Below, one piece after another: positions 1 through 64,000 of a stretch of DNA of 64,000 bases. The stretch's first letter is position 1; each line of letters begins with the position of its first letter. The notes below the pieces were generated by a model. That model was not told where the DNA came from, did no database searches, and saw only the letters and a list, made by a program, of their open reading frames with translations. Made by a program: the position numbers and the translations under genes. Origin of the DNA: Christiangramia sabulilitoris (lineage in GTDB: Bacteria; Bacteroidota; Bacteroidia; Flavobacteriales; Flavobacteriaceae); assembly GCF_007050985.1 (NCBI RefSeq), contig NZ_VHSF01000001.1:992001-1056000 (forward strand). The letters are read 5' to 3'.

Positions 1-1827
1 AATATCCGGAGTAATTTCGGAGTAGCGCTTCCTGGCGCCCACAAAAGTAATATGTTTTAAAAAGGCGTTTTCTCCTCTTTTTCCGCCATCAACAAGATCT
101 TCTTCACTTTGAAATTCTTCAGGGATCTCAAATTTTGGAAGTAATACATCGCGGGCCAGTTCAAATGGTTCAATTTTATCTACTACTTCCTGAATATTAC
201 TAATAGCATCTGGCAGGTCTTTGAAGAGTTTCTTCATTTCGTTACCAGACTTGAAATAATATTCTTCATTAGGCATACCATAACGGTAACCACGACCGCG
301 ACCTATTGGGGTCGCCTGCTTCTCCCCGTCTTTAACACAAAGCAAAATATCGTGAGCATTGGCATCTTCCTGCTTCCAGTAATAGGTGTTATTGGTCGCA
401 ACTAATTTAATATCATGCTTTCGGGAGAATTCAACTAAAACAGGATTCACCCTGTTCTCATCTTCCTGGTTGTGACGCATTAACTCGATATAAAGATCAT
501 CGCCAAATTCCTGTTTCCACCATAGCAATGCCTCTTCGGCCTGCTTTTCACCTACATTCAGGATCTTACTGGGCACCTCTCCGTATAAATTTCCGGTAAG
601 TACGATGATGTCTTCTTTGTATTGTTTTATAACCTCCTTGTCTATACGAGGCACATAATAAAACCCATCTGTATAGGCTTTGGAAGACATTTTAGCCAGG
701 TTATGATATCCTTTTTTATTTTTCGCCAAAAGGACTACCTGGTAACCATTATCCTTCCTGCTCTTATCTAAATGATTTTCACAGACAAAAAATTCACACC
801 CCAAAATTGCTTTTAAAGGCTTTTTAGGGTCTTCCCCATTTTCCTCAGCGGTCGCATTATGTTCTTTAACGCTTTTATTGTAATTCCCAACTTCTTTTAC
901 AAAGTGGAAAGCTCCCATCATGTTTGCATGATCTGTAAGAGCCACGGCATTCATACCCTCTTCTGCGGCGGCATTTACAAGATCTGGAATACTTATGGTA
1001 GACTGTAATACCGAAAACTGCGAGTGGTTATGCAAATGTGCAAATGGAACTTCATCCAGCTTTTCCAGGTTTTCCTGGATCTCTTCACTGGTAATATCAT
1101 CTGAAGGCTGTTGCTTCTCGAGTTTCTTTCTAATTTTATCTGAAGCTTTCTTAAGATTAATATGCTTCAGGCCTATTAATTCTATCCTTTGTGGGTTTGC
1201 TTCAGAAAAATTCTCGAAATAATCTGCAGGAACATCCAGCTCCTCTTTAGTATAGATCCTCTGCCTTATCAATTCCAGGAAACAACGTGTAGTTGCTTCC
1301 ACATCAGCAGTGGCATTATGAGCCTCGGCAAAAGCTTCATCAAAAAGAAATTTGTGCAATTCAGTTAACGTTGGTAATTTGAATTTACCACCGCGACCAC
1401 CAGGAATTTTGCAAAGTTCAGCCGTTTTTTCGGTACAGGTATCCAGAACCGGCATTTCCTGAAGGGAATTTTCAAAATTTCTTCTTATAAACTCGGCGCC
1501 CATTATATTAAGATCAAAACCAACATTCTGACCTACTACGAATTTAGATTTCTGTAAGGCTGCATTGAACTTTTCCAGTACTTCATCCAGAAGAATCCCC
1601 TGCTCCTTTGCAAGGTCTGTAGAGATCCCGTGAATACGTTCTGAATCATAAGGAATATCAAAACCTTCCGGCTTCACCAGATAATCCTGATTTTCTACCA
1701 GGTTTCCCATCTCATCATGTACCTGCCAGGCGATTTGTATACATCGGGGCCAGTTATCAGAATCGGTTAGCGGGGCGTCCCAGCGCTTGGGAAGACCGGT
1801 AGTTTCGGTATCAAAAATGAGGTACAT
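1..1827 (-). CDS. dnaE: DNA polymerase III subunit alpha with N-terminal proofreading exonuclease (partial)
   Basis: Replicative DNA polymerase catalytic subunit, cut by the window edge so that only its first 609 residues are present. The N-terminus is a DEDD-type 3'-5' exonuclease domain starting MYLIFDTETTGLP, with the D-T-E metal motif at residues 6-8. A PHP domain follows, with an intact HLHNHSQFSVL motif at about residues 264-274 and ALTDHANM shortly after; then the polymerase region begins. Having exonuclease and polymerase on one chain means proofreading need not come from a separate DnaQ. The ATG at 1825-1827 is chosen because the exonuclease fold starts at once and a TAnnTTTG promoter box lies 44 bp upstream. 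The second DnaE in this window (38469-41453) lacks the exonuclease and has an eroded PHP site, which marks this copy as the main replicase. The polymerase active site lies outside the window. Confidence 0.95.
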   Translation of the reverse strand, partial: MYLIFDTETTGLPKRWDAPLTDSDNWPRCIQIAWQVHDEMGNLVENQDYLVKPEGFDIPYDSERIHGISTDLAKEQGILLDEVLEKFNAALQKSKFVVGQNVGFDLNIMGAEFIRRNFENSLQEMPVLDTCTEKTAELCKIPGGRGGKFKLPTLTELHKFLFDEAFAEAHNATADVEATTRCFLELIRQRIYTKEELDVPADYFENFSEANPQRIELIGLKHINLKKASDKIRKKLEKQQPSDDITSEEIQENLEKLDEVPFAHLHNHSQFSVLQSTISIPDLVNAAAEEGMNAVALTDHANMMGAFHFVKEVGNYNKSVKEHNATAEENGEDPKKPLKAILGCEFFVCENHLDKSRKDNGYQVVLLAKNKKGYHNLAKMSSKAYTDGFYYVPRIDKEVIKQYKEDIIVLTGNLYGEVPSKILNVGEKQAEEALLWWKQEFGDDLYIELMRHNQEDENRVNPVLVEFSRKHDIKLVATNNTYYWKQEDANAHDILLCVKDGEKQATPIGRGRGYRYGMPNEEYYFKSGNEMKKLFKDLPDAISNIQEVVDKIEPFELARDVLLPKFEIPEEFQSEEDLVDGGKRGENAFLKHITFVGARKRYSEITPDI

Positions 1828-1870
1828 TCCTTATGTATTTTAAACTTGTAAGAAGAAAAAAGATGGTTCG

Positions 1871-1878
1871 CAAAATTA
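1871..1878 (-). promoter_or_regulatory. Predicted dnaE promoter (-7 box)
   Basis: On the minus strand the sequence reads TAATTTTG, an exact match to the Bacteroidota -7 consensus TAnnTTTG. It would give a leader of roughly 40 nt before the dnaE ATG. No convincing -33 TTG is seen at the usual 19-20 nt spacing. Confidence 0.5.
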
Positions 1879-1946
1879 AACCATCCGGGCTAAAATAAGG
1901 AACTTTATTCCTGAAATAAAACTTTGTTTTCAGGAATTATTAACCA

Positions 1947-1993
1947 TAAAAAAAGCCTCACAAAATTCTGAAAATTCAGATAATTTGTGAGGC
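1947..1993 (-). terminator. Rho-independent terminator after the DUF2383 gene
   Basis: On the minus strand GCCTCACAAATT pairs with AATTTTGTGAGGC around an inner CTGAA/TTCAG hairpin, and a run of seven T follows. It lies 120 bp past the stop of the DUF2383 gene and upstream of dnaE, so it most likely ends that transcript. Confidence 0.75.
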
Positions 1994-2115
1994 CTGATAC
2001 GAACGCTAAAAACTACTACTACTTCAATCAAACATTGTTCGCATCTGTGGGTTTATAATCCTTCCTGTTTGGTATTTTTTGGGACATTTACCGAAGGACT
2101 TATAAAATAGCATAC

Positions 2116-2562
2116 TTATGCCAGGTTTTCTAAGGTCTTTACTTCATTTAATGCTGCAACAATAGCGTTTTTTTGCTTTAGCAAAATATTACCTGTAGAT
2201 GCCGGGATATCTGAATCCTTAAGAATATCTTCATATTCCTCGATAGCAGCTTTTTCACCTCTAATTGCTTCTTCAAGTACAGCTTCATCCTTGTCGCCAG
2301 AAAGGCTTGCTTTCAAATTCATCCACGATCTGTGTACATCACCTGCCAGACTGGAACCTTTATCCGGTTCTTCACCGAAATTTCTGATCTCGGACTTCAA
2401 TTCATGACCAAAATCATAACGCTCCTGAGCTCTTTGGGTAAAGAATGTTTTCAATTGCTGATGGTCTACTTTTTCTGCAGCCAGTTTGTATCCTTTCTCA
2501 GCATCATAATTCTTTTCTAATAACTCGTTTAATTTTTTAGATATCTCACTTGAATAACTCAT
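2116..2562 (-). CDS. DUF2383 / PA2169-type four-helix-bundle protein
   Basis: A 148-residue soluble protein that is almost entirely helical and rich in Glu, Lys and Ala. The spacing of E and H residues (KNYDAEKGYKLAAEKV, RGEKAAIEEYEDIL) fits the ferritin-like PA2169/DUF2383 family, proteins of about 150 residues with a diiron-type four-helix bundle. Members are often linked to stress or stationary phase, but their biochemical role is not established. No signal peptide is present, so it should be cytoplasmic. It stands alone, ends at its own terminator (1947-1993), and has no strong TAnnTTTG box; the nearest is TATCTTTA about 35 bp upstream. The family call is secure; the function is unknown. 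Confidence 0.75.
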   Translation of the reverse strand: MSYSSEISKKLNELLEKNYDAEKGYKLAAEKVDHQQLKTFFTQRAQERYDFGHELKSEIRNFGEEPDKGSSLAGDVHRSWMNLKASLSGDKDEAVLEEAIRGEKAAIEEYEDILKDSDIPASTGNILLKQKNAIVAALNEVKTLENLA

Positions 2563-2781
2563 AGCTTAAAATTTTTCTGTTTTTCTGTCGAGTAAAGATA
2601 AGGTTGACCCATGCCTCCAACAACCTATTTAACAGGGTTTAGCACTAATTAACCTCTTTTAACAGCAGTCATTCTTTTTAACTAAAAATCTTCCTAAAGC
2701 ACAAACTAAAACTAACTGGGCAGCAATAAAATACACTCCATTTTTTTTAAGAGGAAAAAGCATAAAATTAGAAAAATGTAG

Positions 2782-2821
2782 TATCTTTGCACACTTATTA
2801 ATAACCGGGGTCGCGAACCCC
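2782..2821 (+). promoter_or_regulatory. rpsP promoter box and leader hairpin
   Basis: TATCTTTG at 2782-2789 matches TAnnTTTG exactly. The short leader carries a perfect small hairpin, GGGGT-CGCGA-ACCCC at 2807-2821, 14 bp before the rpsP ATG. A hairpin this close to the start could affect initiation; autoregulation by S16 is only a possibility. Confidence 0.55.
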
Positions 2822-2835
2822 AAAATTTAATTTTT

Positions 2836-3426
2836 ATGCCAGTAAAAATAAGATTACAAAGACACGGTAAAAAAGGAAAACCTTTTTTCTGGATTGTTGC
2901 TGCGGATACTCGCGCAAAAAGAGACGGTAAATTTTTGGATAAATTGGGAATCTATAACCCTAACACAAATCCTGCTACTATCGAACTTGATGTAGACGGA
3001 GCTGTTAAGTGGTTACAAAACGGTGCTCAACCAACAGATACCGCTCGTGCTATCCTTTCTTACAAAGGAGCTTTACTTAAAAAACACTTAGCAGTAGGTG
3101 TGAAAAAAGGAGCATTAACTGAAGAGCAGGCTGAGGAGAAATTCCAGGCATGGTTAGAAGAAAAAGAAGGAAAGATAGGAGCTAAAAAAGACTCTTTGAG
3201 CAAAGCTCAGGAAGCTGAAAAAGCTAAAGCTCTGGAAGCTGAGAAAGAAGCTAACGCTAAGCGTGAAGCTGAATTCAAAGAAGCTGAGGAAGCTGAAGCG
3301 AAAGCTGCTGCTGAGGCTGCTGCGGTTGCAGAAGCTACAGACGAAGCTACCGTTGAAAATGCTGAAGAAGAAGTGGGAGCTGCAACTGCAGAAGAAGCTA
3401 AAACTGAAGACAAAAAAGACGCTTAA
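2836..3426 (+). CDS. rpsP: 30S ribosomal protein S16 with long acidic C-terminal tail
   Basis: Small-subunit ribosomal protein S16, needed for 30S assembly. Residues 1 to about 85 form the conserved core, starting [17 protein letters not shown] and including [17 protein letters not shown]. The protein is 196 residues long, against about 80-90 in most bacteria. From about residue 105 the extra part is a Lys/Glu/Ala-rich segment that becomes almost pure Ala-Glu (about 130-190) and should be helical or coiled-coil. Long S16 tails of this kind occur in other Bacteroidota, so it is a lineage trait rather than a fusion with a known domain. rimM follows 12 bp later, the usual S16-RimM pairing. The repetitive GCT/GAA codons produce a meaningless open frame on the opposite strand. 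Confidence 0.97.
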
Positions 3427-3438
3427 ACAGCAATTGCA

Positions 3439-3966
3439 ATGACTAAGGAAGAATGCTTCTACCTGGGAAAGATCGTTGCAAAATTTAGCTTTAAAGGTGA
3501 GGTGCTCATAAAACTTGACACCGATGAGCCTGAAACTTACACAGAAATGGAATCAGTACTCGTTGAATACAACGATAATCTGGTTCCATTTTTTATTGAG
3601 CGCTCTTACCTGCACAAAAGCACCCTGTTAAGAGCGAAATTTGAAGATATAGATACAGAGGATGATGCCGAGGATATGATTGGCACCGATGTATATCTAC
3701 CCCTCACCATGCTCCCCGAACTTCCGGAAGATAAATTCTACTTCCACGAGATCATTGGTTTTGATGTTATTGATGCAGAACATGGGAATATTGGCAAAGT
3801 TGTTTCTATAAATGACACCACATCCCAGGCTTTATTCGAAATAGACAAAGAGGGGAAACAGATCTTGATCCCGATGAATGATGAATTCATTCAAAAAGTG
3901 GATAAAAAAAATAAACAGATCAGGGTTATTACTCCTGAAGGCCTTGTAGAACTCTACCTAGGATAA
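3439..3966 (+). CDS. rimM: 16S rRNA maturation factor RimM
   Basis: Assembly factor that binds the 30S head and helps process and fold 16S rRNA. The 175 residues match the family length: an N-terminal barrel (FYLGKIVAKFSFKGEVLIKLDTD) and a C-terminal PRC-barrel region (FYFHEIIGFDVIDAEHGNIG...QILIPMNDEFIQKVD). It lies 12 bp after rpsP and is presumably co-transcribed from the rpsP promoter. The operon ends here: a palindromic repeat and a terminator belonging to the opposite leuS gene follow. TrmD and L19, which follow RimM in many other phyla, are absent. Confidence 0.95.
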   Translation: MTKEECFYLGKIVAKFSFKGEVLIKLDTDEPETYTEMESVLVEYNDNLVPFFIERSYLHKSTLLRAKFEDIDTEDDAEDMIGTDVYLPLTMLPELPEDKFYFHEIIGFDVIDAEHGNIGKVVSINDTTSQALFEIDKEGKQILIPMNDEFIQKVDKKNKQIRVITPEGLVELYLG

Positions 3967-3993
3967 TCCTTCGTTATCCTCCCGTTATTGAGC

Positions 3994-4030
3994 GATGCTG
4001 AAACTCCCGAAGGATCGGGACAGCGGGACG
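3994..4030. repeat. Dispersed palindromic repeat (ATGCTG/CAGC type)
   Basis: A single copy of the repeat module found all over this window: GATGCTGAAAC, then TCCCGA-AGGA-TCGGGA, then CAGC. It folds as a nested hairpin. It sits in the convergent gap between rimM and leuS. Confidence 0.8.
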
Positions 4031-4040
4031 AAAATGCATA

Positions 4041-4066
4041 AAAAAACCGCTCTCTTCCGAAAGCGG
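4041..4066 (-). terminator. leuS terminator
   Basis: On the minus strand CCGCTTTC-GGA-AGAGAGCGG is followed by TTTTTTT. The hairpin begins 33 bp after the leuS stop codon, in the expected orientation. Confidence 0.85.
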
Positions 4067-4098
4067 TAATTTACAAGTTATATTTTCTCTTATTGCAA

Positions 4099-6912
4099 CT
4101 AGCCTACAATATTCACAATCTTGCCAGGCACAACGATCACCTTTTTCGGTGTACGCCCGTCTAATTGCTTTTGAGTGCGCTCATCGTTCATTACATTCTG
4201 TTCAATTTCATCCTTACCCATATCTAAAGGAAGCTCCATGGTAAATCTCATCTTCCCGTTGAAGGAAACCGGGTAGTTCTTAGTACTTTCTACCAGATAT
4301 TTTTCCTCAAAAACGGGATATTCTGCCGTGGTAATAGAATCTGAATTCCCCAGTTTTTCCCAAAGCTCTTCCGCGATATGAGGAGCATAAGGAGCGATAA
4401 GCACCGCTAATGGCTCAAGGATCTCTCGGCTATTGCACTTTTGAGCGGTAAGCTCGTTCACACAGATCATAAAAGTTGATACAGAAGTATTAAAGCTGAA
4501 TTCTTCAATATCCTCGGTTACTTTTTTAATGGTCTTATGCAGGGTCTTTAACGAATCTGCCGAAGCCTTTTCGTTTGAAACAGAAAAGTCGTCCCCTTCA
4601 TGATAAAGTTTCCAGAGTTTCTTCAGGAAGCTATGTACCCCGGTGATCCCGGCGGTATTCCATGGCTTCGCCTGTTCCAGCGGCCCAAGGAACATTTCGT
4701 ACATTCTTAAGGTATCTGCCCCGTAATCTTTACAGATCTCATCTGGGTTCACGACATTGTACTTGGATTTGGACATTTTCTCCACTTCTCTACCAACGAT
4801 ATATTTTCCATCTTCGGTTAGGAATTTAGCATCGGCAAATTCCGGACGCCATTTTTTAAAGCCTTCTATATCCAGCTCATCTGAAGCGTTTACCAAAGAA
4901 ACATCTGCATGAATTGGCTGCACATTATTGCCTTTGATCTGGTTTTTAGAAACAAATACATTCTCTCCTTCAAGCCTGTACACAAATGCACTGGTCCCAA
5001 GGATCATTCCCTGGTTGATCAGCTTTTTGAACGGTTCTTCAACCGTAAGCCATCCACGATCGTATAAGAATTTGGTCCAGAATCTTGAATATAACAAGTG
5101 ACCGGTAGCATGCTCGCTACCACCAATGTAGAGGTCTACGTTTTCCCAGTATTTCTGAGCTTCTTCCGAAACAAAGCGATCAGGGTTTCCGGCATCCATA
5201 TATCTGAAAAGATACCAGCTGCTTCCTGCCCATCCCGGCATTGTATTAAGTTCCAGAGGAAAAACAGTTTCATCATCTATTTCAGAATTGGAAACCACTT
5301 TATTATTCTTTGTATCCCAGGCCCATTCGGTAGCATTTCCTAATGGTGGCTCACCGGTTTCGGTTGGAAGATATTTTTCAACTTCAGGCAATCTTAATGG
5401 AAGGTGCTCAAGGTCTATCATTTTGGGTAAACCGTTCACATAATAGACAGGGAAAGGCTCTCCCCAATATCTTTGACGGCTGAACACCGCATCTCTAAGC
5501 CTGTAATTCGTTTTTCCGTAACCCTGACCTGTTTTTTCCAGTTCCAGAATTACTTTATTTAATGCTTCTTTATATTCCAGTCCGCTGAGGAAATCTGAAT
5601 TCGCGATCACTGTGCCTTCTTTCCCCGCATAAGCTTCCTGGGAAACATCTATATTTTCAAAAATATTAGGAATCGGAAGATCGAAATGTCTCGCGAAATC
5701 ATGGTCACGCTGGTCACCGCAAGGAACGGCCATAACCGCCCCGGTTCCGTAACCCGCAAGTACATAATCCCCTATCCAGATCGGGATAGATTCCCCGGTA
5801 AATGGATGTTCGGCATAAGCCCCGGTAAAAACACCGGTTATGCTTTTCACATCTGCCATACGTTCACGCTCACTTCTCTTGGCACTGGCTTCGATATAAG
5901 CCTCCACTTCTTCACGGTGAGCTTCTGTAGTGATCTCTTTAACCAGGTCATGTTCGGGTGCAAGCGTCATAAAACTTACCCCAAAGATGGTGTCAGGTCG
6001 CGTGGTGAAGACCCCAACTGTATGATCTGTATCCTTTATCTTAAAGTCTACATGCGCCCCAACCGATTTCCCGATCCAGTTACGCTGACTTTCCTTTAGA
6101 CTTTCGGTCCAGTCAATTTTATTAAGACCCTGAAGCAATCTTTCCGCAAACGCAGAAATTCGCATGCTCCATTGAGTCATTTTCTTTCTGATGACCGGAT
6201 AACCACCACGTTCAGATACTCCGTTTACAATTTCATCATTAGCAAGCACAGTCCCAAGTTGCGGACACCAGTTCACTTCAGCTTCCGCTAAATAAGTAAG
6301 ACGGTATTTTAAAAGAATCTGTTCTTTCTCATCTGCAGAATATTTATTCCACTCAGCTGCTGAAAATTCTTCGGTATCATTATCGCAAGCAGCATTTATT
6401 CGAGAATTACCTTCAGAAGTAAAGATCTCTTCCAGTTCTGAAATTGGGCGGGACTTTTCTGCTTCCTGGTCGTACCAGCTTTCAAAAAGCTGGATAAAGA
6501 TCCATTGCGTCCATTTATAATAATCTGGCTCGCTGGTTCTTACCTCGCGGCTCCAGTCGAAAGAAAACCCGATTTTATCTAATTGCTCCCGGTAACGGGC
6601 GATGTTATTCTCTGTAGTTACCGCAGGATGCTGACCGGTCTGTATCGCATATTGTTCTGCCGGAAGACCAAAACTGTCATATCCCTGTGGATGCAACACG
6701 TTAAACCCTTTATGCCTTTTAAAGCGGGCATAGATATCACTGGCAATATAGCCAAGCGGATGCCCCACATGAAGTCCCGCTCCGGATGGATAGGGGAACA
6801 TGTCCAGCACATAATATTTCGGTTTATCAGAATCGTTGTTGGCTTTAAAAGTCTGGTTTTCTGCCCAGTATTTCTGCCATTTCTCTTCGATCTTATTAAA
6901 GTGATAACTCAT
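4099..6912 (-). CDS. leuS: Leucyl-tRNA synthetase
   Basis: Class Ia aminoacyl-tRNA synthetase charging tRNA-Leu. With the start chosen here it has 937 residues, longer than the roughly 860-880 of many bacteria but normal for this phylum. The HIGH-type motif HVGH is at residues 48-51 within YPSGAGLHVGHPLGY, and KMSKS is at 712-716. The editing (CP1) domain with TTRPDT lies between them. A hydrophilic insertion of about 40 residues around 150-200 and an insertion before KMSKS account for the extra length. The ATG at 6910-6912 (MSYHFNKIEEKWQKYW) is used, with AAGAGAAG upstream. The in-frame ATG at 6960 would add 16 residues (MLKQVQHDGK...) that are only the translation of a dispersed DNA repeat. 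The gene is transcribed alone. Confidence 0.97.
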   Translation of the reverse strand: MSYHFNKIEEKWQKYWAENQTFKANNDSDKPKYYVLDMFPYPSGAGLHVGHPLGYIASDIYARFKRHKGFNVLHPQGYDSFGLPAEQYAIQTGQHPAVTTENNIARYREQLDKIGFSFDWSREVRTSEPDYYKWTQWIFIQLFESWYDQEAEKSRPISELEEIFTSEGNSRINAACDNDTEEFSAAEWNKYSADEKEQILLKYRLTYLAEAEVNWCPQLGTVLANDEIVNGVSERGGYPVIRKKMTQWSMRISAFAERLLQGLNKIDWTESLKESQRNWIGKSVGAHVDFKIKDTDHTVGVFTTRPDTIFGVSFMTLAPEHDLVKEITTEAHREEVEAYIEASAKRSERERMADVKSITGVFTGAYAEHPFTGESIPIWIGDYVLAGYGTGAVMAVPCGDQRDHDFARHFDLPIPNIFENIDVSQEAYAGKEGTVIANSDFLSGLEYKEALNKVILELEKTGQGYGKTNYRLRDAVFSRQRYWGEPFPVYYVNGLPKMIDLEHLPLRLPEVEKYLPTETGEPPLGNATEWAWDTKNNKVVSNSEIDDETVFPLELNTMPGWAGSSWYLFRYMDAGNPDRFVSEEAQKYWENVDLYIGGSEHATGHLLYSRFWTKFLYDRGWLTVEEPFKKLINQGMILGTSAFVYRLEGENVFVSKNQIKGNNVQPIHADVSLVNASDELDIEGFKKWRPEFADAKFLTEDGKYIVGREVEKMSKSKYNVVNPDEICKDYGADTLRMYEMFLGPLEQAKPWNTAGITGVHSFLKKLWKLYHEGDDFSVSNEKASADSLKTLHKTIKKVTEDIEEFSFNTSVSTFMICVNELTAQKCNSREILEPLAVLIAPYAPHIAEELWEKLGNSDSITTAEYPVFEEKYLVESTKNYPVSFNGKMRFTMELPLDMGKDEIEQNVMNDERTQKQLDGRTPKKVIVVPGKIVNIVG

Positions 6913-6935
6913 TTTCTTCTCTTTCTTTAACTTTC

Positions 6936-7010
6936 CGTCATGCTGAACTTGTTTCAGCATCTAACAATTAGACCCTAAACCTCCCGAAACGTCGGGACAG
7001 CCTGACGGTA
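6936..7010. repeat. Palindromic repeats inside the leuS leader
   Basis: Two repeat modules stand side by side: ATGCTGAACTTGTTTCAGCAT (a hairpin with ATGCTGAA/TTTCAGCAT arms) and one carrying CCCGA-AACG-TCGGG flanked by GTC/GAC bases. They lie between the predicted leuS promoter and its start codon, so they should be transcribed as part of the leader. Confidence 0.75.
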
Positions 7011-7022
7011 TTTTCTGAAACG

Positions 7023-7030
7023 CAAAAATA
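7023..7030 (-). promoter_or_regulatory. Predicted leuS promoter (-7 box)
   Basis: The minus strand reads TATTTTTG followed by C, an exact TAnnTTTG box about 110 bp before the leuS ATG. It implies a leader of about 105 nt containing the repeat modules. Confidence 0.5.
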
Positions 7031-7066
7031 CAATTTTAAAGGACTTATGCGGAATGATTGAAAGTT

Positions 7067-7999
7067 CTATTCCCGGCTTTTTCTCGCTTCTTCCTCCATA
7101 GGTTTCAGGCATTCATAGATATACCTGTTCACGGGAGTTTTAAACCCTAGCCTTTCTCCCTCTTTTACGATAAAGCCATTAAAATTCTCCAGTTCTGAAG
7201 GTTTGCCATTCATAATATCTCGCTGGGTAGAAGCGGTGGTACCCTCAGGTTGGGAATTTATGATCTCAAAGACCATTTCCAGGTGCTTCGCGGTTAAGTG
7301 AACTCCTTTAGCCTTTCCAACTTCAATGATTTCTTTGGCCGAATTTCTCATCATTTCGTTGAGATATTTACTATCTCTGATCTTATCTATCGGCACCCTC
7401 GTAAGCCCACCGATTCCACTGACGGTACAGATAAACAGGAACTTTTTCCAGATCTCTAACTGGATATTTTCCGGAATATTATTTTCTATTCCCGCTTCAT
7501 CGAGCATATCGCCAATTTTCAAAACCCTGTCTGATTGAGAATTATCTGCCTCCCCAAAAACGATCTTCGGCTCATAGGAAGCATGTTTTATTTTACCCGG
7601 TTCTTCTAAAAAACTTACAATAAAACAAAGCCCTGCCAGCACATTTTCCCTTGGAAGGATCTCTATTAGTTTTTCGTAGTTATCGGCTCCGTTTTGCAAA
7701 GGAAGAACGATGGTATTTTCTCCAATTATGGGTTTTAATTTTGCCGCTACCGCCGGGATCTGCCAGGATTTTATCCCAAGAATTATAAGGTCTGGTTTTG
7801 AAACTTCAGAGACATCTGAAGTAGCCATCTTTGGTTTCACTTTAAAATTCCCTTTGATGCTTTCCACCTCGAGTCCGTGTTTTTGTATCGCTTTAAGGTG
7901 CTCCCCTCTGGCAATCATACTTACATTAAAACCTGCATTAGCGAGCTTTCCACCAAAATAGCCTCCAACGCCGCCAATTCCATAAACCAAAATTTCCAT
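7067..7999 (-). CDS. PanE-like 2-dehydropantoate 2-reductase
   Basis: NADPH-dependent reductase of the ketopantoate reductase (ApbA/PanE) family; the reference reaction makes pantoate for coenzyme A. At 310 residues it has the standard length. The dinucleotide-binding motif GIGGVGGYFGG is at residues 7-17. The C-terminal helical domain carries LEIWKKFLFICTVSGIGGLTR and ends with the substrate-domain sequence GERLGFKTPVNRYIY. The ATG at 7997-7999 is chosen: the longer in-frame start adds 38 residues beginning MFCHSERSRGI, which is translated repeat DNA, and a TAnnTTTG box at 8014-8021 lies inside that extension. No other coenzyme A gene is adjacent, so a different 2-keto acid substrate is possible. 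Confidence 0.85.
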   Translation of the reverse strand: MEILVYGIGGVGGYFGGKLANAGFNVSMIARGEHLKAIQKHGLEVESIKGNFKVKPKMATSDVSEVSKPDLIILGIKSWQIPAVAAKLKPIIGENTIVLPLQNGADNYEKLIEILPRENVLAGLCFIVSFLEEPGKIKHASYEPKIVFGEADNSQSDRVLKIGDMLDEAGIENNIPENIQLEIWKKFLFICTVSGIGGLTRVPIDKIRDSKYLNEMMRNSAKEIIEVGKAKGVHLTAKHLEMVFEIINSQPEGTTASTQRDIMNGKPSELENFNGFIVKEGERLGFKTPVNRYIYECLKPMEEEARKSRE

Positions 8000-8013
8000 A
8001 AACTGAATTTTCT

Positions 8014-8021
8014 CAAATTTA
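8014..8021 (-). promoter_or_regulatory. Predicted promoter of the panE-like gene
   Basis: TAAATTTG on the minus strand matches TAnnTTTG and lies 15 bp before the chosen ATG. It helps rule out the longer start. Confidence 0.5.
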
Positions 8022-8029
8022 GGAAACTT

Positions 8030-8520
8030 AAATCGAACGTAACCCTGTCCTGATGCTTCGGGAGTTTCAGGGTCTAAATAGATTCCTCGACTGCGCTCGG
8101 AATGACAAAACACATGTCACATTGAGCGCAGTCGAAATGTATTATACAGAACCATGCTTCGACAGGCTCAGCAGACCAAAACGTCAACCTGCCATGATGC
8201 TTCGAGGGATTTAGGGGCTAATGAGATGCTGAAACAATCCCGAAGTATCGGGACAGCATGACGAGGAATGAATGTGAAATGTCATTTTGAAGAAGTGAAA
8301 TGACTGAGAAATCTGACCTTAAGAGATTCCTCGACTCCGCTCGGAATGACAATAAACATGTCACATTGAGCGCACTTAAAATGTGTTATTCAAAACCATG
8401 CTTCGACTGCGCTCAGCATGACTACTTAATCTTCGAGGTCACCCTGAATTTATTTTAGGGTCTCTGGAGATGCTAAAACGATTCCAATGTATCGGGACAG
8501 CATTACGTACCAAACCAATA
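8030..8520. repeat. Cluster of dispersed palindromic repeats between panE-like gene and ftsX
   Basis: This roughly 490-bp stretch has no credible gene and is a mosaic of the repeat modules seen elsewhere: CTTCGACTGCGCTCAGCATGAC and its variants (8156-8175, 8399-8421), GATGCTGAAACAATCCCGAAG-type hairpins (8225-8262, 8469-8506), half copies of the GTCATTTTGAAG...GAGAAATCTG element (8281-8315), and GATTCCTCGACTCCGCTCGG blocks (8326-8348). Several copies are diverged by point changes. Confidence 0.8.
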
Positions 8521-8627
8521 GTTCAATAACTTAATTAGGATAGTCCCAATATTTTCAAAAGTTTAAACGTTTTAAAGATTAGGAAAACTTAACTTTCTTA
8601 TTTTTACAAAAAATCTGAAGTCACTCT

Positions 8628-9506
8628 ATGACCACATCTTTTGAAAGGTATCAGAAACGCCGACTCATATCTTCCTATTTTTCAGTAGTTATCAGTATTT
8701 CCCTGGTATTATTCCTTTTAGGAATGCTTGGCCTTCTGGTTTTAAATACTAAAAAGGTAGCCGATCATTTTAAGGAGCAGATCGCCCTTACGGTATATCT
8801 GAAGGATAATGCGAAAGAAGTTGAGATCGAGCAGTTGAAGAAAAGCCTGGCTATGGCAGACTATACCAAGTCTACAACTTTTGTTTCGAAAGAGGAAGCC
8901 GCAGAAGCACATAGTGAAGAGATAGGTGAAGATTTTATGGAATTCCTGGGATATAACCCACTTCAGAATTCCATCGACGTATATATGAACGCAGATTTTG
9001 TTTCCTCGGAACAGGTGGACAAAATTGCTGATGATCTTACTTCCAAGAATTTTGTAGACGAGGTCGTTTATGACAAACCTCTTATCGCATTGCTTAACGA
9101 CAACGTTAAAAAAATTAGTTTCTGGGTATTGATCGCGAGCTCTGTTTTCACATTTATCGCAGTATTACTTATCAATAGCAGCATTAGACTGGCAGTATAT
9201 TCAAAGAGATTTATCATTAAGACGATGCAGATGGTGGGTGCCACCAAAGGCTTTATTAGAAGGCCTTTTATCTGGCAGAGCGTAAAACTTGGATTAATAG
9301 GTGCTATTCTGGCACTCATTGGGATGGCTGCAGTACTTTATTATCTAAATAATAGTTTTACCGAGCTCAATCTTTTAGGTGATATTAAAATGCTGTTCAT
9401 TCTATTCTCAGGGATTTTCTTGATGGGAATTGTAATTACATGGATAAGTACGTATTTTGCGACCTCGCGTTTTCTAAATCTGAAAACAGATGAGTTATAC
9501 TATTAG
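8628..9506 (+). CDS. ftsX: Cell division protein FtsX
   Basis: Permease-like partner of FtsE that activates peptidoglycan hydrolases at the septum from the inner membrane. The 292 residues give the FtsX topology: a cytoplasmic N-terminus (RYQKRRLISSYFS), TM1 at about 17-40, an extracytoplasmic domain of about 120 residues, and three more membrane segments at about 165-190, 222-248 and 255-280, with MVGATKGFIRRPF between TM2 and TM3. No ftsE is adjacent. The conserved neighbours downstream (DUF3098, uppP, truB) support the assignment. The promoter is unclear; the nearest box is TATTTTTA about 28 bp upstream, one mismatch from consensus. The repeat cluster ends about 100 bp before the start. 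Confidence 0.9.
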   Translation: MTTSFERYQKRRLISSYFSVVISISLVLFLLGMLGLLVLNTKKVADHFKEQIALTVYLKDNAKEVEIEQLKKSLAMADYTKSTTFVSKEEAAEAHSEEIGEDFMEFLGYNPLQNSIDVYMNADFVSSEQVDKIADDLTSKNFVDEVVYDKPLIALLNDNVKKISFWVLIASSVFTFIAVLLINSSIRLAVYSKRFIIKTMQMVGATKGFIRRPFIWQSVKLGLIGAILALIGMAAVLYYLNNSFTELNLLGDIKMLFILFSGIFLMGIVITWISTYFATSRFLNLKTDELYY

Positions 9507-9518
9507 TAATTGTTCCCA

Positions 9519-9535
9519 GCCACTAATGCACGAAT
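9519..9535. repeat. Left inverted-repeat arm flanking the GxxExxY gene
   Basis: CCACTAATGCACGAATA here matches the reverse complement of 10019-10035 (CCACGAATGCACTAATG) at nearly every position. A related direct repeat, GCATTCGTG followed by an A-rich tract, occurs at 9604-9612 and 10026-10034. Confidence 0.7.
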
Positions 9536-9641
9536 AATTTTTTTTTCCAGAACGAATTGAAGGAAGGTAAAGAAGTCTTTATAGCCAGTTGGAATTCATA
9601 AGAGCATTCGTGAAAGAAAAAATAAAGATAGAACTTCAAAT

Positions 9642-10016
9642 ATGGCAAATCTCACCTATAAACAGGAAAGTTATGAGTTAATAGGTGTTTTATTTGATGT
9701 GCATAATGAATTAGGGGGAGGTTTTCTAGAGGCAGTGTATTCTGATGCTATAGAATATGAATTGAAAGCCAGAAACATTCCTTTTGAAAGAGAAAAAAGG
9801 TATCAGGTAAACTATAAAGAGGTGGTTCTGCCTCACCAATATGTGGCAGATTTCGTGATCTACGATAAGATAATTCTGGAAATAAAATCTGTAGCAACTC
9901 TTAATGATCGCCATATCGCTCAATGCATTAATTATCTTAAGGTTTCGGGGAATAAATTGGCAATATTGGTTAATTTTGAACCCGATAAATTAATGCATCA
10001 AAGAATAGTTTTGTAA
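9642..10016 (+). CDS. GxxExxY protein
   Basis: A 124-residue cytoplasmic protein with the signature G-x-x-E-x-x-Y (GGFLEAVY) near residue 27-34. The rest fits a compact nuclease-like core: DVHNELGGG, FEREKRYQVNYK, YVADFVIYDKIILEIKSV (a D...E-x-K pattern resembling PD-(D/E)XK enzymes), and NYLKVSGNKLAILVNF. The family is common in Bacteroidota and its function has not been settled; the nuclease resemblance is an inference. The gene interrupts the ftsX-DUF3098 junction and is framed by near-identical inverted and direct repeats, so it looks like a small inserted cassette. No transposase or integrase is present. Confidence 0.85.
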   Translation: MANLTYKQESYELIGVLFDVHNELGGGFLEAVYSDAIEYELKARNIPFEREKRYQVNYKEVVLPHQYVADFVIYDKIILEIKSVATLNDRHIAQCINYLKVSGNKLAILVNFEPDKLMHQRIVL

Positions 10017-10018
10017 TT

Positions 10019-10035
10019 CATTAGTGCATTCGTGG
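10019..10035. repeat. Right inverted-repeat arm flanking the GxxExxY gene
   Basis: CATTAGTGCATTCGTGG is the partner of the arm at 9519-9535. It directly follows the GxxExxY stop codon and precedes the DUF3098 start. Confidence 0.7.
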
Positions 10036-10050
10036 GAAAAAGATTTAAAG

Positions 10051-10308
10051 ATGAATGAAAAGAATAAAATAAAAGGAAGCTTCAACACAGGGTTTGTTTT
10101 CGGGAAGAGGAACTACACCTTCATGTTTATTGGAATTGGCGTGATCGTTCTGGGATTTATTTTGATGTCTGGCGGTGGCAGCGAAGATCCAAATGAATTT
10201 AATGAAGCTATCTATAACTTTCAAAGAATTCGACTTGCACCCGCTTTGGTGCTGATTGGCTTTGCGATAGAAGTATATGCCATATTGTTGAATCCCCATA
10301 AAAAATAA
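10051..10308 (+). CDS. DUF3098 small membrane protein
   Basis: An 85-residue inner-membrane protein with two hydrophobic segments, about residues 24-42 (YTFMFIGIGVIVLGFILMSG) and 62-80, joined by a polar loop GGSEDPNEFNEAIYNFQRI. This fits DUF3098, a family of unknown function that in Bacteroidota usually sits between ftsX and uppP. That position suggests a link with envelope or division functions. The ATG at 10051 is preferred over the in-frame ATG at 10024, whose extra residues (MHSWEKDLK) come from the flanking repeat. It ends 5 bp before uppP. Confidence 0.85.
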   Translation: MNEKNKIKGSFNTGFVFGKRNYTFMFIGIGVIVLGFILMSGGGSEDPNEFNEAIYNFQRIRLAPALVLIGFAIEVYAILLNPHKK

Positions 10309-10313
10309 TAAGT

Positions 10314-11108
10314 TTGGACGTATTAGACGCCGTGATCCTTGGTATCATCCAGGGACTTACCGAATTTTTACCAGTTTCTTCCAGTGGTCATTTAGAATTA
10401 GGAAAAGCTATTTTAGGAGATACCAGTGTACCTGAAGAGTCTCTGCTATTTACCGTAGTACTTCATTTTGCCACAGCTTTGAGTACGCTTGTTGTTTTCA
10501 GAAAAGATGTTTTTGAGATCATAGGAGGTTTACTAAGTTTTAAATGGAATGAAGAGACGCAGTTCTCATTAAAGATCATAGTTTCAATGATTCCCGCAGT
10601 CCTTGTAGGATTGCTTTTTGAAGAACAACTCGAAGCATTATTTGGTGGAAATATTCTTTTCGTTGGGTTTATGCTTCTAATTACAGCCTTACTGCTCTGG
10701 CTGGCCGATAAAGCAAAAAATACTGGAAAAAAGGTAAGTTACAGCAACGCGTTCGTTATCGGGATTTCCCAGGCGATAGCCATGCTTCCTGGGATTTCAA
10801 GAAGTGGAGCTACCATATCAACTTCCGTTCTATTAGGAAATGATAAGACCAAAGCTGCGAGATTCTCTTTCTTAATGGTCGTGCCTTTGATTTTCGGAAA
10901 GATCGCTAAAGATCTCTTAAGCGGAGAACTAATGGAAAGCACTGCAGATTTTTCTATTCTGGCAGTAGGTTTTGTTGCAGCATTTATTGCCGGCCTGGTT
11001 GCCTGCACCTGGATGATCGCGCTGGTTAAGAAAAGTAAACTTTCATGGTTTGCTGTCTATTGCTTTGTGGTGGGACTTGCGGCTATTACTTTTGCATATG
11101 CGCAATAA
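10314..11108 (+). CDS. uppP: Undecaprenyl-diphosphatase (UppP/BacA)
   Basis: Integral membrane phosphatase that recycles undecaprenyl diphosphate to the lipid carrier used for peptidoglycan and O-antigen; overexpression gives bacitracin resistance. The 264 residues carry the family's first motif GLTEFLPVSSSGH at about residues 12-24 and the second, GISRSGATIST, at about 162-172, with about eight membrane segments. The likely start is an unusual TTG at 10314: it lies 5 bp after the DUF3098 stop, gives MDVLDAVILGIIQG matching the family N-terminus, and no in-frame ATG precedes the first motif. It overlaps truB by 11 bp, so translation is probably coupled. Confidence 0.93.
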   Translation: MDVLDAVILGIIQGLTEFLPVSSSGHLELGKAILGDTSVPEESLLFTVVLHFATALSTLVVFRKDVFEIIGGLLSFKWNEETQFSLKIIVSMIPAVLVGLLFEEQLEALFGGNILFVGFMLLITALLLWLADKAKNTGKKVSYSNAFVIGISQAIAMLPGISRSGATISTSVLLGNDKTKAARFSFLMVVPLIFGKIAKDLLSGELMESTADFSILAVGFVAAFIAGLVACTWMIALVKKSKLSWFAVYCFVVGLAAITFAYAQ

Positions 11109-11814
11109 CGAATTTACTCCCGAAGAATTCAAAACAGGCCAGGTACTTCTTTTTGATAAACCTTTGAACTGGACATCATTTCAATTGGTGAACAAAGTGA
11201 GATGGCTTATTAGAAAAAGCTGCAAGATCAAAAAGATCAAAGTTGGCCATGCGGGAACTTTAGATCCCCTGGCAACAGGACTTTTGATCATCTGCACCGG
11301 GAAATTCACTAAAACTATACCTGATCTACAGGGACAGATCAAAGAGTATACGGGTACTTTTACCATAGGTAGCACTACCCCATCTTTTGACCTGGAGACC
11401 GAAATTGACGAAAAATTCCCCACAGATCATATAACTGAAGAACTTCTTCAGGAAACCACAAAAAAATTTCTTGGCGAAATTGACCAGACCCCCCCGGTTT
11501 TCTCAGCTTTAAAGAAAGACGGAAAAAGACTTTACGAATATGCCAGAGAAGGCAAGGAAGTTGAAGTAAAGTCAAGGAAGGTTGAAATTTCTGAATTCGA
11601 GATCGATACGGAAGAATTTCCGAAAGTTCATTTCAGAGTAGTTTGCAGCAAGGGAACTTATATAAGAAGTCTAGCTCATGAATACGGGCAGGCCCTGAAT
11701 AGCGGCGCGCATCTTTCAGAATTAAGACGTACCGGAATTGGAGAATATTCTGTAGAAAAAGCGATGGATATCGAATCTTTCGAAAATTTGCTACCTTCAC
11801 AAGAGAATATTTAA
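11098..11814 (+). CDS. truB: tRNA pseudouridine-55 synthase
   Basis: Makes pseudouridine 55 in the T-loop of tRNAs. The 238 residues contain the catalytic motif HAGTLDPLATGLL with the nucleophilic Asp at residue 56, preceded by KPLNWTSFQLVNKVR. The later family motifs TPPVFSALKKDGKRLYEYAREG and SKGTYIRSLAHEYG are also present. The ATG at 11098 overlaps the end of uppP by 11 bp, which indicates coupling; an earlier in-frame ATG at 11050 would lie well inside uppP and is not supported by family length. The C-terminal PUA-like extension of longer TruB proteins is absent. Confidence 0.95.
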   Translation: MRNNEFTPEEFKTGQVLLFDKPLNWTSFQLVNKVRWLIRKSCKIKKIKVGHAGTLDPLATGLLIICTGKFTKTIPDLQGQIKEYTGTFTIGSTTPSFDLETEIDEKFPTDHITEELLQETTKKFLGEIDQTPPVFSALKKDGKRLYEYAREGKEVEVKSRKVEISEFEIDTEEFPKVHFRVVCSKGTYIRSLAHEYGQALNSGAHLSELRRTGIGEYSVEKAMDIESFENLLPSQENI

Positions 11815-11836
11815 GTCGGCTGACGGTTAATTAGAT

Positions 11837-12565
11837 ATGAATTTTTTCGATAAATTTTTTGATAAGCATAAAGCGCTTATCCTTACCACCCTATCCTTTG
11901 CGGTCCTGATGCTGGCCTTGTATAATTTCAAGCTTGCCAACGGTAATCAGGAGACTGCAGAGATGCTGGTAGATCTTGAGCAATACCGGGTCGAAGAAAA
12001 AAAAGCTGAAGAACCAAAAAAGCAACAGGAAACTCCAAGGAGAAACCGCCGGGACGTGCAAACCCACCAGGCTTTCAACCAGGACAAAGAAACCCGGGAA
12101 GCAGATTTCAAAAATAAACTTGACGAGATATTTAACAAGAACAGCGCCAGTCAGGAACAGGCAGATAATGAAGATACAGAAGGTTCAGAAGGCAATTACG
12201 CTTTAAACAGAAAGAATTCTGAGGAAAAGAAAAATCGTTCAGATGGCGATGATTCCGCAAAAGAGGCTTCCCAGAGATCTGCTGCTTATGACTATAGCTC
12301 TATTTCCTTCTCTCTAAAAGGAAGGCGGGCGGTTCAAATTCCGAATCCTGTTTATACCTGTGATACAGCTGGAAAGGTGGTTATTAATATTACCGTAGAT
12401 GCAAATGGGTATGTTGTGGATAGCTCTGTGAACAAAGGAAGTTCCACCACTACCAACGAATGTCTAACAGATCGCGCCCTGGAATATTCAGCAGGAGCAA
12501 AGTTCAGTAAACTCGCCGGCAGAAATTCTCAACCGGGAACGATCACTTATCATTTCAGATCTTAG
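11837..12565 (+). CDS. TonB-like envelope protein
   Basis: A 242-residue inner-membrane-anchored protein. One membrane segment lies at about residues 13-32 (ALILTTLSFAVLMLALYNF). A long charged, Glu/Lys/Gln-rich linker with coiled-coil character spans about 45-150. A compact C-terminal domain (about 165-242) contains KGRRAVQIPNPVYTCDTAGK, VVINITVDANGYVVDSSVN and ends PGTITYHF. This matches the TonB C-terminal fold found in many Bacteroidota energy transducers. No ExbB/ExbD genes are adjacent, so whether it energises receptors or has a structural role is open. It is in line with truB upstream and tag 5 bp downstream. Confidence 0.7.
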   Translation: MNFFDKFFDKHKALILTTLSFAVLMLALYNFKLANGNQETAEMLVDLEQYRVEEKKAEEPKKQQETPRRNRRDVQTHQAFNQDKETREADFKNKLDEIFNKNSASQEQADNEDTEGSEGNYALNRKNSEEKKNRSDGDDSAKEASQRSAAYDYSSISFSLKGRRAVQIPNPVYTCDTAGKVVINITVDANGYVVDSSVNKGSSTTTNECLTDRALEYSAGAKFSKLAGRNSQPGTITYHFRS

Positions 12566-12570
12566 GAATC

Positions 12571-13164
12571 ATGGCAGAGATCAAACGTTGCGGCTGGTGC
12601 GAAGGGGATGCCTTATACGAAGCATATCACGATAAGGAATGGGGCGTTCCGGTACTGGACGACGAAACACTTTTTGAATTTCTTACGCTTGAAACTTTTC
12701 AGGCCGGGCTTAGCTGGATCACCGTGCTTAGAAAAAGAAACAATTTCAGACAGGCCTTTGATAATTTCGACTACAGAAAGATCGCACAATACAAAGAAGC
12801 CAGGATCACCGAATTAATGCAGAATTCCGGCATCATCAGGAACCAGATGAAAATCAGAGCGACGGTTACGAATGCCCAAGAATTCATGAAGATCCAGGAC
12901 GAATTTGGAAGTTTTAGTAAATATATCTGGCAATTTGTGGATGGCAAGCCTATTCAAAATGAAATCGAGGATTATAGAAAAGCACCTGCAACTACAGAGA
13001 TTAGCGATAAGCTAAGCAAAGACCTTAAGAAAAGAGGTTTTAAATTCGTGGGCTCTACTGTCATTTATGCCCATATGCAGGCAACGGGAATGGTAAACGA
13101 CCATGAGCTAAGTTGTTTCAGATATGCTGAAATAAAAAAAATAGGAGAGCAGGTTTCTATTTAA
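12571..13164 (+). CDS. tag: DNA-3-methyladenine glycosylase I
   Basis: Base-excision repair enzyme removing 3-methyladenine from alkylated DNA. The 197 residues begin with the family signature KRCGWCEGDALYEAYHDKEW, whose Cys residues with the C-terminal H-x-x-x-C (NDHELSCF) fit the Tag zinc site. The LETFQAGLSWITVLRKR segment is highly conserved. It starts 5 bp after the TonB-like gene, so it is probably the last gene of that transcript. Its 3' end overlaps the opposite-strand aat gene by 8 bp, with no terminator visible between them. Confidence 0.95.
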   Translation: MAEIKRCGWCEGDALYEAYHDKEWGVPVLDDETLFEFLTLETFQAGLSWITVLRKRNNFRQAFDNFDYRKIAQYKEARITELMQNSGIIRNQMKIRATVTNAQEFMKIQDEFGSFSKYIWQFVDGKPIQNEIEDYRKAPATTEISDKLSKDLKKRGFKFVGSTVIYAHMQATGMVNDHELSCFRYAEIKKIGEQVSI

Positions 13165-13795
13165 GATATTCCAGAAATTCAGATCTCGGGATCTCTTCTG
13201 CTCCCAGACTCTTTAGGTGACTGGTATAGCTCTGGCAATCGATCAATTTTATACCTTCATCTTTTAGCTTTTGTACCAGCTTTATTAAACCAAATTTAGA
13301 AGCATTGCTGGCTTTCGCAAACATGCTTTCTCCGCAGAACACTTTCTTGTCCCTTAAATATATTCCATATAAGCCTCCAACCAATTTCGTTTTATCCCAG
13401 ACCTCTGTAGAAATAGCAATTCCTTCATGGTGAAGCTGAAGATAATTCTCTTTTATCTCCCGGGTGATCCAGGTTCCTTCCTGGCCTTTCCTATCTACAT
13501 TTCCGCAATTCTCTATCACCTTTTCAAATTCCTGGTTAAAGGTCACCTGGAATTTATCCTGATTTAAAAAAGGTCTCATGCTTTTAGCGATCTTTAAATT
13601 TTCAGGAAACAGGACCATCCTGGGATCTGGAGACCACCATAGTACAGGCTGACCTTCATTATACCAGGGAAAAATTCCTTTGTAATAGGCCTCTTTAAGT
13701 CTCTCTGGACTCAGGTCACGGCTAACTGCCAGCAATCCGTCAACATCTGCAAAGTCTACCGGTGGGAATTCCTGTTGTTTCTCAATAAAGTACAA
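13157..13795 (-). CDS. aat: Leucyl/phenylalanyl-tRNA-protein transferase
   Basis: Adds Leu or Phe from charged tRNA to N-terminal Arg or Lys residues, marking proteins for ClpS/ClpAP degradation (the N-degron pathway). The 212 residues show the family core: FPPVDFADVDGLLAVSRDLSPERLKEAYYKGIFPWY, then QPVLWWSPDPRMVLFP and GGLYGIYLRDKKVFCGESMF. The only start that gives the usual N-terminus is a TTG at 13793-13795, since no in-frame ATG lies close upstream. It converges on tag with an 8-bp overlap. The terminator upstream at 13825-13862 isolates it from the DUF3127 operon. Confidence 0.93.
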   Translation of the reverse strand: MYFIEKQQEFPPVDFADVDGLLAVSRDLSPERLKEAYYKGIFPWYNEGQPVLWWSPDPRMVLFPENLKIAKSMRPFLNQDKFQVTFNQEFEKVIENCGNVDRKGQEGTWITREIKENYLQLHHEGIAISTEVWDKTKLVGGLYGIYLRDKKVFCGESMFAKASNASKFGLIKLVQKLKDEGIKLIDCQSYTSHLKSLGAEEIPRSEFLEYLK

Positions 13796-13824
13796 TCGCT
13801 GAAATTTTATCTTCTGAAATTAAA

Positions 13825-13862
13825 AAAGTCCGGCAAAAAATCTAACCGGACTTTAGTTTTTT
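13825..13862 (-). terminator. Terminator of the flavin reductase-DUF3127 operon
   Basis: AAAGTCCGG and CCGGACTTT form a 9-bp stem around a 12-nt loop. The minus strand has a TTTTTT run after it, and the plus strand has AGTTTTTT, so it may work both ways. It lies downstream of the DUF3127 gene. Confidence 0.8.
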
Positions 13863-13888
13863 ATTCGAATATTCGCAACCTAACTTAC

Positions 13889-13941
13889 GTCACCCTGAAC
13901 TAGCTTCGGTCTCGAGAGATGCTGAAACAAGTTCAACATGA
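13889..13941. repeat. Dispersed palindromic repeat pair
   Basis: A GTCACCCTGAA-type module followed directly by GATGCTGAAACAAGTTCAAC and ATGAC. These are the same two modules that occur next to each other elsewhere in the window. The copy is slightly diverged. Confidence 0.75.
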
Positions 13942-13947
13942 CAAAAA

Positions 13948-14322
13948 CTAGAAAGGAAGATCGTCATAATCTTCTTCATTTAGATCGCTAGCGGGTTCAA
14001 ACTGGTCTGGTGGCGGTACATTAGAACCTCCTGAAGGCTGCTGTGCGGCCAGGTTCTCAATTCTCCATCCCTGTACAGAGTTAAAATACTTAGTCTCTCC
14101 CTGTGGGCTAACCCATTCGCGGCCTCTAAGGTTAATTCCAACCTTTACCGGCTGTCCTACCTGAAATGCATCTAAAAGACTGCATTTGTCCTGTACGAAT
14201 TCGATCATAATATGTTGAGGATACTGCTCCTCTGTAGTTACGACCATTTCTCTTTTTTGAAAACCATTGCTTCCAAAGGTCTTGGTATCACCAATTAATT
14301 TAATCTTTCCCTGTACTTCCAT
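13948..14322 (-). CDS. DUF3127 protein with SSB-like acidic C-terminus
   Basis: A 124-residue protein matching DUF3127 over about residues 1-90 (MEVQGKIKLIGDTKTFGSNG, FQKREMVVTTEEQYPQHI, EFVQDKC, GQPVKVGINLRGREW), a beta-rich stretch consistent with an OB-type fold. A disordered Pro/Gly/Asp-rich linker follows, and the chain ends EEDYDDLPF (116-124). That acidic tip closely resembles the C-terminal peptide with which single-stranded DNA-binding proteins recruit repair proteins. The tip and the beta-rich region are seen directly; DNA binding is an inference. It lies 7 bp after the flavin reductase gene with a clear AAGGAA ribosome-binding site and ends at its own terminator. The canonical ssb gene is not in this window. 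Confidence 0.8.
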   Translation of the reverse strand: MEVQGKIKLIGDTKTFGSNGFQKREMVVTTEEQYPQHIMIEFVQDKCSLLDAFQVGQPVKVGINLRGREWVSPQGETKYFNSVQGWRIENLAAQQPSGGSNVPPPDQFEPASDLNEEDYDDLPF

Positions 14323-14329
14323 TTTTTCC

Positions 14330-15202
14330 TTATTTTGCTAATAATATTTTCCACGCATTTTCCGGCTCATCTTTCTCGAGATATCGCTGCGCATGTTTAT
14401 GAATTTTTTCTTTATCGCCGCTTTTTACAAGTTCGGCCTCTTCTGAATTCGAATTAAGAAAGGCTTCTATCTCCCCGTTTTCAGGCAAAGACTCTACATT
14501 CCCCAATTTTCCAAGATCATTCCCCGTTAAAACCTTACTTGTTCTAACATCCTCAGGCATGGCATCCACGCCAATCCCAAGAGTTGACAAAGGTTTTGGA
14601 ACTTCGAACATTCCGGTTCTGGCCCTCGTATACCAGTTACCACCCATACGGGCTACCTGGTCTATTTTATACTGGTCTATATACCCATCTTCATCGAGTA
14701 TTTCCTCTTTGATATGCATTTTCACCACATGACAGATAACTAGATTCCCGGCGCCACCTTCAGTCCCGGTTTCAATGATATCTACAATCTTACATTCAAA
14801 TTGCACCGGAGCTTCGGCTACGCGAAAAGGCTTTACCAGATCAGCTTTCAGCATGGTGAGACCAGCCTTATCAAACTCGTTCACTCCTTCAGCATATTCA
14901 GTACTGGAAAGCGACATTTGTTGGACTATATCATAATTCACGATATTGATCACTACCTCATCTACCTTCCTGGCATTTTCAAAAGTATGCTTCGTGGTAT
15001 TATCCCTTCCTCTTCTCGCAGGAGAAAAGATCAAAACCGGCGGGTTAGCACCAAACACGTTGAAAAAACTAAAAGGAGAAAGGTTGGGTTTTCCATCTTC
15101 ATCTATCGTACTGGCAAAAGCAATAGGCCTTGGACCAATAGCCCCCAGTAAATACTGATGCAGTTTACCCACACTTACATCTTTAGGTTCCAGACTGAAC
15201 AT
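14330..15202 (-). CDS. Flavin reductase family protein
   Basis: A 290-residue protein of the flavin reductase-like (flavoredoxin) family, which bind FMN in a split-barrel fold. The core is at about residues 15-190: GAIGPRPIAFASTIDEDGKP, NLSPFSFFNVFGANPP and FSPARRGRDNTTKHTFEN. An extra C-terminal segment of about 80 residues, helical and acidic, follows. The physiological substrate cannot be read from sequence. It begins 15 bp after a TATCTTTG promoter box and is followed by the DUF3127 gene 7 bp later, so the two form an operon. Confidence 0.8.
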   Translation of the reverse strand: MFSLEPKDVSVGKLHQYLLGAIGPRPIAFASTIDEDGKPNLSPFSFFNVFGANPPVLIFSPARRGRDNTTKHTFENARKVDEVVINIVNYDIVQQMSLSSTEYAEGVNEFDKAGLTMLKADLVKPFRVAEAPVQFECKIVDIIETGTEGGAGNLVICHVVKMHIKEEILDEDGYIDQYKIDQVARMGGNWYTRARTGMFEVPKPLSTLGIGVDAMPEDVRTSKVLTGNDLGKLGNVESLPENGEIEAFLNSNSEEAELVKSGDKEKIHKHAQRYLEKDEPENAWKILLAK

Positions 15203-15216
15203 AGTTTAATTTTTGC

Positions 15217-15224
15217 CAAAGATA
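15217..15224 (-). promoter_or_regulatory. Promoter of the flavin reductase-DUF3127 operon
   Basis: TATCTTTG on the minus strand matches the TAnnTTTG consensus and leaves a very short leader of about 10 nt before the ATG at 15202. Confidence 0.55.
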
Positions 15225-15316
15225 AAGAATCGGGCAGGGAATGAAAAGCAATGCTTTACAATAAAAATAGTTTTAAAACGCTTATATTTATTTTTACTAA
15301 AAAGCCGGAAACATAC

Positions 15317-16465
15317 ATGAATCTACCCGACGAACGCAGCTTTAACCGCTGGTTTATCATAATTTCCTGTCTTGTGGTCATAATCCTGGTGCTCTGGAAT
15401 ACCAGTATATTCTTTCAGCGTCTAAAAGAGGACGAAAGGGCAAAGATGAATATCTGGGCACAGGCACAGGAAGAACTCAGCAACGCCCCGGAAGATGCCG
15501 ATCTCAGCCTAATTCTTGAAATTTTAAACAACAACACCTCTATTCCCATTATTCATACCAATGAGAATGGTGAAATCGTTTACACCACCAACCTGGATCC
15601 TGCCATTCAGGAAGATCCTGAACGCATTAAGGATTATCTGGAGGATTTAAAGGAAGAGAACGAACCTATCGCTGTGGACCTGGGAGATAATCAGATCCAG
15701 TACTTATATTATGGAAATTCCCCGGCACTGAACAAACTAAAATATTACCCAATTGGCCTCACCCTCATCGGCTTTTTATTTATCGGGGTGGTTTATTTCT
15801 TTTATACGACCACGAAAAGTAGTGAGCAGAACAAACTATGGGCTGGAATGGCAAAAGAAACGGCGCACCAGATAGGAACTCCCCTAAGCTCACTAATAGG
15901 ATGGACCGAAATTTTAAAGTCTGAAAACGTTGACCCTTCATATGTGGTAGAAATGGAAAAGGATATCGACCGGCTCCGGACTATTACAGAAAGATTTTCC
16001 AAGATAGGTTCTTCTCCCAATTTACAAAAGACCGATATAGTTGCTGCCACGAGAGAAAGTTTTAATTATTTAAAAACCAGAAGTTCCAGCCTAATAGATT
16101 TTAAAATTAAAACGCCCAGACAGCCAATTTATGTACAGCTAAATGAACAGCTTTATAGCTGGACCATTGAAAATCTGGTTAAAAACGCAATTGATGCGAT
16201 GCGTGGCAAGGGAGATCTGCTCGTGGAGATAAAGCAGGATATTAAACATGCCCATATTTACATTACAGATACTGGAAAAGGTATCGATAAAAATAAATTC
16301 AGGCTAATTTTTGAACCCGGGCAGACTACAAAAAAGCGTGGTTGGGGTTTAGGTCTTTCCCTGGCTAAAAGAATCATTGAAGAATATCATAAAGGAAAAA
16401 TCAAGGTCGCCCGTAGTGAGATCAATAAAGGCACCACCTTTCAGATAAGTCTCAGGAAAATTTAA
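15317..16465 (+). CDS. Sensor histidine kinase
   Basis: A 382-residue membrane-bound two-component kinase. TM1 lies at about residues 11-32 and TM2 at about 146-165, bounding an extracytoplasmic sensor of about 110 residues with no recognised fold. The H-box reads KETAHQIGTPLSSLIGWTEI with the phospho-accepting His at 184. The ATPase domain has N-box ENLVKNAIDAM, G1 DTGKGIDKNKF and G2 GWGLGLSLAKRI. The ATG at 15317 places TM1 directly after MNLPDERSFNRW; the longer frame from 15251 adds a Lys/Phe-rich stretch of no family relevance. No response regulator is adjacent, so it is an orphan kinase. Its stop overlaps the opposite thioesterase gene by 4 bp. Confidence 0.9.
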   Translation: MNLPDERSFNRWFIIISCLVVIILVLWNTSIFFQRLKEDERAKMNIWAQAQEELSNAPEDADLSLILEILNNNTSIPIIHTNENGEIVYTTNLDPAIQEDPERIKDYLEDLKEENEPIAVDLGDNQIQYLYYGNSPALNKLKYYPIGLTLIGFLFIGVVYFFYTTTKSSEQNKLWAGMAKETAHQIGTPLSSLIGWTEILKSENVDPSYVVEMEKDIDRLRTITERFSKIGSSPNLQKTDIVAATRESFNYLKTRSSSLIDFKIKTPRQPIYVQLNEQLYSWTIENLVKNAIDAMRGKGDLLVEIKQDIKHAHIYITDTGKGIDKNKFRLIFEPGQTTKKRGWGLGLSLAKRIIEEYHKGKIKVARSEINKGTTFQISLRKI

Positions 16466-16866
16466 AATTCAGAAATTCTTTCTCTCATCCAATCCGGTAC
16501 ACGAAAGGTCTCTTTTTTCTCAAAGTCATAACACACTACCACATCTGTACCTTCAGCACATATTTCATCCTGAGCGTTGAGAATAACATGTTTTAAACCG
16601 AAGCTTTTATTTCCTATAAAATCCAGCCTGGTCTTTACGATCGCGACCCCGGGATAATGCAGAGATTTTTTAAAATCACATTTAGTGGAAACCAGCATAG
16701 TCCCCTGGCTGGAGTCACGATAAAACTCATGAATTCCGGTAGCTTCCCAGAAATTTACCCTACCGCTTTGCAGATACTGCATATAGGATACGTTATTTAC
16801 ATGCTCATACATATCCAGGTCACCCCAGTCGATGCGCAGTTCCAGGCTTAATTTATAATCTTCCAA
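16462..16866 (-). CDS. Acyl-CoA thioesterase, 4HBT (hot-dog) family
   Basis: A 134-residue hot-dog-fold protein of the YbgC/FadM type. The active-site region RIDWGDLDMYEHVNNVSYMQYL carries the family's D-x-D-x-x-x-H-V-N-N pattern, with the catalytic Asp about residue 17. Such enzymes hydrolyse acyl-CoA or related thioesters in the cytoplasm; chain length cannot be told from sequence. It lies 5 bp after the HIT gene and is probably co-transcribed with it. It converges with the histidine kinase, overlapping by 4 bp. Confidence 0.88.
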   Translation of the reverse strand: MEDYKLSLELRIDWGDLDMYEHVNNVSYMQYLQSGRVNFWEATGIHEFYRDSSQGTMLVSTKCDFKKSLHYPGVAIVKTRLDFIGNKSFGLKHVILNAQDEICAEGTDVVVCYDFEKKETFRVPDWMRERISEF

Positions 16867-16871
16867 ATTAC

Positions 16872-17267
16872 CTAGAGATCAACATTTTTACCTATGGCTT
16901 CAGCAAGATCTTTAAACTCCTGCTCGCTCATTTCCACATGATTCGAAAAATCCATATCCTTCATGCTGTTTAAGGGTATAAGGTGCACATGAGTATGTGG
17001 TACTTCCAGGCCTACTACAGCCATTCCCACCCTTTTACAGGAAACTGTCTTTTCAAGGGCAATGGAAACCCTTCTTACAAAGCGCATTAATTCCTGGTAC
17101 ATTCCTTCTTCCAGATCCCAGATCTTATCAACTTCTTTTTTAGGAATACACAGCACGTGCCCTTTTGCATTAGGCCTGATATCTAAAAAAGCTAAAAACT
17201 GGCTGTTTTCAGCTACTTTGTAAGCAGGCACTTCTCCTTTTATGATCTTTGAAAATAATGTTGACAT
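16872..17267 (-). CDS. HIT family nucleotide-binding protein
   Basis: A 131-residue histidine-triad protein. The signature THVHLIP and the upstream substrate loop FLDIRPNAKGHVLCIPKKEV are both present. Family members hydrolyse purine nucleoside phosphoramidates or dinucleoside polyphosphates. It shares a transcript with the thioesterase 5 bp downstream. A terminator at 17291-17340 separates it from greA upstream, so it needs its own promoter or read-through. Confidence 0.93.
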   Translation of the reverse strand: MSTLFSKIIKGEVPAYKVAENSQFLAFLDIRPNAKGHVLCIPKKEVDKIWDLEEGMYQELMRFVRRVSIALEKTVSCKRVGMAVVGLEVPHTHVHLIPLNSMKDMDFSNHVEMSEQEFKDLAEAIGKNVDL

Positions 17268-17290
17268 GATTAGGTTGGTTTTTCATAAAA

Positions 17291-17340
17291 ATAAAAAATC
17301 CTTTTCTCAAATCCGAAATTACAGAAGAAAGAAAAGGATT
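17291..17340 (-). terminator. greA terminator
   Basis: On the minus strand AATCCTTTTC pairs with GAAAAGGATT across a 24-nt AT-rich loop, followed by TTTTATTTTT. The hairpin starts 26 bp after the greA stop. Confidence 0.75.
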
Positions 17341-17366
17341 AAATTTTAACTGAAATGGACTATTTA

Positions 17367-17843
17367 TTATTCCCTCCAGATCTCTATCACCTCAAATGAA
17401 ACCGTTCCATTAGGTACCTCTATTTCGGCAGTATCTCCTACCTCTTTACCAAGAAGGCCTTTCCCTATAGGTGAATCTACAGAGATCTTTCCTGCCTTTA
17501 GATCTGCTTCACTTTGTGCCACCAGCTTATAGGTCATCTCAGCTCCGTTGGTTTTATTTTTGATCTTCACATGAGAATGCACCAGTACCTTGGAGGTATC
17601 TAATTGGGATTCATCGATAACCCTGGCATTTGCCACTACTTCTTCCAATTTAGATATTTTCAACTCAAGTAAACCCTGGGCTTCTTTCGCTGCGTCATAT
17701 TCTGCATTTTCACTTAGATCTCCTTTATCGCGGGCTTCAGCAATAGCCTGAGAAGCCTTAGGTCTTTCAACATCTTTGAGTTGATTAAGCTCGTCCTTAA
17801 GCTTTTTTAACCCCTCTGGGGTATAATAAGATACTTTGCTCAT
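17367..17843 (-). CDS. greA: Transcription elongation factor GreA
   Basis: Rescues backtracked RNA polymerase by stimulating transcript cleavage in the secondary channel. The 158 residues have the normal architecture: an N-terminal coiled coil (about 1-75) with the acidic tip RDKGDLSENAEYDAAKEAQG carrying the catalytic D/E pair, then a C-terminal FKBP-like domain including VDSPIGKGLLGKEVGD. It stands alone between its terminator and a divergent lipoprotein gene. Confidence 0.97.
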   Translation of the reverse strand: MSKVSYYTPEGLKKLKDELNQLKDVERPKASQAIAEARDKGDLSENAEYDAAKEAQGLLELKISKLEEVVANARVIDESQLDTSKVLVHSHVKIKNKTNGAEMTYKLVAQSEADLKAGKISVDSPIGKGLLGKEVGDTAEIEVPNGTVSFEVIEIWRE

Positions 17844-18096
17844 AACTTTATCGTTTAAATAATCGCGGTCTGGATACTACTCCATAAACCGGAAAACATA
17901 CCTTATAATGATTTTAGTAATAAATTGAATCCCTGGATGCGGGATTGCCCGGTTCTATAAGTTTTTAGCTTTCCGGGATCAAACTATTGTATCATTAACT
18001 GAAAAAATCCCATTATTAGCGGGATTTCTTTAAACAAATGTAAGAAATTTAATCTTTCGGTACAATTATATTATTTTCGCTGTAACTCAATTTTTT
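17844..18096. other. Divergent intergenic region with a terminator-like hairpin
   Basis: No credible gene. AAATCCC (18005-18011) and GGGATTT (18021-18027) form a 7-bp stem around a 9-nt loop. On the minus strand the stem is followed by TTTTTTC, and on the plus strand by CTTT. Neither flanking gene needs a terminator here because they diverge, so the hairpin is unexplained. TATTTTCG, one mismatch from TAnnTTTG, lies about 25 bp before the downstream lipoprotein. Confidence 0.45.
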
Positions 18097-18525
18097 ATGA
18101 AAAAAATACTGCTCTTAATCCCCGTTTTCATGTTGCTTGCAGCCTGCTCCGGATCTGATGATAATATCAGGAATAATCCCAATTTGCCGAATGTAAATTT
18201 CCGGTTCCAGTTAAACCTGAACTTCCCGGAATATAATGATCTTCAATTCCCCGGAAACTCATTTGCTACTTACAATTACGGAGTAAGGGGTGTCGTTATT
18301 TACAACATCAATAATTCACAATATGTAGCCTTTGAACTCAGCGATCCCAATCATCCGCCAAGCAGCTGTTCAGGAATGACCGTAAATGGAGTTATTGCCA
18401 GTTGTGGCTGTGATGACAATAAATACAATATTATTACCGGTGAACTTTCTGAAGGCGATGGCCAGTATACCATGCGACCTTACCAGGTTAGACGTTCAGG
18501 AAACGTCCTGGATGTTTTTAATTAA
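18097..18525 (+). CDS. Lipoprotein with degenerate Rieske-like domain
   Basis: A 142-residue lipoprotein; the lipobox ends LLAAC with the lipidated Cys at 17. The mature part has a Rieske-like layout, ending in a CGCDDNKYNIITGELSEGDG segment and QYTMRPYQVRRSGNVLDV, which parallel the second cluster-binding loop and final strands of Rieske proteins. Where a [2Fe-2S] Rieske protein has C-x-H and C-x-x-H, this one has C91-S-G and C103-G-C-D106. Both histidines are missing while cysteines remain. The comparison is made by eye; the fold assignment is probable, and cluster binding is doubtful. It stands alone between greA and the convergent TonB receptor gene. Confidence 0.6.
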   Translation: MKKILLLIPVFMLLAACSGSDDNIRNNPNLPNVNFRFQLNLNFPEYNDLQFPGNSFATYNYGVRGVVIYNINNSQYVAFELSDPNHPPSSCSGMTVNGVIASCGCDDNKYNIITGELSEGDGQYTMRPYQVRRSGNVLDVFN

Positions 18526-18567
18526 AAAAACCTCCCCCCGAAATACCCCAACGAGATCGAAAGGAGG
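18524..18567 (-). terminator. Terminator of the TonB-dependent receptor gene
   Basis: The minus strand has CCTCC...GGAGG followed by a run of seven T. The hairpin begins 23 bp after the receptor stop codon. Confidence 0.7.
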
Positions 18568-18589
18568 CTGCCAAAACAACTTAAACCTC

Positions 18590-20971
18590 TTAAAACTTAA
18601 GCGATAGTCCCAGCAAAAAATTAGTAGTAGCCTGCGGGTAATAACCTGCGCCATCTAAAGTCTGTACTCCTGAAGCATTCCCGGTATCAGGTATATCGAA
18701 GGTGTAGTAATATCCGTTAGAGACATATTTTTCATTGAAAATATTGTTCACCAGACCGGTTACCACCACTTCCCGGAAAATCCAGGGTTGATCCCAGCTA
18801 TACTGAATATTGAAATCGTTCACAAAATAGCTCTCCAGCCTGGAGTTTTCTGCTTCAACATTACTCATGAACTGCTCTCCAACATATTTCGTAAGCAGTT
18901 TTAGCTCCAGTCCGGTTATTGGGGTAAAGTTGATAATGTTACCAGCGACGATCTCCGGTGAATACGATATATCTGTATCTCCATAGCTAACCAGCTCTCC
19001 GTTAAAGGGAGAAACAAAATCTACATTCTTGTTTCTGCTTAAAGCAATATTTGGTCTTATGCTGAGCTTATTTAACAATCTAACTGTTGCATCTATCTCC
19101 AGCCCCAGGCGGTGACTGTTCCCGCTGTTCTGACGGACAAATGCACCAACATCGTCAATTCCACCAGTAAGGACTAATTGATTTTGATAATCCATGTAGT
19201 ACAGGTTCGCATTTACCTGAAAACGACTTGAAGAATGTCTCCATCCCAATTCAAAATCGTTCAGTTCTTCCGGTTCCGGATCTCCATTTTCATAATCGTT
19301 ACGGCTTGGTTCTCTGTGCGCGCGGGCATAAGAAAGATAAAATTGATCTGAAGAATTTAATTCGTAGGTAAGCCCGGCTTTTGGATTAAAAAAGCTGAAG
19401 TTATCATTATTCAAAAATTCTGACTGATCATCCAGTACACCTTTGGTTTCGTAATTCACGGTTCTTAGCTGAAGATCAGCATAACCGGCAAGTTTTTCAG
19501 TAATGGCGAAATTAGCCTTAGCATAGATATTAAAATCGGTTTTATCTGCCTGGTTGAAATAATAAGGATCGTAAGGATCATTATTTGCAGCAAACCTGGT
19601 ATAGATCACTTCCCCAAAATGATCCCCCTCGTATTTGTTCCATCCTCCACCAAGGGTTACATTCCATTTAGCATCCTCGTAGTTCAGACTAAAGACCGTT
19701 CCGTAGAAATGGTTGTCCAGCCATTTAGTTCCTACCAGATCTGAGGAAGTCACTTCTCCTCCATTGGCAGTAAAAGGCTGCAGACCGAATTCTGAAAGCT
19801 CCGCGTCTTCTTCATATTCTTCATAAAAACCTCTTCCGTAGGTATAATGCAGGGCTAGATTAGATGACCAATGAGCATTATAATCCTGGTTCCACAGTAA
19901 TTGATAATGGTCCTGTTTGTAATTATCTGTTTGATTTTCGTAAAAACGGGTATTCCCATTCTCATCTGTATATATTCCCGCCGGATTAAAGGTACGGTCA
20001 TTCTCCAGGGTTTCACCGTCTATGCCATACCAGGCCTGGTATGTTCTCTCTTCGCCGCCGAAAGTAACGGCTTTGATAAGTGTATTATCATCTACATAGG
20101 CTCCCTGCAGGAAATAGGATTTAAGATCACTGGATGCCCGGTCGATATATCCATCACTCCTGATCTTTGAAGTTCTCCCTCCAAAAGAGAAGTGGTCATT
20201 GATAAGTCCAGTGCTGAATTTCACGGTATGTTTAAACGTATTGAACGATCCTACACTATTTGCAACCTCAGCCTGCGCTTTTTCCTTATAAGAATCTGTG
20301 AGTATATTTAAACTTGCCCCGAAGGCTCCTGCTCCATTCGTGGAGGTTCCTACCCCACGTTGTAGCTGCAGGTTTTCTACAGATGAGGCAAAATCACCCA
20401 GATTCACCCAGAATGTTCCCTGGCTCTCAGCATCATTATAAGGAATTCCGTTAATGGTGACGTTAACCCTGGTGGCATCACTTCCTCTTACGCGTATTCC
20501 GGTATAACCTATCCCGTTACCGGCATCTGTGGTAGTCACCACATTGGGCATATAATTCATAAGCACGGGGATATCCTGACCCAGATTTCGGTCTTCGATT
20601 TCCTCGTTGGTCAAATTGCTGTAAGTAATTGGTGATCTATCTGTCACCCGCACTGAGGAAAGGAAAACCTCATCAAGGGTTTCCTGAGCACCCCCAAGGT
20701 CCACATTCAATTCCTTATCTGAGTCCAGAACCAGCTTTTTGCTTTTTTGATTTCCAAAGGCAAAAACCAGGGTATAAGTTCCCTGATCCAGGGTTAGTTG
20801 ATATTCCCCGTTTTTATCTGCCAGGGTACCCTTCCCGGTACTTTTTACATAAATTGAAGCTTCCTGCAAAGGATCTCCATTCTCTGTCACCTTTCCTGAA
20901 ACTGTAAATTTTTGGGCATTTACCTGAAAGGCTAACAAGAACAGGCCAACAATAAAAAATACGTTTTTCAT
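18590..20971 (-). CDS. TonB-dependent receptor, predicted thiamine/precursor uptake
   Basis: A 793-residue outer-membrane receptor. The signal peptide (MKNVFFIVGLFLLAFQVNAQ) is followed by a carboxypeptidase-regulatory-like beta domain (about 22-95), a plug domain with YTGIRVRGSDATRVNVTING and GVGTSTNGAGAFGASLNIL (about 105-225), and a long beta-barrel ending in an aromatic strand (LLGLSLKF). The role is inferred from regulation: the 5' leader holds a TPP riboswitch with its own terminator and promoter, so expression should fall when thiamine diphosphate is plentiful. Riboswitch-controlled receptors of this type in Bacteroidota are proposed thiamine transporters. The ATG at 20969-20971 gives the best signal peptide; another in-frame ATG lies 15 bp upstream. 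It is monocistronic here. Confidence 0.88.
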   Translation of the reverse strand: MKNVFFIVGLFLLAFQVNAQKFTVSGKVTENGDPLQEASIYVKSTGKGTLADKNGEYQLTLDQGTYTLVFAFGNQKSKKLVLDSDKELNVDLGGAQETLDEVFLSSVRVTDRSPITYSNLTNEEIEDRNLGQDIPVLMNYMPNVVTTTDAGNGIGYTGIRVRGSDATRVNVTINGIPYNDAESQGTFWVNLGDFASSVENLQLQRGVGTSTNGAGAFGASLNILTDSYKEKAQAEVANSVGSFNTFKHTVKFSTGLINDHFSFGGRTSKIRSDGYIDRASSDLKSYFLQGAYVDDNTLIKAVTFGGEERTYQAWYGIDGETLENDRTFNPAGIYTDENGNTRFYENQTDNYKQDHYQLLWNQDYNAHWSSNLALHYTYGRGFYEEYEEDAELSEFGLQPFTANGGEVTSSDLVGTKWLDNHFYGTVFSLNYEDAKWNVTLGGGWNKYEGDHFGEVIYTRFAANNDPYDPYYFNQADKTDFNIYAKANFAITEKLAGYADLQLRTVNYETKGVLDDQSEFLNNDNFSFFNPKAGLTYELNSSDQFYLSYARAHREPSRNDYENGDPEPEELNDFELGWRHSSSRFQVNANLYYMDYQNQLVLTGGIDDVGAFVRQNSGNSHRLGLEIDATVRLLNKLSIRPNIALSRNKNVDFVSPFNGELVSYGDTDISYSPEIVAGNIINFTPITGLELKLLTKYVGEQFMSNVEAENSRLESYFVNDFNIQYSWDQPWIFREVVVTGLVNNIFNEKYVSNGYYYTFDIPDTGNASGVQTLDGAGYYPQATTNFLLGLSLKF

Positions 20972-21022
20972 CCGTAATAATTTCACGAATAAAAGGGGCG
21001 ATTATTCTTTTAAAAATGGTTT

Positions 21023-21063
21023 AAAAATAAAAATCCTGATACCGCCAAAAGACAGGATCAGGA
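21023..21063 (-). terminator. Riboswitch expression platform terminator
   Basis: On the minus strand TCCTGAT pairs with ATCAGGA around a 16-nt loop, followed by a T-rich run (TTTTTATTTTT). It lies between the TPP aptamer and the receptor start, as expected for transcriptional control. Confidence 0.75.
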
Positions 21064-21089
21064 GTGCATACACCGCGCAGTTTGCGCAA

Positions 21090-21160
21090 TTCCCTTGGCA
21101 GCATTACCTGCCCAGGTTCATTGGGTATGATCTCAGCCACAATTTGCGGCACCCCTTATG
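21090..21160 (-). ncRNA. TPP riboswitch (THI element)
   Basis: On the minus strand the aptamer reads AAGGGGTGCC, then GGCTGAGATCATACCC, then GAACCTG and GGGCAGGTAATGCTGCCAAG. These are the hallmark conserved boxes of the TPP aptamer: the CTGAGA pyrimidine-sensor loop, the ACCC...GAACCTG segment, and the GTAATGC pyrophosphate-sensor region. GCGCAAACTGCGC forms a short hairpin just downstream, before the terminator at 21023-21063. Binding of thiamine diphosphate would favour termination and reduce receptor expression. Confidence 0.95.
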
Positions 21161-21171
21161 AGATTGTGCGG

Positions 21172-21201
21172 CAAAAGTAATACGCTTTTTCAGAAATACA
21201 A
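21172..21201 (-). promoter_or_regulatory. Promoter of the TPP-riboswitch/receptor transcript
   Basis: On the minus strand TTG (21199-21201), a 19-nt spacer and TACTTTTG (21172-21179) form a full match to the Bacteroidota -33/-7 promoter. Transcription would begin just before the riboswitch aptamer. Confidence 0.75.
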
Positions 21202-21254
21202 TACATTTGAGGAGATTTGACAGAATTGGCTTAATTTTAGATAAAACCATAGTA

Positions 21255-23696
21255 ATGTTTAGCGCCAAACGCTCCATCACCGTAAAGATCGTAACCGGAT
21301 ACGTTATTGTGGCAATCCTGGCCGGCTTAGCCGTCTGGTATGTCTACAACCAGGTGCTATCCTACTCTGAGATCGCCCAGTCCAATACAGAAAATAATCA
21401 GCAGCTTATTCTCGTAAGTGAGATAAGTACTAATCTTAATGAGTCTGAGAATACCAGTAGAAGGCTCATACAATCTGGTGAAGAAGAAGATCTCGCTCTT
21501 TATAATTCCCAAATAGACAGCATTAAGGCTAAGCTTCACAAGCTGCAGCAGACTTATGGCAATTTAGACCTGGAGAAGGAAACCGACAGTATCAATAAAC
21601 TACTGGACAAAAAGACTGAAAACTTAAAGGAGCTGGTAGCGCTTCGGGATACAGACAGGAATACAAATTATTATTCCAAAGCATTAAGGGAACTTAGAAA
21701 TATAGATGCCTCTTTCAAAGATTATAACTATGAGAACAGGTTCCGGAATTTAAAGCCATACCAAAAGGATATCTTGGTAAAATGGCTGGAATACTCCAGA
21801 GAAGATAATGCCGAGAGAATTACAACCGAGAGGTTGGATTCTGTGGTGAAATCTGTAAAAAGGGTTTTAACAGATCTTGAATTTGCGAACAGACAATTTC
21901 AAAATGAGGTTGTGCAAAAAGAGAATGAATTACTCAATAACGATTTAATTCTTAACCAGCAGCTGCAAAGTTTACTGGCCGGGCTGGAAAAGAAAGAAAG
22001 AGAAAATACAGTCGAAAGAGCGGAAGTATTTCAGAATATGCTGAATAAGACTTCCAATATCATCATCCTTGGAAGTTGCATTATCCTGCTTATAATTATT
22101 TATTTCATTATCAACATTATTGGTGATGTAACCCAGAGCCAGCGCTACCGGGCAGAACTTGAAGAAGCAAAGGATTTTGCTGAATCCCTGCTGGCCAGCC
22201 GAGAGCAATTTATGGCAGCGATCACCCATGATCTGCGCAGCCCTCTTACCACGGTTATGGGTTATACAGATCTCATTCAGAAAACCGACCTGAACGAAAA
22301 ACAAAAGCATTATCTCACCCAGATCAAGAAGTCTTCAGAATTTATCTTAAGGCTGGTGAATGACCTTCTGGACCTTTCAAAGCTAGAGGCAGGAAAAATG
22401 CTTATTGAAAAGATCTCTTTTAACCCTAAAAAACTTATCTACGACACGGTAAATAACGTCATCCCGGCAGAAAAGAACAAGAAGGTCGATATCATCATTA
22501 AGGCTTCAGAAGAGACCAATGTACAGATCCAGAGTGACCCATTCAGGATAAAGCAGATCCTGGCAAACCTTATTTCTAATGCCTGGAAATTCACAGAAAA
22601 AGGAGAGATCGTTATTGCAGCTGCGCTTAAAACTCGGGACACCGGGGATCATATTCTGGAAATAAGGGTTAAGGATTCAGGTATAGGGATTTCCAAAGCG
22701 ATGCAGGAAAGTATTTTTGAAGAATTTTCCCAGGAGGACAGCAGTATCGAAAAACGTTTTGGCGGTTCTGGACTTGGTCTTGCCATCACTAAAAGACTCA
22801 CCCAGCTTTTGGAAGGCGAGATAGAACTGGAAAGCGAACAGGGAAAAGGTAGTGAATTTACAATCCTAATCCCTGTGAAAAAACTTTCTGAAACCAGGGA
22901 AGAACCCGAACGTGAAAGTGAAGAGGAAGAGAATGTGCCGGTTGAAAAAATCGATGCCACGGGCCTCAGTGCTTTGATCATCGATGACGAACAGGGACAA
23001 CTATCTCTTACCGTTGAAGTCGCCAGATCCATGGGATTTCGAATAGACACTGCTGAAAATGGCAAAAACGGACTGGAGAAACTAGAATCTGGAGATCATG
23101 ATATTATTCTAACCGACATTCAAATGCCCATCATGGATGGCTTTCAATTTATTGACGCTGTTCGAAATCATGAAAAATTTAGCGATATCCCTGTGATCGC
23201 ACTTTCGGGACGAACAGATATTGATAAAGGAGTTTATTTTAAGGCAGGTTTTGACAATAAACTATCGAAGCCTTACAAACCTGATGAATTAAAGCAAATT
23301 ATTGCCGACTTACTTAATCTGGAGATCACCCCGGAAGAAAATACTGAAATACTAAACCCGGAAAACCTCAAGGCAGAGCATTATGACCTGAGCGATATTT
23401 ACGAATTCTCTGGCAGGGATGAGGAGGCCATGCAAACGATCATACAGGCTTTTGTGGAAGGTGCAAGACAGAGTCTGGAAGATTTAAAATCTGCTTACCA
23501 TAAAAATGACCAGGATCAAATGGGTAAACTGGCCCACAGAATGTTACCTATGCTCCGGCAAATGAAGGCGAATGAGATTATTTTAGTCCTCATGAAATTG
23601 GAATCCAGAGAAGAAGTGAGCCCGCAGCAGTTTGATAATTTTGAAAGTAAGATCAAACATTTGATGGCGAGCCTGGATCCAAATATTACAGTTTAA
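21255..23696 (+). CDS. Hybrid sensor histidine kinase with receiver and Hpt domains
   Basis: An 813-residue membrane phosphorelay kinase. TM1 is at about residues 9-31; a mostly helical extracytoplasmic sensor of about 230 residues follows, and TM2 is at about 265-290. The H-box ITHDLRSPLTTVMGYTDLI has His325. The ATPase domain includes ISNAWKFTEKG and GSGLGLAITKRL. A receiver domain has the phospho-Asp at 621 (ILTDIQMPIMDG). The C-terminal Hpt-like domain has His761 in LAHRMLPMLRQM, without the usual Lys-Gly after the His. The ATG at 21255 directly precedes TM1; the TTG at 21207 is a weaker alternative. It converges with the sigma-54 regulator, overlapping by 11 bp, which makes that regulator its probable partner. 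Confidence 0.92.
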   Translation: MFSAKRSITVKIVTGYVIVAILAGLAVWYVYNQVLSYSEIAQSNTENNQQLILVSEISTNLNESENTSRRLIQSGEEEDLALYNSQIDSIKAKLHKLQQTYGNLDLEKETDSINKLLDKKTENLKELVALRDTDRNTNYYSKALRELRNIDASFKDYNYENRFRNLKPYQKDILVKWLEYSREDNAERITTERLDSVVKSVKRVLTDLEFANRQFQNEVVQKENELLNNDLILNQQLQSLLAGLEKKERENTVERAEVFQNMLNKTSNIIILGSCIILLIIIYFIINIIGDVTQSQRYRAELEEAKDFAESLLASREQFMAAITHDLRSPLTTVMGYTDLIQKTDLNEKQKHYLTQIKKSSEFILRLVNDLLDLSKLEAGKMLIEKISFNPKKLIYDTVNNVIPAEKNKKVDIIIKASEETNVQIQSDPFRIKQILANLISNAWKFTEKGEIVIAAALKTRDTGDHILEIRVKDSGIGISKAMQESIFEEFSQEDSSIEKRFGGSGLGLAITKRLTQLLEGEIELESEQGKGSEFTILIPVKKLSETREEPERESEEEENVPVEKIDATGLSALIIDDEQGQLSLTVEVARSMGFRIDTAENGKNGLEKLESGDHDIILTDIQMPIMDGFQFIDAVRNHEKFSDIPVIALSGRTDIDKGVYFKAGFDNKLSKPYKPDELKQIIADLLNLEITPEENTEILNPENLKAEHYDLSDIYEFSGRDEEAMQTIIQAFVEGARQSLEDLKSAYHKNDQDQMGKLAHRMLPMLRQMKANEIILVLMKLESREEVSPQQFDNFESKIKHLMASLDPNITV

Positions 23697-25038
23697 TACC
23701 GTACTGTTTTAGTTTATTGTAAAGTGTCTTTCTATCTATAGAAAGCATTCTTGCAGCTTTGCTTTTATTTCCACCCGTTTTCTCCAGGGCATCAAGAATC
23801 AATTGTTCCTCATTCTTGTTTTTGAAGAGCCCATAGTCATTTTCATTGGTCCGGGTAGACGTAGCGATTTCATGTGGCAACACTTTTAGCGGGATAAGAT
23901 CACCCTGGGTAAGCAAAACTGCCCTTTTCACCATATTCTTAAGCTCCCTTAAGTTACCGGGCCAGTTATAATTTTTGAAAGCGTGTATGGCTTCATCAGC
24001 AAAGCCCACGATATTTTTTTCCAGATCCTCATTGGCCTCATCCAGAAACTGGTTGGCAAAGAGCATCAGATCTTCCTTTCTCTCCCTAAGAGCAGGAACC
24101 TTAATAGAAAATTCGTTTAATCTGTGATAAAGGTCTTCCCGAAATTCACCTTCCTTTACGGCTTCAGTCAGATCCTCATTGGTAGCCGTGACCACCCGAA
24201 TATCTACCTCGATCTCATTGTTACTTCCTACCGGTTTAATCCTTCTTTCCTGTAAAGCCCTTAATAACTGAACCTGTAATTCATAAGTTAGGTTTCCTAT
24301 TTCATCAAGGAACAGGGTGCCTCCGTTTGCTGCTGCAAAATGGCCGGTCTTATCATTGATTGCCCCGGTGAAAGACCCTTTAAGGTGTCCAAAAAATTCA
24401 CTGGAAGCGATCTCTTTAGGAATAGCTCCACAATCTACCGCAATAAACGGGGCGGCATGTCTTTTACTTTGCAGATGGATACTTTTAGCGATCTGCTCTT
24501 TCCCGGTTCCGCTTTCGCCCGTAATAAGGACAGACATATTTGTTGGCGCAACCAACTCTACATAATCGCTTAATCTTCTGGAAGGCTCACTCACTCCTTT
24601 AACAAGATCCTTGTTTTCAGTTAAGGGACCTTTCTTTTTCTTCGCCGGTTTCGCTTTTTCTACTACCGGGCTCACCTCATTGGTATGAAGTGCATTTTCT
24701 ATAGTTTGAAGTATAGACTCAGGCCTGAAAGGTTTGGATACATAATCAAAAGCCCCTTCTTTCATTGCGTTTACCGCCATACTTATTTCTGCATAACTGG
24801 TCATTACAATCACCTGGGTAGCCGGGTTCTCGGTCTTTACGCTTTTCAAAATTTCAAGACCATCATTATCTGGTAATCTTACATCTGTGAGAACCAGATC
24901 AAATTTATCTATACTTATTTGTTTGAAGGCTTCCGAAGCTGAATAAACCAAGGATACTTTATAATCCCGTTTTTCCAGAAAGGTTTTTAACATGGTTCCA
25001 AAGGCAACATCATCCTCAACGACCAGAACTTTAGACAT
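23686..25038 (-). CDS. Sigma-54-dependent response regulator (NtrC family)
   Basis: A 450-residue transcription activator. The receiver domain (about 1-120) has the phospho-Asp at 52 (LVLTDVRLPDNDG). A Lys-rich linker leads to the AAA+ domain with Walker A GESGTGKE at 174-181 and the sigma-54 contact loop GSFTGA at 221-226. The C-terminus is a Fis-type helix-turn-helix (GGNKSKAARMLSIDRKTLYN). It would activate sigma-54 promoters after phosphorylation, most likely by the hybrid kinase whose gene converges on it with an 11-bp overlap. A TACCTTTG promoter box lies 24 bp upstream. Its target promoters cannot be identified with confidence here. Confidence 0.95.
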   Translation of the reverse strand: MSKVLVVEDDVAFGTMLKTFLEKRDYKVSLVYSASEAFKQISIDKFDLVLTDVRLPDNDGLEILKSVKTENPATQVIVMTSYAEISMAVNAMKEGAFDYVSKPFRPESILQTIENALHTNEVSPVVEKAKPAKKKKGPLTENKDLVKGVSEPSRRLSDYVELVAPTNMSVLITGESGTGKEQIAKSIHLQSKRHAAPFIAVDCGAIPKEIASSEFFGHLKGSFTGAINDKTGHFAAANGGTLFLDEIGNLTYELQVQLLRALQERRIKPVGSNNEIEVDIRVVTATNEDLTEAVKEGEFREDLYHRLNEFSIKVPALRERKEDLMLFANQFLDEANEDLEKNIVGFADEAIHAFKNYNWPGNLRELKNMVKRAVLLTQGDLIPLKVLPHEIATSTRTNENDYGLFKNKNEEQLILDALEKTGGNKSKAARMLSIDRKTLYNKLKQYGIKL

Positions 25039-25061
25039 ATATCAATTTTAAAAAAGTTTAA

Positions 25062-25069
25062 CAAAGGTA
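25062..25069 (-). promoter_or_regulatory. Predicted promoter of the sigma-54 regulator gene
   Basis: TACCTTTG on the minus strand is an exact TAnnTTTG box 24 bp before the ATG. Confidence 0.5.
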
Positions 25070-25103
25070 ATAATCTTTGAATCATTAGTTTTTAAAAGAA
25101 ACC

Positions 25104-25134
25104 AAAAAAAGAGAGGCTGTATTTCAACCTCTCT
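25104..25134 (-). terminator. Terminator upstream of the sigma-54 regulator gene
   Basis: On the minus strand AGAGAGG-TTGAAATACAG-CCTCTCT is followed by TTTTTTT. It is the first terminator downstream of the PepSY-like gene, although 260 bp from its stop codon. Confidence 0.8.
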
Positions 25135-25393
25135 TTCCTGGCAATTTTGTAGTCATATAAATTGCCTTAACTAATTCCCATTTAACAGATTTTCAAATCG
25201 CCTGAAGATAAACAGGCAAAAAAGCGACCTTTCTAGTGTTAGTTTCTGGTTGTTTGTAATCAGGACAAATCCTGAAAACAGTCACTTCTTTGCAAGTTTA
25301 CCGGGGTAGATATACTTTCTACTGAGCTCTCGCATTGATCTGTTGCCGCAGAGTTGGTTTCTCTATTACCGGACCTTAATCCTCTAATTTTTA
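25135..25393. other. Gene-free stretch, possible long 3' UTR or small RNA (minus strand)
   Basis: No credible reading frame lies between the PepSY-like gene and its distant terminator. On the minus strand the stretch contains the hairpins CAGGA-TTTG-TCCTG and GCCTG-TTTATCTT-CAGGC and ends in the strong terminator at 25104-25134. This would suit an independent structured RNA or a long 3' UTR. It was not matched to any known RNA by eye. Confidence 0.35.
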
Positions 25394-25720
25394 TTAATCT
25401 TCATCTTCCAGCCAGTTACCATCCTGGTCTATATATACCTTTTTAGTTTCACCTTTGATATCGAGTTTAATTTTGTAAACCATAGCTTCGTCTGTAGTTT
25501 TCACCCATGCTTCTGAAACTATCGCATCGTTATAATCTGTGATTATTGCATCCTGCACTGCCTGAGGCAGAGCTGCAACCTCCACACTGGTAAATTCGTC
25601 CTGAACATCCTCAATTTCCATTTCGGTTTCCATTTCAATTTCCTCCTCCTGAGCCTGTATATTTTGGGTTGCAAAAAACATAGCTCCAATAGTCATCATA
25701 CTCCATACTATCTTTTTCAT
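25394..25720 (-). CDS. Secreted PepSY-like protein
   Basis: A 108-residue exported protein. The signal peptide is about residues 1-23 (ending IQAQ), followed by a strongly acidic stretch EEEIEMETEMEIED. The compact domain (LPQAVQDAIITDYNDAIVSE, AWVKTT, VYKIKLDIKGETKKVYIDQDG, NWL) matches the PepSY-like/DUF2874 type of periplasmic proteins in Bacteroidota, resembling beta-lactamase-inhibitor folds. No catalytic function is known. It is a single gene; two TGATCA palindromes lie just before its start, and it may have a long 3' UTR. Confidence 0.7.
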   Translation of the reverse strand: MKKIVWSMMTIGAMFFATQNIQAQEEEIEMETEMEIEDVQDEFTSVEVAALPQAVQDAIITDYNDAIVSEAWVKTTDEAMVYKIKLDIKGETKKVYIDQDGNWLEDED

Positions 25721-25732
25721 AATCTTCTATTT

Positions 25733-25753
25733 ATTGATCATTTTGATCATTGA
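25733..25753. promoter_or_regulatory. Paired TGATCA palindromes before the PepSY-like gene
   Basis: TGATCA occurs at 25735-25740 and 25744-25749, and the whole ATTGATCATTTTGATCAT is nearly symmetric. It is 15 bp upstream of the ATG, within the probable leader, so it could be an operator or an RNA hairpin. Confidence 0.35.
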
Positions 25754-26214
25754 TTCTGTCTTTTATAATAGAATAATTATGCCATTTTGATCCATTTATT
25801 ATAAACAGCAACAAAATCAAGGGCTTATATGCGATTGCACTTTTTATTTCACAAAAAATTATGTAGAAAATTGTCGAATCCTCAACCCATAACTGGGGAA
25901 TTTGACAGCAGAAAAACCAGTTCAGGAAATAGAAAAAGTAATGAAAACAGAAAAGGCTCCTGAGAGGAGCCTTTTCAATCCGAAAATCTAAATTATAAAA
26001 CAGAATAAATTAGTTAGTTATAATTTATTCCATTCCCAATACTAACCTACTTTATACATTGTAAAAATCATACCACAGGTGAAAAAATTGCTTCGTGGCT
26101 TAGTTATCTTTGAAATACAGGGATTTATCCTTTCAAGACCAAATACCGCCAAAATAAATTCCACACAAAAACTGTAGAAACTGGTTCAAAACTGGGTATA
26201 AATTCCCCATTATT
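25754..26214. other. AT-rich gene-free region with one strong hairpin
   Basis: This 460-bp stretch shows no credible gene. AAAAGGCTCC (25951-25960) and GGAGCCTTTT (25966-25975) form a perfect 10-bp stem with a 5-nt loop. On the minus strand it is followed by CTGTTTTC, so it is the likely end of the operon running from 29561 to 26215. No other structure was noticed. Confidence 0.55.
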
Positions 26215-26616
26215 TCATTTTAAAGGATTTTTCCTATTTGCCTTAATCTCAGACTTTTGTTTTTTCGCCTTTAGCCTTTTAATTTTCGATGCCCTGGTTG
26301 GTCTGGTTTTTTTTCTGAGCCTCGGTTTCTTTAAAGCCTGCCTGACTTCTGAAATGAAAATTCTGGTTACAATTTCTTTGTTGCTATGCTGGCTTCTGGA
26401 GTCTTCATTAGTAAGCTTCAGAATTCCTTCTTTATTGATCCTTGCAGCCAGTTTTTTCTGAATAAGAATTTTTTCCTCGTTAGATAAACCTTCAGAATTT
26501 TCCACATCAAAGCTCAGTTCTACTTTAGTAGAAGTCTTATTAGCATGCTGGCCTCCGGGTCCGGAGCTTCTTACTGCTTTGTAATCCAGTTCCTTAAACA
26601 GGACCTCTTCATTCAT
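26215..26616 (-). CDS. arfB: Alternative ribosome-rescue factor / peptidyl-tRNA hydrolase ArfB
   Basis: Rescues ribosomes stalled at mRNA 3' ends by hydrolysing peptidyl-tRNA. The 133 residues contain the catalytic GGQ at 21-23 within SSGPGGQHANKTSTKVEL. The lysine/arginine-rich C-terminal tail (KKPRLRKKTRPTRASKIKRL) fits the part that threads into the empty mRNA channel. It is the last gene of the five-gene operon, one base after the DUF4301 stop. Confidence 0.93.
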   Translation of the reverse strand: MNEEVLFKELDYKAVRSSGPGGQHANKTSTKVELSFDVENSEGLSNEEKILIQKKLAARINKEGILKLTNEDSRSQHSNKEIVTRIFISEVRQALKKPRLRKKTRPTRASKIKRLKAKKQKSEIKANRKNPLK

Positions 26617-26617
26617 C

Positions 26618-28156
26618 TTATCGCGGCTGATGAGATTCTTTCAATAGATCTGATACTGTTTTTACCGGATTAAAAGTCTCCACAGGCACTTCAACAAAAA
26701 TGGTATTCCATTTCGCCATACCTCCATTCCATAATCCCGGACGCTCGAGTGCTTTTAAAGGCTTGCCATCCTTGGTTTTATCAGCAATAAAGCTCATTTC
26801 CTCATCTACATATTCGTGGAGATCATAACTTTCGCCCTTATGATCCTTAAGACTGCAAACAATATCTACGGGATTAAAATGGGTGGCTTCCCTGGCTGTT
26901 CTGGCCTGCTCAGGATTTTCATCATCTATTTGTGCTCCTTCAATGATCTGGAGGGAAATCTCGCCATTCTTATCTTTTACCAGGAAGGGTCCTCCACCCG
27001 GTTCTCCTTCATTTTTCACCATTCCGCACACGCGTAGAGGCCGGTTTAGCTTATCTTTCAAATATTCCACGAACAGATCCTGATTAGAAACGTTCCTGAT
27101 ATAAAGTTCTTCTTTTACAAAATCCTGGATCTCATCCAATTTATCTGATGGTACATTCCCTTTTTCAAGTGCCTCAAGATATCCGTGAATTTTTTGCCGG
27201 GTTTTAAGTAATTTCCCTGCCAGCATTTTTTTATGATCTACTACGTTCTGCAGTGCATCTTCAGTCACTACGTTATCTATATTTTTTATAAAAACGATCT
27301 CTTCGTCAAGTTGGTTTAAATTTTCAATCAATGCACCATGACCACCAGGTCTAAAGAAAAGTTCTCCATCCTCTGTTCTGAAGGGTTCGAAGTCTTTATC
27401 AACGGCAATGGTATCTGTTTTAGGATCCTGGTAAGAATAGCCGATCTCAAATTTTATCCCCGTTTTTTCCTCTACCCGCTCCCGGATCTCGCGCCATTCA
27501 TTTTCAAATTTCTCCCTGTCGCCCTGGGCTACGGTAAAATGTAGTTTAGCCACGCCGTCTACCTCAGCATAATTAGCAGCTTCAAGTAAATGCTCTTCAA
27601 ATGCGGTAGCTATATGTAATTGATATTTATGAAAAGGCACCAGCCCTTTAGGCAGGTTGCTTAAATACAAGCCATCAGGTTCCAGAATGGTTTTCACCAA
27701 AACTTTATACCTGGCATCGTGAGAAATATCATCATATTCAGAATGATTTTCCTTCGCTTTTTTTAAGGCATGTTCATAAAATGGTAATTGTTCTATATGA
27801 TTAAAAAATCGTCGAAGATCGGAGTCGCCTGTACTATCCAGGTACTCTCTTAATTCATGTTTTTCAGGATTAAAATTATCGTTGAAATTATGTAAAGCCT
27901 TAAACATCCTGGAGGCCGCGCCAGAAGCGGGTACAAATTTTATAATGCTATGATTTTCTCTGGCCTCATTGTAATAATCTATAAGTTCTCTTTTCTCTGC
28001 CGAATCCACCTGGCTAATCCCATTACCTATGGTGGCGGCTTCTGTAATATTTACTTTAATATTGCCTCGTTTAAAGATCCCTATCTGCTCTTCCACTTCA
28101 TTCGTAGCAATTCTTTTTTCTTCTATTTGCAGAATATCCTTCTCACTAAAATTCAC
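26618..28156 (-). CDS. DUF4301 family protein
   Basis: A 512-residue cytoplasmic protein matching DUF4301. The N-terminal part has a nucleotidyltransferase-like loop FVPASGAASRMFKAL near residue 75-90 (compare the G-x-G-T-R loop of sugar-nucleotide enzymes). Later conserved parts include DGELFFRPGGHGALIENLNQL, VCGMVKNEGEPGGGPFLVKD and MAKWNTIFVEVP. The function is not known; the fold suggests a phospho-sugar or nucleotide substrate. It overlaps the NadR-like kinase gene by 11 bp and is followed by arfB after one base, so it is translated as part of that operon. Confidence 0.8.
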   Translation of the reverse strand: MNFSEKDILQIEEKRIATNEVEEQIGIFKRGNIKVNITEAATIGNGISQVDSAEKRELIDYYNEARENHSIIKFVPASGAASRMFKALHNFNDNFNPEKHELREYLDSTGDSDLRRFFNHIEQLPFYEHALKKAKENHSEYDDISHDARYKVLVKTILEPDGLYLSNLPKGLVPFHKYQLHIATAFEEHLLEAANYAEVDGVAKLHFTVAQGDREKFENEWREIRERVEEKTGIKFEIGYSYQDPKTDTIAVDKDFEPFRTEDGELFFRPGGHGALIENLNQLDEEIVFIKNIDNVVTEDALQNVVDHKKMLAGKLLKTRQKIHGYLEALEKGNVPSDKLDEIQDFVKEELYIRNVSNQDLFVEYLKDKLNRPLRVCGMVKNEGEPGGGPFLVKDKNGEISLQIIEGAQIDDENPEQARTAREATHFNPVDIVCSLKDHKGESYDLHEYVDEEMSFIADKTKDGKPLKALERPGLWNGGMAKWNTIFVEVPVETFNPVKTVSDLLKESHQPR

Positions 28157-28724
28157 GATTTCGATTTTTTATTAATTGGTCAATTTTTTTCACTGCGTAT
28201 TCTAAACGCTCTTTCCTGTTTCCTTTCGAAATAAAATAAGGTTTTTGGTATCGATCCAGCGTATCCTGAAATCTGTGGAACATGCCCTCCCGATCGTGAG
28301 GCTTATCCCTTAAATCATCCGGAGTCCAGGGAACGTCAATATACGTTAAAATGTAGAGATCGTAATAGTGGTTTAACGCATGTTTAAGAAGTAATGGGTT
28401 GCAATACCCATCGTAATAAGCTTCAGAATAAACCTTTAATTCCAGAAGATTTGTATCGCAAATAAGTAGTTTTTTTGCCGTTGCAGAAAGGCGGTTTTCG
28501 GCCTGGATCTGCCCCTGTGCTATTGGAATTAGATCTTTAGGTTCACAGCTACGCTTTTCAGCATCCCATACCTCCTGCAGATATTCCCGCATATATTCTT
28601 TAACCAATGGCTCATCATAATGCCTCGCCAGGTCTTCAGAAAGAGTGGTCTTTCCGGTAGATTCTGGTCCAAACAGGACTATTCTAATGCAGGACGCAGG
28701 TCGTTGCGTAAGTTTTTCTTCCAT
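28146..28724 (-). CDS. NadR-like AAA kinase (ribosylnicotinamide kinase type)
   Basis: A 192-residue P-loop kinase with Walker A GPESTGKT at 19-26, the hallmark of the NadR kinase domain, followed by VKEYMREYLQ and LLICDTNLLELKVYSEAYY. The reference reaction phosphorylates nicotinamide riboside to NMN, trapping it after PnuC transport. Because the first operon gene is a thiamine-binding protein, a thiamine-related substrate is also possible. The ATG at 28722-28724 overlaps the transporter gene by 46 bp, an unusually long overlap that makes coupled translation likely. Confidence 0.8.
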   Translation of the reverse strand: MEEKLTQRPASCIRIVLFGPESTGKTTLSEDLARHYDEPLVKEYMREYLQEVWDAEKRSCEPKDLIPIAQGQIQAENRLSATAKKLLICDTNLLELKVYSEAYYDGYCNPLLLKHALNHYYDLYILTYIDVPWTPDDLRDKPHDREGMFHRFQDTLDRYQKPYFISKGNRKERLEYAVKKIDQLIKNRNREF

Positions 28725-29317
28725 GCCAGGTAGCCAAATACAGCAATTATAGTAAATACAAGATATTGCAGGCTTGTAAAGGTAAGGCCTTTATAAAAAT
28801 ATAATGGTACAGAAATAATATCTCCAATGATCCAGTAAATCCAGTTCTCAAGTTTCCGCTTTGCCATTAACCACATCCCAACAAAGAATATGGCGGTGGT
28901 TACCGTATCTATATAGGCTGTCCAATTATTCCATTTATCAAACCACTCGTAAACGGCAAAAACAAAGATCAATGTCCCTATAAATATGAAAACAGATTGA
29001 ATTTGCTCTCTCCTGTTGGTACTGGTAATAGGGGTATAATGTTCAGGGTCTACTTTCCTGGTCCAGATATACCAGCCATAAATACTCATGGTAAAATAGT
29101 AGGCATTGATCATCATATCCCCTAGCAATTGCCATTGCCAGAGTAGATATACAAAGATGATAGTGCTAACTATACCGGTTGGGTATACCAGAATATTATT
29201 CTGTTTGGAAAACCAGACCGATAAAAATCCGAAAATCACCGCAATGATCTCCAGGATTATAAAAAGTGTGCGGTAACCGGAATATTGCTCAAAGAAAAAA
29301 TCAAAAATCGGCTGCAT
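28679..29317 (-). CDS. PnuC/PnuT family vitamin transporter
   Basis: A 212-residue integral membrane protein with about seven membrane segments and the family motif IYGWYIWTRK (W-x-x-W) near residue 80-90. PnuC members import nicotinamide riboside; the close relative PnuT imports thiamine. The downstream kinase is NadR-like (nicotinamide riboside) while the gene upstream encodes a thiamine-binding protein, so context is divided. It overlaps both neighbours, 17 bp upstream and 46 bp downstream. No riboswitch is seen before this operon, in contrast to the TonB receptor gene at 18590-20971. Confidence 0.85.
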   Translation of the reverse strand: MQPIFDFFFEQYSGYRTLFIILEIIAVIFGFLSVWFSKQNNILVYPTGIVSTIIFVYLLWQWQLLGDMMINAYYFTMSIYGWYIWTRKVDPEHYTPITSTNRREQIQSVFIFIGTLIFVFAVYEWFDKWNNWTAYIDTVTTAIFFVGMWLMAKRKLENWIYWIIGDIISVPLYFYKGLTFTSLQYLVFTIIAVFGYLAWKKNLRNDLRPALE

Positions 29318-29561
29318 ACTGGCTACGGTCAGATTTTACGATTTTAATATAAATAAGCCCGCGGTCTATGGCTTCAAATGCATTTTTGATCTCTTTATTT
29401 AATAGTCCCATCACCTCATCATAATTACCATATACCTGAGTACTCAAAGGGTTCTCCTTCACGGTAAGCCCTGATTCTCTAATTTTTTTTATAAAATCGA
29501 TGATCGCAGGTTCGTAATCATCCTGCAATGGAGTTAGGGTTAGTTCTACTGAAATTTTCAT
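29301..29561 (-). CDS. Thiamine-binding protein, YkoF/MTH1187 family
   Basis: An 86-residue ferredoxin-like protein of the thiamine-binding (PF01910, former DUF77) family: MKISVELTLTPLQDDYEPAI, then FIKKIRESGLTVKENPLSTQ and YGNYDEVMGLL. Family members bind thiamine or related hydroxymethylpyrimidine compounds in the cytoplasm. The ATG at 29559-29561 is used; a longer in-frame start at 29633 adds 24 residues of no family relevance and begins upstream of the TAACTTTG promoter box. It is the first gene of the operon and overlaps the transporter gene by 17 bp. Confidence 0.8.
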   Translation of the reverse strand: MKISVELTLTPLQDDYEPAIIDFIKKIRESGLTVKENPLSTQVYGNYDEVMGLLNKEIKNAFEAIDRGLIYIKIVKSDRSQYAADF

Positions 29562-29579
29562 TGATCTCTGTTTTCCATC

Positions 29580-29587
29580 CAAAGTTA
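29580..29587 (-). promoter_or_regulatory. Promoter of the thiamine-binding/pnu operon
   Basis: TAACTTTG on the minus strand matches TAnnTTTG and lies 18 bp before the chosen ATG, which it helps to justify. Confidence 0.55.
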
Positions 29588-29658
29588 GCCAAATCTCTAA
29601 GGAAATAATATAATTGAGTGAGGACAATTGCAAATTGATACTTGGATTTATATACCAA

Positions 29659-30285
29659 CCTTCGACTCCGCTTAAGATAATATTTCTATGATTTACGGCA
29701 TGCTGTCTCGAAGAATCGAGAGTTTCAGCATCTGTAGTGACCCTGAAATAAATTCAGGGTGACGGATTTTTGTTGCACTGAGCCTGTCGAAGTGCAATTT
29801 AGTCTACCTGTCATTTCGAAAGAGAAAAGCGACTGAGAAATCTGTATTTGGCTTCTCTTCATGGAGATTTCTCGCTGCGGTCGAATGAAGAAGGAAAGCA
29901 TCCTTCGACTCCGCTTAAGATAATATTTCTATGATTTACGGCATGCTGTCCCAAAGCATCGGGAGTTTCAGCATCTGTAGAGACCCTGAAATAAATTCAG
30001 GGTGACGGATTTTTGTTGCACTGAGCTTGTCGAAGTGCAATTTAGTCTACCTGTCATTTCGAAAGAGAAAAGCGACTGAGAAATCTGTATCCAGCTTCTC
30101 TCTTCATGGAGATTTCTCCCTGCGGTCGAATGAAGAAGGAAAGCATCCTTCGACTCCGCTTAAGATGATATTTCTATAATTCACGTCATGCTGTCCCGAA
30201 GCATCGGGAGTTTCAGCATCCTATTAAAGACCCTGAAACAAGTTCAGGGGGACGAAATTTTTGTATTGAACCTGTCGAAGTATAC
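29659..30285. repeat. Tandem array, 2.5 copies of a ~244-bp composite repeat
   Basis: CCTTCGACTCCGCTTAAGAT begins a unit at 29659, 29902 and 30147, giving periods of 243 and 245 bp. Each unit contains, in order, an ATGCTGTC...GACAGCAT-type hairpin, a GACCCTGAA...TTCAGGGTGACG hairpin, CTGAGCCTGTCGAAG, and a long GTCATTTCGAAAG...GAAATCTG/GAGATTTCTC element. The third copy is partial. Copies differ by scattered point changes (for instance TCGAAGAATCGAGA versus CCAAAGCATCGGGA). No gene is present. Confidence 0.9.
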
Positions 30286-30287
30286 TT

Positions 30288-30674
30288 CTATTTCATAGAA
30301 TGGATGCCGATCATATTTCCTTCGCTGTCCTTAGCAAGACTAATAAAGCCATATTCTCCAATAGACATTTTTGGTCTTACCAGCTCCCCTCCAGCGTCTT
30401 CTACTCTGGCTTCTTCAACGCTGCAATCTTCACTCCCAAAATAGACGATTGTACTATTTCCGCCGGCTTTCACTTCCTTAACATGAACCAGGGCTCCGGA
30501 AGTCTTTCCTTTGGAGTCCATATCCCCAGGAAATGCAAGCATTTGTAAATTGTCTTCCGTAGGATCGCCCAATGGAGATAATTCTGTTTTAAAGACTTTT
30601 TCATAAAAAGATTTTGCGCGATCTAAGTCGTTCACATAGATCTCAAACCACACCACCGGATTTTCAGATTTCAT
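30288..30674 (-). CDS. VOC superfamily (glyoxalase/bleomycin-resistance-like) protein
   Basis: A 128-residue protein with the vicinal-oxygen-chelate pattern of two beta-alpha-beta repeats: VVWFEIYVNDLDRAKSFYEK at the start, then GNSTIVYFGSEDCSVEEARV and the C-terminal FISLAKDSEGNMIGIHS. The exact reaction cannot be assigned; close relatives are often annotated only as VOC family. It lies between two repeat clusters and is transcribed alone. Confidence 0.85.
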   Translation of the reverse strand: MKSENPVVWFEIYVNDLDRAKSFYEKVFKTELSPLGDPTEDNLQMLAFPGDMDSKGKTSGALVHVKEVKAGGNSTIVYFGSEDCSVEEARVEDAGGELVRPKMSIGEYGFISLAKDSEGNMIGIHSMK

Positions 30675-30761
30675 AACTTATTGATTAGGTGTTAGACCTT
30701 CCTAATTTAAGATTATTATTCCCAGAATTGATAGGAGTGTTTCTGCTTATTTTTCGTCATT

Positions 30762-31015
30762 TGAAAAGTATCCTTCGACTGCGCTCAGGATGACATTCAA
30801 TTGCTGCACTGAGCCTGTCGAAGTGCAATTTAGTCTACCTGTCATTTCGAAGGAATGAAGCGACTGAGAAATCTGTTTTGCGTAACTGTGAATGAAGTGA
30901 AGAAGTTTCAAGGTTGAGATTTCTCCCTGCGGTCGAAATGACAAAAAAGGAAGAACATGCTTCGACTGCGCTCAGGATAACCCTCAGTTGTTGAACTGAG
31001 CCTGTCGAAGAACTA
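30762..31015. repeat. Composite palindromic repeat cluster
   Basis: CTTCGACTGCGCTCAGGATGAC, CTGAGCCTGTCGAAG, the GTCATTTCGAAGGAATGAAG...GAGAAATCTG half and its partner GAGATTTCTCCCTGCGGTCG...AAATGACA appear in order, then a second CTTCGACTGCGCTCAGG...CTGAGCCTGTCGAAG pair (30961-31010) that folds on itself. Short open frames here, such as those reading STGSVQQL and VILSAVE, are translated repeats and not genes. Confidence 0.85.
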
Positions 31016-31729
31016 TTAATCAAAAGTCCCATCCTCAAAAGCAGTCCCGATCACCACAAGATCAGCACCGGCATTATAAGCTTTTTGTAACAGCCTTTTA
31101 CTGCGAATACCCCCACCTACAATCAGCGGAATTTTTAAACTGGATTTAACCGTTTTAATAATTTCAGGAGAAACCGGGAATTTTGCGCCGCTGCCCGCTT
31201 CAAGATAGATCAGTTTTTTACCTGAGTATTGACCGGCCAGGGCAGTATTGACAATTTGCTGAATTTCAGTCTGGGCCAGGGGAACGGTATTACTTACCTT
31301 TTGAACAGAGGTTTCATTCCCGCCATCAATGAGAATATATCCTGTGGGGATTATTTCCAGATCTGTATTTTTAATTTTCTCTACAGAACGTACTTGTTGC
31401 TCGATCAAAAATTCAGGATTTCTTCCAGAGATAAGACTTAAAAAAAGCAAAGCATCAGCATAGGCAGAAATCTGACTATGGTCGCCGGGAAATAAAATTA
31501 CCGGCAATCCGCAGAGATTCTTGATCGCTTTCACCACATTACAGGTCTGGCCCGGCTCAACTGTACTTCCCCCAACCAGAATATGGGTAGTCTCTGCAGG
31601 TAGGTTATTAATAAAGTCTGCAGCCTCTGTCTCCTTGAATTTGTCCGGGTCTATAAGAATAGCCAGTAACTTACGGTTTTCAAGAACTGCCTCCCGGATC
31701 TCCCTGAGATAACTTTGGACTTCGATCAT
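31016..31729 (-). CDS. Geranylgeranylglyceryl phosphate synthase family protein
   Basis: A 237-residue TIM-barrel prenyltransferase of the GGGP synthase/PcrB family, which joins a polyprenyl diphosphate to glycerol-1-phosphate. Motifs include LLAILIDPDKF, HILVGGSTVEPGQT, LPVILFPGDHSQIS, IYLEAGSGAKFPV and the phosphate-binding VGGGIRS plus GADLVVIGTAFE. In archaea this is the first step to ether lipids; homologues occur in Bacteroidota, where the physiological product is not well settled. The start codon overlaps the stop of the phosphopantetheinyl transferase gene by one base (TGATG), so translation is probably coupled. Confidence 0.9.
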   Translation of the reverse strand: MIEVQSYLREIREAVLENRKLLAILIDPDKFKETEAADFINNLPAETTHILVGGSTVEPGQTCNVVKAIKNLCGLPVILFPGDHSQISAYADALLFLSLISGRNPEFLIEQQVRSVEKIKNTDLEIIPTGYILIDGGNETSVQKVSNTVPLAQTEIQQIVNTALAGQYSGKKLIYLEAGSGAKFPVSPEIIKTVKSSLKIPLIVGGGIRSKRLLQKAYNAGADLVVIGTAFEDGTFD

Positions 31730-32376
31730 CAGGCTTTCGCTTTAGAGTTGGAAGGCATGGCATACACACAGGTGAAGTTTTCAAATTCAAGAAATTTCAC
31801 ATCATACCAGTTATCCAGACCGTTATACCTCACGTGAGTTTTGGTCTTGGAATCTTCAAAATCGAAATCCAGAACATTGATATGTTGTAGAAAACCAACT
31901 CCGGGCTGGGCAATCAACTTATAGACAGATTCCTTTGCCCCCCAAACAATGGTCAATTTCCTAATCAATGCTTCTTCATTGGCGAGGGTATGATATTCAG
32001 ACAAAGGAGTGAATTTATTGGCGATCTTAAGGATCTTTTCGCGCTGTTTTTCAATATCTATCCCTACATCTTTATTACTCACAATAATCGCCGTGAAATT
32101 GAAGGAATGGGTAATAGAAATATAACTATCGTCTTTTAAATGTGGTTTGCCCTGCTCATCATAATAGAGGTCATGATCTGTATAACCGGCCTCGGCCAGT
32201 AAATGCCTGATGCTCATAAAGCCCCGGCGATGAATTTCAGATTTCATTCCATCTACTCTGCGGCGACAATGTTCAGTTAAATCGATACCTTCAGAAAGCC
32301 ATTCCAGAGATTCTTCAACCTTCCAAATGAAGACTTTAGTACGTTCATCAACTGTTATTGTTTTAAAAAGAGGCAT
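31729..32376 (-). CDS. 4'-phosphopantetheinyl transferase superfamily protein
   Basis: A 215-residue Sfp-type enzyme that transfers phosphopantetheine from CoA to carrier proteins. The family motifs are present in order: [17 protein letters not shown], then [12 protein letters not shown] with the metal-binding Asp/Glu, then [12 protein letters not shown]. The carrier protein substrate is unknown: no polyketide or fatty-acid gene cluster lies nearby. It forms a two-gene operon with the GGGP synthase gene and is divergent from ahcY; the ahcY promoter box lies 21 bp from its start codon. Confidence 0.9.
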
Positions 32377-32396
32377 AAAATTTCTAAGCTTTTCCT

Positions 32397-32404
32397 TATT
32401 TTTG
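32397..32404 (+). promoter_or_regulatory. ahcY promoter box
   Basis: TATTTTTG is an exact TAnnTTTG match followed by C, 36 bp before the ahcY ATG. No clear -33 TTG is seen. Confidence 0.5.
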
Positions 32405-32439
32405 CAAGCATAAAATTGCTAATATTCAAATATAATAAT

Positions 32440-33756
32440 ATGTCAACTAAAACAGTACCGTATACCGCCTATAAAGTAAAAGATATTGAGCTTGCAGAAT
32501 ATGGACGCCGTGAAATAGAATTAGCCGAAGCAGAAATGCCCGGTCTTATGGCGCTTCGTGAAGAGTATGGAGCTTCCAAACCTTTGAAAGGAGCGAGAAT
32601 CGCGGGATGTTTGCATATGACGATCCAGACCGCTGTGCTTATCGAGACTCTTGTGGAACTTGGAGCAGAGGTTACCTGGAGTTCATGTAATATTTTCTCT
32701 ACCCAGGATCACGCTGCTGCGGCAATTGCTGCTGCCGGAATTCCGGTCTATGCGTGGAAAGGAATGACAGAAGAGGAATTTAACTGGTGTATCGAGCAAA
32801 CCCTGTTTTTTGGAGAAGAGCGTAAACCACTGAATATGATCCTTGATGATGGTGGGGATCTTACCAATATGGTTTTGGATGAATATCCTGAGCTTGGAAA
32901 AGGTATTAAGGGACTTTCTGAAGAGACTACAACTGGGGTTCACAGATTATATGAGCGCATGAAGAACGGAACTCTTCCTATGCCTGCGATCAATGTTAAC
33001 GACTCTGTGACCAAGTCTAAATTTGATAATAAATACGGATGCCGCGAGAGTGCAGTAGATGCGATTCGTCGTGCAACAGATGTGATGCTTGCCGGGAAAC
33101 GTGTGGTTGTATGTGGATATGGTGATGTTGGTAAAGGAACGGCTCAATCTTTTAAAGGAGCTGGTTCTATCGTAACTGTTACCGAAATCGATCCTATCTG
33201 TGCGCTACAGGCTGCCATGGATGGTTTTGAGGTTAAGAAACTTGAAACGGTGCTTCCTAAAGCAGATATCGTGATCACAACTACAGGAAATAAAGATATC
33301 GTTCGCGCTGAGCATTTTGAAGCCATGAAAGATAAGACCATCGTAGCGAATATTGGTCACTTTGATAATGAGATCGCGGTTGCCTGGTTGAATGAAAAAC
33401 ACGGAGATTCTAAAGTAGAGATCAAGCCACAGGTTGATAAATATACCATCAACGGGAAAGATATCATCCTACTTGCTGAAGGTCGTTTGGTAAACCTTGG
33501 TTGTGCTACCGGTCACCCTAGTTTTGTAATGAGTAACTCTTTTACGAACCAGACTTTAGCACAAATAGAACTTTGGAAGAATACAGACCAGTATAAGAAC
33601 GAGGTGTATATGCTGCCTAAGCATTTAGATGAAAAAGTAGCAAAACTACACCTGGAAAGAATTGGTGTGGAGCTTACTGAACTAAGACAGGATCAGGCTG
33701 AATATATCGGCGTAACCGTTGAAGGACCATATAAGCCTGAATACTACAGATACTAG
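32440..33756 (+). CDS. ahcY: S-adenosylhomocysteine hydrolase
   Basis: NAD-dependent enzyme that splits S-adenosylhomocysteine into adenosine and homocysteine, clearing the by-product of methylation. The 438 residues show [13 protein letters not shown] and [15 protein letters not shown] near the start, the NAD-binding [15 protein letters not shown], and the C-terminal signature [14 protein letters not shown]...YKPEYYRY. The ATG at 32440 ([15 protein letters not shown]) is preferred to one eight codons earlier because it fits the family start. A hairpin terminator follows. No SAH riboswitch was seen in the short leader. Confidence 0.97.
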
Positions 33757-33788
33757 TCAGATATTAGATCTGATACTTTAAATATTAG

Positions 33789-33819
33789 AAAAGCCTCGCC
33801 ATTAGCGGGGCTTTTCTTT
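33789..33819 (+). terminator. ahcY terminator
   Basis: AAAAGCCTCGC-CATTA-GCGGGGCTTTT with a following CTTT run forms a strong hairpin 30 bp after the ahcY stop. Confidence 0.85.
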
Positions 33820-33909
33820 GCATCAGCTTCTTGGGACGCTGTAAGTAAAATTAAATTCCGCTTTACCTTATCTTAGGGAAAACAAAAAAATCTTTCAGTT
33901 ACTTTAGAG

Positions 33910-33934
33910 ATCCTGAATCAAGTTCAGGATGACG
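33910..33934. repeat. Single palindromic repeat (ATCCTGAA type)
   Basis: ATCCTGAA-TCAAG-TTCAGGAT followed by GACG is a variant of the CACCCTGAA...TTCAGGGT module. It lies in the convergent gap after ahcY. Confidence 0.7.
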
Positions 33935-33961
33935 ATAATTGAAAATTTTAAACGGATCTTT

Positions 33962-34585
33962 TTATTGATACCCAGGAACGCCTTTACCTAAAATAAAATC
34001 TCTTTCAATAAGAGCCATTCCATCGGTCTGCTTCAGCTTTACCACTCCATCGCTGCCTCGGGGAGGATCTTCCTGATGCTCCTGCCCTAGCAATGGATCG
34101 CCTTTAAAAAAATAGGCGGACAAATAGTAATATTTCCCATCGGGTTCCAGGATGATCGGGTGGATATGCGCCGGATTAGTTCCGTCTGGATAACTTCCCG
34201 GCACCTGAGTATAAAAAGTATAGCGCCCATCCTTACCGGTCTTGATCCATCCTCTTAAATATCCATGCCTTTTAGCCCAGTCTTTTTCATCTCCTTTGGT
34301 TGTATAAATTCCTTTTGCATTGGTATGATGAATATACAGCACCACATTTTCAGCAGGCGTTTCACCATCAGCTTCATAAATAGTTCCGGTGATCTTCAGT
34401 TTATTTTCTGCGGAAGCGAATTCCGGAAGCGTATCTACCGGATTCAGATCGCGGCCTCCATACTCAAGCACGGCTTCACAACCTTCGCAGGGACCTCCCA
34501 CCAGCCGGAAATCGTTCTTTTCCTGAGACCTGGCGCAGGAGAAAAAGATGAAAGAAATTCCGATAATAATAACCTTTAGATCCAT
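33962..34585 (-). CDS. Lipoprotein of the intradiol ring-cleavage dioxygenase family
   Basis: A 207-residue lipoprotein; the lipobox ends FFSC with Cys17. The mature part has the intradiol dioxygenase fold: KITGTIYEADGETPAENVVL, YIHHTNAKGIY, GYLRGWIKTGKDGRYTFYTQ, VPGSYP and NPAHIHPII. The VPGSYP Tyr and the H-x-H pair match three of the ferric-iron ligands of protocatechuate 3,4-dioxygenase. Secreted or membrane-anchored versions are common in environmental bacteria and the substrate is unknown. No aromatic-degradation genes are nearby. It is a single gene, divergent from the SnoaL-like lipoprotein gene. Confidence 0.85.
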   Translation of the reverse strand: MDLKVIIIGISFIFFSCARSQEKNDFRLVGGPCEGCEAVLEYGGRDLNPVDTLPEFASAENKLKITGTIYEADGETPAENVVLYIHHTNAKGIYTTKGDEKDWAKRHGYLRGWIKTGKDGRYTFYTQVPGSYPDGTNPAHIHPIILEPDGKYYYLSAYFFKGDPLLGQEHQEDPPRGSDGVVKLKQTDGMALIERDFILGKGVPGYQ

Positions 34586-34739
34586 AGTTCTGTGTTTCTA
34601 TCTAAAATACCTGTTTTTTAATTATCAGTCAATAACACCCTTAAACCCTGAAAAACTGACTTTTATCCAAAACCCGATGGGCTGTTTAGCCGATTTCAGG
34701 TTTTTAGGTAAATTGAAGCATAACCACAAACCAATATTT

Positions 34740-35240
34740 ATGAAATTATTTAAGTTACTCCCCGTATTTGTATTGCTGCTATTCAGCAGTTGCCAGGAGG
34801 AGAAGGAAGAAACAGATGAAATAGACGATATGGCCACACAGGCTGAACTTCGTGATCCTGCCGAGGCTAACAAACAATGGATCGATGCCTGGAACCGTAA
34901 TAATCCCCGGGAACTGGACACCTTAACTTCAGATGATGCCATGCTTTATATGGAAGGTATGCCTATGAACCGGGACAGCATAAGGTCCTGGTATAAGAAT
35001 GCTGCCCCGATGATGAAAGGCTTGAAGACAAATCCCGAAGTGAAATATTCCAGCGCTGAAGTTGCCTATGAGGCGGGCACTTACAGTCACGGGATGAAAA
35101 GTGATACTTTGAATAACGTTTACGGAGGTTCCTATACCCTCATCTGGAAAAGGGTAAATAACGACTGGAAACTACAGGTATTAAATATTGCGGGCAGCCC
35201 GGAAGATAACAGCGATAGTGAAATGCCTGAAGATCAATAA
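34740..35240 (+). CDS. Lipoprotein with SnoaL/DUF4440-like domain
   Basis: A 166-residue lipoprotein; the lipobox ends LLFSSC with Cys18, followed by an acidic spacer. The mature domain (ANKQWIDAWNRNNPRELDTL, TSDDAMLYMEGMPMNRDSIR, YTLIWKRVNNDWKLQVLNIAG) follows the cone-shaped NTF2/SnoaL pattern typical of DUF4440. No enzymatic activity can be assigned. The ATG at 34740 is used because it begins the signal peptide; the longer frame upstream is non-coding in character. A strong terminator follows. Confidence 0.75.
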   Translation: MKLFKLLPVFVLLLFSSCQEEKEETDEIDDMATQAELRDPAEANKQWIDAWNRNNPRELDTLTSDDAMLYMEGMPMNRDSIRSWYKNAAPMMKGLKTNPEVKYSSAEVAYEAGTYSHGMKSDTLNNVYGGSYTLIWKRVNNDWKLQVLNIAGSPEDNSDSEMPEDQ

Positions 35241-35264
35241 TACAGTTATGCTCGGTAAAAAAAC

Positions 35265-35297
35265 AAAAGCTCTTTCTATTTGAAAGAGCTTTTTATT
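35265..35297. terminator. Bidirectional terminator
   Basis: AAAAGCTCTTTC-TATTT-GAAAGAGCTTTT with A and T runs on both sides. It serves the SnoaL-like lipoprotein gene on the plus strand and the small basic protein gene on the minus strand. Confidence 0.85.
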
Positions 35298-35529
35298 AGT
35301 TGAGTGAAGACTGGAAGTTCTTCATCATTTTATAAATGACTTTAAAGACCAGTTTTCGTTTTTTTTCTGTTTTACTCTTTTCAAGTCTAAACTTGATAAA
35401 TTTGCCGCCGGGCTCATCACTTGAGACCTGATAATTGGTACCGTCTAGCACAAAACGAGTCTTTTCTGAAAAGACGAAATCTGCCACATATTTCTTTACC
35501 AAATTGCGTTTTCCGGAAGAATCCTTCAT
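35296..35529 (-). CDS. Small basic hypothetical protein
   Basis: A 77-residue Lys/Arg-rich protein (start MKDSSGKRNLVKKYVADFVF) with no signal peptide or membrane segment. The alternating pattern of the middle region (TRFVLDGTNYQVSS, KFIKFRLEKSKTEKKRKLVFKV) suggests beta strands. I do not recognise a family. It is a plausible gene: the frame ends at a bidirectional terminator and is not a shadow of any other gene. Coding status is likely but not certain. Confidence 0.5.
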   Translation of the reverse strand: MKDSSGKRNLVKKYVADFVFSEKTRFVLDGTNYQVSSDEPGGKFIKFRLEKSKTEKKRKLVFKVIYKMMKNFQSSLN

Positions 35530-35756
35530 AGTTTTTGGTATTGGTTAGATTTTTCAAGGTACAAAAATTAAAAAACGAACTACCTCTTACTTACTTCAAA
35601 AACCCAACAACAAGCGTTAAAATCGTTAAGCGAAGAAGATTTATCGATGAAGGAAGGAGATTAGATCTATTCAAAATCAGAATAGACGAATTGCAATTTC
35701 GTAGATTATTACGCATTTCAAACTTGATCAATTGTAGGAAAACTTTAAAAAGATTA

Positions 35757-36155
35757 ATGAAAACATACATCGACAAACTCGCCTATATCTATATCCAGGA
35801 CAAAAAGATAATAATGAGCCTAAGTAAAGGAAAAACGACCTGGTATATTCCCGGAGGAAAAAGAGAGAATTCTGAGTCAGATCTGGAAGCCTTATCCAGA
35901 GAAGTTAATGAGGAACTATCGGTCCAAATTATTCCTAATAGCATAAAAAAATATGGGGTTTTTGAAGCTCAGGCCCATGAACACCCGGAGGGTACCATCG
36001 TAAGAATGACCTGTTATACCGCTGAATTTACTGGCGATCTCACGGCCGCATCTGAAATTGAAAAACTGGAATTTTTTCCATACTCAAGAAGATCTGAAAG
36101 CTCTTTCGTAGATCATCTTATTTTTGATGATCTCAAAAACAAAGGCCTGCTCTAG
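35757..36155 (+). CDS. NUDIX hydrolase
   Basis: A 132-residue hydrolase of nucleoside diphosphate-linked compounds. The Nudix box is complete at residues 34-54: G-x5-E-x7-REVNEEL, reading GKRENSE, SDLEALS, REVNEEL. It is preceded by TTWYIPGG, and the AEFTGDL segment fits the following strand. The substrate cannot be deduced. The ATG at 35757 is used since the Nudix fold starts there; the longer open frame from 35535 codes for a lysine-rich stretch with no family similarity. The 220 bp upstream hold no other recognisable gene. Confidence 0.85.
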   Translation: MKTYIDKLAYIYIQDKKIIMSLSKGKTTWYIPGGKRENSESDLEALSREVNEELSVQIIPNSIKKYGVFEAQAHEHPEGTIVRMTCYTAEFTGDLTAASEIEKLEFFPYSRRSESSFVDHLIFDDLKNKGLL

Positions 36156-36226
36156 GTTTCTGGATGATCTAAAAAATTCACCTTTCTTTTAACGCTCCCT
36201 CAACCTCATCATCCGGAATAATTTCA

Positions 36227-36263
36227 TAATTTTGGAATATTTCCAATTAAAAGGAATTATTCC
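36227..36263 (+). promoter_or_regulatory. dinB promoter overlapped by palindromic operator
   Basis: TAATTTTG at 36227-36234 matches TAnnTTTG exactly. It overlaps a perfect palindrome TTGGAA-TAT-TTCCAA (36232-36246), and a second one, GGAAT-T-ATTCC, follows at 36253-36263. The first covers the -7 box and probable start site, the classic place for a repressor. A LexA/S24-type SOS repressor is a reasonable guess because the gene encodes a translesion polymerase, but no such regulator is in the window. Confidence 0.55.
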
Positions 36264-36268
36264 TATTT

Positions 36269-37489
36269 ATGAAAAATGTAAAGTCTATTATTCACCTGGA
36301 TCTGGATACTTTTTTTGTGTCGGCAGAAAGGCGCCTGGATTCAAAATTAAATAACAAACCGCTTATTGTAGGCGGGCTGGGAGACCGCGGGGTGGTTGCA
36401 GCCTGCAGCTATGAAACCCGGAAATTCGGCGTGCATTCGGGAATGGCCATGAAAGTAGCGCGGCAGCTTTGTCCGCAGTCTGTGGTCATTAAAGGGAATG
36501 CTTCCACCTATACCAAATTCTCCCATGAAGTGACCGAGATCATCCGTAGTAAAGTGCCCTCTTTTGAGAAGGCCAGCGTAGATGAATTCTATGCAGATCT
36601 CACCGGGATGGACCGTTTTTTTGGGATCACCCAGTTCGCTAAAGAACTGCAGGAAACTATTCTAAAAGAAACCCATTTACCAATCTCTTTCGGACTTTCA
36701 CAAAACAAAGTGGTATCCAAGATCGCGACCGGTGAGGGAAAACCTTATGCGCAAAAGATCATCGAAGCAGGCACTGAAAAAAGTTTCCTGGCTCCGCTAG
36801 CCGTGAATAAAATTCCCATGATAGGAAACAAGACCTTCCAGAAACTGCTCAACCTGGGAGTGCGAAGAATTGAGACCATACAAAAGATGCCCGTAGAGGT
36901 GCTGGAAAGTGTACTGGGCAAGAACGGACGCACTATCTGGAAAAGAGCCCACGGAATTGATAATCCACCGATCATTCCTTTCCATGAGCGAAAGTCCATT
37001 TCTACCGAGCGCACTTTTAACCGGGATACTATAGACATGATTCGTTTACACGGTACGCTAGTGGCCATGGCCGAAAGCCTTGCCTACCAGCTAAGGCGCG
37101 GGGACAAACTCACCTCCAATGTGAGTGTCAAGATCAGGTATTCAGATTTTCAAACATACAGCAAGCAGGTGAAGATTCCCTATACCAGCGCCGATCATAT
37201 TCTTATACCGAAAGTGGAAGAGTTATTCCGGCAGCTGTATACCAGGAGGTTGCTTATCAGGTTGATCGGGGTGCGTTTCAGCGGACTCGTAGGCGGGCAT
37301 TACCAGATCAATCTTTTTGACGATTCAGAAGAGATGCTGAACCTTTATAATTCGCTGGATAAGATCAAGAATCGCTTTGGGGAGCATAGTGTGATGCGGG
37401 CCACTTCGATGGGAGCAAAAACGATTGGCAGGATGGGAAATCCTTTTAATGGCGAACCTCCGGTAGTACTGGCGCATAGGAAACAATAA
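36269..37489 (+). CDS. dinB: DNA polymerase IV (Y-family translesion polymerase)
   Basis: Error-prone Y-family polymerase acting at damaged templates. The 406 residues contain the catalytic residues in HLDLDTFFVSAERRL (D11, D13) and KASVDEFYADLTG (D105, E106). The little-finger domain follows, and a sliding-clamp-binding motif QINLF lies at 346-350. The family length is normal. It is preceded by a promoter with an operator-like palindrome. A second translesion gene, dnaE2, lies downstream on the same strand but is separated by about 980 bp of repeats, so co-transcription is uncertain. No imuA/imuB or S24 repressor gene is adjacent. Confidence 0.93.
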   Translation: MKNVKSIIHLDLDTFFVSAERRLDSKLNNKPLIVGGLGDRGVVAACSYETRKFGVHSGMAMKVARQLCPQSVVIKGNASTYTKFSHEVTEIIRSKVPSFEKASVDEFYADLTGMDRFFGITQFAKELQETILKETHLPISFGLSQNKVVSKIATGEGKPYAQKIIEAGTEKSFLAPLAVNKIPMIGNKTFQKLLNLGVRRIETIQKMPVEVLESVLGKNGRTIWKRAHGIDNPPIIPFHERKSISTERTFNRDTIDMIRLHGTLVAMAESLAYQLRRGDKLTSNVSVKIRYSDFQTYSKQVKIPYTSADHILIPKVEELFRQLYTRRLLIRLIGVRFSGLVGGHYQINLFDDSEEMLNLYNSLDKIKNRFGEHSVMRATSMGAKTIGRMGNPFNGEPPVVLAHRKQ

Positions 37490-37528
37490 ATAATTGAAAA
37501 TGGAGAATTGAAAATTGATAATGTAATG

Positions 37529-38430
37529 CTTCGACTGCGCTCAGCATGACAGCTGGTTGTCATTCAAAGCGGAATGTAATGAAGCGAAGAATCTAAACAA
37601 CAGAAATTCGGATAAAGAGAGATTCTTCACTACGTTCAGAATGACAAAAGTATACCGTCATTTCGAAGGAGCAGGCGACTGAGAAATCTGTTTAAAAAGC
37701 CTCACATCAAAGAGATTTCTCCCTCCAGCCGAAATGACAAAAAGAAGTAAAATGTCACCCTGAACTCGTTTCAGGGTCTCAACAGATACTAAAACTCCCG
37801 ATGCTTCGGGACAGCATGACGGAATGAAGGTTTTGGAACGTCCTCAGTTTCGACTTCGGGACCCGTAGGTGAAAGAAGCGTTAAAAAAGAATTGCTGTCT
37901 GACCGCAGGGAGTTCAATTCTTTTAGCTTCCGAGGCGTGATGGGTGAACAAGAAACTGAAGACTAGATTTTTTGTTTCTTTTTCATCAATGGAAAAAGAA
38001 AAAGGAAAGAAAGCAAATTAAAAATTTAAAAAGAAGCCATCCTTCGACTGCGCTCAGCATGACATATCGTTGTCATTCAGAGCGGAATGTAATGAAGCGA
38101 AGAATCTAAATAACAAAAATTCGAATGAAGAGAGATTCTTCACTACGTTCAGAATGACAAAAGTAAACCGTCATTTCGAAGGAGCAGGCGACTGAGAAAT
38201 CTGTTTAAGAAGACTCACATCAAAGAGATTTCTCCCTCCGGCCGAAATGACAAAAAGAAGTAAAATGCCACCCTGAACTCGTTTCATGGTCTAAACAGAT
38301 GCTGAAACTCCCAATGCTTCGGAATAGCATGACATCTCGTTGTCATTCAGAGCGAAATGCAGTGGAGCGAAGAATCTAAATAACAAAAATTCGAATGAAG
38401 AGAGACTCTTCACTACGTTCAGAATGACAA
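37529..38430. repeat. Large composite repeat array between dinB and dnaE2
   Basis: About 900 bp without a gene. A block starting CTTCGACTGCGCTCAGCATGAC at 37529 recurs at 38042 (offset 513 bp), each followed by the TGTCATTCA...GAAGAATCTAAA / GAGATTCTTCACTACGTTCA...GAATGACA element, the GTCATTTCGAAGG...GAGATTTCTCCCTCC element, CACCCTGAACTCGTTTCA and a GATGCT...AGCATGAC hairpin. A third partial block starts near 38338. Between the main copies lies a different foldable module (37845-37958) with CAGTTTC/GAAACTG outer arms and AAGAATTG/CAATTCTT inner arms. Confidence 0.9.
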
Positions 38431-38468
38431 AAAACTGGGACTGCAAACTGAGAACCGGGAACTAAAAA

Positions 38469-41453
38469 ATGTACTTAAACTGTCACACATATTACTCTTT
38501 ACGCTACGGAACATTTTCGGTAAAAGAACTCTGTGAACTTGCGCGGAAAAATAGAATAAAACAACTGGCTGTTACAGATATTAACAATACTTCAGCCTGC
38601 CTGGAATTCATCAAAATAAATAAGGAAACTGATATTAAACCGCTTGTCGGGATCGACTTCAGAAATGGAGCAGACCAGCAATATATTGGTATTGCTAAAA
38701 ATAATGCAGGGTTCCATCAGTTGAATAAACACCTCTCCCAACATCTTCATCAGAAAAAGGAATTTGAAGCAGAAGCTCCCCTCCTGCCCGACTCTTTTAT
38801 TATTTATCCTTTTGAAAAAATAACTGCTTTAAAGAAGACAGATTTTAGAAGCAATGAGTTCATAGGAATTTCTATAGATAACCTGAGAAAATTGAAGTTT
38901 TCGGCATACCGCAAACTGGAAGATAAACTGGTGGTATTACAAACGGTAAGTTTCCGCAGTAAAAAAGATCATAACGCCCACCGGCTGTTAAGGGCAATAG
39001 ATAATAACACCCTGCTAAGTAAACTTCCCGAGACTGAGCAGGGTTCATTTTCCCATCAAATGATCCCGGAAACTGAACTCAGAAAAGAATTTGAAGATTT
39101 CCCCCACATTCTGAAGAATACTCAAAAACTCATGGATTCCTGTAATGTGGATTTCGAATTTGGTCGCGGGCAGAACCGTAATCTCTTGGTAGCCGGGAAA
39201 AGCCCTGAAGAAGATATACACAAATTAACCAGCCTCTGCTATCAAAAACTTCCTGAAAAATATCCCGATGCAGATGAAAAAGTCTGTGCCCGGTTAAAAA
39301 AGGAACTGGATACCATTATCAAGCTAGGATTCGTTTCCTACTTTCTGATCAATCTGGACATTGTAAATTATGCCCGCTCCAAAAGATACCCTTTCGTTGG
39401 TCGTGGCAGTGGAGCAAACTCCGTCGTGGCTTATATTTTGGGAATTACCAATGTAGACCCCATAGAACTCGATCTTTATTTTGAACGCTTTATAAATCCT
39501 AACCGGAGTTCTCCTCCCGATTTTGACATAGATTTCTCATGGAAAGACCGGAATGATGTAACCGATTATATCTTCAGAACCTATAAAAACACCGCCCTGA
39601 TGGGTACTTATGTGACCTTTAAAAGCAGAGCGGTGGCCAGGGAACTGGGAAAGGTGTTCGGTCTGCCAAAAGAGAATATCGATAAACTATCCTCAGGTTT
39701 TTTTGAATATAGCCAGCTGGACCACCTGGAAAAACTGGTATTACAATACAGCCGGCTTATTGAAGGCTTCCCTAATTATCTTAGCGTTCATTCCGGCGGA
39801 ATCCTTATTCTGAACGATTCGGTCTTCAACTATGCCGGGACGTTCCTGCCTCCCAAGGGTTTTCAAACCATTCAGATAGATATGAATATCGCCGAAGATG
39901 TAGGTATTCATAAATTCGATATCCTGGCTCAGCGCGGACTTTCCAAGATTACTGATGCCATTGAGATCATAAAACAGAATCAGCCCGATGCAGAGATCGA
40001 GGATATAGAGAATATTTACGCCTTTAAAGAAGATCCTGCGATCAATGAGCTATTAAAAGTAGGGGATTGTATGGGAGTGTTCTATGTGGAGTCACCGGCC
40101 ATGCGCGGATTACTTACCCGCCTGCAAACAGACAATTATATGAACCTGGTTGCAGCCAGCTCGGTAATACGGCCCGGTGTTTCCAGCGCAGGGATGAAAG
40201 AAGAATTCATCAGGCGACATCGTGATCCTGAGCTACGAAAACAGGCGCATCCGGTAATGTATAAGATCATGGAAGACACTTATGGAGTCATGGTCTACCA
40301 GGAAGATGTAATGAAGGTAGCGCACATCTTCGCCGGGCTGGATCTGGATGATGCCGATGTGCTTCGGCGTGGGATGAGCGGAAAGAAAACCTCTAAAGGA
40401 CAGATGGAGAAGATCGAAAAGACCTTTAGAAAGAACTGCAAGGAAAAAGGCTACAGCGAGGAACTTACCAGTGAGGTCTGGGAACAAATCTCCTCTTTTG
40501 CGGGTTATGCTTTTCCCAAAGGGCATTCCGCTTCCTATGCGGTAGAGAGCTACCAGAGTTTATATTTAAAGAAATACTTTCCGCTGGAATTTATGGTTGC
40601 GGCTATTAATAACGGAGGTGGTTTTTACGATTTGCAGACCTATATTCAGGAAATAAGAAAATGCGGAGGCAAAATTCATGCACCTTGTATCAACAAAAGT
40701 GATCACCCTAATACCATCTACGGAAAAGATATCTACCTGGGGTTCGGTTACATTAAAGAACTGGAGGTTAAAACCGTTCAGCAGATCCTGGAGAACAGGC
40801 AGTTCTTCGGTTCTTTCAAGTCCATGGATGATTTTATAGACCGCATCTATATTTCTATTGAACAGTTAAGCTTATTATTAAAGATCAATGCATTTCGATT
40901 TACCGGAATAGATAAGCATGAACTGCTGTGGAAGGCCTATTTCAAACTTCATAACAGCAAACCCAAAAGCAGTCAGGCATTATTATTCAAACCTCAGCAC
41001 CGTGATTTTGAACTTCCGGAATTTGAATATTCCAACCTTATCGAAGCTTATGATCAGATGGAGTTACTGGGATTTCCGCTTTGCAGTCATTTTGAGCTTT
41101 TAGAAGAACCTGTGAAAGATTCTGTAATGGCTAAAGATTTAAAAGACCATATTGGTAGAGATGTCGAGATCTACGGGAATCTGGTCAACTCGAGAAAAAC
41201 AGGAACCTCCAATGGTAAATACATGTATTTTGGTACTTTTTACGACATAAACGGAGATATTTTTGATACCGTTCTATTTCCTAAAGTCGCTGAAAAATAC
41301 TCGCTCAGAAGCAGGGGTATCTATAAGTGTTTTGGAAAGGTGATGTATGATCTTGGTTATATTTCCCTGGACATTAAATGGATCTCAAGGCAGGCTACAA
41401 AGACAGATCCCAGACTGGTGGAAACCGGTTTTAAAGTGGGTGTGGGGAGTTAA
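38469..41453 (+). CDS. dnaE2: Error-prone DNA polymerase III alpha subunit (DnaE2 type)
   Basis: A 994-residue C-family polymerase lacking an exonuclease domain, typical of the translesion DnaE2/ImuC group. The catalytic aspartates are at 351 and 353 (PDFDIDF); the fingers and thumb region GRGSGANSVVAYILGIT and the later PKGHSASYAVESYQSLYLKKYFP motif are present. A clamp-binding-like QALLF lies at about 836-840. The PHP metal site is eroded: the start reads NCHTYYSLRYG rather than the usual H-x-H, and AVTDIN replaces TDH. The replicative DnaE in this window keeps both. dinB is 980 bp upstream on the same strand. The ATG at 38469 gives the usual N-terminus. Confidence 0.92.
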   Translation: MYLNCHTYYSLRYGTFSVKELCELARKNRIKQLAVTDINNTSACLEFIKINKETDIKPLVGIDFRNGADQQYIGIAKNNAGFHQLNKHLSQHLHQKKEFEAEAPLLPDSFIIYPFEKITALKKTDFRSNEFIGISIDNLRKLKFSAYRKLEDKLVVLQTVSFRSKKDHNAHRLLRAIDNNTLLSKLPETEQGSFSHQMIPETELRKEFEDFPHILKNTQKLMDSCNVDFEFGRGQNRNLLVAGKSPEEDIHKLTSLCYQKLPEKYPDADEKVCARLKKELDTIIKLGFVSYFLINLDIVNYARSKRYPFVGRGSGANSVVAYILGITNVDPIELDLYFERFINPNRSSPPDFDIDFSWKDRNDVTDYIFRTYKNTALMGTYVTFKSRAVARELGKVFGLPKENIDKLSSGFFEYSQLDHLEKLVLQYSRLIEGFPNYLSVHSGGILILNDSVFNYAGTFLPPKGFQTIQIDMNIAEDVGIHKFDILAQRGLSKITDAIEIIKQNQPDAEIEDIENIYAFKEDPAINELLKVGDCMGVFYVESPAMRGLLTRLQTDNYMNLVAASSVIRPGVSSAGMKEEFIRRHRDPELRKQAHPVMYKIMEDTYGVMVYQEDVMKVAHIFAGLDLDDADVLRRGMSGKKTSKGQMEKIEKTFRKNCKEKGYSEELTSEVWEQISSFAGYAFPKGHSASYAVESYQSLYLKKYFPLEFMVAAINNGGGFYDLQTYIQEIRKCGGKIHAPCINKSDHPNTIYGKDIYLGFGYIKELEVKTVQQILENRQFFGSFKSMDDFIDRIYISIEQLSLLLKINAFRFTGIDKHELLWKAYFKLHNSKPKSSQALLFKPQHRDFELPEFEYSNLIEAYDQMELLGFPLCSHFELLEEPVKDSVMAKDLKDHIGRDVEIYGNLVNSRKTGTSNGKYMYFGTFYDINGDIFDTVLFPKVAEKYSLRSRGIYKCFGKVMYDLGYISLDIKWISRQATKTDPRLVETGFKVGVGS

Positions 41454-41459
41454 GATATA

Positions 41460-42290
41460 CACTTCGACAGCGCTCAGTAAGACATTTCGCTGTCATTCAG
41501 AGCGAAAAGACGTGTAATGAAGATTCTGAACAAAAGAAATTCAGTTAGCAGAGATTCTTCACTATGTTCAGAATGACAAAAGGTTGAAAAGAGAAAATGG
41601 CAAGAAAAAGAAATTTGCAGAGCAAGAAAGGTTTCGGTACTCAAGCACACTTCGACTGCGCTCAGTGTGACATTCGGCTGTCATTCAGAGCGAAAAGAAA
41701 TGCAGCGAAGAATCTGAACAAAAGAAATTCAGTTAGCAGAGATTCTTCATTACGTTCAGATGGACAAAAGGTGAAATGAGAAAATAACCAGCAAAAGAGA
41801 TTTCTACCTTTGGTCGAAATGACATAAAATTTCAGAGCATGAGAGGTTTCGGTACTCAAGCACACTTCGACTATGCGCAGTGTGACATTTCGCTGTCATT
41901 CAGAGCGAAAAGAAGTGCAGCGAAGAATCTAAACAAAAGAAAATCAGTTAGCAGAGATTTTTCACTATGTTCAGAATGACAAAAGATTGAAAAGAGAAAC
42001 TGACAGGAAAAAGAAATTTGCAGAGCAAGAGAGGTTTCAGTACTCAAACACACTTCGACTGCGCTCAGTGTGACATTTCGATGTCATTCAAAACGAAAAG
42101 ACGTGTATTGAAGATTCTGAACAAAAAAATTCAGTTAGCAGAGATTCTTCCCTACGTTCAGAATGACCAAAAGTTGAACAGTAAAATAACAAGAATAAAA
42201 GATTTCTCCTTTTGGTCGATATGACAAAAGCGGGACGTCACCCTGAACTCGTTTCAGGGTCCTAAAAGATGCTAAAACAAGTTCAGCATA
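41460..42290. repeat. Tandem array of ~190-215-bp palindromic repeat units
   Basis: Units beginning CTTCGAC start at 41462, 41650, 41865 and 42053 (spacings 188, 215, 188 bp). Each contains a CTTCGACTGCGCTCAGTGTGAC-like arm, then TGTCATTCAGAGCG...GCGAAGAATCT and AGAGATTCTTCACTA...GTTCAGAATGACAAAA, which pair into one long imperfect hairpin. The end also has CACCCTGAACTCGTTTCA and GATGCTAAAACAAGTTCAGC modules. Open frames reading HFDCAQCD or STETS here are artefacts of the repeats. Confidence 0.9.
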
Positions 42291-42315
42291 ATTAATTGAT
42301 AATATTCAAGAAAAA

Positions 42316-43875
42316 TTAAACCTGAGCATACTTCTTCGCGATCGCATCTACGCAGTTGATCCCGTCGATCGCTGCAGAAATAATACCACCGGCGTAACCG
42401 GCACCTTCACCACACGGATAAAGTCCTTCTATTTGAACATGTTCGAGAGTTTCAGGATTACGCGGAATCAGGACCGGTGAGGACGTTCTGCTTTCCGGAG
42501 CATGCAGCACCGCATCGTTGGTATAATAGCCTTTAAGTTTTTTCCCGAATTGCACAAAAGCTTTGCGTAAACGACGGGCGATAAGATCTGGTAATACTTT
42601 ATTGAGATCAACGCTTACGATACCCGGCTGGTAGGAAGTTCTGGGGAAATCCTTAGAAACCTTACCTTCTACGAAATCCTTCATTCGCTGCGCCGGAACC
42701 TGTTGAGTTTTCCCCGCAGCTTCCCAGCATTTCCTTTCCACTTCTTTCTGAAAATCCAGGCATACAAAAGGATCGTCGGGCCTGAAATTGGGAAGATCTG
42801 AAGGTTCGATACTCACTACAATACCCGAGTTGGAATATGGATTATTACGCTTGCTTGGGCTCCAGCCATTGGTTACCACTTCTTCCTGTTCTGTCGCACA
42901 TGGAGCGATAATTCCTCCGGGGCACATACAGAATGAGTAAACTCCCATTCCTTCAACCTGCTCCACCAGACTATAGGAAGCCGGTGGTAAATATGGATTC
43001 TCATCATCCCCATGATACTGTATATGATCTATAAGCTTTTGCTGGTGCTCAATTCGCACCCCTAATGCAAATGGTTTCGCTTCGATCTTAATTTTCTTAT
43101 CATGTAACAGGTAAAAAATATCCCGCGCAGAATGTCCTGTAGCCAGGATCACCTCATCAAACGAATACCATTTTTCAGCATTGATCTCTATGGCTTCTAT
43201 TCGATCCTTATTAAGTTTAAAGTCGGTAAGTTTTGCATTGAAATGCACCTCCCCACCTGCCTCGATCACTGCTTCCCGCATCGCGGTAATGATCTTTGGA
43301 AGTTTATTAGTACCAATATGTGGATGTGCATCCACCAGAATATCGGGATCGGCACCAAATTCTACAAACCACTCCAGGGCTTTCAATACGTTACCTCTTT
43401 TTTTAGATCGCGTATATAGTTTCCCATCTGAATAAGTCCCTGCTCCACCTTCACCAAAACAATAATTAGATTCGGGATTCACGATTTGCTCCTTATTGAT
43501 CTTTGCCAGATCAAACCTTCGGGATCTCACATCTTTACCGCGTTCAAAAACAATAGGTTTCAGGCCTGCTTCAACAGCCCGCAGTGCCGCATACAACCCG
43601 GCAGGGCCGGCACCGATTATGGCAATTTTTTTTGAATCAGTAACATTTTGTGGTACGAAAGTGGGGATTAAAACTTTTTCTTCCCCGTTTTTCCATATCT
43701 CGATCTGCAGATTCAGTCGCACTGGTTTTTTACGTGCATCAATAGAGCGTTTCCTGATTCTCCAGTCGCTAATATCATCCTTACGAATATTTGATTTCTG
43801 CACTACCCTGTTCAATAACAGATGACGATCTTCTATCTCATGGGGCAGGGCCGTGATTTGTACCAATGTGCTCAT
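42316..43875 (-). CDS. FAD-dependent dehydrogenase (COG2509 type)
   Basis: A 519-residue flavoprotein. After an N-terminal domain of about 80 residues lies the FAD-binding motif GAGPAGLYAALRAVEAG (from residue 88), then GGAGTYSDGKLYTR, an ATGHSARD-type loop (EVILATGHSARDIFYLL) and the C-terminal GLYPCGEGAGYAGGIISAAIDG. The pattern fits COG2509, predicted FAD/NAD(P)-dependent oxidoreductases whose substrate is not known. The TATCTTTG promoter box on the minus strand ends 6 bp before the ATG, so the message may be leaderless or nearly so. Confidence 0.85.
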   Translation of the reverse strand: MSTLVQITALPHEIEDRHLLLNRVVQKSNIRKDDISDWRIRKRSIDARKKPVRLNLQIEIWKNGEEKVLIPTFVPQNVTDSKKIAIIGAGPAGLYAALRAVEAGLKPIVFERGKDVRSRRFDLAKINKEQIVNPESNYCFGEGGAGTYSDGKLYTRSKKRGNVLKALEWFVEFGADPDILVDAHPHIGTNKLPKIITAMREAVIEAGGEVHFNAKLTDFKLNKDRIEAIEINAEKWYSFDEVILATGHSARDIFYLLHDKKIKIEAKPFALGVRIEHQQKLIDHIQYHGDDENPYLPPASYSLVEQVEGMGVYSFCMCPGGIIAPCATEQEEVVTNGWSPSKRNNPYSNSGIVVSIEPSDLPNFRPDDPFVCLDFQKEVERKCWEAAGKTQQVPAQRMKDFVEGKVSKDFPRTSYQPGIVSVDLNKVLPDLIARRLRKAFVQFGKKLKGYYTNDAVLHAPESRTSSPVLIPRNPETLEHVQIEGLYPCGEGAGYAGGIISAAIDGINCVDAIAKKYAQV

Positions 43876-43880
43876 GGGCG

Positions 43881-43888
43881 CAAAGATA
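43881..43888 (-). promoter_or_regulatory. Promoter box of the FAD dehydrogenase gene
   Basis: TATCTTTG on the minus strand is an exact TAnnTTTG match; only GCGCC... and about 5 nt separate it from the ATG at 43875. Confidence 0.55.
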
Positions 43889-43962
43889 ATATCTAATTAT
43901 TTTAGAAAATAAATTGTCATAAGGATTAAAAAGTCTCTTCGCCTCCAAATATTCTAGAATCC

Positions 43963-43970
43963 TATATTTG
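43963..43970 (+). promoter_or_regulatory. Promoter box of the retropepsin-like gene
   Basis: TATATTTG matches TAnnTTTG, 13 bp before the ATG at 43983. Confidence 0.5.
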
Positions 43971-43982
43971 TAAATAAAAAAA

Positions 43983-44417
43983 ATGACCTTAAAAAAGCTG
44001 TTAGAAGAAAAAGGCTATCATCGAATCAAGATGAAATTCACAAAAACCAATCATTTGGAATTAGTCGCAAAGATCAATGACATAGAGGGTAATTTTATTT
44101 TAGATACCGGTGCCTCAAGCACCTGTGTGGGGATAGACGCCATAGAGCATTTTGACCTGTTATCTGAAGACAGTGATATTAAAGCTGCCGGAGCAGGAGC
44201 TACTAATATGCTTACCCAGGTTTCTCAAAAAAATACGCTGCAGATCAACGACTGGAAAAAGAAAAAAGTGGATCTGGTTCTATTTGACCTTAAACATGTA
44301 AACGAAGCTCTTGTAAATCATAAGGCGGAGAAAGTTCATGGCATTATCGGAGCAGACATCCTCAAGAAAGGAAAAGCAATTATAGATTATAAAAACAGAA
44401 CGTTATTTTTAAAATAA
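43983..44417 (+). CDS. Retropepsin-like aspartic protease family protein
   Basis: A 144-residue single-domain protein with the aspartyl-protease signature FILDTGASST (Asp41-Thr-Gly), a retropepsin-type arrangement in which two subunits would form the active site. Later segments VHGIIGADILKKGKAIIDY and NRTLFL match the second hydrophobic-Gly-Ala-Asp motif of bacterial clan AA peptidases. No signal peptide is seen. Substrate unknown. It has its own promoter box and a small GGGG/CCCC hairpin overlapping its stop codon. Confidence 0.8.
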   Translation: MTLKKLLEEKGYHRIKMKFTKTNHLELVAKINDIEGNFILDTGASSTCVGIDAIEHFDLLSEDSDIKAAGAGATNMLTQVSQKNTLQINDWKKKKVDLVLFDLKHVNEALVNHKAEKVHGIIGADILKKGKAIIDYKNRTLFLK

Positions 44418-44654
44418 GGGGAAAAATCCCCTTGGCGTATAGCATGATTAGAATTAGGTTTGGGGAAACCAACCAAAAAATTCTGATATCAAAGCTAAAT
44501 TACTCTCTCAATCACTCATTGTCCTTCTAGCTATACTAGTCTTTTTTACTTTAGCACTTAATGTAACCCGTTTGTTAGTTTTGTTTTAATTTTTGTTAGC
44601 ATAAAAAAGGGGTCCGCTTTGCGAACCCCTTTTTTATTGAATATTAGTTGCCCT
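44416..44654. other. Intergenic region with two hairpins, including the odhB terminator
   Basis: AAGGGGA-AAAA-TCCCCTT (44416-44433) overlaps the stop codon of the retropepsin gene and may end its transcript, though no T run follows. AAAAAAGGGGTCCGC-TTT-GCGAACCCCTTTTTT (44603-44636) is a strong bidirectional terminator for the odhA-odhB operon on the minus strand. Nothing else recognisable lies between. Confidence 0.75.
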
Positions 44655-45929
44655 CTACAATTCCAGAGCTCTTTTTACATCATTACCCATCAATAATTCT
44701 TCCGGATTCTCCAGTGCTTCTTTTACGGCAACCAGGAAACCTACAGATTCCTTACCGTCAATGATTCTATGGTCATATGATAAAGCCACATACATGATTG
44801 GTCTTATCTCTACATGACCATCAATCGCTACCGGTCTCTCCACGATATTGTGCATTCCTAGGATCGCACTTTGTGGGGGGTTGATAATTGGTGTTGAAAG
44901 CATGGAGCCAAATACACCACCGTTGGTGATAGTAAAAGTACCTCCTGTCATTTCGTCTACAGTGATCTTGCCATCACGCGCTCTAAGAGCTAGACGTTTT
45001 ACCTCAGCCTCGACACCGCGAAAACTTAAGTTTTCCGCATTTCTTATTACCGGAACAGTAAGACCTTTTGGACCTGAAACTGCAATACTAATATCCTTAT
45101 AATCATAGCTAACCATATAATCTCCATCGATCATAGAGTTCACTGCAGGATATTCATTTAAAGCACGAATTACGGCCAGTGTGAAGAAAGACATAAACCC
45201 AAGGCTCACCCCGTGTTTATCTTTAAATTCTTCCTTGTATTTTTTTCTTAATTCAAAAATTGGAGACATATCTACTTCGTTAAAAGTAGTAAGCATGGCT
45301 GTATCGTTCTTTGCACTTACCAATCGCTCGGCAAGCTTACGACGAAACATAGACATTTTCTTCTTCTCTTCTCCCCTGGATCCTGTACCCGGTGTACCCA
45401 TTGAAGCTTTAGCTTCCACGGCATCCTCTTTAGTTACACGACCATCTCTTCCAGATCCTTTTACGTCTTTAGAGTCAATTCCTTTTTCATCAAGAATTTT
45501 TTTGGCCGCAGGTGAAGGACTTCCTGTAGCATAAGTATCCTGTTTTTGCTTGGGAGTACTTGATTTTGAAGGCTCTTCTGTTTTAGCATCAGCTTTTTCA
45601 CTATCCTTCTTATCTTTAGTTTCCTCCTGACGTTCTTTTTCTTCCTCTTCAGCAGGTTTATCTTCTGAAGTGTCTCCACTACCAGGTTTCTTAGCTTCGG
45701 TATCTATAAGGCAAACAACCTCACCAACTTCAACTACATCGCCTTCTTCAGCCTTAAGGGTGATAATACCACTGGCTTCTGCCGGAAGTTCCAGAGTTGC
45801 TTTATCGCTGTCTACTTCGGCTACCGCCTGATCTTTTTCAACGTAATCCCCGTCTTCTACCAGCCACTGGGCTATTTCCACTTCAGTGATGGATTCCCCG
45901 GGTGAAGGGACTTTCATTTCTAAGGCCAT
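44655..45929 (-). CDS. odhB: 2-oxoglutarate dehydrogenase E2 (dihydrolipoamide succinyltransferase)
   Basis: E2 core of the 2-oxoglutarate dehydrogenase complex of the citric acid cycle, moving the succinyl group to CoA. The 424 residues show a lipoyl domain (1-75) with lipoyl-Lys43 in [14 protein letters not shown], an acidic Lys/Glu linker, a peripheral-subunit-binding domain ([18 protein letters not shown]), and the catalytic domain ending [16 protein letters not shown] with the active His near 387 and Asp near 391. It lies 45 bp after odhA and they form an operon; the E3 component is not nearby. The gene ends at a strong terminator. Confidence 0.96.
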
Positions 45930-45974
45930 GATTTTTATCTATTTAGTCTCCTGAAATTACAGGAAAATTGATTC

Positions 45975-48755
45975 TTAATTATTTTCTTCTTCTTTTAAAT
46001 TCTTATCAAAAACACTGTTGATCACTCGTTCGTGCCTTTTCTTGAAACGTACTGAACTTCCTGCAGCAGGCGAACCATAAAATTTACGGCTGCATACCCT
46101 GAAGTTTCGGGATTCATGAAAATGCAATAGTAAATGGGCATAAGCACCCATATTGCGAGGCTCTTCCTGAGCCCAGACTACATCATCAGCATTTTTATAT
46201 TTTTCCATCATATCTCTCATCTCTGAGGATGGTAATGGAAATAATTGTTCAATACGCACCAGGGCAACATCATCACGATCATTCTCTTCCTTAAATTTCA
46301 GAAGATCATAGTAGAATTTACCAGTACAAAAAACAAGTGTTTTTACATGATCAACTTTTGCCTCAGCATCATCTATAAGTGGCTGGAAGCTCCCAGTCGC
46401 AAATTCCTCTTTAGTAGAAATCACCTTCGGATGGCGCAATAAACTTTTAGGCGTGAAAATGATCAATGGCTTTCTAAATTCAGCCTTCATTTGTCTTCTT
46501 AAAATATGGAACATGTTGGCCGGCGTGGTAACATCTGCCACATACATATTGTCCTTCGCACAAAGCTGAAGGAATCGCTCCATCCTTCCTGATGAATGCT
46601 CTGCACCCTGGCCTTCGTAACCATGAGGCAGCAACATTACCAGACCATTCTGTAATTTCCACTTATCTTCCGCAGCAGAAATATACTGGTCTATCATGAT
46701 CTGTGCTCCATTCACAAAATCTCCAAACTGAGCTTCCCAGATCGTCAGAGTGGTTGGACTGGCCATGGCATAACCATAATCAAAACCAACAACCCCGTAT
46801 TCTGAAAGAAGAGAGTTATAAATAAAGAAATCTCCGTCTCTCTCTTTTATATTATTATGAAGAATGATCTCTTCCTCGCTGTCTTCAACCTTAACCACGG
46901 CATGACGGTGAGAGAAAGTTCCTCTTTCCACATCCTGCCCGGTGATCCTGATGTTATATCCTTCAGCCATTAAAGAACCATAAGCAAGATGCTCGGCCAT
47001 AGACCAGTCCAGCTTATTATCCTCAAAATACATTTTCTTACGGCCGTCTATGATCTTCTGGATCTTTCTCATGAATTTTTTACCCTCGGGTAATTGAGAA
47101 ATCGCTTCGGCTACTTTATCAAGTTTATCAATGTCGAAAGTAGTTTCTACGTTCTCCATCATAAAATCCTCCTGCACATTCTGGAAGCCATCCCATTCAT
47201 CCTGCATAAAAGGAGTAATCCTCGTGGTTTCCTCTTTTCTGGAGTCTTCCAGTTTTTCTTCAAGAGCAGATTTATAGGTATCTTCCAGCTTCTGCAGATA
47301 TTCGTCATCTGCAACACCTTCTTTTTTCAACTTTTCAAAGTAAATATCACGGGCATTTTCATGCTTCGAGATCGCTTTATAAAGTTTTGGCTGGGTAAAT
47401 CTTGGTTCATCTCCTTCATTATGGCCGTATTTTCTGTAGCCGAGAAGATCGATGAAAACGTCCCTTTTAAATTTCATCCTGAAATCCAGTGCAAAAAGTA
47501 TGGCATGTACAACTGCTTCAGCATCGTCTGCATTCACATGCAATACCGGGGAAAGCGTCACCTTCCCAACATCTGTACAATAAGTTGAACTTCTTGCATC
47601 AAGATAATTTGTGGTAAAACCAATCTGGTTATTTACCACAATATGTATAGTCCCACCGGTTTCATAACCTTCCAGCTGGGCCATCTGTACTAATTCATAT
47701 ACCAGACCCTGCCCTGCGATGGCTGCATCTCCATGAACGAGAATAGGTAATACTTTTGAATTATCCCTATTATAACGTCTGTCCTGTTTTGCCCTGGTAA
47801 TCCCCTCTACTACCGCTCCCACTGTTTCCAGGTGAGAAGGGTTCGGGGCAATATTTATATTTATTTCCTTGCCCGTATCTGTAGTACGGCATGAAGTCCA
47901 TCCAAGGTGATATTTTACATCTCCGTCAAAAATATCCTGTTCGTAATCTTTTCCGTCAAATTCACTAAAAATATCCTTGGCATTTTTTCCGAAGATATTA
48001 GTTAACGTATTCAGTCTACCACGGTGAGCCATCCCCATTACGAATTCTTCCACTCCTAATTCGGCAGCTTTTTCGATCAGCGCATCAAGTGCAGGGATCA
48101 AACTCTCTCCACCTTCCAGTGAAAATCGCTTCTGTCCAACATATTTGGTGTGAAGGAATGATTCAAAAGAAACTGCTTCATTCAGTTTCTTTAGAATTTG
48201 TTTTTTCTGAGCTTCATCAAATTTTGGATGATTCTCATTTATATTCAGCTTGTCCTGTATCCACTGGATTTCCTCTGGTTTACGAATATACATATACTCG
48301 ATCCCGATAGATTCACAGTAGATCCTTTCCAGGTGTCTTATGATTTCCTTGAGTGTGGTTGGTCCTATCCCAAGAATATCTCCCGCGTTGAACGTAGTAT
48401 TAAGATCACTTTCTTCCAGCCCGAAATTTGAAATCTCGAGAGTAGGGGTATATTTTCTACGCTCTCTAACCGGGTTGGTTTTGGTAAATAAATGCCCTCG
48501 GGTACGATAACCATCAATAAGACGAATTACCTGGAATTCTTTTACAACGTGTGTCGGTATCTCCCCTTCTGAAAAATCTACAGGAGCTTCACGCATTATT
48601 TCCTCTGAAAGGCCATTTTCCTGCATTCCAAAGTCAAATCCCTGGAAGAAAGCCCTCCAACTGGGCTCCACGCTATCGGGATGTTTTAAGTATTGATCGT
48701 AAAGTTCTGCGAAATATGCAGTATGAGCAGCATTTAGAAATGAAAATCTATCCAT
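45975..48755 (-). CDS. odhA: 2-oxoglutarate dehydrogenase E1
   Basis: Thiamine diphosphate-dependent E1 of the 2-oxoglutarate dehydrogenase complex; decarboxylates 2-oxoglutarate and succinylates E2. The 926 residues include the short N-terminal segment binding E2 (FLNAAHTAYFAELYDQYLKH), VMGMAHRGRLNTLTNIFGK, the cofactor motif GDAAIAGQGLVYE...NNQIGFTT, and C-terminal LLPHGYEGQGAEHSSGRMER. No acyltransferase domain is fused to it. It is the first gene of the operon, with odhB 45 bp downstream. The promoter box TATTTTTG is about 41 bp upstream. Confidence 0.97.
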   Translation of the reverse strand: MDRFSFLNAAHTAYFAELYDQYLKHPDSVEPSWRAFFQGFDFGMQENGLSEEIMREAPVDFSEGEIPTHVVKEFQVIRLIDGYRTRGHLFTKTNPVRERRKYTPTLEISNFGLEESDLNTTFNAGDILGIGPTTLKEIIRHLERIYCESIGIEYMYIRKPEEIQWIQDKLNINENHPKFDEAQKKQILKKLNEAVSFESFLHTKYVGQKRFSLEGGESLIPALDALIEKAAELGVEEFVMGMAHRGRLNTLTNIFGKNAKDIFSEFDGKDYEQDIFDGDVKYHLGWTSCRTTDTGKEININIAPNPSHLETVGAVVEGITRAKQDRRYNRDNSKVLPILVHGDAAIAGQGLVYELVQMAQLEGYETGGTIHIVVNNQIGFTTNYLDARSSTYCTDVGKVTLSPVLHVNADDAEAVVHAILFALDFRMKFKRDVFIDLLGYRKYGHNEGDEPRFTQPKLYKAISKHENARDIYFEKLKKEGVADDEYLQKLEDTYKSALEEKLEDSRKEETTRITPFMQDEWDGFQNVQEDFMMENVETTFDIDKLDKVAEAISQLPEGKKFMRKIQKIIDGRKKMYFEDNKLDWSMAEHLAYGSLMAEGYNIRITGQDVERGTFSHRHAVVKVEDSEEEIILHNNIKERDGDFFIYNSLLSEYGVVGFDYGYAMASPTTLTIWEAQFGDFVNGAQIMIDQYISAAEDKWKLQNGLVMLLPHGYEGQGAEHSSGRMERFLQLCAKDNMYVADVTTPANMFHILRRQMKAEFRKPLIIFTPKSLLRHPKVISTKEEFATGSFQPLIDDAEAKVDHVKTLVFCTGKFYYDLLKFKEENDRDDVALVRIEQLFPLPSSEMRDMMEKYKNADDVVWAQEEPRNMGAYAHLLLHFHESRNFRVCSRKFYGSPAAGSSVRFKKRHERVINSVFDKNLKEEENN

Positions 48756-48761
48756 AGAATT

Positions 48762-48804
48762 GAAACAAATGTTTCTTTTTGTTTATAAAAACATAGCAAA
48801 AATA
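48762..48804 (-). promoter_or_regulatory. odhA promoter box and leader palindrome
   Basis: TATTTTTG on the minus strand at 48797-48804 is an exact TAnnTTTG box. The leader contains GAAACA-AA-TGTTTC (48762-48775), a 6-bp palindrome right before the start codon. Confidence 0.5.
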
Positions 48805-48889
48805 CAATTTTTAAGAAAAACAGCTTGCAGGCATTATGATAATTCTCTATTGGATTATAGGAAATTTAACAATACCTGAATTTGAAGCA

Positions 48890-48908
48890 ATAACTAACTG
48901 TTAGTTAT
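48890..48908. repeat. Perfect 19-bp palindrome before the polyprenyl synthetase stop
   Basis: ATAACTAAC-T-GTTAGTTAT has two perfect 9-bp arms with a one-base centre. It is just downstream of the polyprenyl synthetase gene and about 85 bp upstream of the odhA promoter. Its AT-richness and lack of a T run argue against a terminator; a protein-binding site is more plausible. Confidence 0.6.
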
Positions 48909-48921
48909 GAAGTTGTAAAAG

Positions 48922-49896
48922 TTACACCTGTCTCTCCATAAGCATTTGCCCGAAACTGCGCAGAGGTTCTTTGCGATCTTCGGCCAATTCAATTTTATCC
49001 AGGATCTCGAATGCCTTATCGGTATAATTCTCTATTTCCTTCCGGGTAAGTTCCGCTGCCCCGCTACTTTCGAACAGTGCTTTTACTGCCTCGATCTTTC
49101 CGGAATTGTCTAATGGGGAAATACTGTATAAATGTTCCAGCTGCCGGGCCTCACCTGGACTGGCAAGTTCCAGCGTCTTTAAATAGAGAAAGGTCTTTTT
49201 GTTTTCAATAATATCACCACCGGGTTGTTTACCGAATGTTTCCGGATCTCCAAAGGCATCCAGATAGTCATCCTGAAGTTGAAAAGCAATTCCCAGCAAC
49301 CTTCCGTATTGGTAAATGGCATCTTTACATGCCGGCGAAGTTTCTGCGACAATCGCTCCCATTTGCAGTGAAGCTCCCACCAAAACGGCAGTTTTATATT
49401 CGATCATTAACAGGTAATCTTCGATACTAACATCATCCCGGGTTTCAAAATCTATATCATATTGCTGACCCTCACAAACCTGTATCGCCGTCTTGGTAAA
49501 TAATTTGGATAATTCCTTGAACATTTCACCTTCGTAACTTTCAAAAAGCTGATAGGCATTGATCAACATAGCATCTCCTGAAAGGATTCCGGTATTAATA
49601 TCCCATTTTTCATGAACGGTCTCCTTCCCTCTTCGAATAGGGGCATCATCCATGATATCATCATGAACCAAAGAAAAATTATGAAAGATCTCAATAGCCA
49701 GAGCCGCATCAAGTGCCTTTCTATAATCGCAGTCAAAAATTTCTGTTGCCATTAACACTAGTACCGGCCTTAACCTTTTCCCACCTTGTTCAAGTATATA
49801 AACCATAGGCTCATAAAGATTAGCAGGCTCCTGTACTTTAATCTTTTCGTGCAGATAATCGATTATCGCTTCTCTATACTGGGAAATGGCAAGCAT
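48922..49896 (-). CDS. Polyprenyl diphosphate synthase
   Basis: A 324-residue trans-prenyltransferase making linear isoprenyl diphosphates. The first aspartate-rich motif is DDIMDD at 79-84 (after IEIFHNFSLVH, before APIRRG); the second is FQLQDDYLDAFGD. The GGKRLRP substrate loop is at 38-44. Chain length cannot be settled from sequence: it could supply farnesyl-, geranylgeranyl- or longer products for quinones. It is transcribed alone; the short hairpin TACCA-TAAT-TGGTA (49921-49934) lies just upstream. Confidence 0.88.
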   Translation of the reverse strand: MLAISQYREAIIDYLHEKIKVQEPANLYEPMVYILEQGGKRLRPVLVLMATEIFDCDYRKALDAALAIEIFHNFSLVHDDIMDDAPIRRGKETVHEKWDINTGILSGDAMLINAYQLFESYEGEMFKELSKLFTKTAIQVCEGQQYDIDFETRDDVSIEDYLLMIEYKTAVLVGASLQMGAIVAETSPACKDAIYQYGRLLGIAFQLQDDYLDAFGDPETFGKQPGGDIIENKKTFLYLKTLELASPGEARQLEHLYSISPLDNSGKIEAVKALFESSGAAELTRKEIENYTDKAFEILDKIELAEDRKEPLRSFGQMLMERQV

Positions 49897-49975
49897 GTAC
49901 TTAGAAATTTTTCGCTAAAATACCATAATTGGTAGTATTTCAAATTTTAAGCGGATGTTAAATAAATCTGAAACT

Positions 49976-50007
49976 ATGGAAACTTTTATTGTTTTTAAAG
50001 TTTCCAT
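49976..50007. promoter_or_regulatory. Inverted-repeat operator of the tetR-efflux operon
   Basis: ATGGAAACTTT (49976-49986) and AAAGTTTCCAT (49997-50007) are perfect 11-bp inverted repeats around a 10-bp spacer. The -33 TTG of the promoter falls within the spacer, and the right arm ends 5 bp before the -7 box. Size and position match a TetR-type operator for autoregulation. Confidence 0.8.
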
Positions 50008-50019
50008 GACCTAATTTTG
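49989..50019 (+). promoter_or_regulatory. Promoter of the tetR-tolC-RND operon
   Basis: TTG (49989-49991), a 20-nt spacer and TAATTTTG (50012-50019) make a complete Bacteroidota -33/-7 promoter. The TetR start codon is 18 bp downstream. Confidence 0.75.
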
Positions 50020-50036
50020 CCAGAAATTTTCTGCCA

Positions 50037-50636
50037 GTGAAAGAAGATATTTTAAATACGGCCGCAGAGATGTTCCTAAATTATGGTTTCAAAAGTGTGA
50101 CCATGGATGACATTGCCGAAAAACTGGGTATCTCCAAGAAAACCATTTACAACCATTATTCCACAAAGAGTAAACTGGTGCTTTCTACGAGTCATCATAT
50201 TTTTGAAAAGATCAATACCGGAATTGAAAAGATTCGGGAAAAACAACAAAACCCGATCAAAGAGAATTTTGAGATTAAGCGCTTTGTAATACATCATCTT
50301 AAGGACGAGAATACCTCTCCACATTTTCAGTTACAGAAATACTATCCTAAAGCTTTTGAAAGTCTTAAAGGAAAACAATTTCAACTTTTAGACAATTGTA
50401 TTAGCGATAATATTAACCGTGGAATTAAAAGCGGTTATTATCGTAAAGATCTTCCTGTAGATTTTATTAGCCGTATTCATTTCGTTGGGATGCTGGGCAT
50501 CAAGGATGTCAACCTTTTTCCCGTAGAGAAATACAGCCACTCAAAATTGATGGATTACTTCCTTGAATATCACTTGCGTGCTATCTGCACCCCAAAAGGA
50601 ATAGAAACCTTAGAAGAAATTTTAAATGAAAAATAA
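50037..50636 (+). CDS. TetR/AcrR family repressor
   Basis: A 199-residue transcription repressor. The N-terminal helix-turn-helix lies at about residues 1-48: MKEDILNTAAEMFLNYGFKS, VTMDDIAEKLGISKKTIYNH, YSTKSKL. The C-terminal helical domain would bind an effector. The start is a GTG at 50037, the only start that gives the usual N-terminus. It is the first gene of an efflux operon, overlaps tolC by 11 bp, and an operator-like repeat overlaps its promoter, so it most likely controls the whole operon in response to an exported compound. The ligand is unknown. Confidence 0.93.
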   Translation: MKEDILNTAAEMFLNYGFKSVTMDDIAEKLGISKKTIYNHYSTKSKLVLSTSHHIFEKINTGIEKIREKQQNPIKENFEIKRFVIHHLKDENTSPHFQLQKYYPKAFESLKGKQFQLLDNCISDNINRGIKSGYYRKDLPVDFISRIHFVGMLGIKDVNLFPVEKYSHSKLMDYFLEYHLRAICTPKGIETLEEILNEK

Positions 50637-52065
50637 ACTCACTTTTATATTTAGTTTCCTGTTTACATTTTCTGCCGGCCTTATGGCACAGGAACAACCA
50701 AATCAAACCTATAGTTTCTCTCTCGCCGAAGCCATTGAATTCGGGATCGAGAATAATTATCAATCCCGGATTGCTGAAAAAGATATTGAGATCGCTTTGA
50801 AAAAAAAATGGGAGATTATCGCACAGGGTTTACCGCAAATAAGTGGTGCAGTAGATTATCAGAATTTTTTAAAACAACCGGTAACGCTATTACCTGCCGC
50901 TGCATTTGATAATACTGAAAGCACCATTGATATTGTACAGGAGTACTTTAATAATGTAGAAAGAAACAATACCCCGGTAGATGCTCCTGAAGGTTTTATC
51001 CCGGTGAGATTTGGAACAAAACAAAGCGTGAATGCCAATGCTACCTGGAGCCAGTTAATTTTTGACGGAACTTATATAGTTGGGATTCAATCTGTGCAAA
51101 CCCTCCTGCAAATTTCAAAGAATGCCAAAACTAAAACCGATCTTGAAATAAAGAAAGCCGTGATCAATGCTTATGGTAACGTACTTCTTGCTGAAGAAAG
51201 TGTTGAGATCTACAGAAAAAATGTCAGGACTTTACAAAAAACCTATGACGACACTAAACTAATTTTTGAAAACGGGTTAACCGAACAGGAAGATGTTGAG
51301 CAATTGGAAATAACGCTGATCAACCTTAAAAACAACCTCAACAGAAGCGAAAGAATGAGAAGCATCGCTTACGAAATGCTGAACTTAAGTCTGGGTATCC
51401 CGGTTGAAAATAAAGTGATTCTTACCAATAACCTGAATGAATTGGCGATAAAATTTTATGAACCAGAACTTCTGGAAGAAAATATTCCGGTAGAGGACAA
51501 TATTGATTACCGAATTGCCAAAAATTCGGCTGAATCGGCCCAGATACAGATCAGACTTCAAAAAGCCAGGGCTTTACCTACCCTAACCGGGTTTGTGAAT
51601 TACGGTTACCAGGGATTTAGCGATGAATTTACCTTCCTGAACGGAAACCAGGAATATTTTGGACAGTCCATCCTGGGAATAAGTCTTAATATTCCCATTT
51701 TTAGTAGTGGCATGAGAAGTTCCAGAACAAAGCAGCGGGAAATTGAATATGAACAAGCTTTATTGAACCTGGAACGAACTGAGAATGAAGTGAAGGGACA
51801 AATCAATATGGCCAGGAGTGAATATGATTATGCCATAGAAAATTACCAAAACTCTTTAAGAAACCTGGAGCTTGCAGAGCGGATAGAAAAAAAGAATCAG
51901 GTTAAATTTTTTGAAGGTATCGCCAGCAGCTTTGAACTAAGTGAAGCACAACGCCAGCTTTACACGGCACAACAAAATTATTTACAATCCATGTACAACG
52001 TGATCACAGCTAAGGTTGAGCTGGAAAACTTACTCGATGACAGAACCTATAACGATGAAAACTAA
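50626..52065 (+). CDS. TolC-family outer-membrane efflux channel
   Basis: A 479-residue outer-membrane channel of a tripartite pump. A signal peptide (about 1-22, ending GLMAQ) is followed by two long coiled-coil repeats typical of the family: FSLAEAIEFGIENNYQSRIA, then the second copy near PVEDNIDYRIAKNSAESAQ. Heptad-rich stretches such as NRSERMRSIAYEMLNLSLG and the C-terminal YNVITAKVELENLL are present. It overlaps tetR by 11 bp and is followed by the adaptor gene, so it belongs to the tetR-controlled operon. Confidence 0.92.
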   Translation: MKNKLTFIFSFLFTFSAGLMAQEQPNQTYSFSLAEAIEFGIENNYQSRIAEKDIEIALKKKWEIIAQGLPQISGAVDYQNFLKQPVTLLPAAAFDNTESTIDIVQEYFNNVERNNTPVDAPEGFIPVRFGTKQSVNANATWSQLIFDGTYIVGIQSVQTLLQISKNAKTKTDLEIKKAVINAYGNVLLAEESVEIYRKNVRTLQKTYDDTKLIFENGLTEQEDVEQLEITLINLKNNLNRSERMRSIAYEMLNLSLGIPVENKVILTNNLNELAIKFYEPELLEENIPVEDNIDYRIAKNSAESAQIQIRLQKARALPTLTGFVNYGYQGFSDEFTFLNGNQEYFGQSILGISLNIPIFSSGMRSSRTKQREIEYEQALLNLERTENEVKGQINMARSEYDYAIENYQNSLRNLELAERIEKKNQVKFFEGIASSFELSEAQRQLYTAQQNYLQSMYNVITAKVELENLLDDRTYNDEN

Positions 52066-52087
52066 TCTCCACTATATTAAAAAGAAC

Positions 52088-53257
52088 ATGAAAAAATTAA
52101 TACTACTATTTGGACTATCCCTGTTTTTGGTTTCCTGTGGCGGAGACGAGGAAACTAAATCTATAGAACAGGTCATCGAAAGTGAAGACCTGAGCCAGAT
52201 CAAAGCAAAAAAATCTGAATTAAGCGACCAGCAGGCTAAGATCGCAGGACAAATTGATGAACTGGATGAAGCGATCAAAAAATTGGACAAGAACCGCAGA
52301 ATGGATCTGGTTAGCATTTATAAAGTAACCGATACTCTGTTCAAGCATTATGCTGAAGTACAGGGTAATGTCGCCACAGATGAGAATATTATCATCTACC
52401 CGGAATTTTCAGGCATTCTTACTGAAGTATTGGTAAATGAGGGTCAGAAAGTTTCCAAAGGCCAGGTTCTGGCCAGAATTGATGACGGTGGACTAAGAAA
52501 CGAACTTGCTCAACTGGACGCCCAGGCAAAACTCGCAAAAACAACCTATGAAAGACAAAAAAGATTATGGGAACAAAATATAGGTTCAGAAATGCAATAT
52601 CTGGAAGCAGAAACTAATTATGAAGCCTTACAAAGTTCTGTAAACAGTTTAAAATCAAGACTGGGTAAAACAGTGGTTAGAGCACCTTTTAGCGGCGTTG
52701 TAGATGAAGTAATTAGTGAACAGGGTGAAGTGGTAAATCCCGGACAGAATCAGCTCTTTAGATTAATAAGCCTCGATAAAATGTATGTGGAGGCAGATGT
52801 CCCCGAAAATTATCTTAATACTGTTTCAAAAGGCACCGACGTAAAAGTAAGTATCGGCTCTGTGGGCCGTGAATTTGAGGGAAAGATAAGCCAGGTGGGA
52901 AACAATATTAATCCTAATAACAGGACATTTAGAATCGAGGTTGCTGTACCAAATGAAAAAGATCTTATCAAACCAAACCAGATCGCCACTATAAAATTAA
53001 ATGACTACACTTCAGAAAATGCCATAGTAATTCCAGAAAGCAGCATTCAGAAAAATGCCATGGGCGAAAACATTGTTTATGTGCTGGAGCAGGAAAATGA
53101 CAAGGATTTTGGAACAGCTAAAAAAGTAGTCGTGGAAACAGGACTGGTTTATAATGATTCGATAGAAATAAAACAAGGGCTTACTTCAGGGCAGATCTTA
53201 ATTACAGATGGTGCCAAAAATATTCGCGATGGCCAGGAAGTTAAATTCAGAAAATAA
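52088..53257 (+). CDS. RND efflux periplasmic adaptor (membrane fusion protein)
   Basis: A 389-residue lipoprotein adaptor linking the RND pump to the TolC channel. The lipobox is LFLVSC with Cys17. A coiled-coil segment lies at about 30-75. The barrel-sandwich halves follow, with GILTEVLVNEGQKVSKGQVL and VVRAPFSGVVDEVISEQGEV, and the C-terminal beta-barrel has VYVLEQENDKDFG. The ATG at 52088 starts the signal peptide directly; an in-frame ATG at 52055, overlapping the tolC stop, is possible. It lies 5 bp before the RND pump gene. Confidence 0.93.
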   Translation: MKKLILLFGLSLFLVSCGGDEETKSIEQVIESEDLSQIKAKKSELSDQQAKIAGQIDELDEAIKKLDKNRRMDLVSIYKVTDTLFKHYAEVQGNVATDENIIIYPEFSGILTEVLVNEGQKVSKGQVLARIDDGGLRNELAQLDAQAKLAKTTYERQKRLWEQNIGSEMQYLEAETNYEALQSSVNSLKSRLGKTVVRAPFSGVVDEVISEQGEVVNPGQNQLFRLISLDKMYVEADVPENYLNTVSKGTDVKVSIGSVGREFEGKISQVGNNINPNNRTFRIEVAVPNEKDLIKPNQIATIKLNDYTSENAIVIPESSIQKNAMGENIVYVLEQENDKDFGTAKKVVVETGLVYNDSIEIKQGLTSGQILITDGAKNIRDGQEVKFRK

Positions 53258-53262
53258 GCAGA

Positions 53263-56200
53263 ATGAAATTAGATAAAGAATTCAAACTCTCCTCCTGGGC
53301 CATAGACAACAAGATGACGGTGTATGTCATCATAGCCATCATCATGATTGGCGGGCTACTGTCTTATTACAGCATGCCCAGAGAGTCGTTCCCTGAAATT
53401 ATTGAGACTAAAATATATGTAAGCTCGATCAATCCCGGGAATTCTGCAGAAGATGTGGAGAAATTCATTACTGAACCTCTGGAAGAGGAATTTAATGATG
53501 TTGGCGGCGTAAAAGAGATCACTTCCACTACTCTACAGGATTACTCACTGGTGATCGTGGAATTTGAGGAAGAGGTAAACGTAGATGTTGCCAAGCAAAA
53601 GATAAAGGATAAGGTAGATTTGGTGAAGGCTGAAACCACCTGGCCAACCCTGGATAACGGAGCAAAAGTAGAACCTAATGTATTCGACCTCAACCTTTCT
53701 GAAGAGCAGCCTATACTTAATATCAACCTAACTGGCGACTATACGGTCCAGCAATTAAAGGACTACGCTGAATATCTGCAGGAAAAGATCGAATTATTAC
53801 CCCAGATCAAAGAAGCAAGCATTCGTGGTGCCGAAGAAATGGAAGTTGAGATTGCTGTGGATATTTATAAAATGAGTGCTTCAGAGGTAAGTTTTCAGGA
53901 TATTATTAGCGCGGTAGGTTCAGAAAACAGGACGATATCCGGAGGTAATATTATCACCAGTGGAGTACAAAAGAATATCAGGATCATTGGAGAGATCGAA
54001 GATCCCAAAGAGCTGGAAAATGTGGTGGTAAAAAGAGAAGGTGGTAACATTTTTTTAAAGGATATCGCCAGTATCAATTTTCAGGAAAAGGACGCTACAA
54101 CCTACGCACGTGAATATGGTGAGCCGGTAGTTATGCTGGATGTTAAGAAACGTAGCGGAAAAAACATGATCGAGGCCGTAGATGAGATCAAGGAGATCGT
54201 AAGGAAAGAACAGGAGGAATACCTGCCAGAATCCTTAGAAATAAGCCTTACCAATGACCTTTCTACAGACACCAGAAACCAGGTAAATGACCTGGTAAAT
54301 AACATCATTTTCGGGGTGATCCTGGTAGTTTTGGTACTGATGTTTTTCCTGGGCTTTAGAAATTCTCTATTTGTTGGTCTGGCTATTCCGCTTTCCATGT
54401 TTCTTTCGTATATCATTTTATCCAGTCTTGGTTACACCCTTAATACAATGGTATTATTTGCCCTGGTCATGGGACTGGGAATGCTGGTTGATAACGGGAT
54501 CGTGGTTGTTGAAAACGTTTATACCTTAATGGATGAAGGCTGGCCTAGGATCAAAGCTGCCAAACAGGGACTAGGTGAGATCGCATGGCCAATTATCGCC
54601 TCGACTGCAACAACTCTTATGGCGTTCTTCCCACTGGGATTATGGCCGGGAACTATCGGGAAATTCATGGTGATATTTCCAATTACCCTCTCCATAGTTT
54701 TAGGGTCATCCCTTTTTGTGGCTTTAATCATCAACTCCATGTTAACCTCTCAGTTCATGAAAACTGAAGAAGGAAGGATCTCAAAAAAGAGACTTATAAG
54801 AATCAGTATCATCATGGCCATCACAGGAATCGTATTGCTGGTATCAGGATTTCTACTAAAAATAGGAGTTTTAAGGGCATTGGGTAATCTTACCCTTCTG
54901 GGAGTGATCCTGCTTTGGTTTTATAAATATGTTCTTTCTGGCGCGGTAAAATACTTTCAGTTTAAATCATTGAAGAAACTGGAAAGCAACTACGAACGTT
55001 TTCTAAAATTCGCCCTGAGAGGAAGAAAGGCTTATGGTTTCTTCTTCGGAACCCTGCTATTGTTATTTCTTTCTTTCGTCCTGATTGGATTGGTGCAGCC
55101 GGATGTGCTCTTCTTCCCGGAAAATCAACCCAAGCAGGTGATCACATATATAGAATATCCAGAAGGTACAGACATTGAGAAGACTAACAGACTCACAAGG
55201 AAAATAGAAGATCAGATCTTTAATGTCGTAGAAAAATACGAGGATGAAGATGGTTATAATTACATGGTAGAATCTGTGATCTCGCAGGTTGGTGAAGGAG
55301 CGGGAAATCCCCAAACAGATGGCGGCCAGCAAAACGCCATGCCTCACAAGGGAAAAGTGACCATCGTGATGCGTGAATTCAAAAAACGCCGTGGAGTGGA
55401 AAGTTCTCAGGTTCTGGCTGAAGTAAGGGAAGCCGTCAATGAATTCCCCGGTGCTTCCATTCAGGTAGAAAAAGATGCCGCCGGACCTCCATCAGGATAT
55501 CCTATCAATATGGAGTTAAAGGGTGAAGATTATGAATCCATGCTGGCAGAAGCCGAAAACCTGAGATCCTATATTCAGGAATTGAGTATTCCGGGAATCG
55601 AAGAGTTAAAAATTGATGTCAATAAATCTAAACCTGAACTTGATGTTAGAGTAGACCGAAGAAAAGCCGGCCAACTGGGGGTTTCTACCACGCAGGTAGG
55701 TCAGACCCTTAGACGGGCTATATATGGGGAAGAAGTATCTACCTATAAAGAAGGTGATGATGATTATGAGGTGAATGTGCGGTTTAACGAGGAATACAGG
55801 TATGATGAGAATGCGCTTTTCAATCAGCCCATCACCTTTAAAGACCAAAATTCAGGACAAACCAGGCAGATCCCTATTTCTTCTCTGATAGAAACCGAAG
55901 TAGCTTCCTCTTTCAGCTCGATAAAAAGAAAAGACCTCAAAAGGGTGATCACGGTTTATTCCAACGTACTTCAGGGTTATAATGGTAACCAGATCGTAGA
56001 TCAATTAAAAACAGCTCTGAAAAATTATGAAATGCCAGATGATATTTCTCTGGAATTTACGGGAGAACAGGAAGAGCAGGAAGAAAACATGAATTTCCTA
56101 TTAAAAGCATTATTAATTGCCCTGGGAGGAATCTTATTAATTCTGGTGGCTCAGTTTAACTCTGTTTCCAAACCAATCATAATTTTAATGGCGGTAGTCT

Positions 56201-56724
56201 TGAGTTTGGTCGGGGTGTTCTTGGGCTTGATCATCTTTCAGATGGATTTTATCATTATCATGACGATGATGGGTATTATATCACTAGCAGGGATCGTAGT
56301 GAATAATGCGATCGTACTAATAGATTATACCCAGATATTAATAGATCGCAAGAAAAAAGAACTTGGACTTGATAATGATGAGCTTCTTACCAGGGCACAA
56401 TATTTTGATGTAATCGTAAGAGGTGGAAAATCCAGGTTAAGACCTGTATTGCTTACAGCAATTACCACAGTACTTGGGTTAATACCGCTCGCTGTTGGTC
56501 TGAACATTGATTTCTTTGGCTTAATTACAGATTATGATCCGGGAGTTTATATTGGAGGTGATAATGTGATCTTCTGGGGACCACTTGCCTGGACCGTGAT
56601 CTTCGGACTGGTTTTCGCAACCTTCCTCACCCTAGTGGTAGTCCCGGTTATGTTCTATCTCGTGAACCGTGCGAAAGTAAGATTTGCAGATAAACGTAAA
56701 GAGAGGCAATTAAGTAAAGCCTGA
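53263..56724 (+). CDS. RND efflux permease (AcrB/HAE1 type)
   Basis: A 1153-residue inner-membrane proton/drug antiporter. Twelve membrane segments surround two large periplasmic domains. TM4 carries GLGMLVDNGIVVVENV, with D410 followed by Asn; in AcrB two adjacent aspartates are present here. The second half has GIVVNNAIVLIDYTQ. A hydrophilic loop with DEDGYNYMVESVISQVGEGA separates the halves. Substrate range cannot be told. It is the last gene of the operon and ends at a strong terminator (56731-56768). Confidence 0.93.
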   Translation: MKLDKEFKLSSWAIDNKMTVYVIIAIIMIGGLLSYYSMPRESFPEIIETKIYVSSINPGNSAEDVEKFITEPLEEEFNDVGGVKEITSTTLQDYSLVIVEFEEEVNVDVAKQKIKDKVDLVKAETTWPTLDNGAKVEPNVFDLNLSEEQPILNINLTGDYTVQQLKDYAEYLQEKIELLPQIKEASIRGAEEMEVEIAVDIYKMSASEVSFQDIISAVGSENRTISGGNIITSGVQKNIRIIGEIEDPKELENVVVKREGGNIFLKDIASINFQEKDATTYAREYGEPVVMLDVKKRSGKNMIEAVDEIKEIVRKEQEEYLPESLEISLTNDLSTDTRNQVNDLVNNIIFGVILVVLVLMFFLGFRNSLFVGLAIPLSMFLSYIILSSLGYTLNTMVLFALVMGLGMLVDNGIVVVENVYTLMDEGWPRIKAAKQGLGEIAWPIIASTATTLMAFFPLGLWPGTIGKFMVIFPITLSIVLGSSLFVALIINSMLTSQFMKTEEGRISKKRLIRISIIMAITGIVLLVSGFLLKIGVLRALGNLTLLGVILLWFYKYVLSGAVKYFQFKSLKKLESNYERFLKFALRGRKAYGFFFGTLLLLFLSFVLIGLVQPDVLFFPENQPKQVITYIEYPEGTDIEKTNRLTRKIEDQIFNVVEKYEDEDGYNYMVESVISQVGEGAGNPQTDGGQQNAMPHKGKVTIVMREFKKRRGVESSQVLAEVREAVNEFPGASIQVEKDAAGPPSGYPINMELKGEDYESMLAEAENLRSYIQELSIPGIEELKIDVNKSKPELDVRVDRRKAGQLGVSTTQVGQTLRRAIYGEEVSTYKEGDDDYEVNVRFNEEYRYDENALFNQPITFKDQNSGQTRQIPISSLIETEVASSFSSIKRKDLKRVITVYSNVLQGYNGNQIVDQLKTALKNYEMPDDISLEFTGEQEEQEENMNFLLKALLIALGGILLILVAQFNSVSKPIIILMAVVLSLVGVFLGLIIFQMDFIIIMTMMGIISLAGIVVNNAIVLIDYTQILIDRKKKELGLDNDELLTRAQYFDVIVRGGKSRLRPVLLTAITTVLGLIPLAVGLNIDFFGLITDYDPGVYIGGDNVIFWGPLAWTVIFGLVFATFLTLVVVPVMFYLVNRAKVRFADKRKERQLSKA

Positions 56725-56730
56725 TAAAAT

Positions 56731-56768
56731 AAAAACCCCGAAGCCTTGCTCCGGGGTTTTTATTTTAT
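56731..56768. terminator. Bidirectional terminator
   Basis: AAAAACCCCG-AAGCCTTGCTC-CGGGGTTTTT with A and T runs on both sides. It ends the efflux operon and the minus-strand YwqK-like gene. Confidence 0.9.
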
Positions 56769-56781
56769 CTACTTGTTTTTT

Positions 56782-57144
56782 TTATTCATTAACAAGAGCA
56801 CTATTACTATTCCAGGTGTTCACGTTGGCGATCACGCTATTTTGATAGTCCACTTCAGTAAGTTTATCTTCAGACCAGAAAAACCATTTTCCTTCCTTTT
56901 TACCGTTCCTGTAATTTGCGATGGCTGTCTTTTCACCGTTTTGGTCGTAAGAAATCCATTCTCCATGGAGTCTGCCATCCTTGTACGTACCTTCCTGTCT
57001 AATACTTCCATCTTCATAATAAAAGGTTCCTTTGATTAATCCATCCTGTTGTTCAAAAACAGGCTTTGGTGCATTTTCCTGCGCCATCATTGTTCCTCCT
57101 GCAACGAAAATGGCAGCAAAAAATATATTTTTAAATCTCTTCAT
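56782..57144 (-). CDS. Secreted MORN-repeat (YwqK-like) protein
   Basis: A 120-residue exported protein with a signal peptide (about 1-22, ending GTMMAQ). The mature part has tandem MORN-like repeats: YYEDGSIRQEGTYKDGRLHG, EWISYDQNGEKTAIANYRNG and KKEGKWFFWSEDKLTEVDY. This matches YwqK-like proteins, which some databases label antitoxins, but no toxin gene is adjacent and a structural role is as likely. A full -33/-7 promoter (57172-57201) lies 28 bp upstream. Confidence 0.75.
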   Translation of the reverse strand: MKRFKNIFFAAIFVAGGTMMAQENAPKPVFEQQDGLIKGTFYYEDGSIRQEGTYKDGRLHGEWISYDQNGEKTAIANYRNGKKEGKWFFWSEDKLTEVDYQNSVIANVNTWNSNSALVNE

Positions 57145-57171
57145 AGCTCTTTTTCATTTAGTATTGCTTAT

Positions 57172-57201
57172 CAAATATAGCGAAAGTTAACAAAAAATCA
57201 A
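57172..57201 (-). promoter_or_regulatory. Promoter of the MORN-repeat gene
   Basis: On the minus strand TTG (57199-57201), a 19-nt spacer and TATATTTG (57172-57179) fit both promoter elements. The start codon is 28 bp downstream. Confidence 0.7.
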
Positions 57202-57340
57202 TAATTAGGTAACGTTAAGTTAACATTGAAGATGTTAAATATTGATCTTCAATACTTTTAGAATTAACAAAAAAGCCCTCCGAAAATTAAAATCAGATAA
57301 TTTTTAGTAGCGAAAGGTTCAGTAAAACTGTTTAACTTCT

Positions 57341-57348
57341 TACTTTTG
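57341..57348 (+). promoter_or_regulatory. aspS promoter box
   Basis: TACTTTTG matches TAnnTTTG. It lies 27 bp before the chosen ATG and overlaps an upstream in-frame start, which excludes the latter. Confidence 0.55.
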
Positions 57349-57374
57349 TGCCCATTCTAAATTTGAAGGATAAA

Positions 57375-59123
57375 ATGTACAGAAGTCATACCTGCGGTGA
57401 ACTAAACGCACAACAGATTGGAAAAAAAGTTACTCTCTCCGGATGGGTACAAAAGGTTAGAAATAAAGGTTTTATGATCTGGGTAGATCTGCGTGACCGC
57501 TATGGCTTAACTCAGTTGATTTTCGATGAGGAACGATCCTCTAAAGAGCTAATGGATAAAGCCGGTAGCCTGGCCCGGGAATTTGTGATCCAGGTAGAAG
57601 GAACGGTTATAGAAAGAGAATCCAAAAACCCGAATATTGCAACTGGTGAAATAGAAGTTCTGGTAGAAGATTTCAAAATTCTGAATTCCTCTAAAACTCC
57701 TCCATTTACTATTGAAGATGACACGGACGGAGGCGAAGATCTTAGGATGAAATACAGGTACCTGGATATTCGAAGAAATCCGGTAAAAAATAAACTCATG
57801 TTCCGTCACCAGGTAGGTATGAAGGTGAGAAACTATCTTTCTAATGAAGGGTTCATAGAAATTGAAACTCCTTACCTTATAAAATCCACGCCTGAAGGTG
57901 CACGGGATTTTGTAGTACCAAGCAGGATGAACGAAGGGCAGTTTTATGCACTTCCGCAGTCACCACAAACTTTTAAACAGTTACTGATGGTTGGAGGTAT
58001 GGATAAATATTTCCAGATCGTGAAATGTTTCAGGGATGAAGACCTTAGGGCAGATCGCCAGCCGGAATTTACCCAGATAGACTGTGAAATGGCATTCGTG
58101 GAACAGGAAGATATCCTGAATATTTTTGAAGGTCTTACCAGGCATTTACTAAAGGAGATAAAAGGTGTAGACGTAGCCGAGTTCCCTAGAATGACCTACG
58201 ATGAGGCGATGAAAAAATACGGGAACGACAAACCGGATATTCGTTTCGGGATGGAGTTTGCAGAACTGGATGATTTAGCTAAAAATAAGGGCTTTAATGT
58301 ATTCGATCAGCAGGAACTAGTGGTTGGAATCGCGGTTCCCGGAGCTGCTGTTTATACCAGAAAAGAAATAGATAATTTAATTTCCTGGGTTAAAAGACCT
58401 CAGGTAGGCGCAAATGGTTTGGTTTGGGCTAAATATAACGAAGACAGCAGCCTTAAATCATCTGTAGATAAATTCTACTCCCAGGAAGATCTTAAAGCCT
58501 GGGCACAAGCAACCGGTGCGAAACCTGGAGATCTTATTTTGGTGATGGCCGGTGATGCCGCTAAAACCAGAACACAGCTTAGTGCTTTGAGAATGCATTT
58601 AGGAAATGAGCTGGGATTAAGAAAAGCCGATGAATTCGCTCCATTATGGGTAGTAGATTTCCCTCTTCTTGAATGGGATGAAGAAACCGAAAGGTTCCAT
58701 GCAATGCACCATCCATTTACTTCTCCTAAAAAAGAAGATTTCGCACTTTTGGAAACAGAACCTGGGAAAGTGAGAGCAAACGCTTATGATCTTGTGCTGA
58801 ATGGAAATGAAATTGGCGGTGGTTCTATCAGGATCCACGATAAGGAGACCCAATCCCAGATGTTCAAATATTTAGGATTTACTCCTGAAGAAGCTAAAGA
58901 ACAATTTGGATTTCTAATGGATGCTTTCCAGTATGGTGCGCCTCCACATGGCGGAATAGCCTTTGGATTCGACAGATTGGTTGCGATCCTGGGTGGCCAG
59001 GAAAGTATACGTGATTTTATTGCTTTCCCTAAGAACAACTCGGGACGCGATGTCATGATAGATGCTCCTGCCAAACTTGATGCAGAGCAGCTCAGCGAAT
59101 TACATCTGCAATTGAAATCATAA
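57375..59123 (+). CDS. aspS: Aspartyl-tRNA synthetase
   Basis: Class II synthetase charging tRNA-Asp. The 582 residues match the bacterial type: an N-terminal anticodon-binding OB domain ([31 protein letters not shown]), the catalytic core with [20 protein letters not shown] and [20 protein letters not shown], the inserted GAD domain, and the C-terminal motif 3 [15 protein letters not shown] good ribosome-binding site AAGGA precedes the ATG at 57375. The discriminating/non-discriminating status cannot be read from the sequence. A terminator follows 7 bp later. Confidence 0.97.
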
Positions 59124-59130
59124 ATAATTT

Positions 59131-59155
59131 ATCCCGCTTAAAGCGGGATTTTTTA
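59131..59155 (+). terminator. aspS terminator
   Basis: ATCCCGCTT-AAAGCGGGAT with TTTTTT after it forms a 9-bp stem directly downstream of aspS. Confidence 0.9.
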
Positions 59156-59179
59156 TATTCACAGGCTAATTATTAAGAG

Positions 59180-60970
59180 GTGGCAAAATTTAGAAAATCT
59201 TTGTTGCACAGGTTTTTAAGCTGGAAATCCAGAAATCTTTCTCATCGCCAGTTTTTGATGATTCTTAGTGCGATCATTGGTTTTCTTGCCGGAATTTGCG
59301 CGGTAACGATCAAGAACCTTACTCACTTTATTCAGGTATTTGTCAAAGGTGACACCGTAATTAGCTACCACAACGCATTTTATTTCATATTCCCGCTCAT
59401 AGGCCTTTTGATCGTCTATTTAATTCTTAAATTTCTTATTCGGAAAAAACCGGGAATGGGTATCCCGGCTACGTTATATGCAATTTCGAGGCAAAAAGGG
59501 ATCATGAAGCGGTTCCAGATGTATTCCTCCCTTATTACAGCTCCTATTACGGTAGGTTTTGGGGGTTCAGTTGGACTGGAAGCACCAACGGTTGCTACCG
59601 GAGCATCTATAGGGTCTAACCTGTCCAGAATGTTCCTGTTAAACCAGACTACCCGCACCCTGTTGATTGGATGTGCCGCCGCCGGCGCCATGTCATCAAT
59701 TTTTAACGCGCCCATAGCCGCGATTATTTTTGCGATTGAAGTTTTTAGCCTTGACCTAACTTTAACTTCCCTGCTCCCTTTATTGATCGCTTCCGTTTCA
59801 GCCGTTCTCACTTCTTATTTTTTCTTCGGAAGTGAAATAATCTTACCCTTTAGTCTTGAGGATGCTTTCACCATTTCTGAAGTACCATACTATATTCTCC
59901 TGGGCGTTTTAGCTGCCGGATGTTCTATATATTTTACCAGGGTTCATTTTAGATTAATGAAACTCATGGCAAGAATAAGATCTGGTATTTTAAGATTATT
60001 TACCGGCGGGCTTCTTCTTGGCCTTATTATATATTTTATCCCACCCCTTTATGGGGAAGGTTATAGTGTGGTGAATAACCTGCTTCAGGAAAATTACCTG
60101 GAAGCCCTGGGTACCAATTTATTTAATGCCTACCTGGAAAATATCTGGGTAGTGATCTTACTTCTTGCCGGCCTGGTAATATTTAAAATTATCGCAACCT
60201 CTCTTACCCTTAGCGCGGGCGGAATTGGAGGAATCTTTGCACCGGTGATGTTTATGGGGAGTGCCATGGGACATGGATTTGCCTTGCTCTTAAATAATCT
60301 GGGGCTTTTCAATGATAAAATTTCTGTAAGCAACTTCACACTTGTGGGAATGGCTGGTCTGATGGCAGGAGTTTTACATGCCCCGCTCACGGCGATCTTT
60401 CTTATTGCAGAACTTACCCACGGCTATGAATTATTTATTCCTTTAATGATCACAGCTGCGATTTCCTACATGATCACCAGTAAATTTCAACCGCATTCTG
60501 TCTACACCATGGAGTTGGCACAACGCGGAGACCTTCTTACCCATGATAAGGATCAAACTGTACTCACCCTGATGAATATTACCCGGGTGATCGAAAAAAA
60601 CTTTATTGCTCTTAATATTGACATGAATTTAGGTGATGTGGTACACCAGGGAGTTGTAAGATCTTCCCGGAATATTTTCCCGGTGATCGACGAAAATCGT
60701 AATTTCATGGGGATAATTTTGCTCGATGATATACGGTCCATTATGTTCAAAGAGAAGCTTTATGAGGAGGTCAAAGTTCAGGATATTATGCAGCAGGCAC
60801 CCGAAATTATCGATATAGAAACCGATCGTATGCGGGAGATCATGCAGAAATTCCAGGTAAGCAATGCATGGAACCTGCCGGTAGTGAAAGACGGTAAATA
60901 TGTTGGTTTTATTTCTAAATCCAAGATGTTAACGGCATACAGACAGAAATTAATAGAAGTAACCGTATAG
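59180..60970 (+). CDS. CLC-type chloride channel/transporter with CBS domains
   Basis: A 596-residue integral membrane protein of the CLC family with selectivity-filter motifs KPGMGIPATLYAI, GGSVGLEAPTVATGA and GIGGIFAPVMFMG. About ten membrane helices lie in residues 25-450. Two C-terminal CBS domains follow (about 460-596), which in the family bind adenine nucleotides. The start is probably a GTG at 59180 with AAGAGG just before it; no in-frame ATG occurs before the first membrane segment except at about residue 27. Whether it is a channel or H+/Cl- exchanger is unclear. Confidence 0.9.
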   Translation: MAKFRKSLLHRFLSWKSRNLSHRQFLMILSAIIGFLAGICAVTIKNLTHFIQVFVKGDTVISYHNAFYFIFPLIGLLIVYLILKFLIRKKPGMGIPATLYAISRQKGIMKRFQMYSSLITAPITVGFGGSVGLEAPTVATGASIGSNLSRMFLLNQTTRTLLIGCAAAGAMSSIFNAPIAAIIFAIEVFSLDLTLTSLLPLLIASVSAVLTSYFFFGSEIILPFSLEDAFTISEVPYYILLGVLAAGCSIYFTRVHFRLMKLMARIRSGILRLFTGGLLLGLIIYFIPPLYGEGYSVVNNLLQENYLEALGTNLFNAYLENIWVVILLLAGLVIFKIIATSLTLSAGGIGGIFAPVMFMGSAMGHGFALLLNNLGLFNDKISVSNFTLVGMAGLMAGVLHAPLTAIFLIAELTHGYELFIPLMITAAISYMITSKFQPHSVYTMELAQRGDLLTHDKDQTVLTLMNITRVIEKNFIALNIDMNLGDVVHQGVVRSSRNIFPVIDENRNFMGIILLDDIRSIMFKEKLYEEVKVQDIMQQAPEIIDIETDRMREIMQKFQVSNAWNLPVVKDGKYVGFISKSKMLTAYRQKLIEVTV

Positions 60971-61055
60971 AGAAAATCAAGCTTTAAAATCGGGAATTTG
61001 GTACAGTTATGTTTTATGAAAATTTCCGTCTATTAAAAATTAAAGAGAATTTCAG

Positions 61056-61295
61056 ATGAAAACAGTTATGAAAATATTGGGAATAATAATCCTTATCGCG
61101 ATTGGAGTAGGTTTTTATTATCGCCTCAATGGAGACCTTTTAACCGGTGATCGCATTATAGGAATTTCAGTCCTGGCAAGTGCCTTTATACTCATGCCTA
61201 TCTTTCTTGTAGTTCGCTGGAGAGGTAAAAAATTAAAAGATTATACCCTCTCTGAAGAGAATTTAAAAAAGATGAAAGACAGAGGGATTGATTGA
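61056..61295 (+). CDS. Small membrane protein
   Basis: A 79-residue protein with two predicted membrane segments, about residues 5-22 (MKILGIIILIAIGVGFYY) and 36-54 (IGISVLASAFILMPIFLVV), and a basic C-terminal tail (RWRGKKLKDYTLSEENLKKM). No family is recognised. A second in-frame ATG lies four codons later. It lies between the CLC gene and the cold-shock gene with no terminator after the CLC gene, so it may be co-transcribed with it. Confidence 0.65.
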   Translation: MKTVMKILGIIILIAIGVGFYYRLNGDLLTGDRIIGISVLASAFILMPIFLVVRWRGKKLKDYTLSEENLKKMKDRGID

Positions 61296-61358
61296 TCTGT
61301 TAACATAAAAAAATCACAAAAAATTCTGATTTTCAGAGGATTCTAAAATTTTATCTAT

Positions 61359-61366
61359 TATGTTTG
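61359..61366 (+). promoter_or_regulatory. Cold-shock gene promoter box
   Basis: TATGTTTG is an exact TAnnTTTG match, 23 bp before the ATG. The leader is short, unlike the long structured leader of E. coli cspA. Confidence 0.6.
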
Positions 61367-61388
61367 TGCTTTATTAATTATTATTTTT

Positions 61389-61583
61389 ATGCAAGGCACA
61401 GTTAAATTTTTCAATGAATCTAAAGGTTATGGATTCATTACCAACGACGACACCAAAAGAGACATTTTCGTACACATCACCGGTTTAAATGGTGAAACTA
61501 TCCAGGAAGGCGATAGAGTTGAGTATGAAGAAACAGAAGGAAGAAAAGGAGTGAACGCTACAGAAGTACGCGTGATCGAATAA
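61389..61583 (+). CDS. Cold-shock domain protein
   Basis: A 64-residue single cold-shock domain binding single-stranded RNA/DNA. RNP1 KGYGFI is at 12-17 and RNP2 DIFVHI at 25-30. The sequence begins MQGTVKFFNESKGYGFITND and matches the family length. It may act as an RNA chaperone at low temperature, though many family members are constitutive. It has its own promoter and a bidirectional terminator after it. Confidence 0.97.
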   Translation: MQGTVKFFNESKGYGFITNDDTKRDIFVHITGLNGETIQEGDRVEYEETEGRKGVNATEVRVIE

Positions 61584-61605
61584 TATATTTTTTCTGAGTA
61601 AAAGT

Positions 61606-61632
61606 AAAAGCCGCTATTCAGCGGCTTTTTTT
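61606..61632. terminator. Bidirectional terminator
   Basis: AAAAGCCGCT-ATTC-AGCGGCTTTTTTT forms a strong hairpin between the convergent cold-shock and threonine dehydrogenase genes. Confidence 0.9.
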
Positions 61633-61634
61633 AT

Positions 61635-62594
61635 TCAGGCGTTTTCTTTTAAGGTTTTTCCTACTCCCTCGAGCATGGTCGAAGTCATTTTATCCAGATC
61701 AAATTCGTGCTCCCATCCCCAATCATTTCTGGCAGCGTTGTCATCGATACTCGATGGCCAGGATTCGGCTATTTTCTGTCTGAAATCCGGATCATATTTT
61801 ATGGTGAAATCTGCTAAATGCTTTTTGATCTCTTCGGCTAGAATTTCAGGAGTAAAGCTAATGGCAGCAAGGTTATAAGAAGATCTTACCTTGATCTCAT
61901 CTGCTGGAGCCTCCATAATTTTTACGGTTGCATTGATCGCATCATCCATATACATCATTGGCAATGCCGCATCCCTATCCAGGAAACTGGTATACTCTCC
62001 ATTCCTTAAGGCCTCATGAAAGATCTCGATGGCATAATCTGTGGTTCCACCACCAGGCAGGGTTTTATAGCTAATAATGCCTGGATATCTAATACTTCGA
62101 ATATCAACGCCGAATTTATTAAAGTAATACTCACACCATCGTTCCCCTGTTTGTTTACTAATTCCGTAAACCGTGGTAGGTTCCATAACAGTTGTCTGGG
62201 GCGTCTGATCTTTTGGAGTTGTAGGTCCAAAAACGGCAATACTGGAAGGCCAGAAGATCTTATCGATTTTCCCATCCTTAGCCAGATTTAATATATGGAA
62301 CAGGGAATCCATATTCAAATCCCAGGCTTTCATAGGAGCCTTTTCAGCAGTAGCACTAAGCATTGCTGCCATTAAATAAACTTCCTTTATTTCGTATTTA
62401 TCGACGATCTCCTTTATATGAATCTCATCTGTGGCATTCAAAATTTCAAAAGGTCCGGATTGCATTAACTCCTCTGCACCTTCTCTTATATCACTAGCGA
62501 TCACCTGATCCTTTCCATGAATCTCCCTCAACTTCAGTGTTAGCTCCGTACCAATTTGTCCGCAGGCACCAATTATCAAAATCCTTCCGGCCAT
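61635..62594 (-). CDS. tdh: Short-chain L-threonine 3-dehydrogenase
   Basis: NAD-dependent dehydrogenase of the extended SDR (epimerase-like) family. The reaction oxidises L-threonine to 2-amino-3-ketobutyrate. The 319 residues have the Rossmann motif GACGQIGTEL at 9-18, a Ser region WPSSIAVFG, and the catalytic Tyr143/Lys147 in TVYGISKQ. The RSIRYPGIISYKTLPGGGTTDYA segment and YMDDAINATVKIMEA fit the threonine dehydrogenases described from Flavobacterium. The glycine-forming partner KBL is not adjacent. TATATTTG on the minus strand 16 bp upstream is a probable promoter box. Confidence 0.88.
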   Translation of the reverse strand: MAGRILIIGACGQIGTELTLKLREIHGKDQVIASDIREGAEELMQSGPFEILNATDEIHIKEIVDKYEIKEVYLMAAMLSATAEKAPMKAWDLNMDSLFHILNLAKDGKIDKIFWPSSIAVFGPTTPKDQTPQTTVMEPTTVYGISKQTGERWCEYYFNKFGVDIRSIRYPGIISYKTLPGGGTTDYAIEIFHEALRNGEYTSFLDRDAALPMMYMDDAINATVKIMEAPADEIKVRSSYNLAAISFTPEILAEEIKKHLADFTIKYDPDFRQKIAESWPSSIDDNAARNDWGWEHEFDLDKMTSTMLEGVGKTLKENA

Positions 62595-62609
62595 AAATTA
62601 AATTTTTTG

Positions 62610-62617
62610 CAAATATA
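62610..62617 (-). promoter_or_regulatory. tdh promoter box
   Basis: TATATTTG on the minus strand is an exact TAnnTTTG match, 16 bp before the ATG. Confidence 0.5.
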
Positions 62618-62745
62618 TTTATTTAAACAGAGGAATTCGCAATCTTAGTAAATTCTTGACGTTCCTCACTAAGAATTCCGCAATGCTCATTATCCTGCAC
62701 AATTCAGGAAATAATGAATAACTTTGTATGATATAGATTCTCCTA

Positions 62746-63312
62746 ATGAACAGATTGTTATTGCTCATCATCATTTGCCTTTCAGTTTCCTGTAAAACCG
62801 ATAAAAATGCAGAAGACAACGCTGAAAATAAAATGGATACCACCGCTTTTCAAAAAAAGCTTAAACTAGATTATCCAGATTATGCTTTAGAACCGCAAGC
62901 AAAAGAATATGCGTTGAAATGGGTAGAATATATTACGGCTCAGAATGAAATAAGAAAACTTGAAAATACAACCATCAACCAGGTCCAGAATAATGCGGGG
63001 GCGATCGCTCAAATAATGGAAGCATTGAAAAACTCTGTACCAGACAGTTTAAGATCTGTCGCTGTGGAAGCACGGCTTAATGTGGTAAATACCAAGGCAC
63101 AGTTATTAAAGCAATATTCTGGGAGACAGGAGCCAGACCCCGGGGATATTGAGCAAACGACCAGAGAGCTGCATCTGGAGTTCAATAATCTTAAGCTCCA
63201 GATGAACGAGATTTTTTTAAAGACCCTGGAAGAGTTTGAAAAAGAACTGGATGAGTTTGAAAGAGAAGAAAGAGAAGAAAAGGAAGAGGATACTCTAGAG
63301 GATAACTTTTAA
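62746..63312 (+). CDS. Helical lipoprotein of unknown function
   Basis: A 188-residue lipoprotein; the lipobox is LSVSC with Cys16. The mature protein is predicted to be largely helical: AKEYALKWVEYITAQNEIRK, SVPDSLRSVAVEARLNVVNT, and a long acidic coiled-coil ending with LEEFEKELDEFEREEREEKE. No family is recognised. It lies 40 bp before the SnoaL-like gene on the same strand and may be co-transcribed with it. Confidence 0.65.
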   Translation: MNRLLLLIIICLSVSCKTDKNAEDNAENKMDTTAFQKKLKLDYPDYALEPQAKEYALKWVEYITAQNEIRKLENTTINQVQNNAGAIAQIMEALKNSVPDSLRSVAVEARLNVVNTKAQLLKQYSGRQEPDPGDIEQTTRELHLEFNNLKLQMNEIFLKTLEEFEKELDEFEREEREEKEEDTLEDNF

Positions 63313-63352
63313 GCCTGCTATAAAAATTGTAAATTGAATTAAATATAAAAAC

Positions 63353-63880
63353 ATGAAAAAACTGTTTCTTTTAAGTATTTTAATACTCAGCTTTGGCTTC
63401 ACGTCACTACATGCACAGGTCAAAAAGACTGAAGAAAATATAAATGCGGTTAAGAGACAGGTTAACAACACCATTGGGAAGTGGCACAAGGCAGCGGCCG
63501 AAGCCAATTTTGATAATTATTTTGATCTAATGACCGATGATGCCGTTTTTATAGGTACAGATGCCACTGAAAACTGGACACTCCCGGAATTTAAAGAATT
63601 TTCCAGACCCTATTTTAACTCCGGCAAAGCCTGGAGCTTTTCAACACTGGACCGGAACCTGTATGTCCATGAAAATTTAAGGGTGGCCTGGTTTGACGAA
63701 CTTCTGGATACGCAGATGGGGATATGCCGTGGTTCTGGCGTGGTAATGAAAGAAAAGGGAAAATGGAAGATACATCACTATGTATTATCTATAGCTATTC
63801 CTAATGAAAAAGTGGATGAGATCACCAGTATCAAAAAAGAATTTGATACAGATTTGATGCAGAAACTGCGTAATAATTAA
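63353..63880 (+). CDS. Secreted SnoaL/DUF4440-like protein
   Basis: A 175-residue exported protein with a signal peptide (about 1-22, ending TSLHAQ). The mature part has the NTF2/SnoaL layout: NTIGKWHKAAAEANFDNYFD, LMTDDAVFIGTDATENWT, GICRGSGVVMKEKGKWKIHH and YVLSIAIPN. This matches secreted proteins of DUF4440/nuclear transport factor 2 type in the phylum, usually of unknown substrate. It resembles the SnoaL-like lipoprotein at 34740-35240 in fold only. Confidence 0.8.
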   Translation: MKKLFLLSILILSFGFTSLHAQVKKTEENINAVKRQVNNTIGKWHKAAAEANFDNYFDLMTDDAVFIGTDATENWTLPEFKEFSRPYFNSGKAWSFSTLDRNLYVHENLRVAWFDELLDTQMGICRGSGVVMKEKGKWKIHHYVLSIAIPNEKVDEITSIKKEFDTDLMQKLRNN

Positions 63881-64000
63881 TAACTCATTTAATTATTTAT
63901 AAGTCCCGATTACTACTTCATCAGTTTTTGAAATTCAGAATCTTAGCTTTAAAATCTATCTTCTAAAGCTTTGAATATTTTACCAATTTTTTACTTTAGC

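Follow-up and report, generated by a model that had tools for sequence, protein, structure and literature searches.

A DUF3127 protein with a predicted SSB-type OB fold and an SSB-Ct tip as a probable second SSB of Bacteroidia

The DUF3127 gene and the SSB genes of its host

The minus strand of the window, i.e., of the whole 64,000-nucleotide stretch of Christiangramia sabulilitoris DNA that was analysed, carries at 13948..14322 a gene for an SSB-type protein of 124 aa with an SSB-Ct tail, recognized from its ORF and from matches to PF11325 and phrog_4932. With 107 bits against PF11325 (DUF3127; curated cut-off 27) the protein is a member of this family. The host genome encodes a single copy, and the closest named relatives are those of Christiangramia/Gramella (C. 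echinicola, 98%). Three parts follow each other on the minus strand: the OB-fold domain (residues 1-92, 14047..14322), a disordered linker (residues 93-115, 13978..14046) and the SSB-Ct tip EEDYDDLPF (residues 116-124, 13951..13977). The translated ORF ends in ...ASDLNEEDYDDLPF.

Directly upstream and co-directional lies a flavin reductase-like gene (14330..15202, minus strand), which falls outside the function proposed here, and downstream lies aat for the leucyl/phenylalanyl-tRNA-protein transferase (13157..13795, minus strand). When neighborhoods were compared, aat was found near the DUF3127 gene both in Flavobacteriaceae and in a sister family of the same order (f2, probably Weeksellaceae). 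The flavin reductase adjoins it in Flavobacteriaceae only, and viral DUF3127 loci share none of the host neighbor genes. Operon logic was therefore rejected as a clue to function, and the original prediction was right in stating that the flavin reductase does not explain the protein, the pairing being lineage-specific.

A profile search of the host genome detected two PF00436 SSB genes, both outside the window, which confirms that DUF3127 is present in addition to a canonical ssb located elsewhere. The canonical gene (C17:663928) has a MutY-like gene adjacent and its product ends in EEEDDLPF. The second one (C1:1063733-1064035, L002), about 7.7 kb past the end of the window, encodes a tailless protein of 110 aa ending in HELLLLGK. 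Short tailless SSBs of this kind form a clade that is widespread in the order.

Predicted OB fold and homology to SSB

An AF2 model built with 87 relatives shows a beta-barrel with pLDDT values of about 92-96 for residues 1-80 and 88 for residues 81-90, whereas linker and tail are disordered (pLDDT of the linker about 50). The best PDB matches of this model in Foldseek were all SSBs, including PaSSB (E 2.6e-5) and B. subtilis SsbA. VIA-align, whose match list is informative for the listed families only, gave a Z-score of 9.5 for the SSB of S. ruber (5odn) and of 9.3 and 9.1 for PriB. The expectation that this beta-rich protein adopts an OB fold was thus borne out: the structure prediction returned an SSB/PriB-type OB fold at high confidence.

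Sequence profiles point to the same relationship. A profile of 36 DUF3127 homologues searched against the PDB with hmmsearch matched 1se8 (E 1.1e-8), 2fxq (7.9e-4) and 3lgj (4.4e-3), and hhalign of DUF3127 against a Flavobacteriales SSB profile gave 97% with an E-value of 1e-10. The SSB Pfam model (PF00436) matches DUF3127 proteins weakly. Among the 87 aligned relatives it hit one, with E 0.0077, and in the Pfam search the window protein itself did not match PF00436. As this protein lies outside PF00436, the claim made here is one of homology and resemblance, not of membership. The alignment with SSB covers the second half of the OB fold; for the N-terminal half of DUF3127 the profile comparisons gave no sequence alignment with SSB. 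In nearly all DUF3127 homologues read, R68 and an aromatic residue (W, Y or F) at position 70 are conserved, and in the alignment this pair corresponds to the R-x-W (W88-like) motif of SSB. Just this motif is retained, as the region of E. coli SSB with the stacking Trp40/Trp54 has no clear counterpart in DUF3127. Bacterial SSBs of PF00436 (E. coli SSB, S. ruber SSB 5odn, D. radiodurans SSB 1se8) therefore share with DUF3127 the OB fold, the R-x-W in its second half, the disordered linker and an acidic D-D-L/I-P-F tip. They differ in that the DUF3127 sequence is beyond the reach of PF00436 and its N-terminal half cannot be aligned. In most host genomes, DUF3127 is additional to a true SSB.

The close match to PriB raises the alternative that DUF3127 is a PriB-like replication-restart factor, that is an SSB-derived OB protein acting at PriA primosomes and using its tip for docking, and not a general SSB. 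PriB is among the top fold matches, the OB domain of DUF3127 is short, and PriA is retained in 11/11 good genomes tested. However, PriB is not known to have an acidic tail and is encoded in the rpsF-priB-rpsR locus, whereas DUF3127 ends in an acidic PF tail and has aat and the flavin reductase as neighbors. In addition, phage copies of DUF3127 accompany recombinases and exonucleases besides primases, and the genomes without SSB described below would be left without a general SSB. We consider a PriB-like role improbable.

Conservation of the tip and distribution of the family

All 100 DUF3127 homologues that were read across the phylum end in PF. L occupies position -3 in 82 of them, and D is found at positions -4 and -5 in 88 and 84, respectively, the usual end being DDLPF. 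The linker diverges in length and sequence among aligned homologues, the last two residues being invariant in these 100. Since PF11325 spans residues 2-89 only, the homologues were not selected by their tail. All 80 named Flavobacteriaceae homologues end in DDLPF. Conservation is stricter in chromosomal copies (100/100) than in viral ones, of which 71/80 end in PF; two more (L111 and L163, on viral contigs) carry DDLPF lengthened by one residue, to DDLPFS and DDLPFN. When all six frames of the host genome (3.21 Mb) were scanned for D[DE]LPF followed by a stop codon, exactly two sites emerged, the canonical SSB and DUF3127, and the reversed control pattern gave zero matches in the same scan; the tip pattern in the scans was restricted to D[DE](L/F)PF. 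The 100/100 PF ends and the two-site scan led us to reject a chance origin of the tail. Within genomes, the tail residues of SSB and DUF3127 covary weakly at best (p 0.001 for the last 3 residues, not significant for the last 4-6).

Reading EEDYDDLPF as an SSB-type C-terminal peptide behind a disordered linker, as originally proposed, is hence upheld by the ORF, the tail conservation and the genome scan. The tail proved universal in cellular DUF3127 homologues except for one additional gene copy: on C22 of genome G425, a second, shorter DUF3127 protein without tail (L435, ending in GWKIESA) is encoded beside the tailed copy. A Flavobacteriaceae genome (G023) encodes two DUF3127 proteins (L096, L097) with long Pro/Gln-rich linkers and an SSB ending in STEPPF. 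Possible mimics of the tip were also seen, namely a 441-aa frame that is not a recognizable SSB and ends in ...DSDAPDDLPF (L469, G449), and two small non-SSB frames of G435 ending in ...EDFEEDDDLPF and ...EGFEEDDDLPF (L487, L490). For E. coli, the SSB-Ct is described as a tip of nine residues by which at least 17 partners are recruited (PMC10018359).

DUF3127 was detected by profile search in all 100 good Flavobacteriaceae genomes and in 72/73 Bacteroidia genomes of the phylum sample, mostly as a single-copy gene. In the one exception (G408) the main SSB has the end DDLSF, and there are two divergent accessory SSBs with the ends VDDLPF and VEDLPF.

The family also occurs in phages. The phage profile phrog_4932, annotated as "single strand DNA binding protein", matches residues 1-124 of the window protein with its positions 1-117 of 117 (E 9.6e-46), i.e., it is the same family over the full length including the tail, and phrog_44 of the same annotation matches residues 49-124. 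RefSeq phage records annotate DUF3127 homologues as SSB, and in isolated phages their genes are located in recombination/replication cassettes: between YqaJ exonuclease/Erf and primase in P12024L, near RecT and DnaA in phi18:3, near primase/helicase and NinG in filifjonk, and near RusA and DNA polymerase in Fpv5. In Pantoea phage AAS23, DUF3127 has been described as forming part of the SSB (PMC8004638). As an SSB annotation already exists for the phage family, the label itself is not new. However, phrog_4932 and phrog_44 are phage genes that are SSBs by annotation only, whereas the chromosomal DUF3127 is inherited vertically and occurs in nearly all Bacteroidia genomes of the sample.

An OB fold may also serve another purpose, such as RNA or protein binding, with the PF tail as a lineage relic or as a regulatory tail without SSB-Ct partners. 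OB folds indeed have many ligands, and aat and the flavin reductase are not DNA-repair genes. We regard this as very unlikely, as the last two residues are invariant in 100 diverse homologues despite linker divergence, the phage setting is one of DNA recombination, and the tail is retained where SSB tails vanish.

Decay of the SSB tail in a sister family and the proposed role of DUF3127

SSB was present in 53/53 genomes searched across the phylum, and some of the SSBs read were tailless, mainly in f2. We sampled 60 f2 genomes, of which 55 were of good quality; many of the genomes surveyed in this study as a whole are drafts. PF11325 was found in 55/55 of these, each time with the tail, and PF00436 in 50/55. 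Based on reading nearly all SSB matches, the main SSB ends in PF in 11/55 genomes (weak tips, e.g., EENTPF and KEMPF, being included). In 16/55 the main SSB is tailless or absent and a tail occurs only on a divergent accessory SSB, in 24/55 one or more SSBs are present but none was seen with a tail (in G423 a contig end truncates one accessory SSB), and four (G413, G425, G426, G443) have no detectable SSB. Thus, with 24 genomes in which no SSB was seen with a tail and four without detectable SSB, no SSB-type protein other than DUF3127 was seen to carry the hub peptide in about half of the good f2 genomes.

In the SSB tree, clade A (canonical, tailed in Flavobacteriaceae) is separated from clade B, whose tailless members have about 110 aa and include the second SSB of the host, and from divergent accessory SSBs. 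The f2 members of clade A have an intact tail in some genera and a decayed one in others (e.g., ...EDSEFN, ...SMDLDD, ...VQHDF, ...KEMPF, ...EENTPF), and are missing from most, where clade B remains. A frameshift or assembly artefact behind the tailless SSBs was rejected, because the other frames near the stop contained no tip-like peptide in all tailless cases checked. The DUF3127 proteins of f2 form one clade (58 sequences, support 0.965), which argues for vertical inheritance, so that the pattern is one of SSB decay and not of DUF3127 transfer. G178, a genome that belongs to a different class of the phylum, is a possible independent case: its only SSB (L310) is tailless and ends in ...DDYIGGSHTE, with no tip-like peptide seen by eye in the other frames near the stop, and its DUF3127 ends in LEDLPF.

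PF00436 can overlook divergent SSBs, as in G428, which was dropped from the SSB-less genomes after the tail scan revealed a divergent accessory SSB. In G413, G425, G426 and G443, no SSB was found with PF00436, NF004972 or an f2-specific SSB profile. The single weak match to an SSB profile, in G425, was identified from its sequence as ribosomal protein L21. A missed SSB was rejected for these four genomes, as the re-search returned L21 and DUF3127 itself and nothing else, and in the D[DE]LPF-stop scan DUF3127 was the only plausible ORF in each.

The coexistence of tailless SSB and tailed DUF3127 in 24 good f2 genomes, and also in the genome of the window, would fit a tail-donor subunit, i.e., DUF3127 forming mixed oligomers with tailless SSB and providing tails in trans without being an SSB alone. 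We consider this quite unlikely, given the four good f2 genomes that have DUF3127 without detectable SSB and the stand-alone DUF3127 gene of phages. All three alternatives are less able to explain the genomes with DUF3127 and no SSB.

We therefore favor the reading that DUF3127 is a tail-bearing second SSB, redundant or specialized in the window's organism and able to assume the SSB hub role; this is probable in our view. The support that was directly computed consists of the SSB homology, the predicted fold, the conserved tip, the distribution, the phage context and the retention amid loss of the SSB tip. The original idea of a second SSB-like protein besides the canonical ssb is supported by tail conservation, predicted OB fold and SSB profile homology, and in view of f2 it understated the case. 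As such a second SSB, DUF3127 would bind ssDNA with its OB fold, coating or capping it, and the flexible linker would present the acidic D-D-L-P-F tip to enzymes of replication, restart and repair, into whose conserved SSB-Ct pockets it would fit. Candidate docking partners are PriA, RecO, RecQ and similar proteins, as for the canonical SSB tip. In the window's organism DUF3127 would work beside a canonical SSB with the identical DDLPF end, and partners may be shared or divided. As a tailed canonical SSB is also present in most Flavobacteriaceae genomes that were read, the role of DUF3127 there may be minor. In f2, where the tail of the canonical SSB or the whole SSB is lost, most or all of the hub function would fall to DUF3127; since its OB fold and tail are kept in every good f2 genome while SSB decays, it probably carries the hub role there.

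A bolder version, which we put forward only tentatively, is that the class Bacteroidia has its indispensable hub SSB in DUF3127 and not in the PF00436 protein. The essential SSB-Ct function would then have moved to DUF3127 in a large family (probably Weeksellaceae), some members of which would replicate their chromosome with DUF3127 as sole SSB.

An additional SSB with its own C-terminal peptide is known from B. subtilis and S. pneumoniae, where SsbB plays this role (PMC3128108). SsbB belongs to PF00436 and serves competence, whereas DUF3127 constitutes a family of its own, which in one lineage has persisted longer than the main SSB. In the literature searched, DUF3127 was mentioned in a single paper and PF11325 in none, and we found nothing relevant on lineages without tailed or canonical SSB. 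As far as this search shows, the near-universal chromosomal second SSB and a family that loses the SSB tip while DUF3127 keeps it are new.

SSB is considered universal among bacteria, and its C-terminal tip is seen as the essential part that recruits partners. If true, the proposed role would mean that the SSB hub has passed naturally from the main SSB to a tip-bearing second SSB. It offers a function for a domain of unknown function conserved in nearly all Bacteroidia that we sampled. Whether the tip has to be located on the main ssDNA coat protein would become directly testable in culturable laboratory species.
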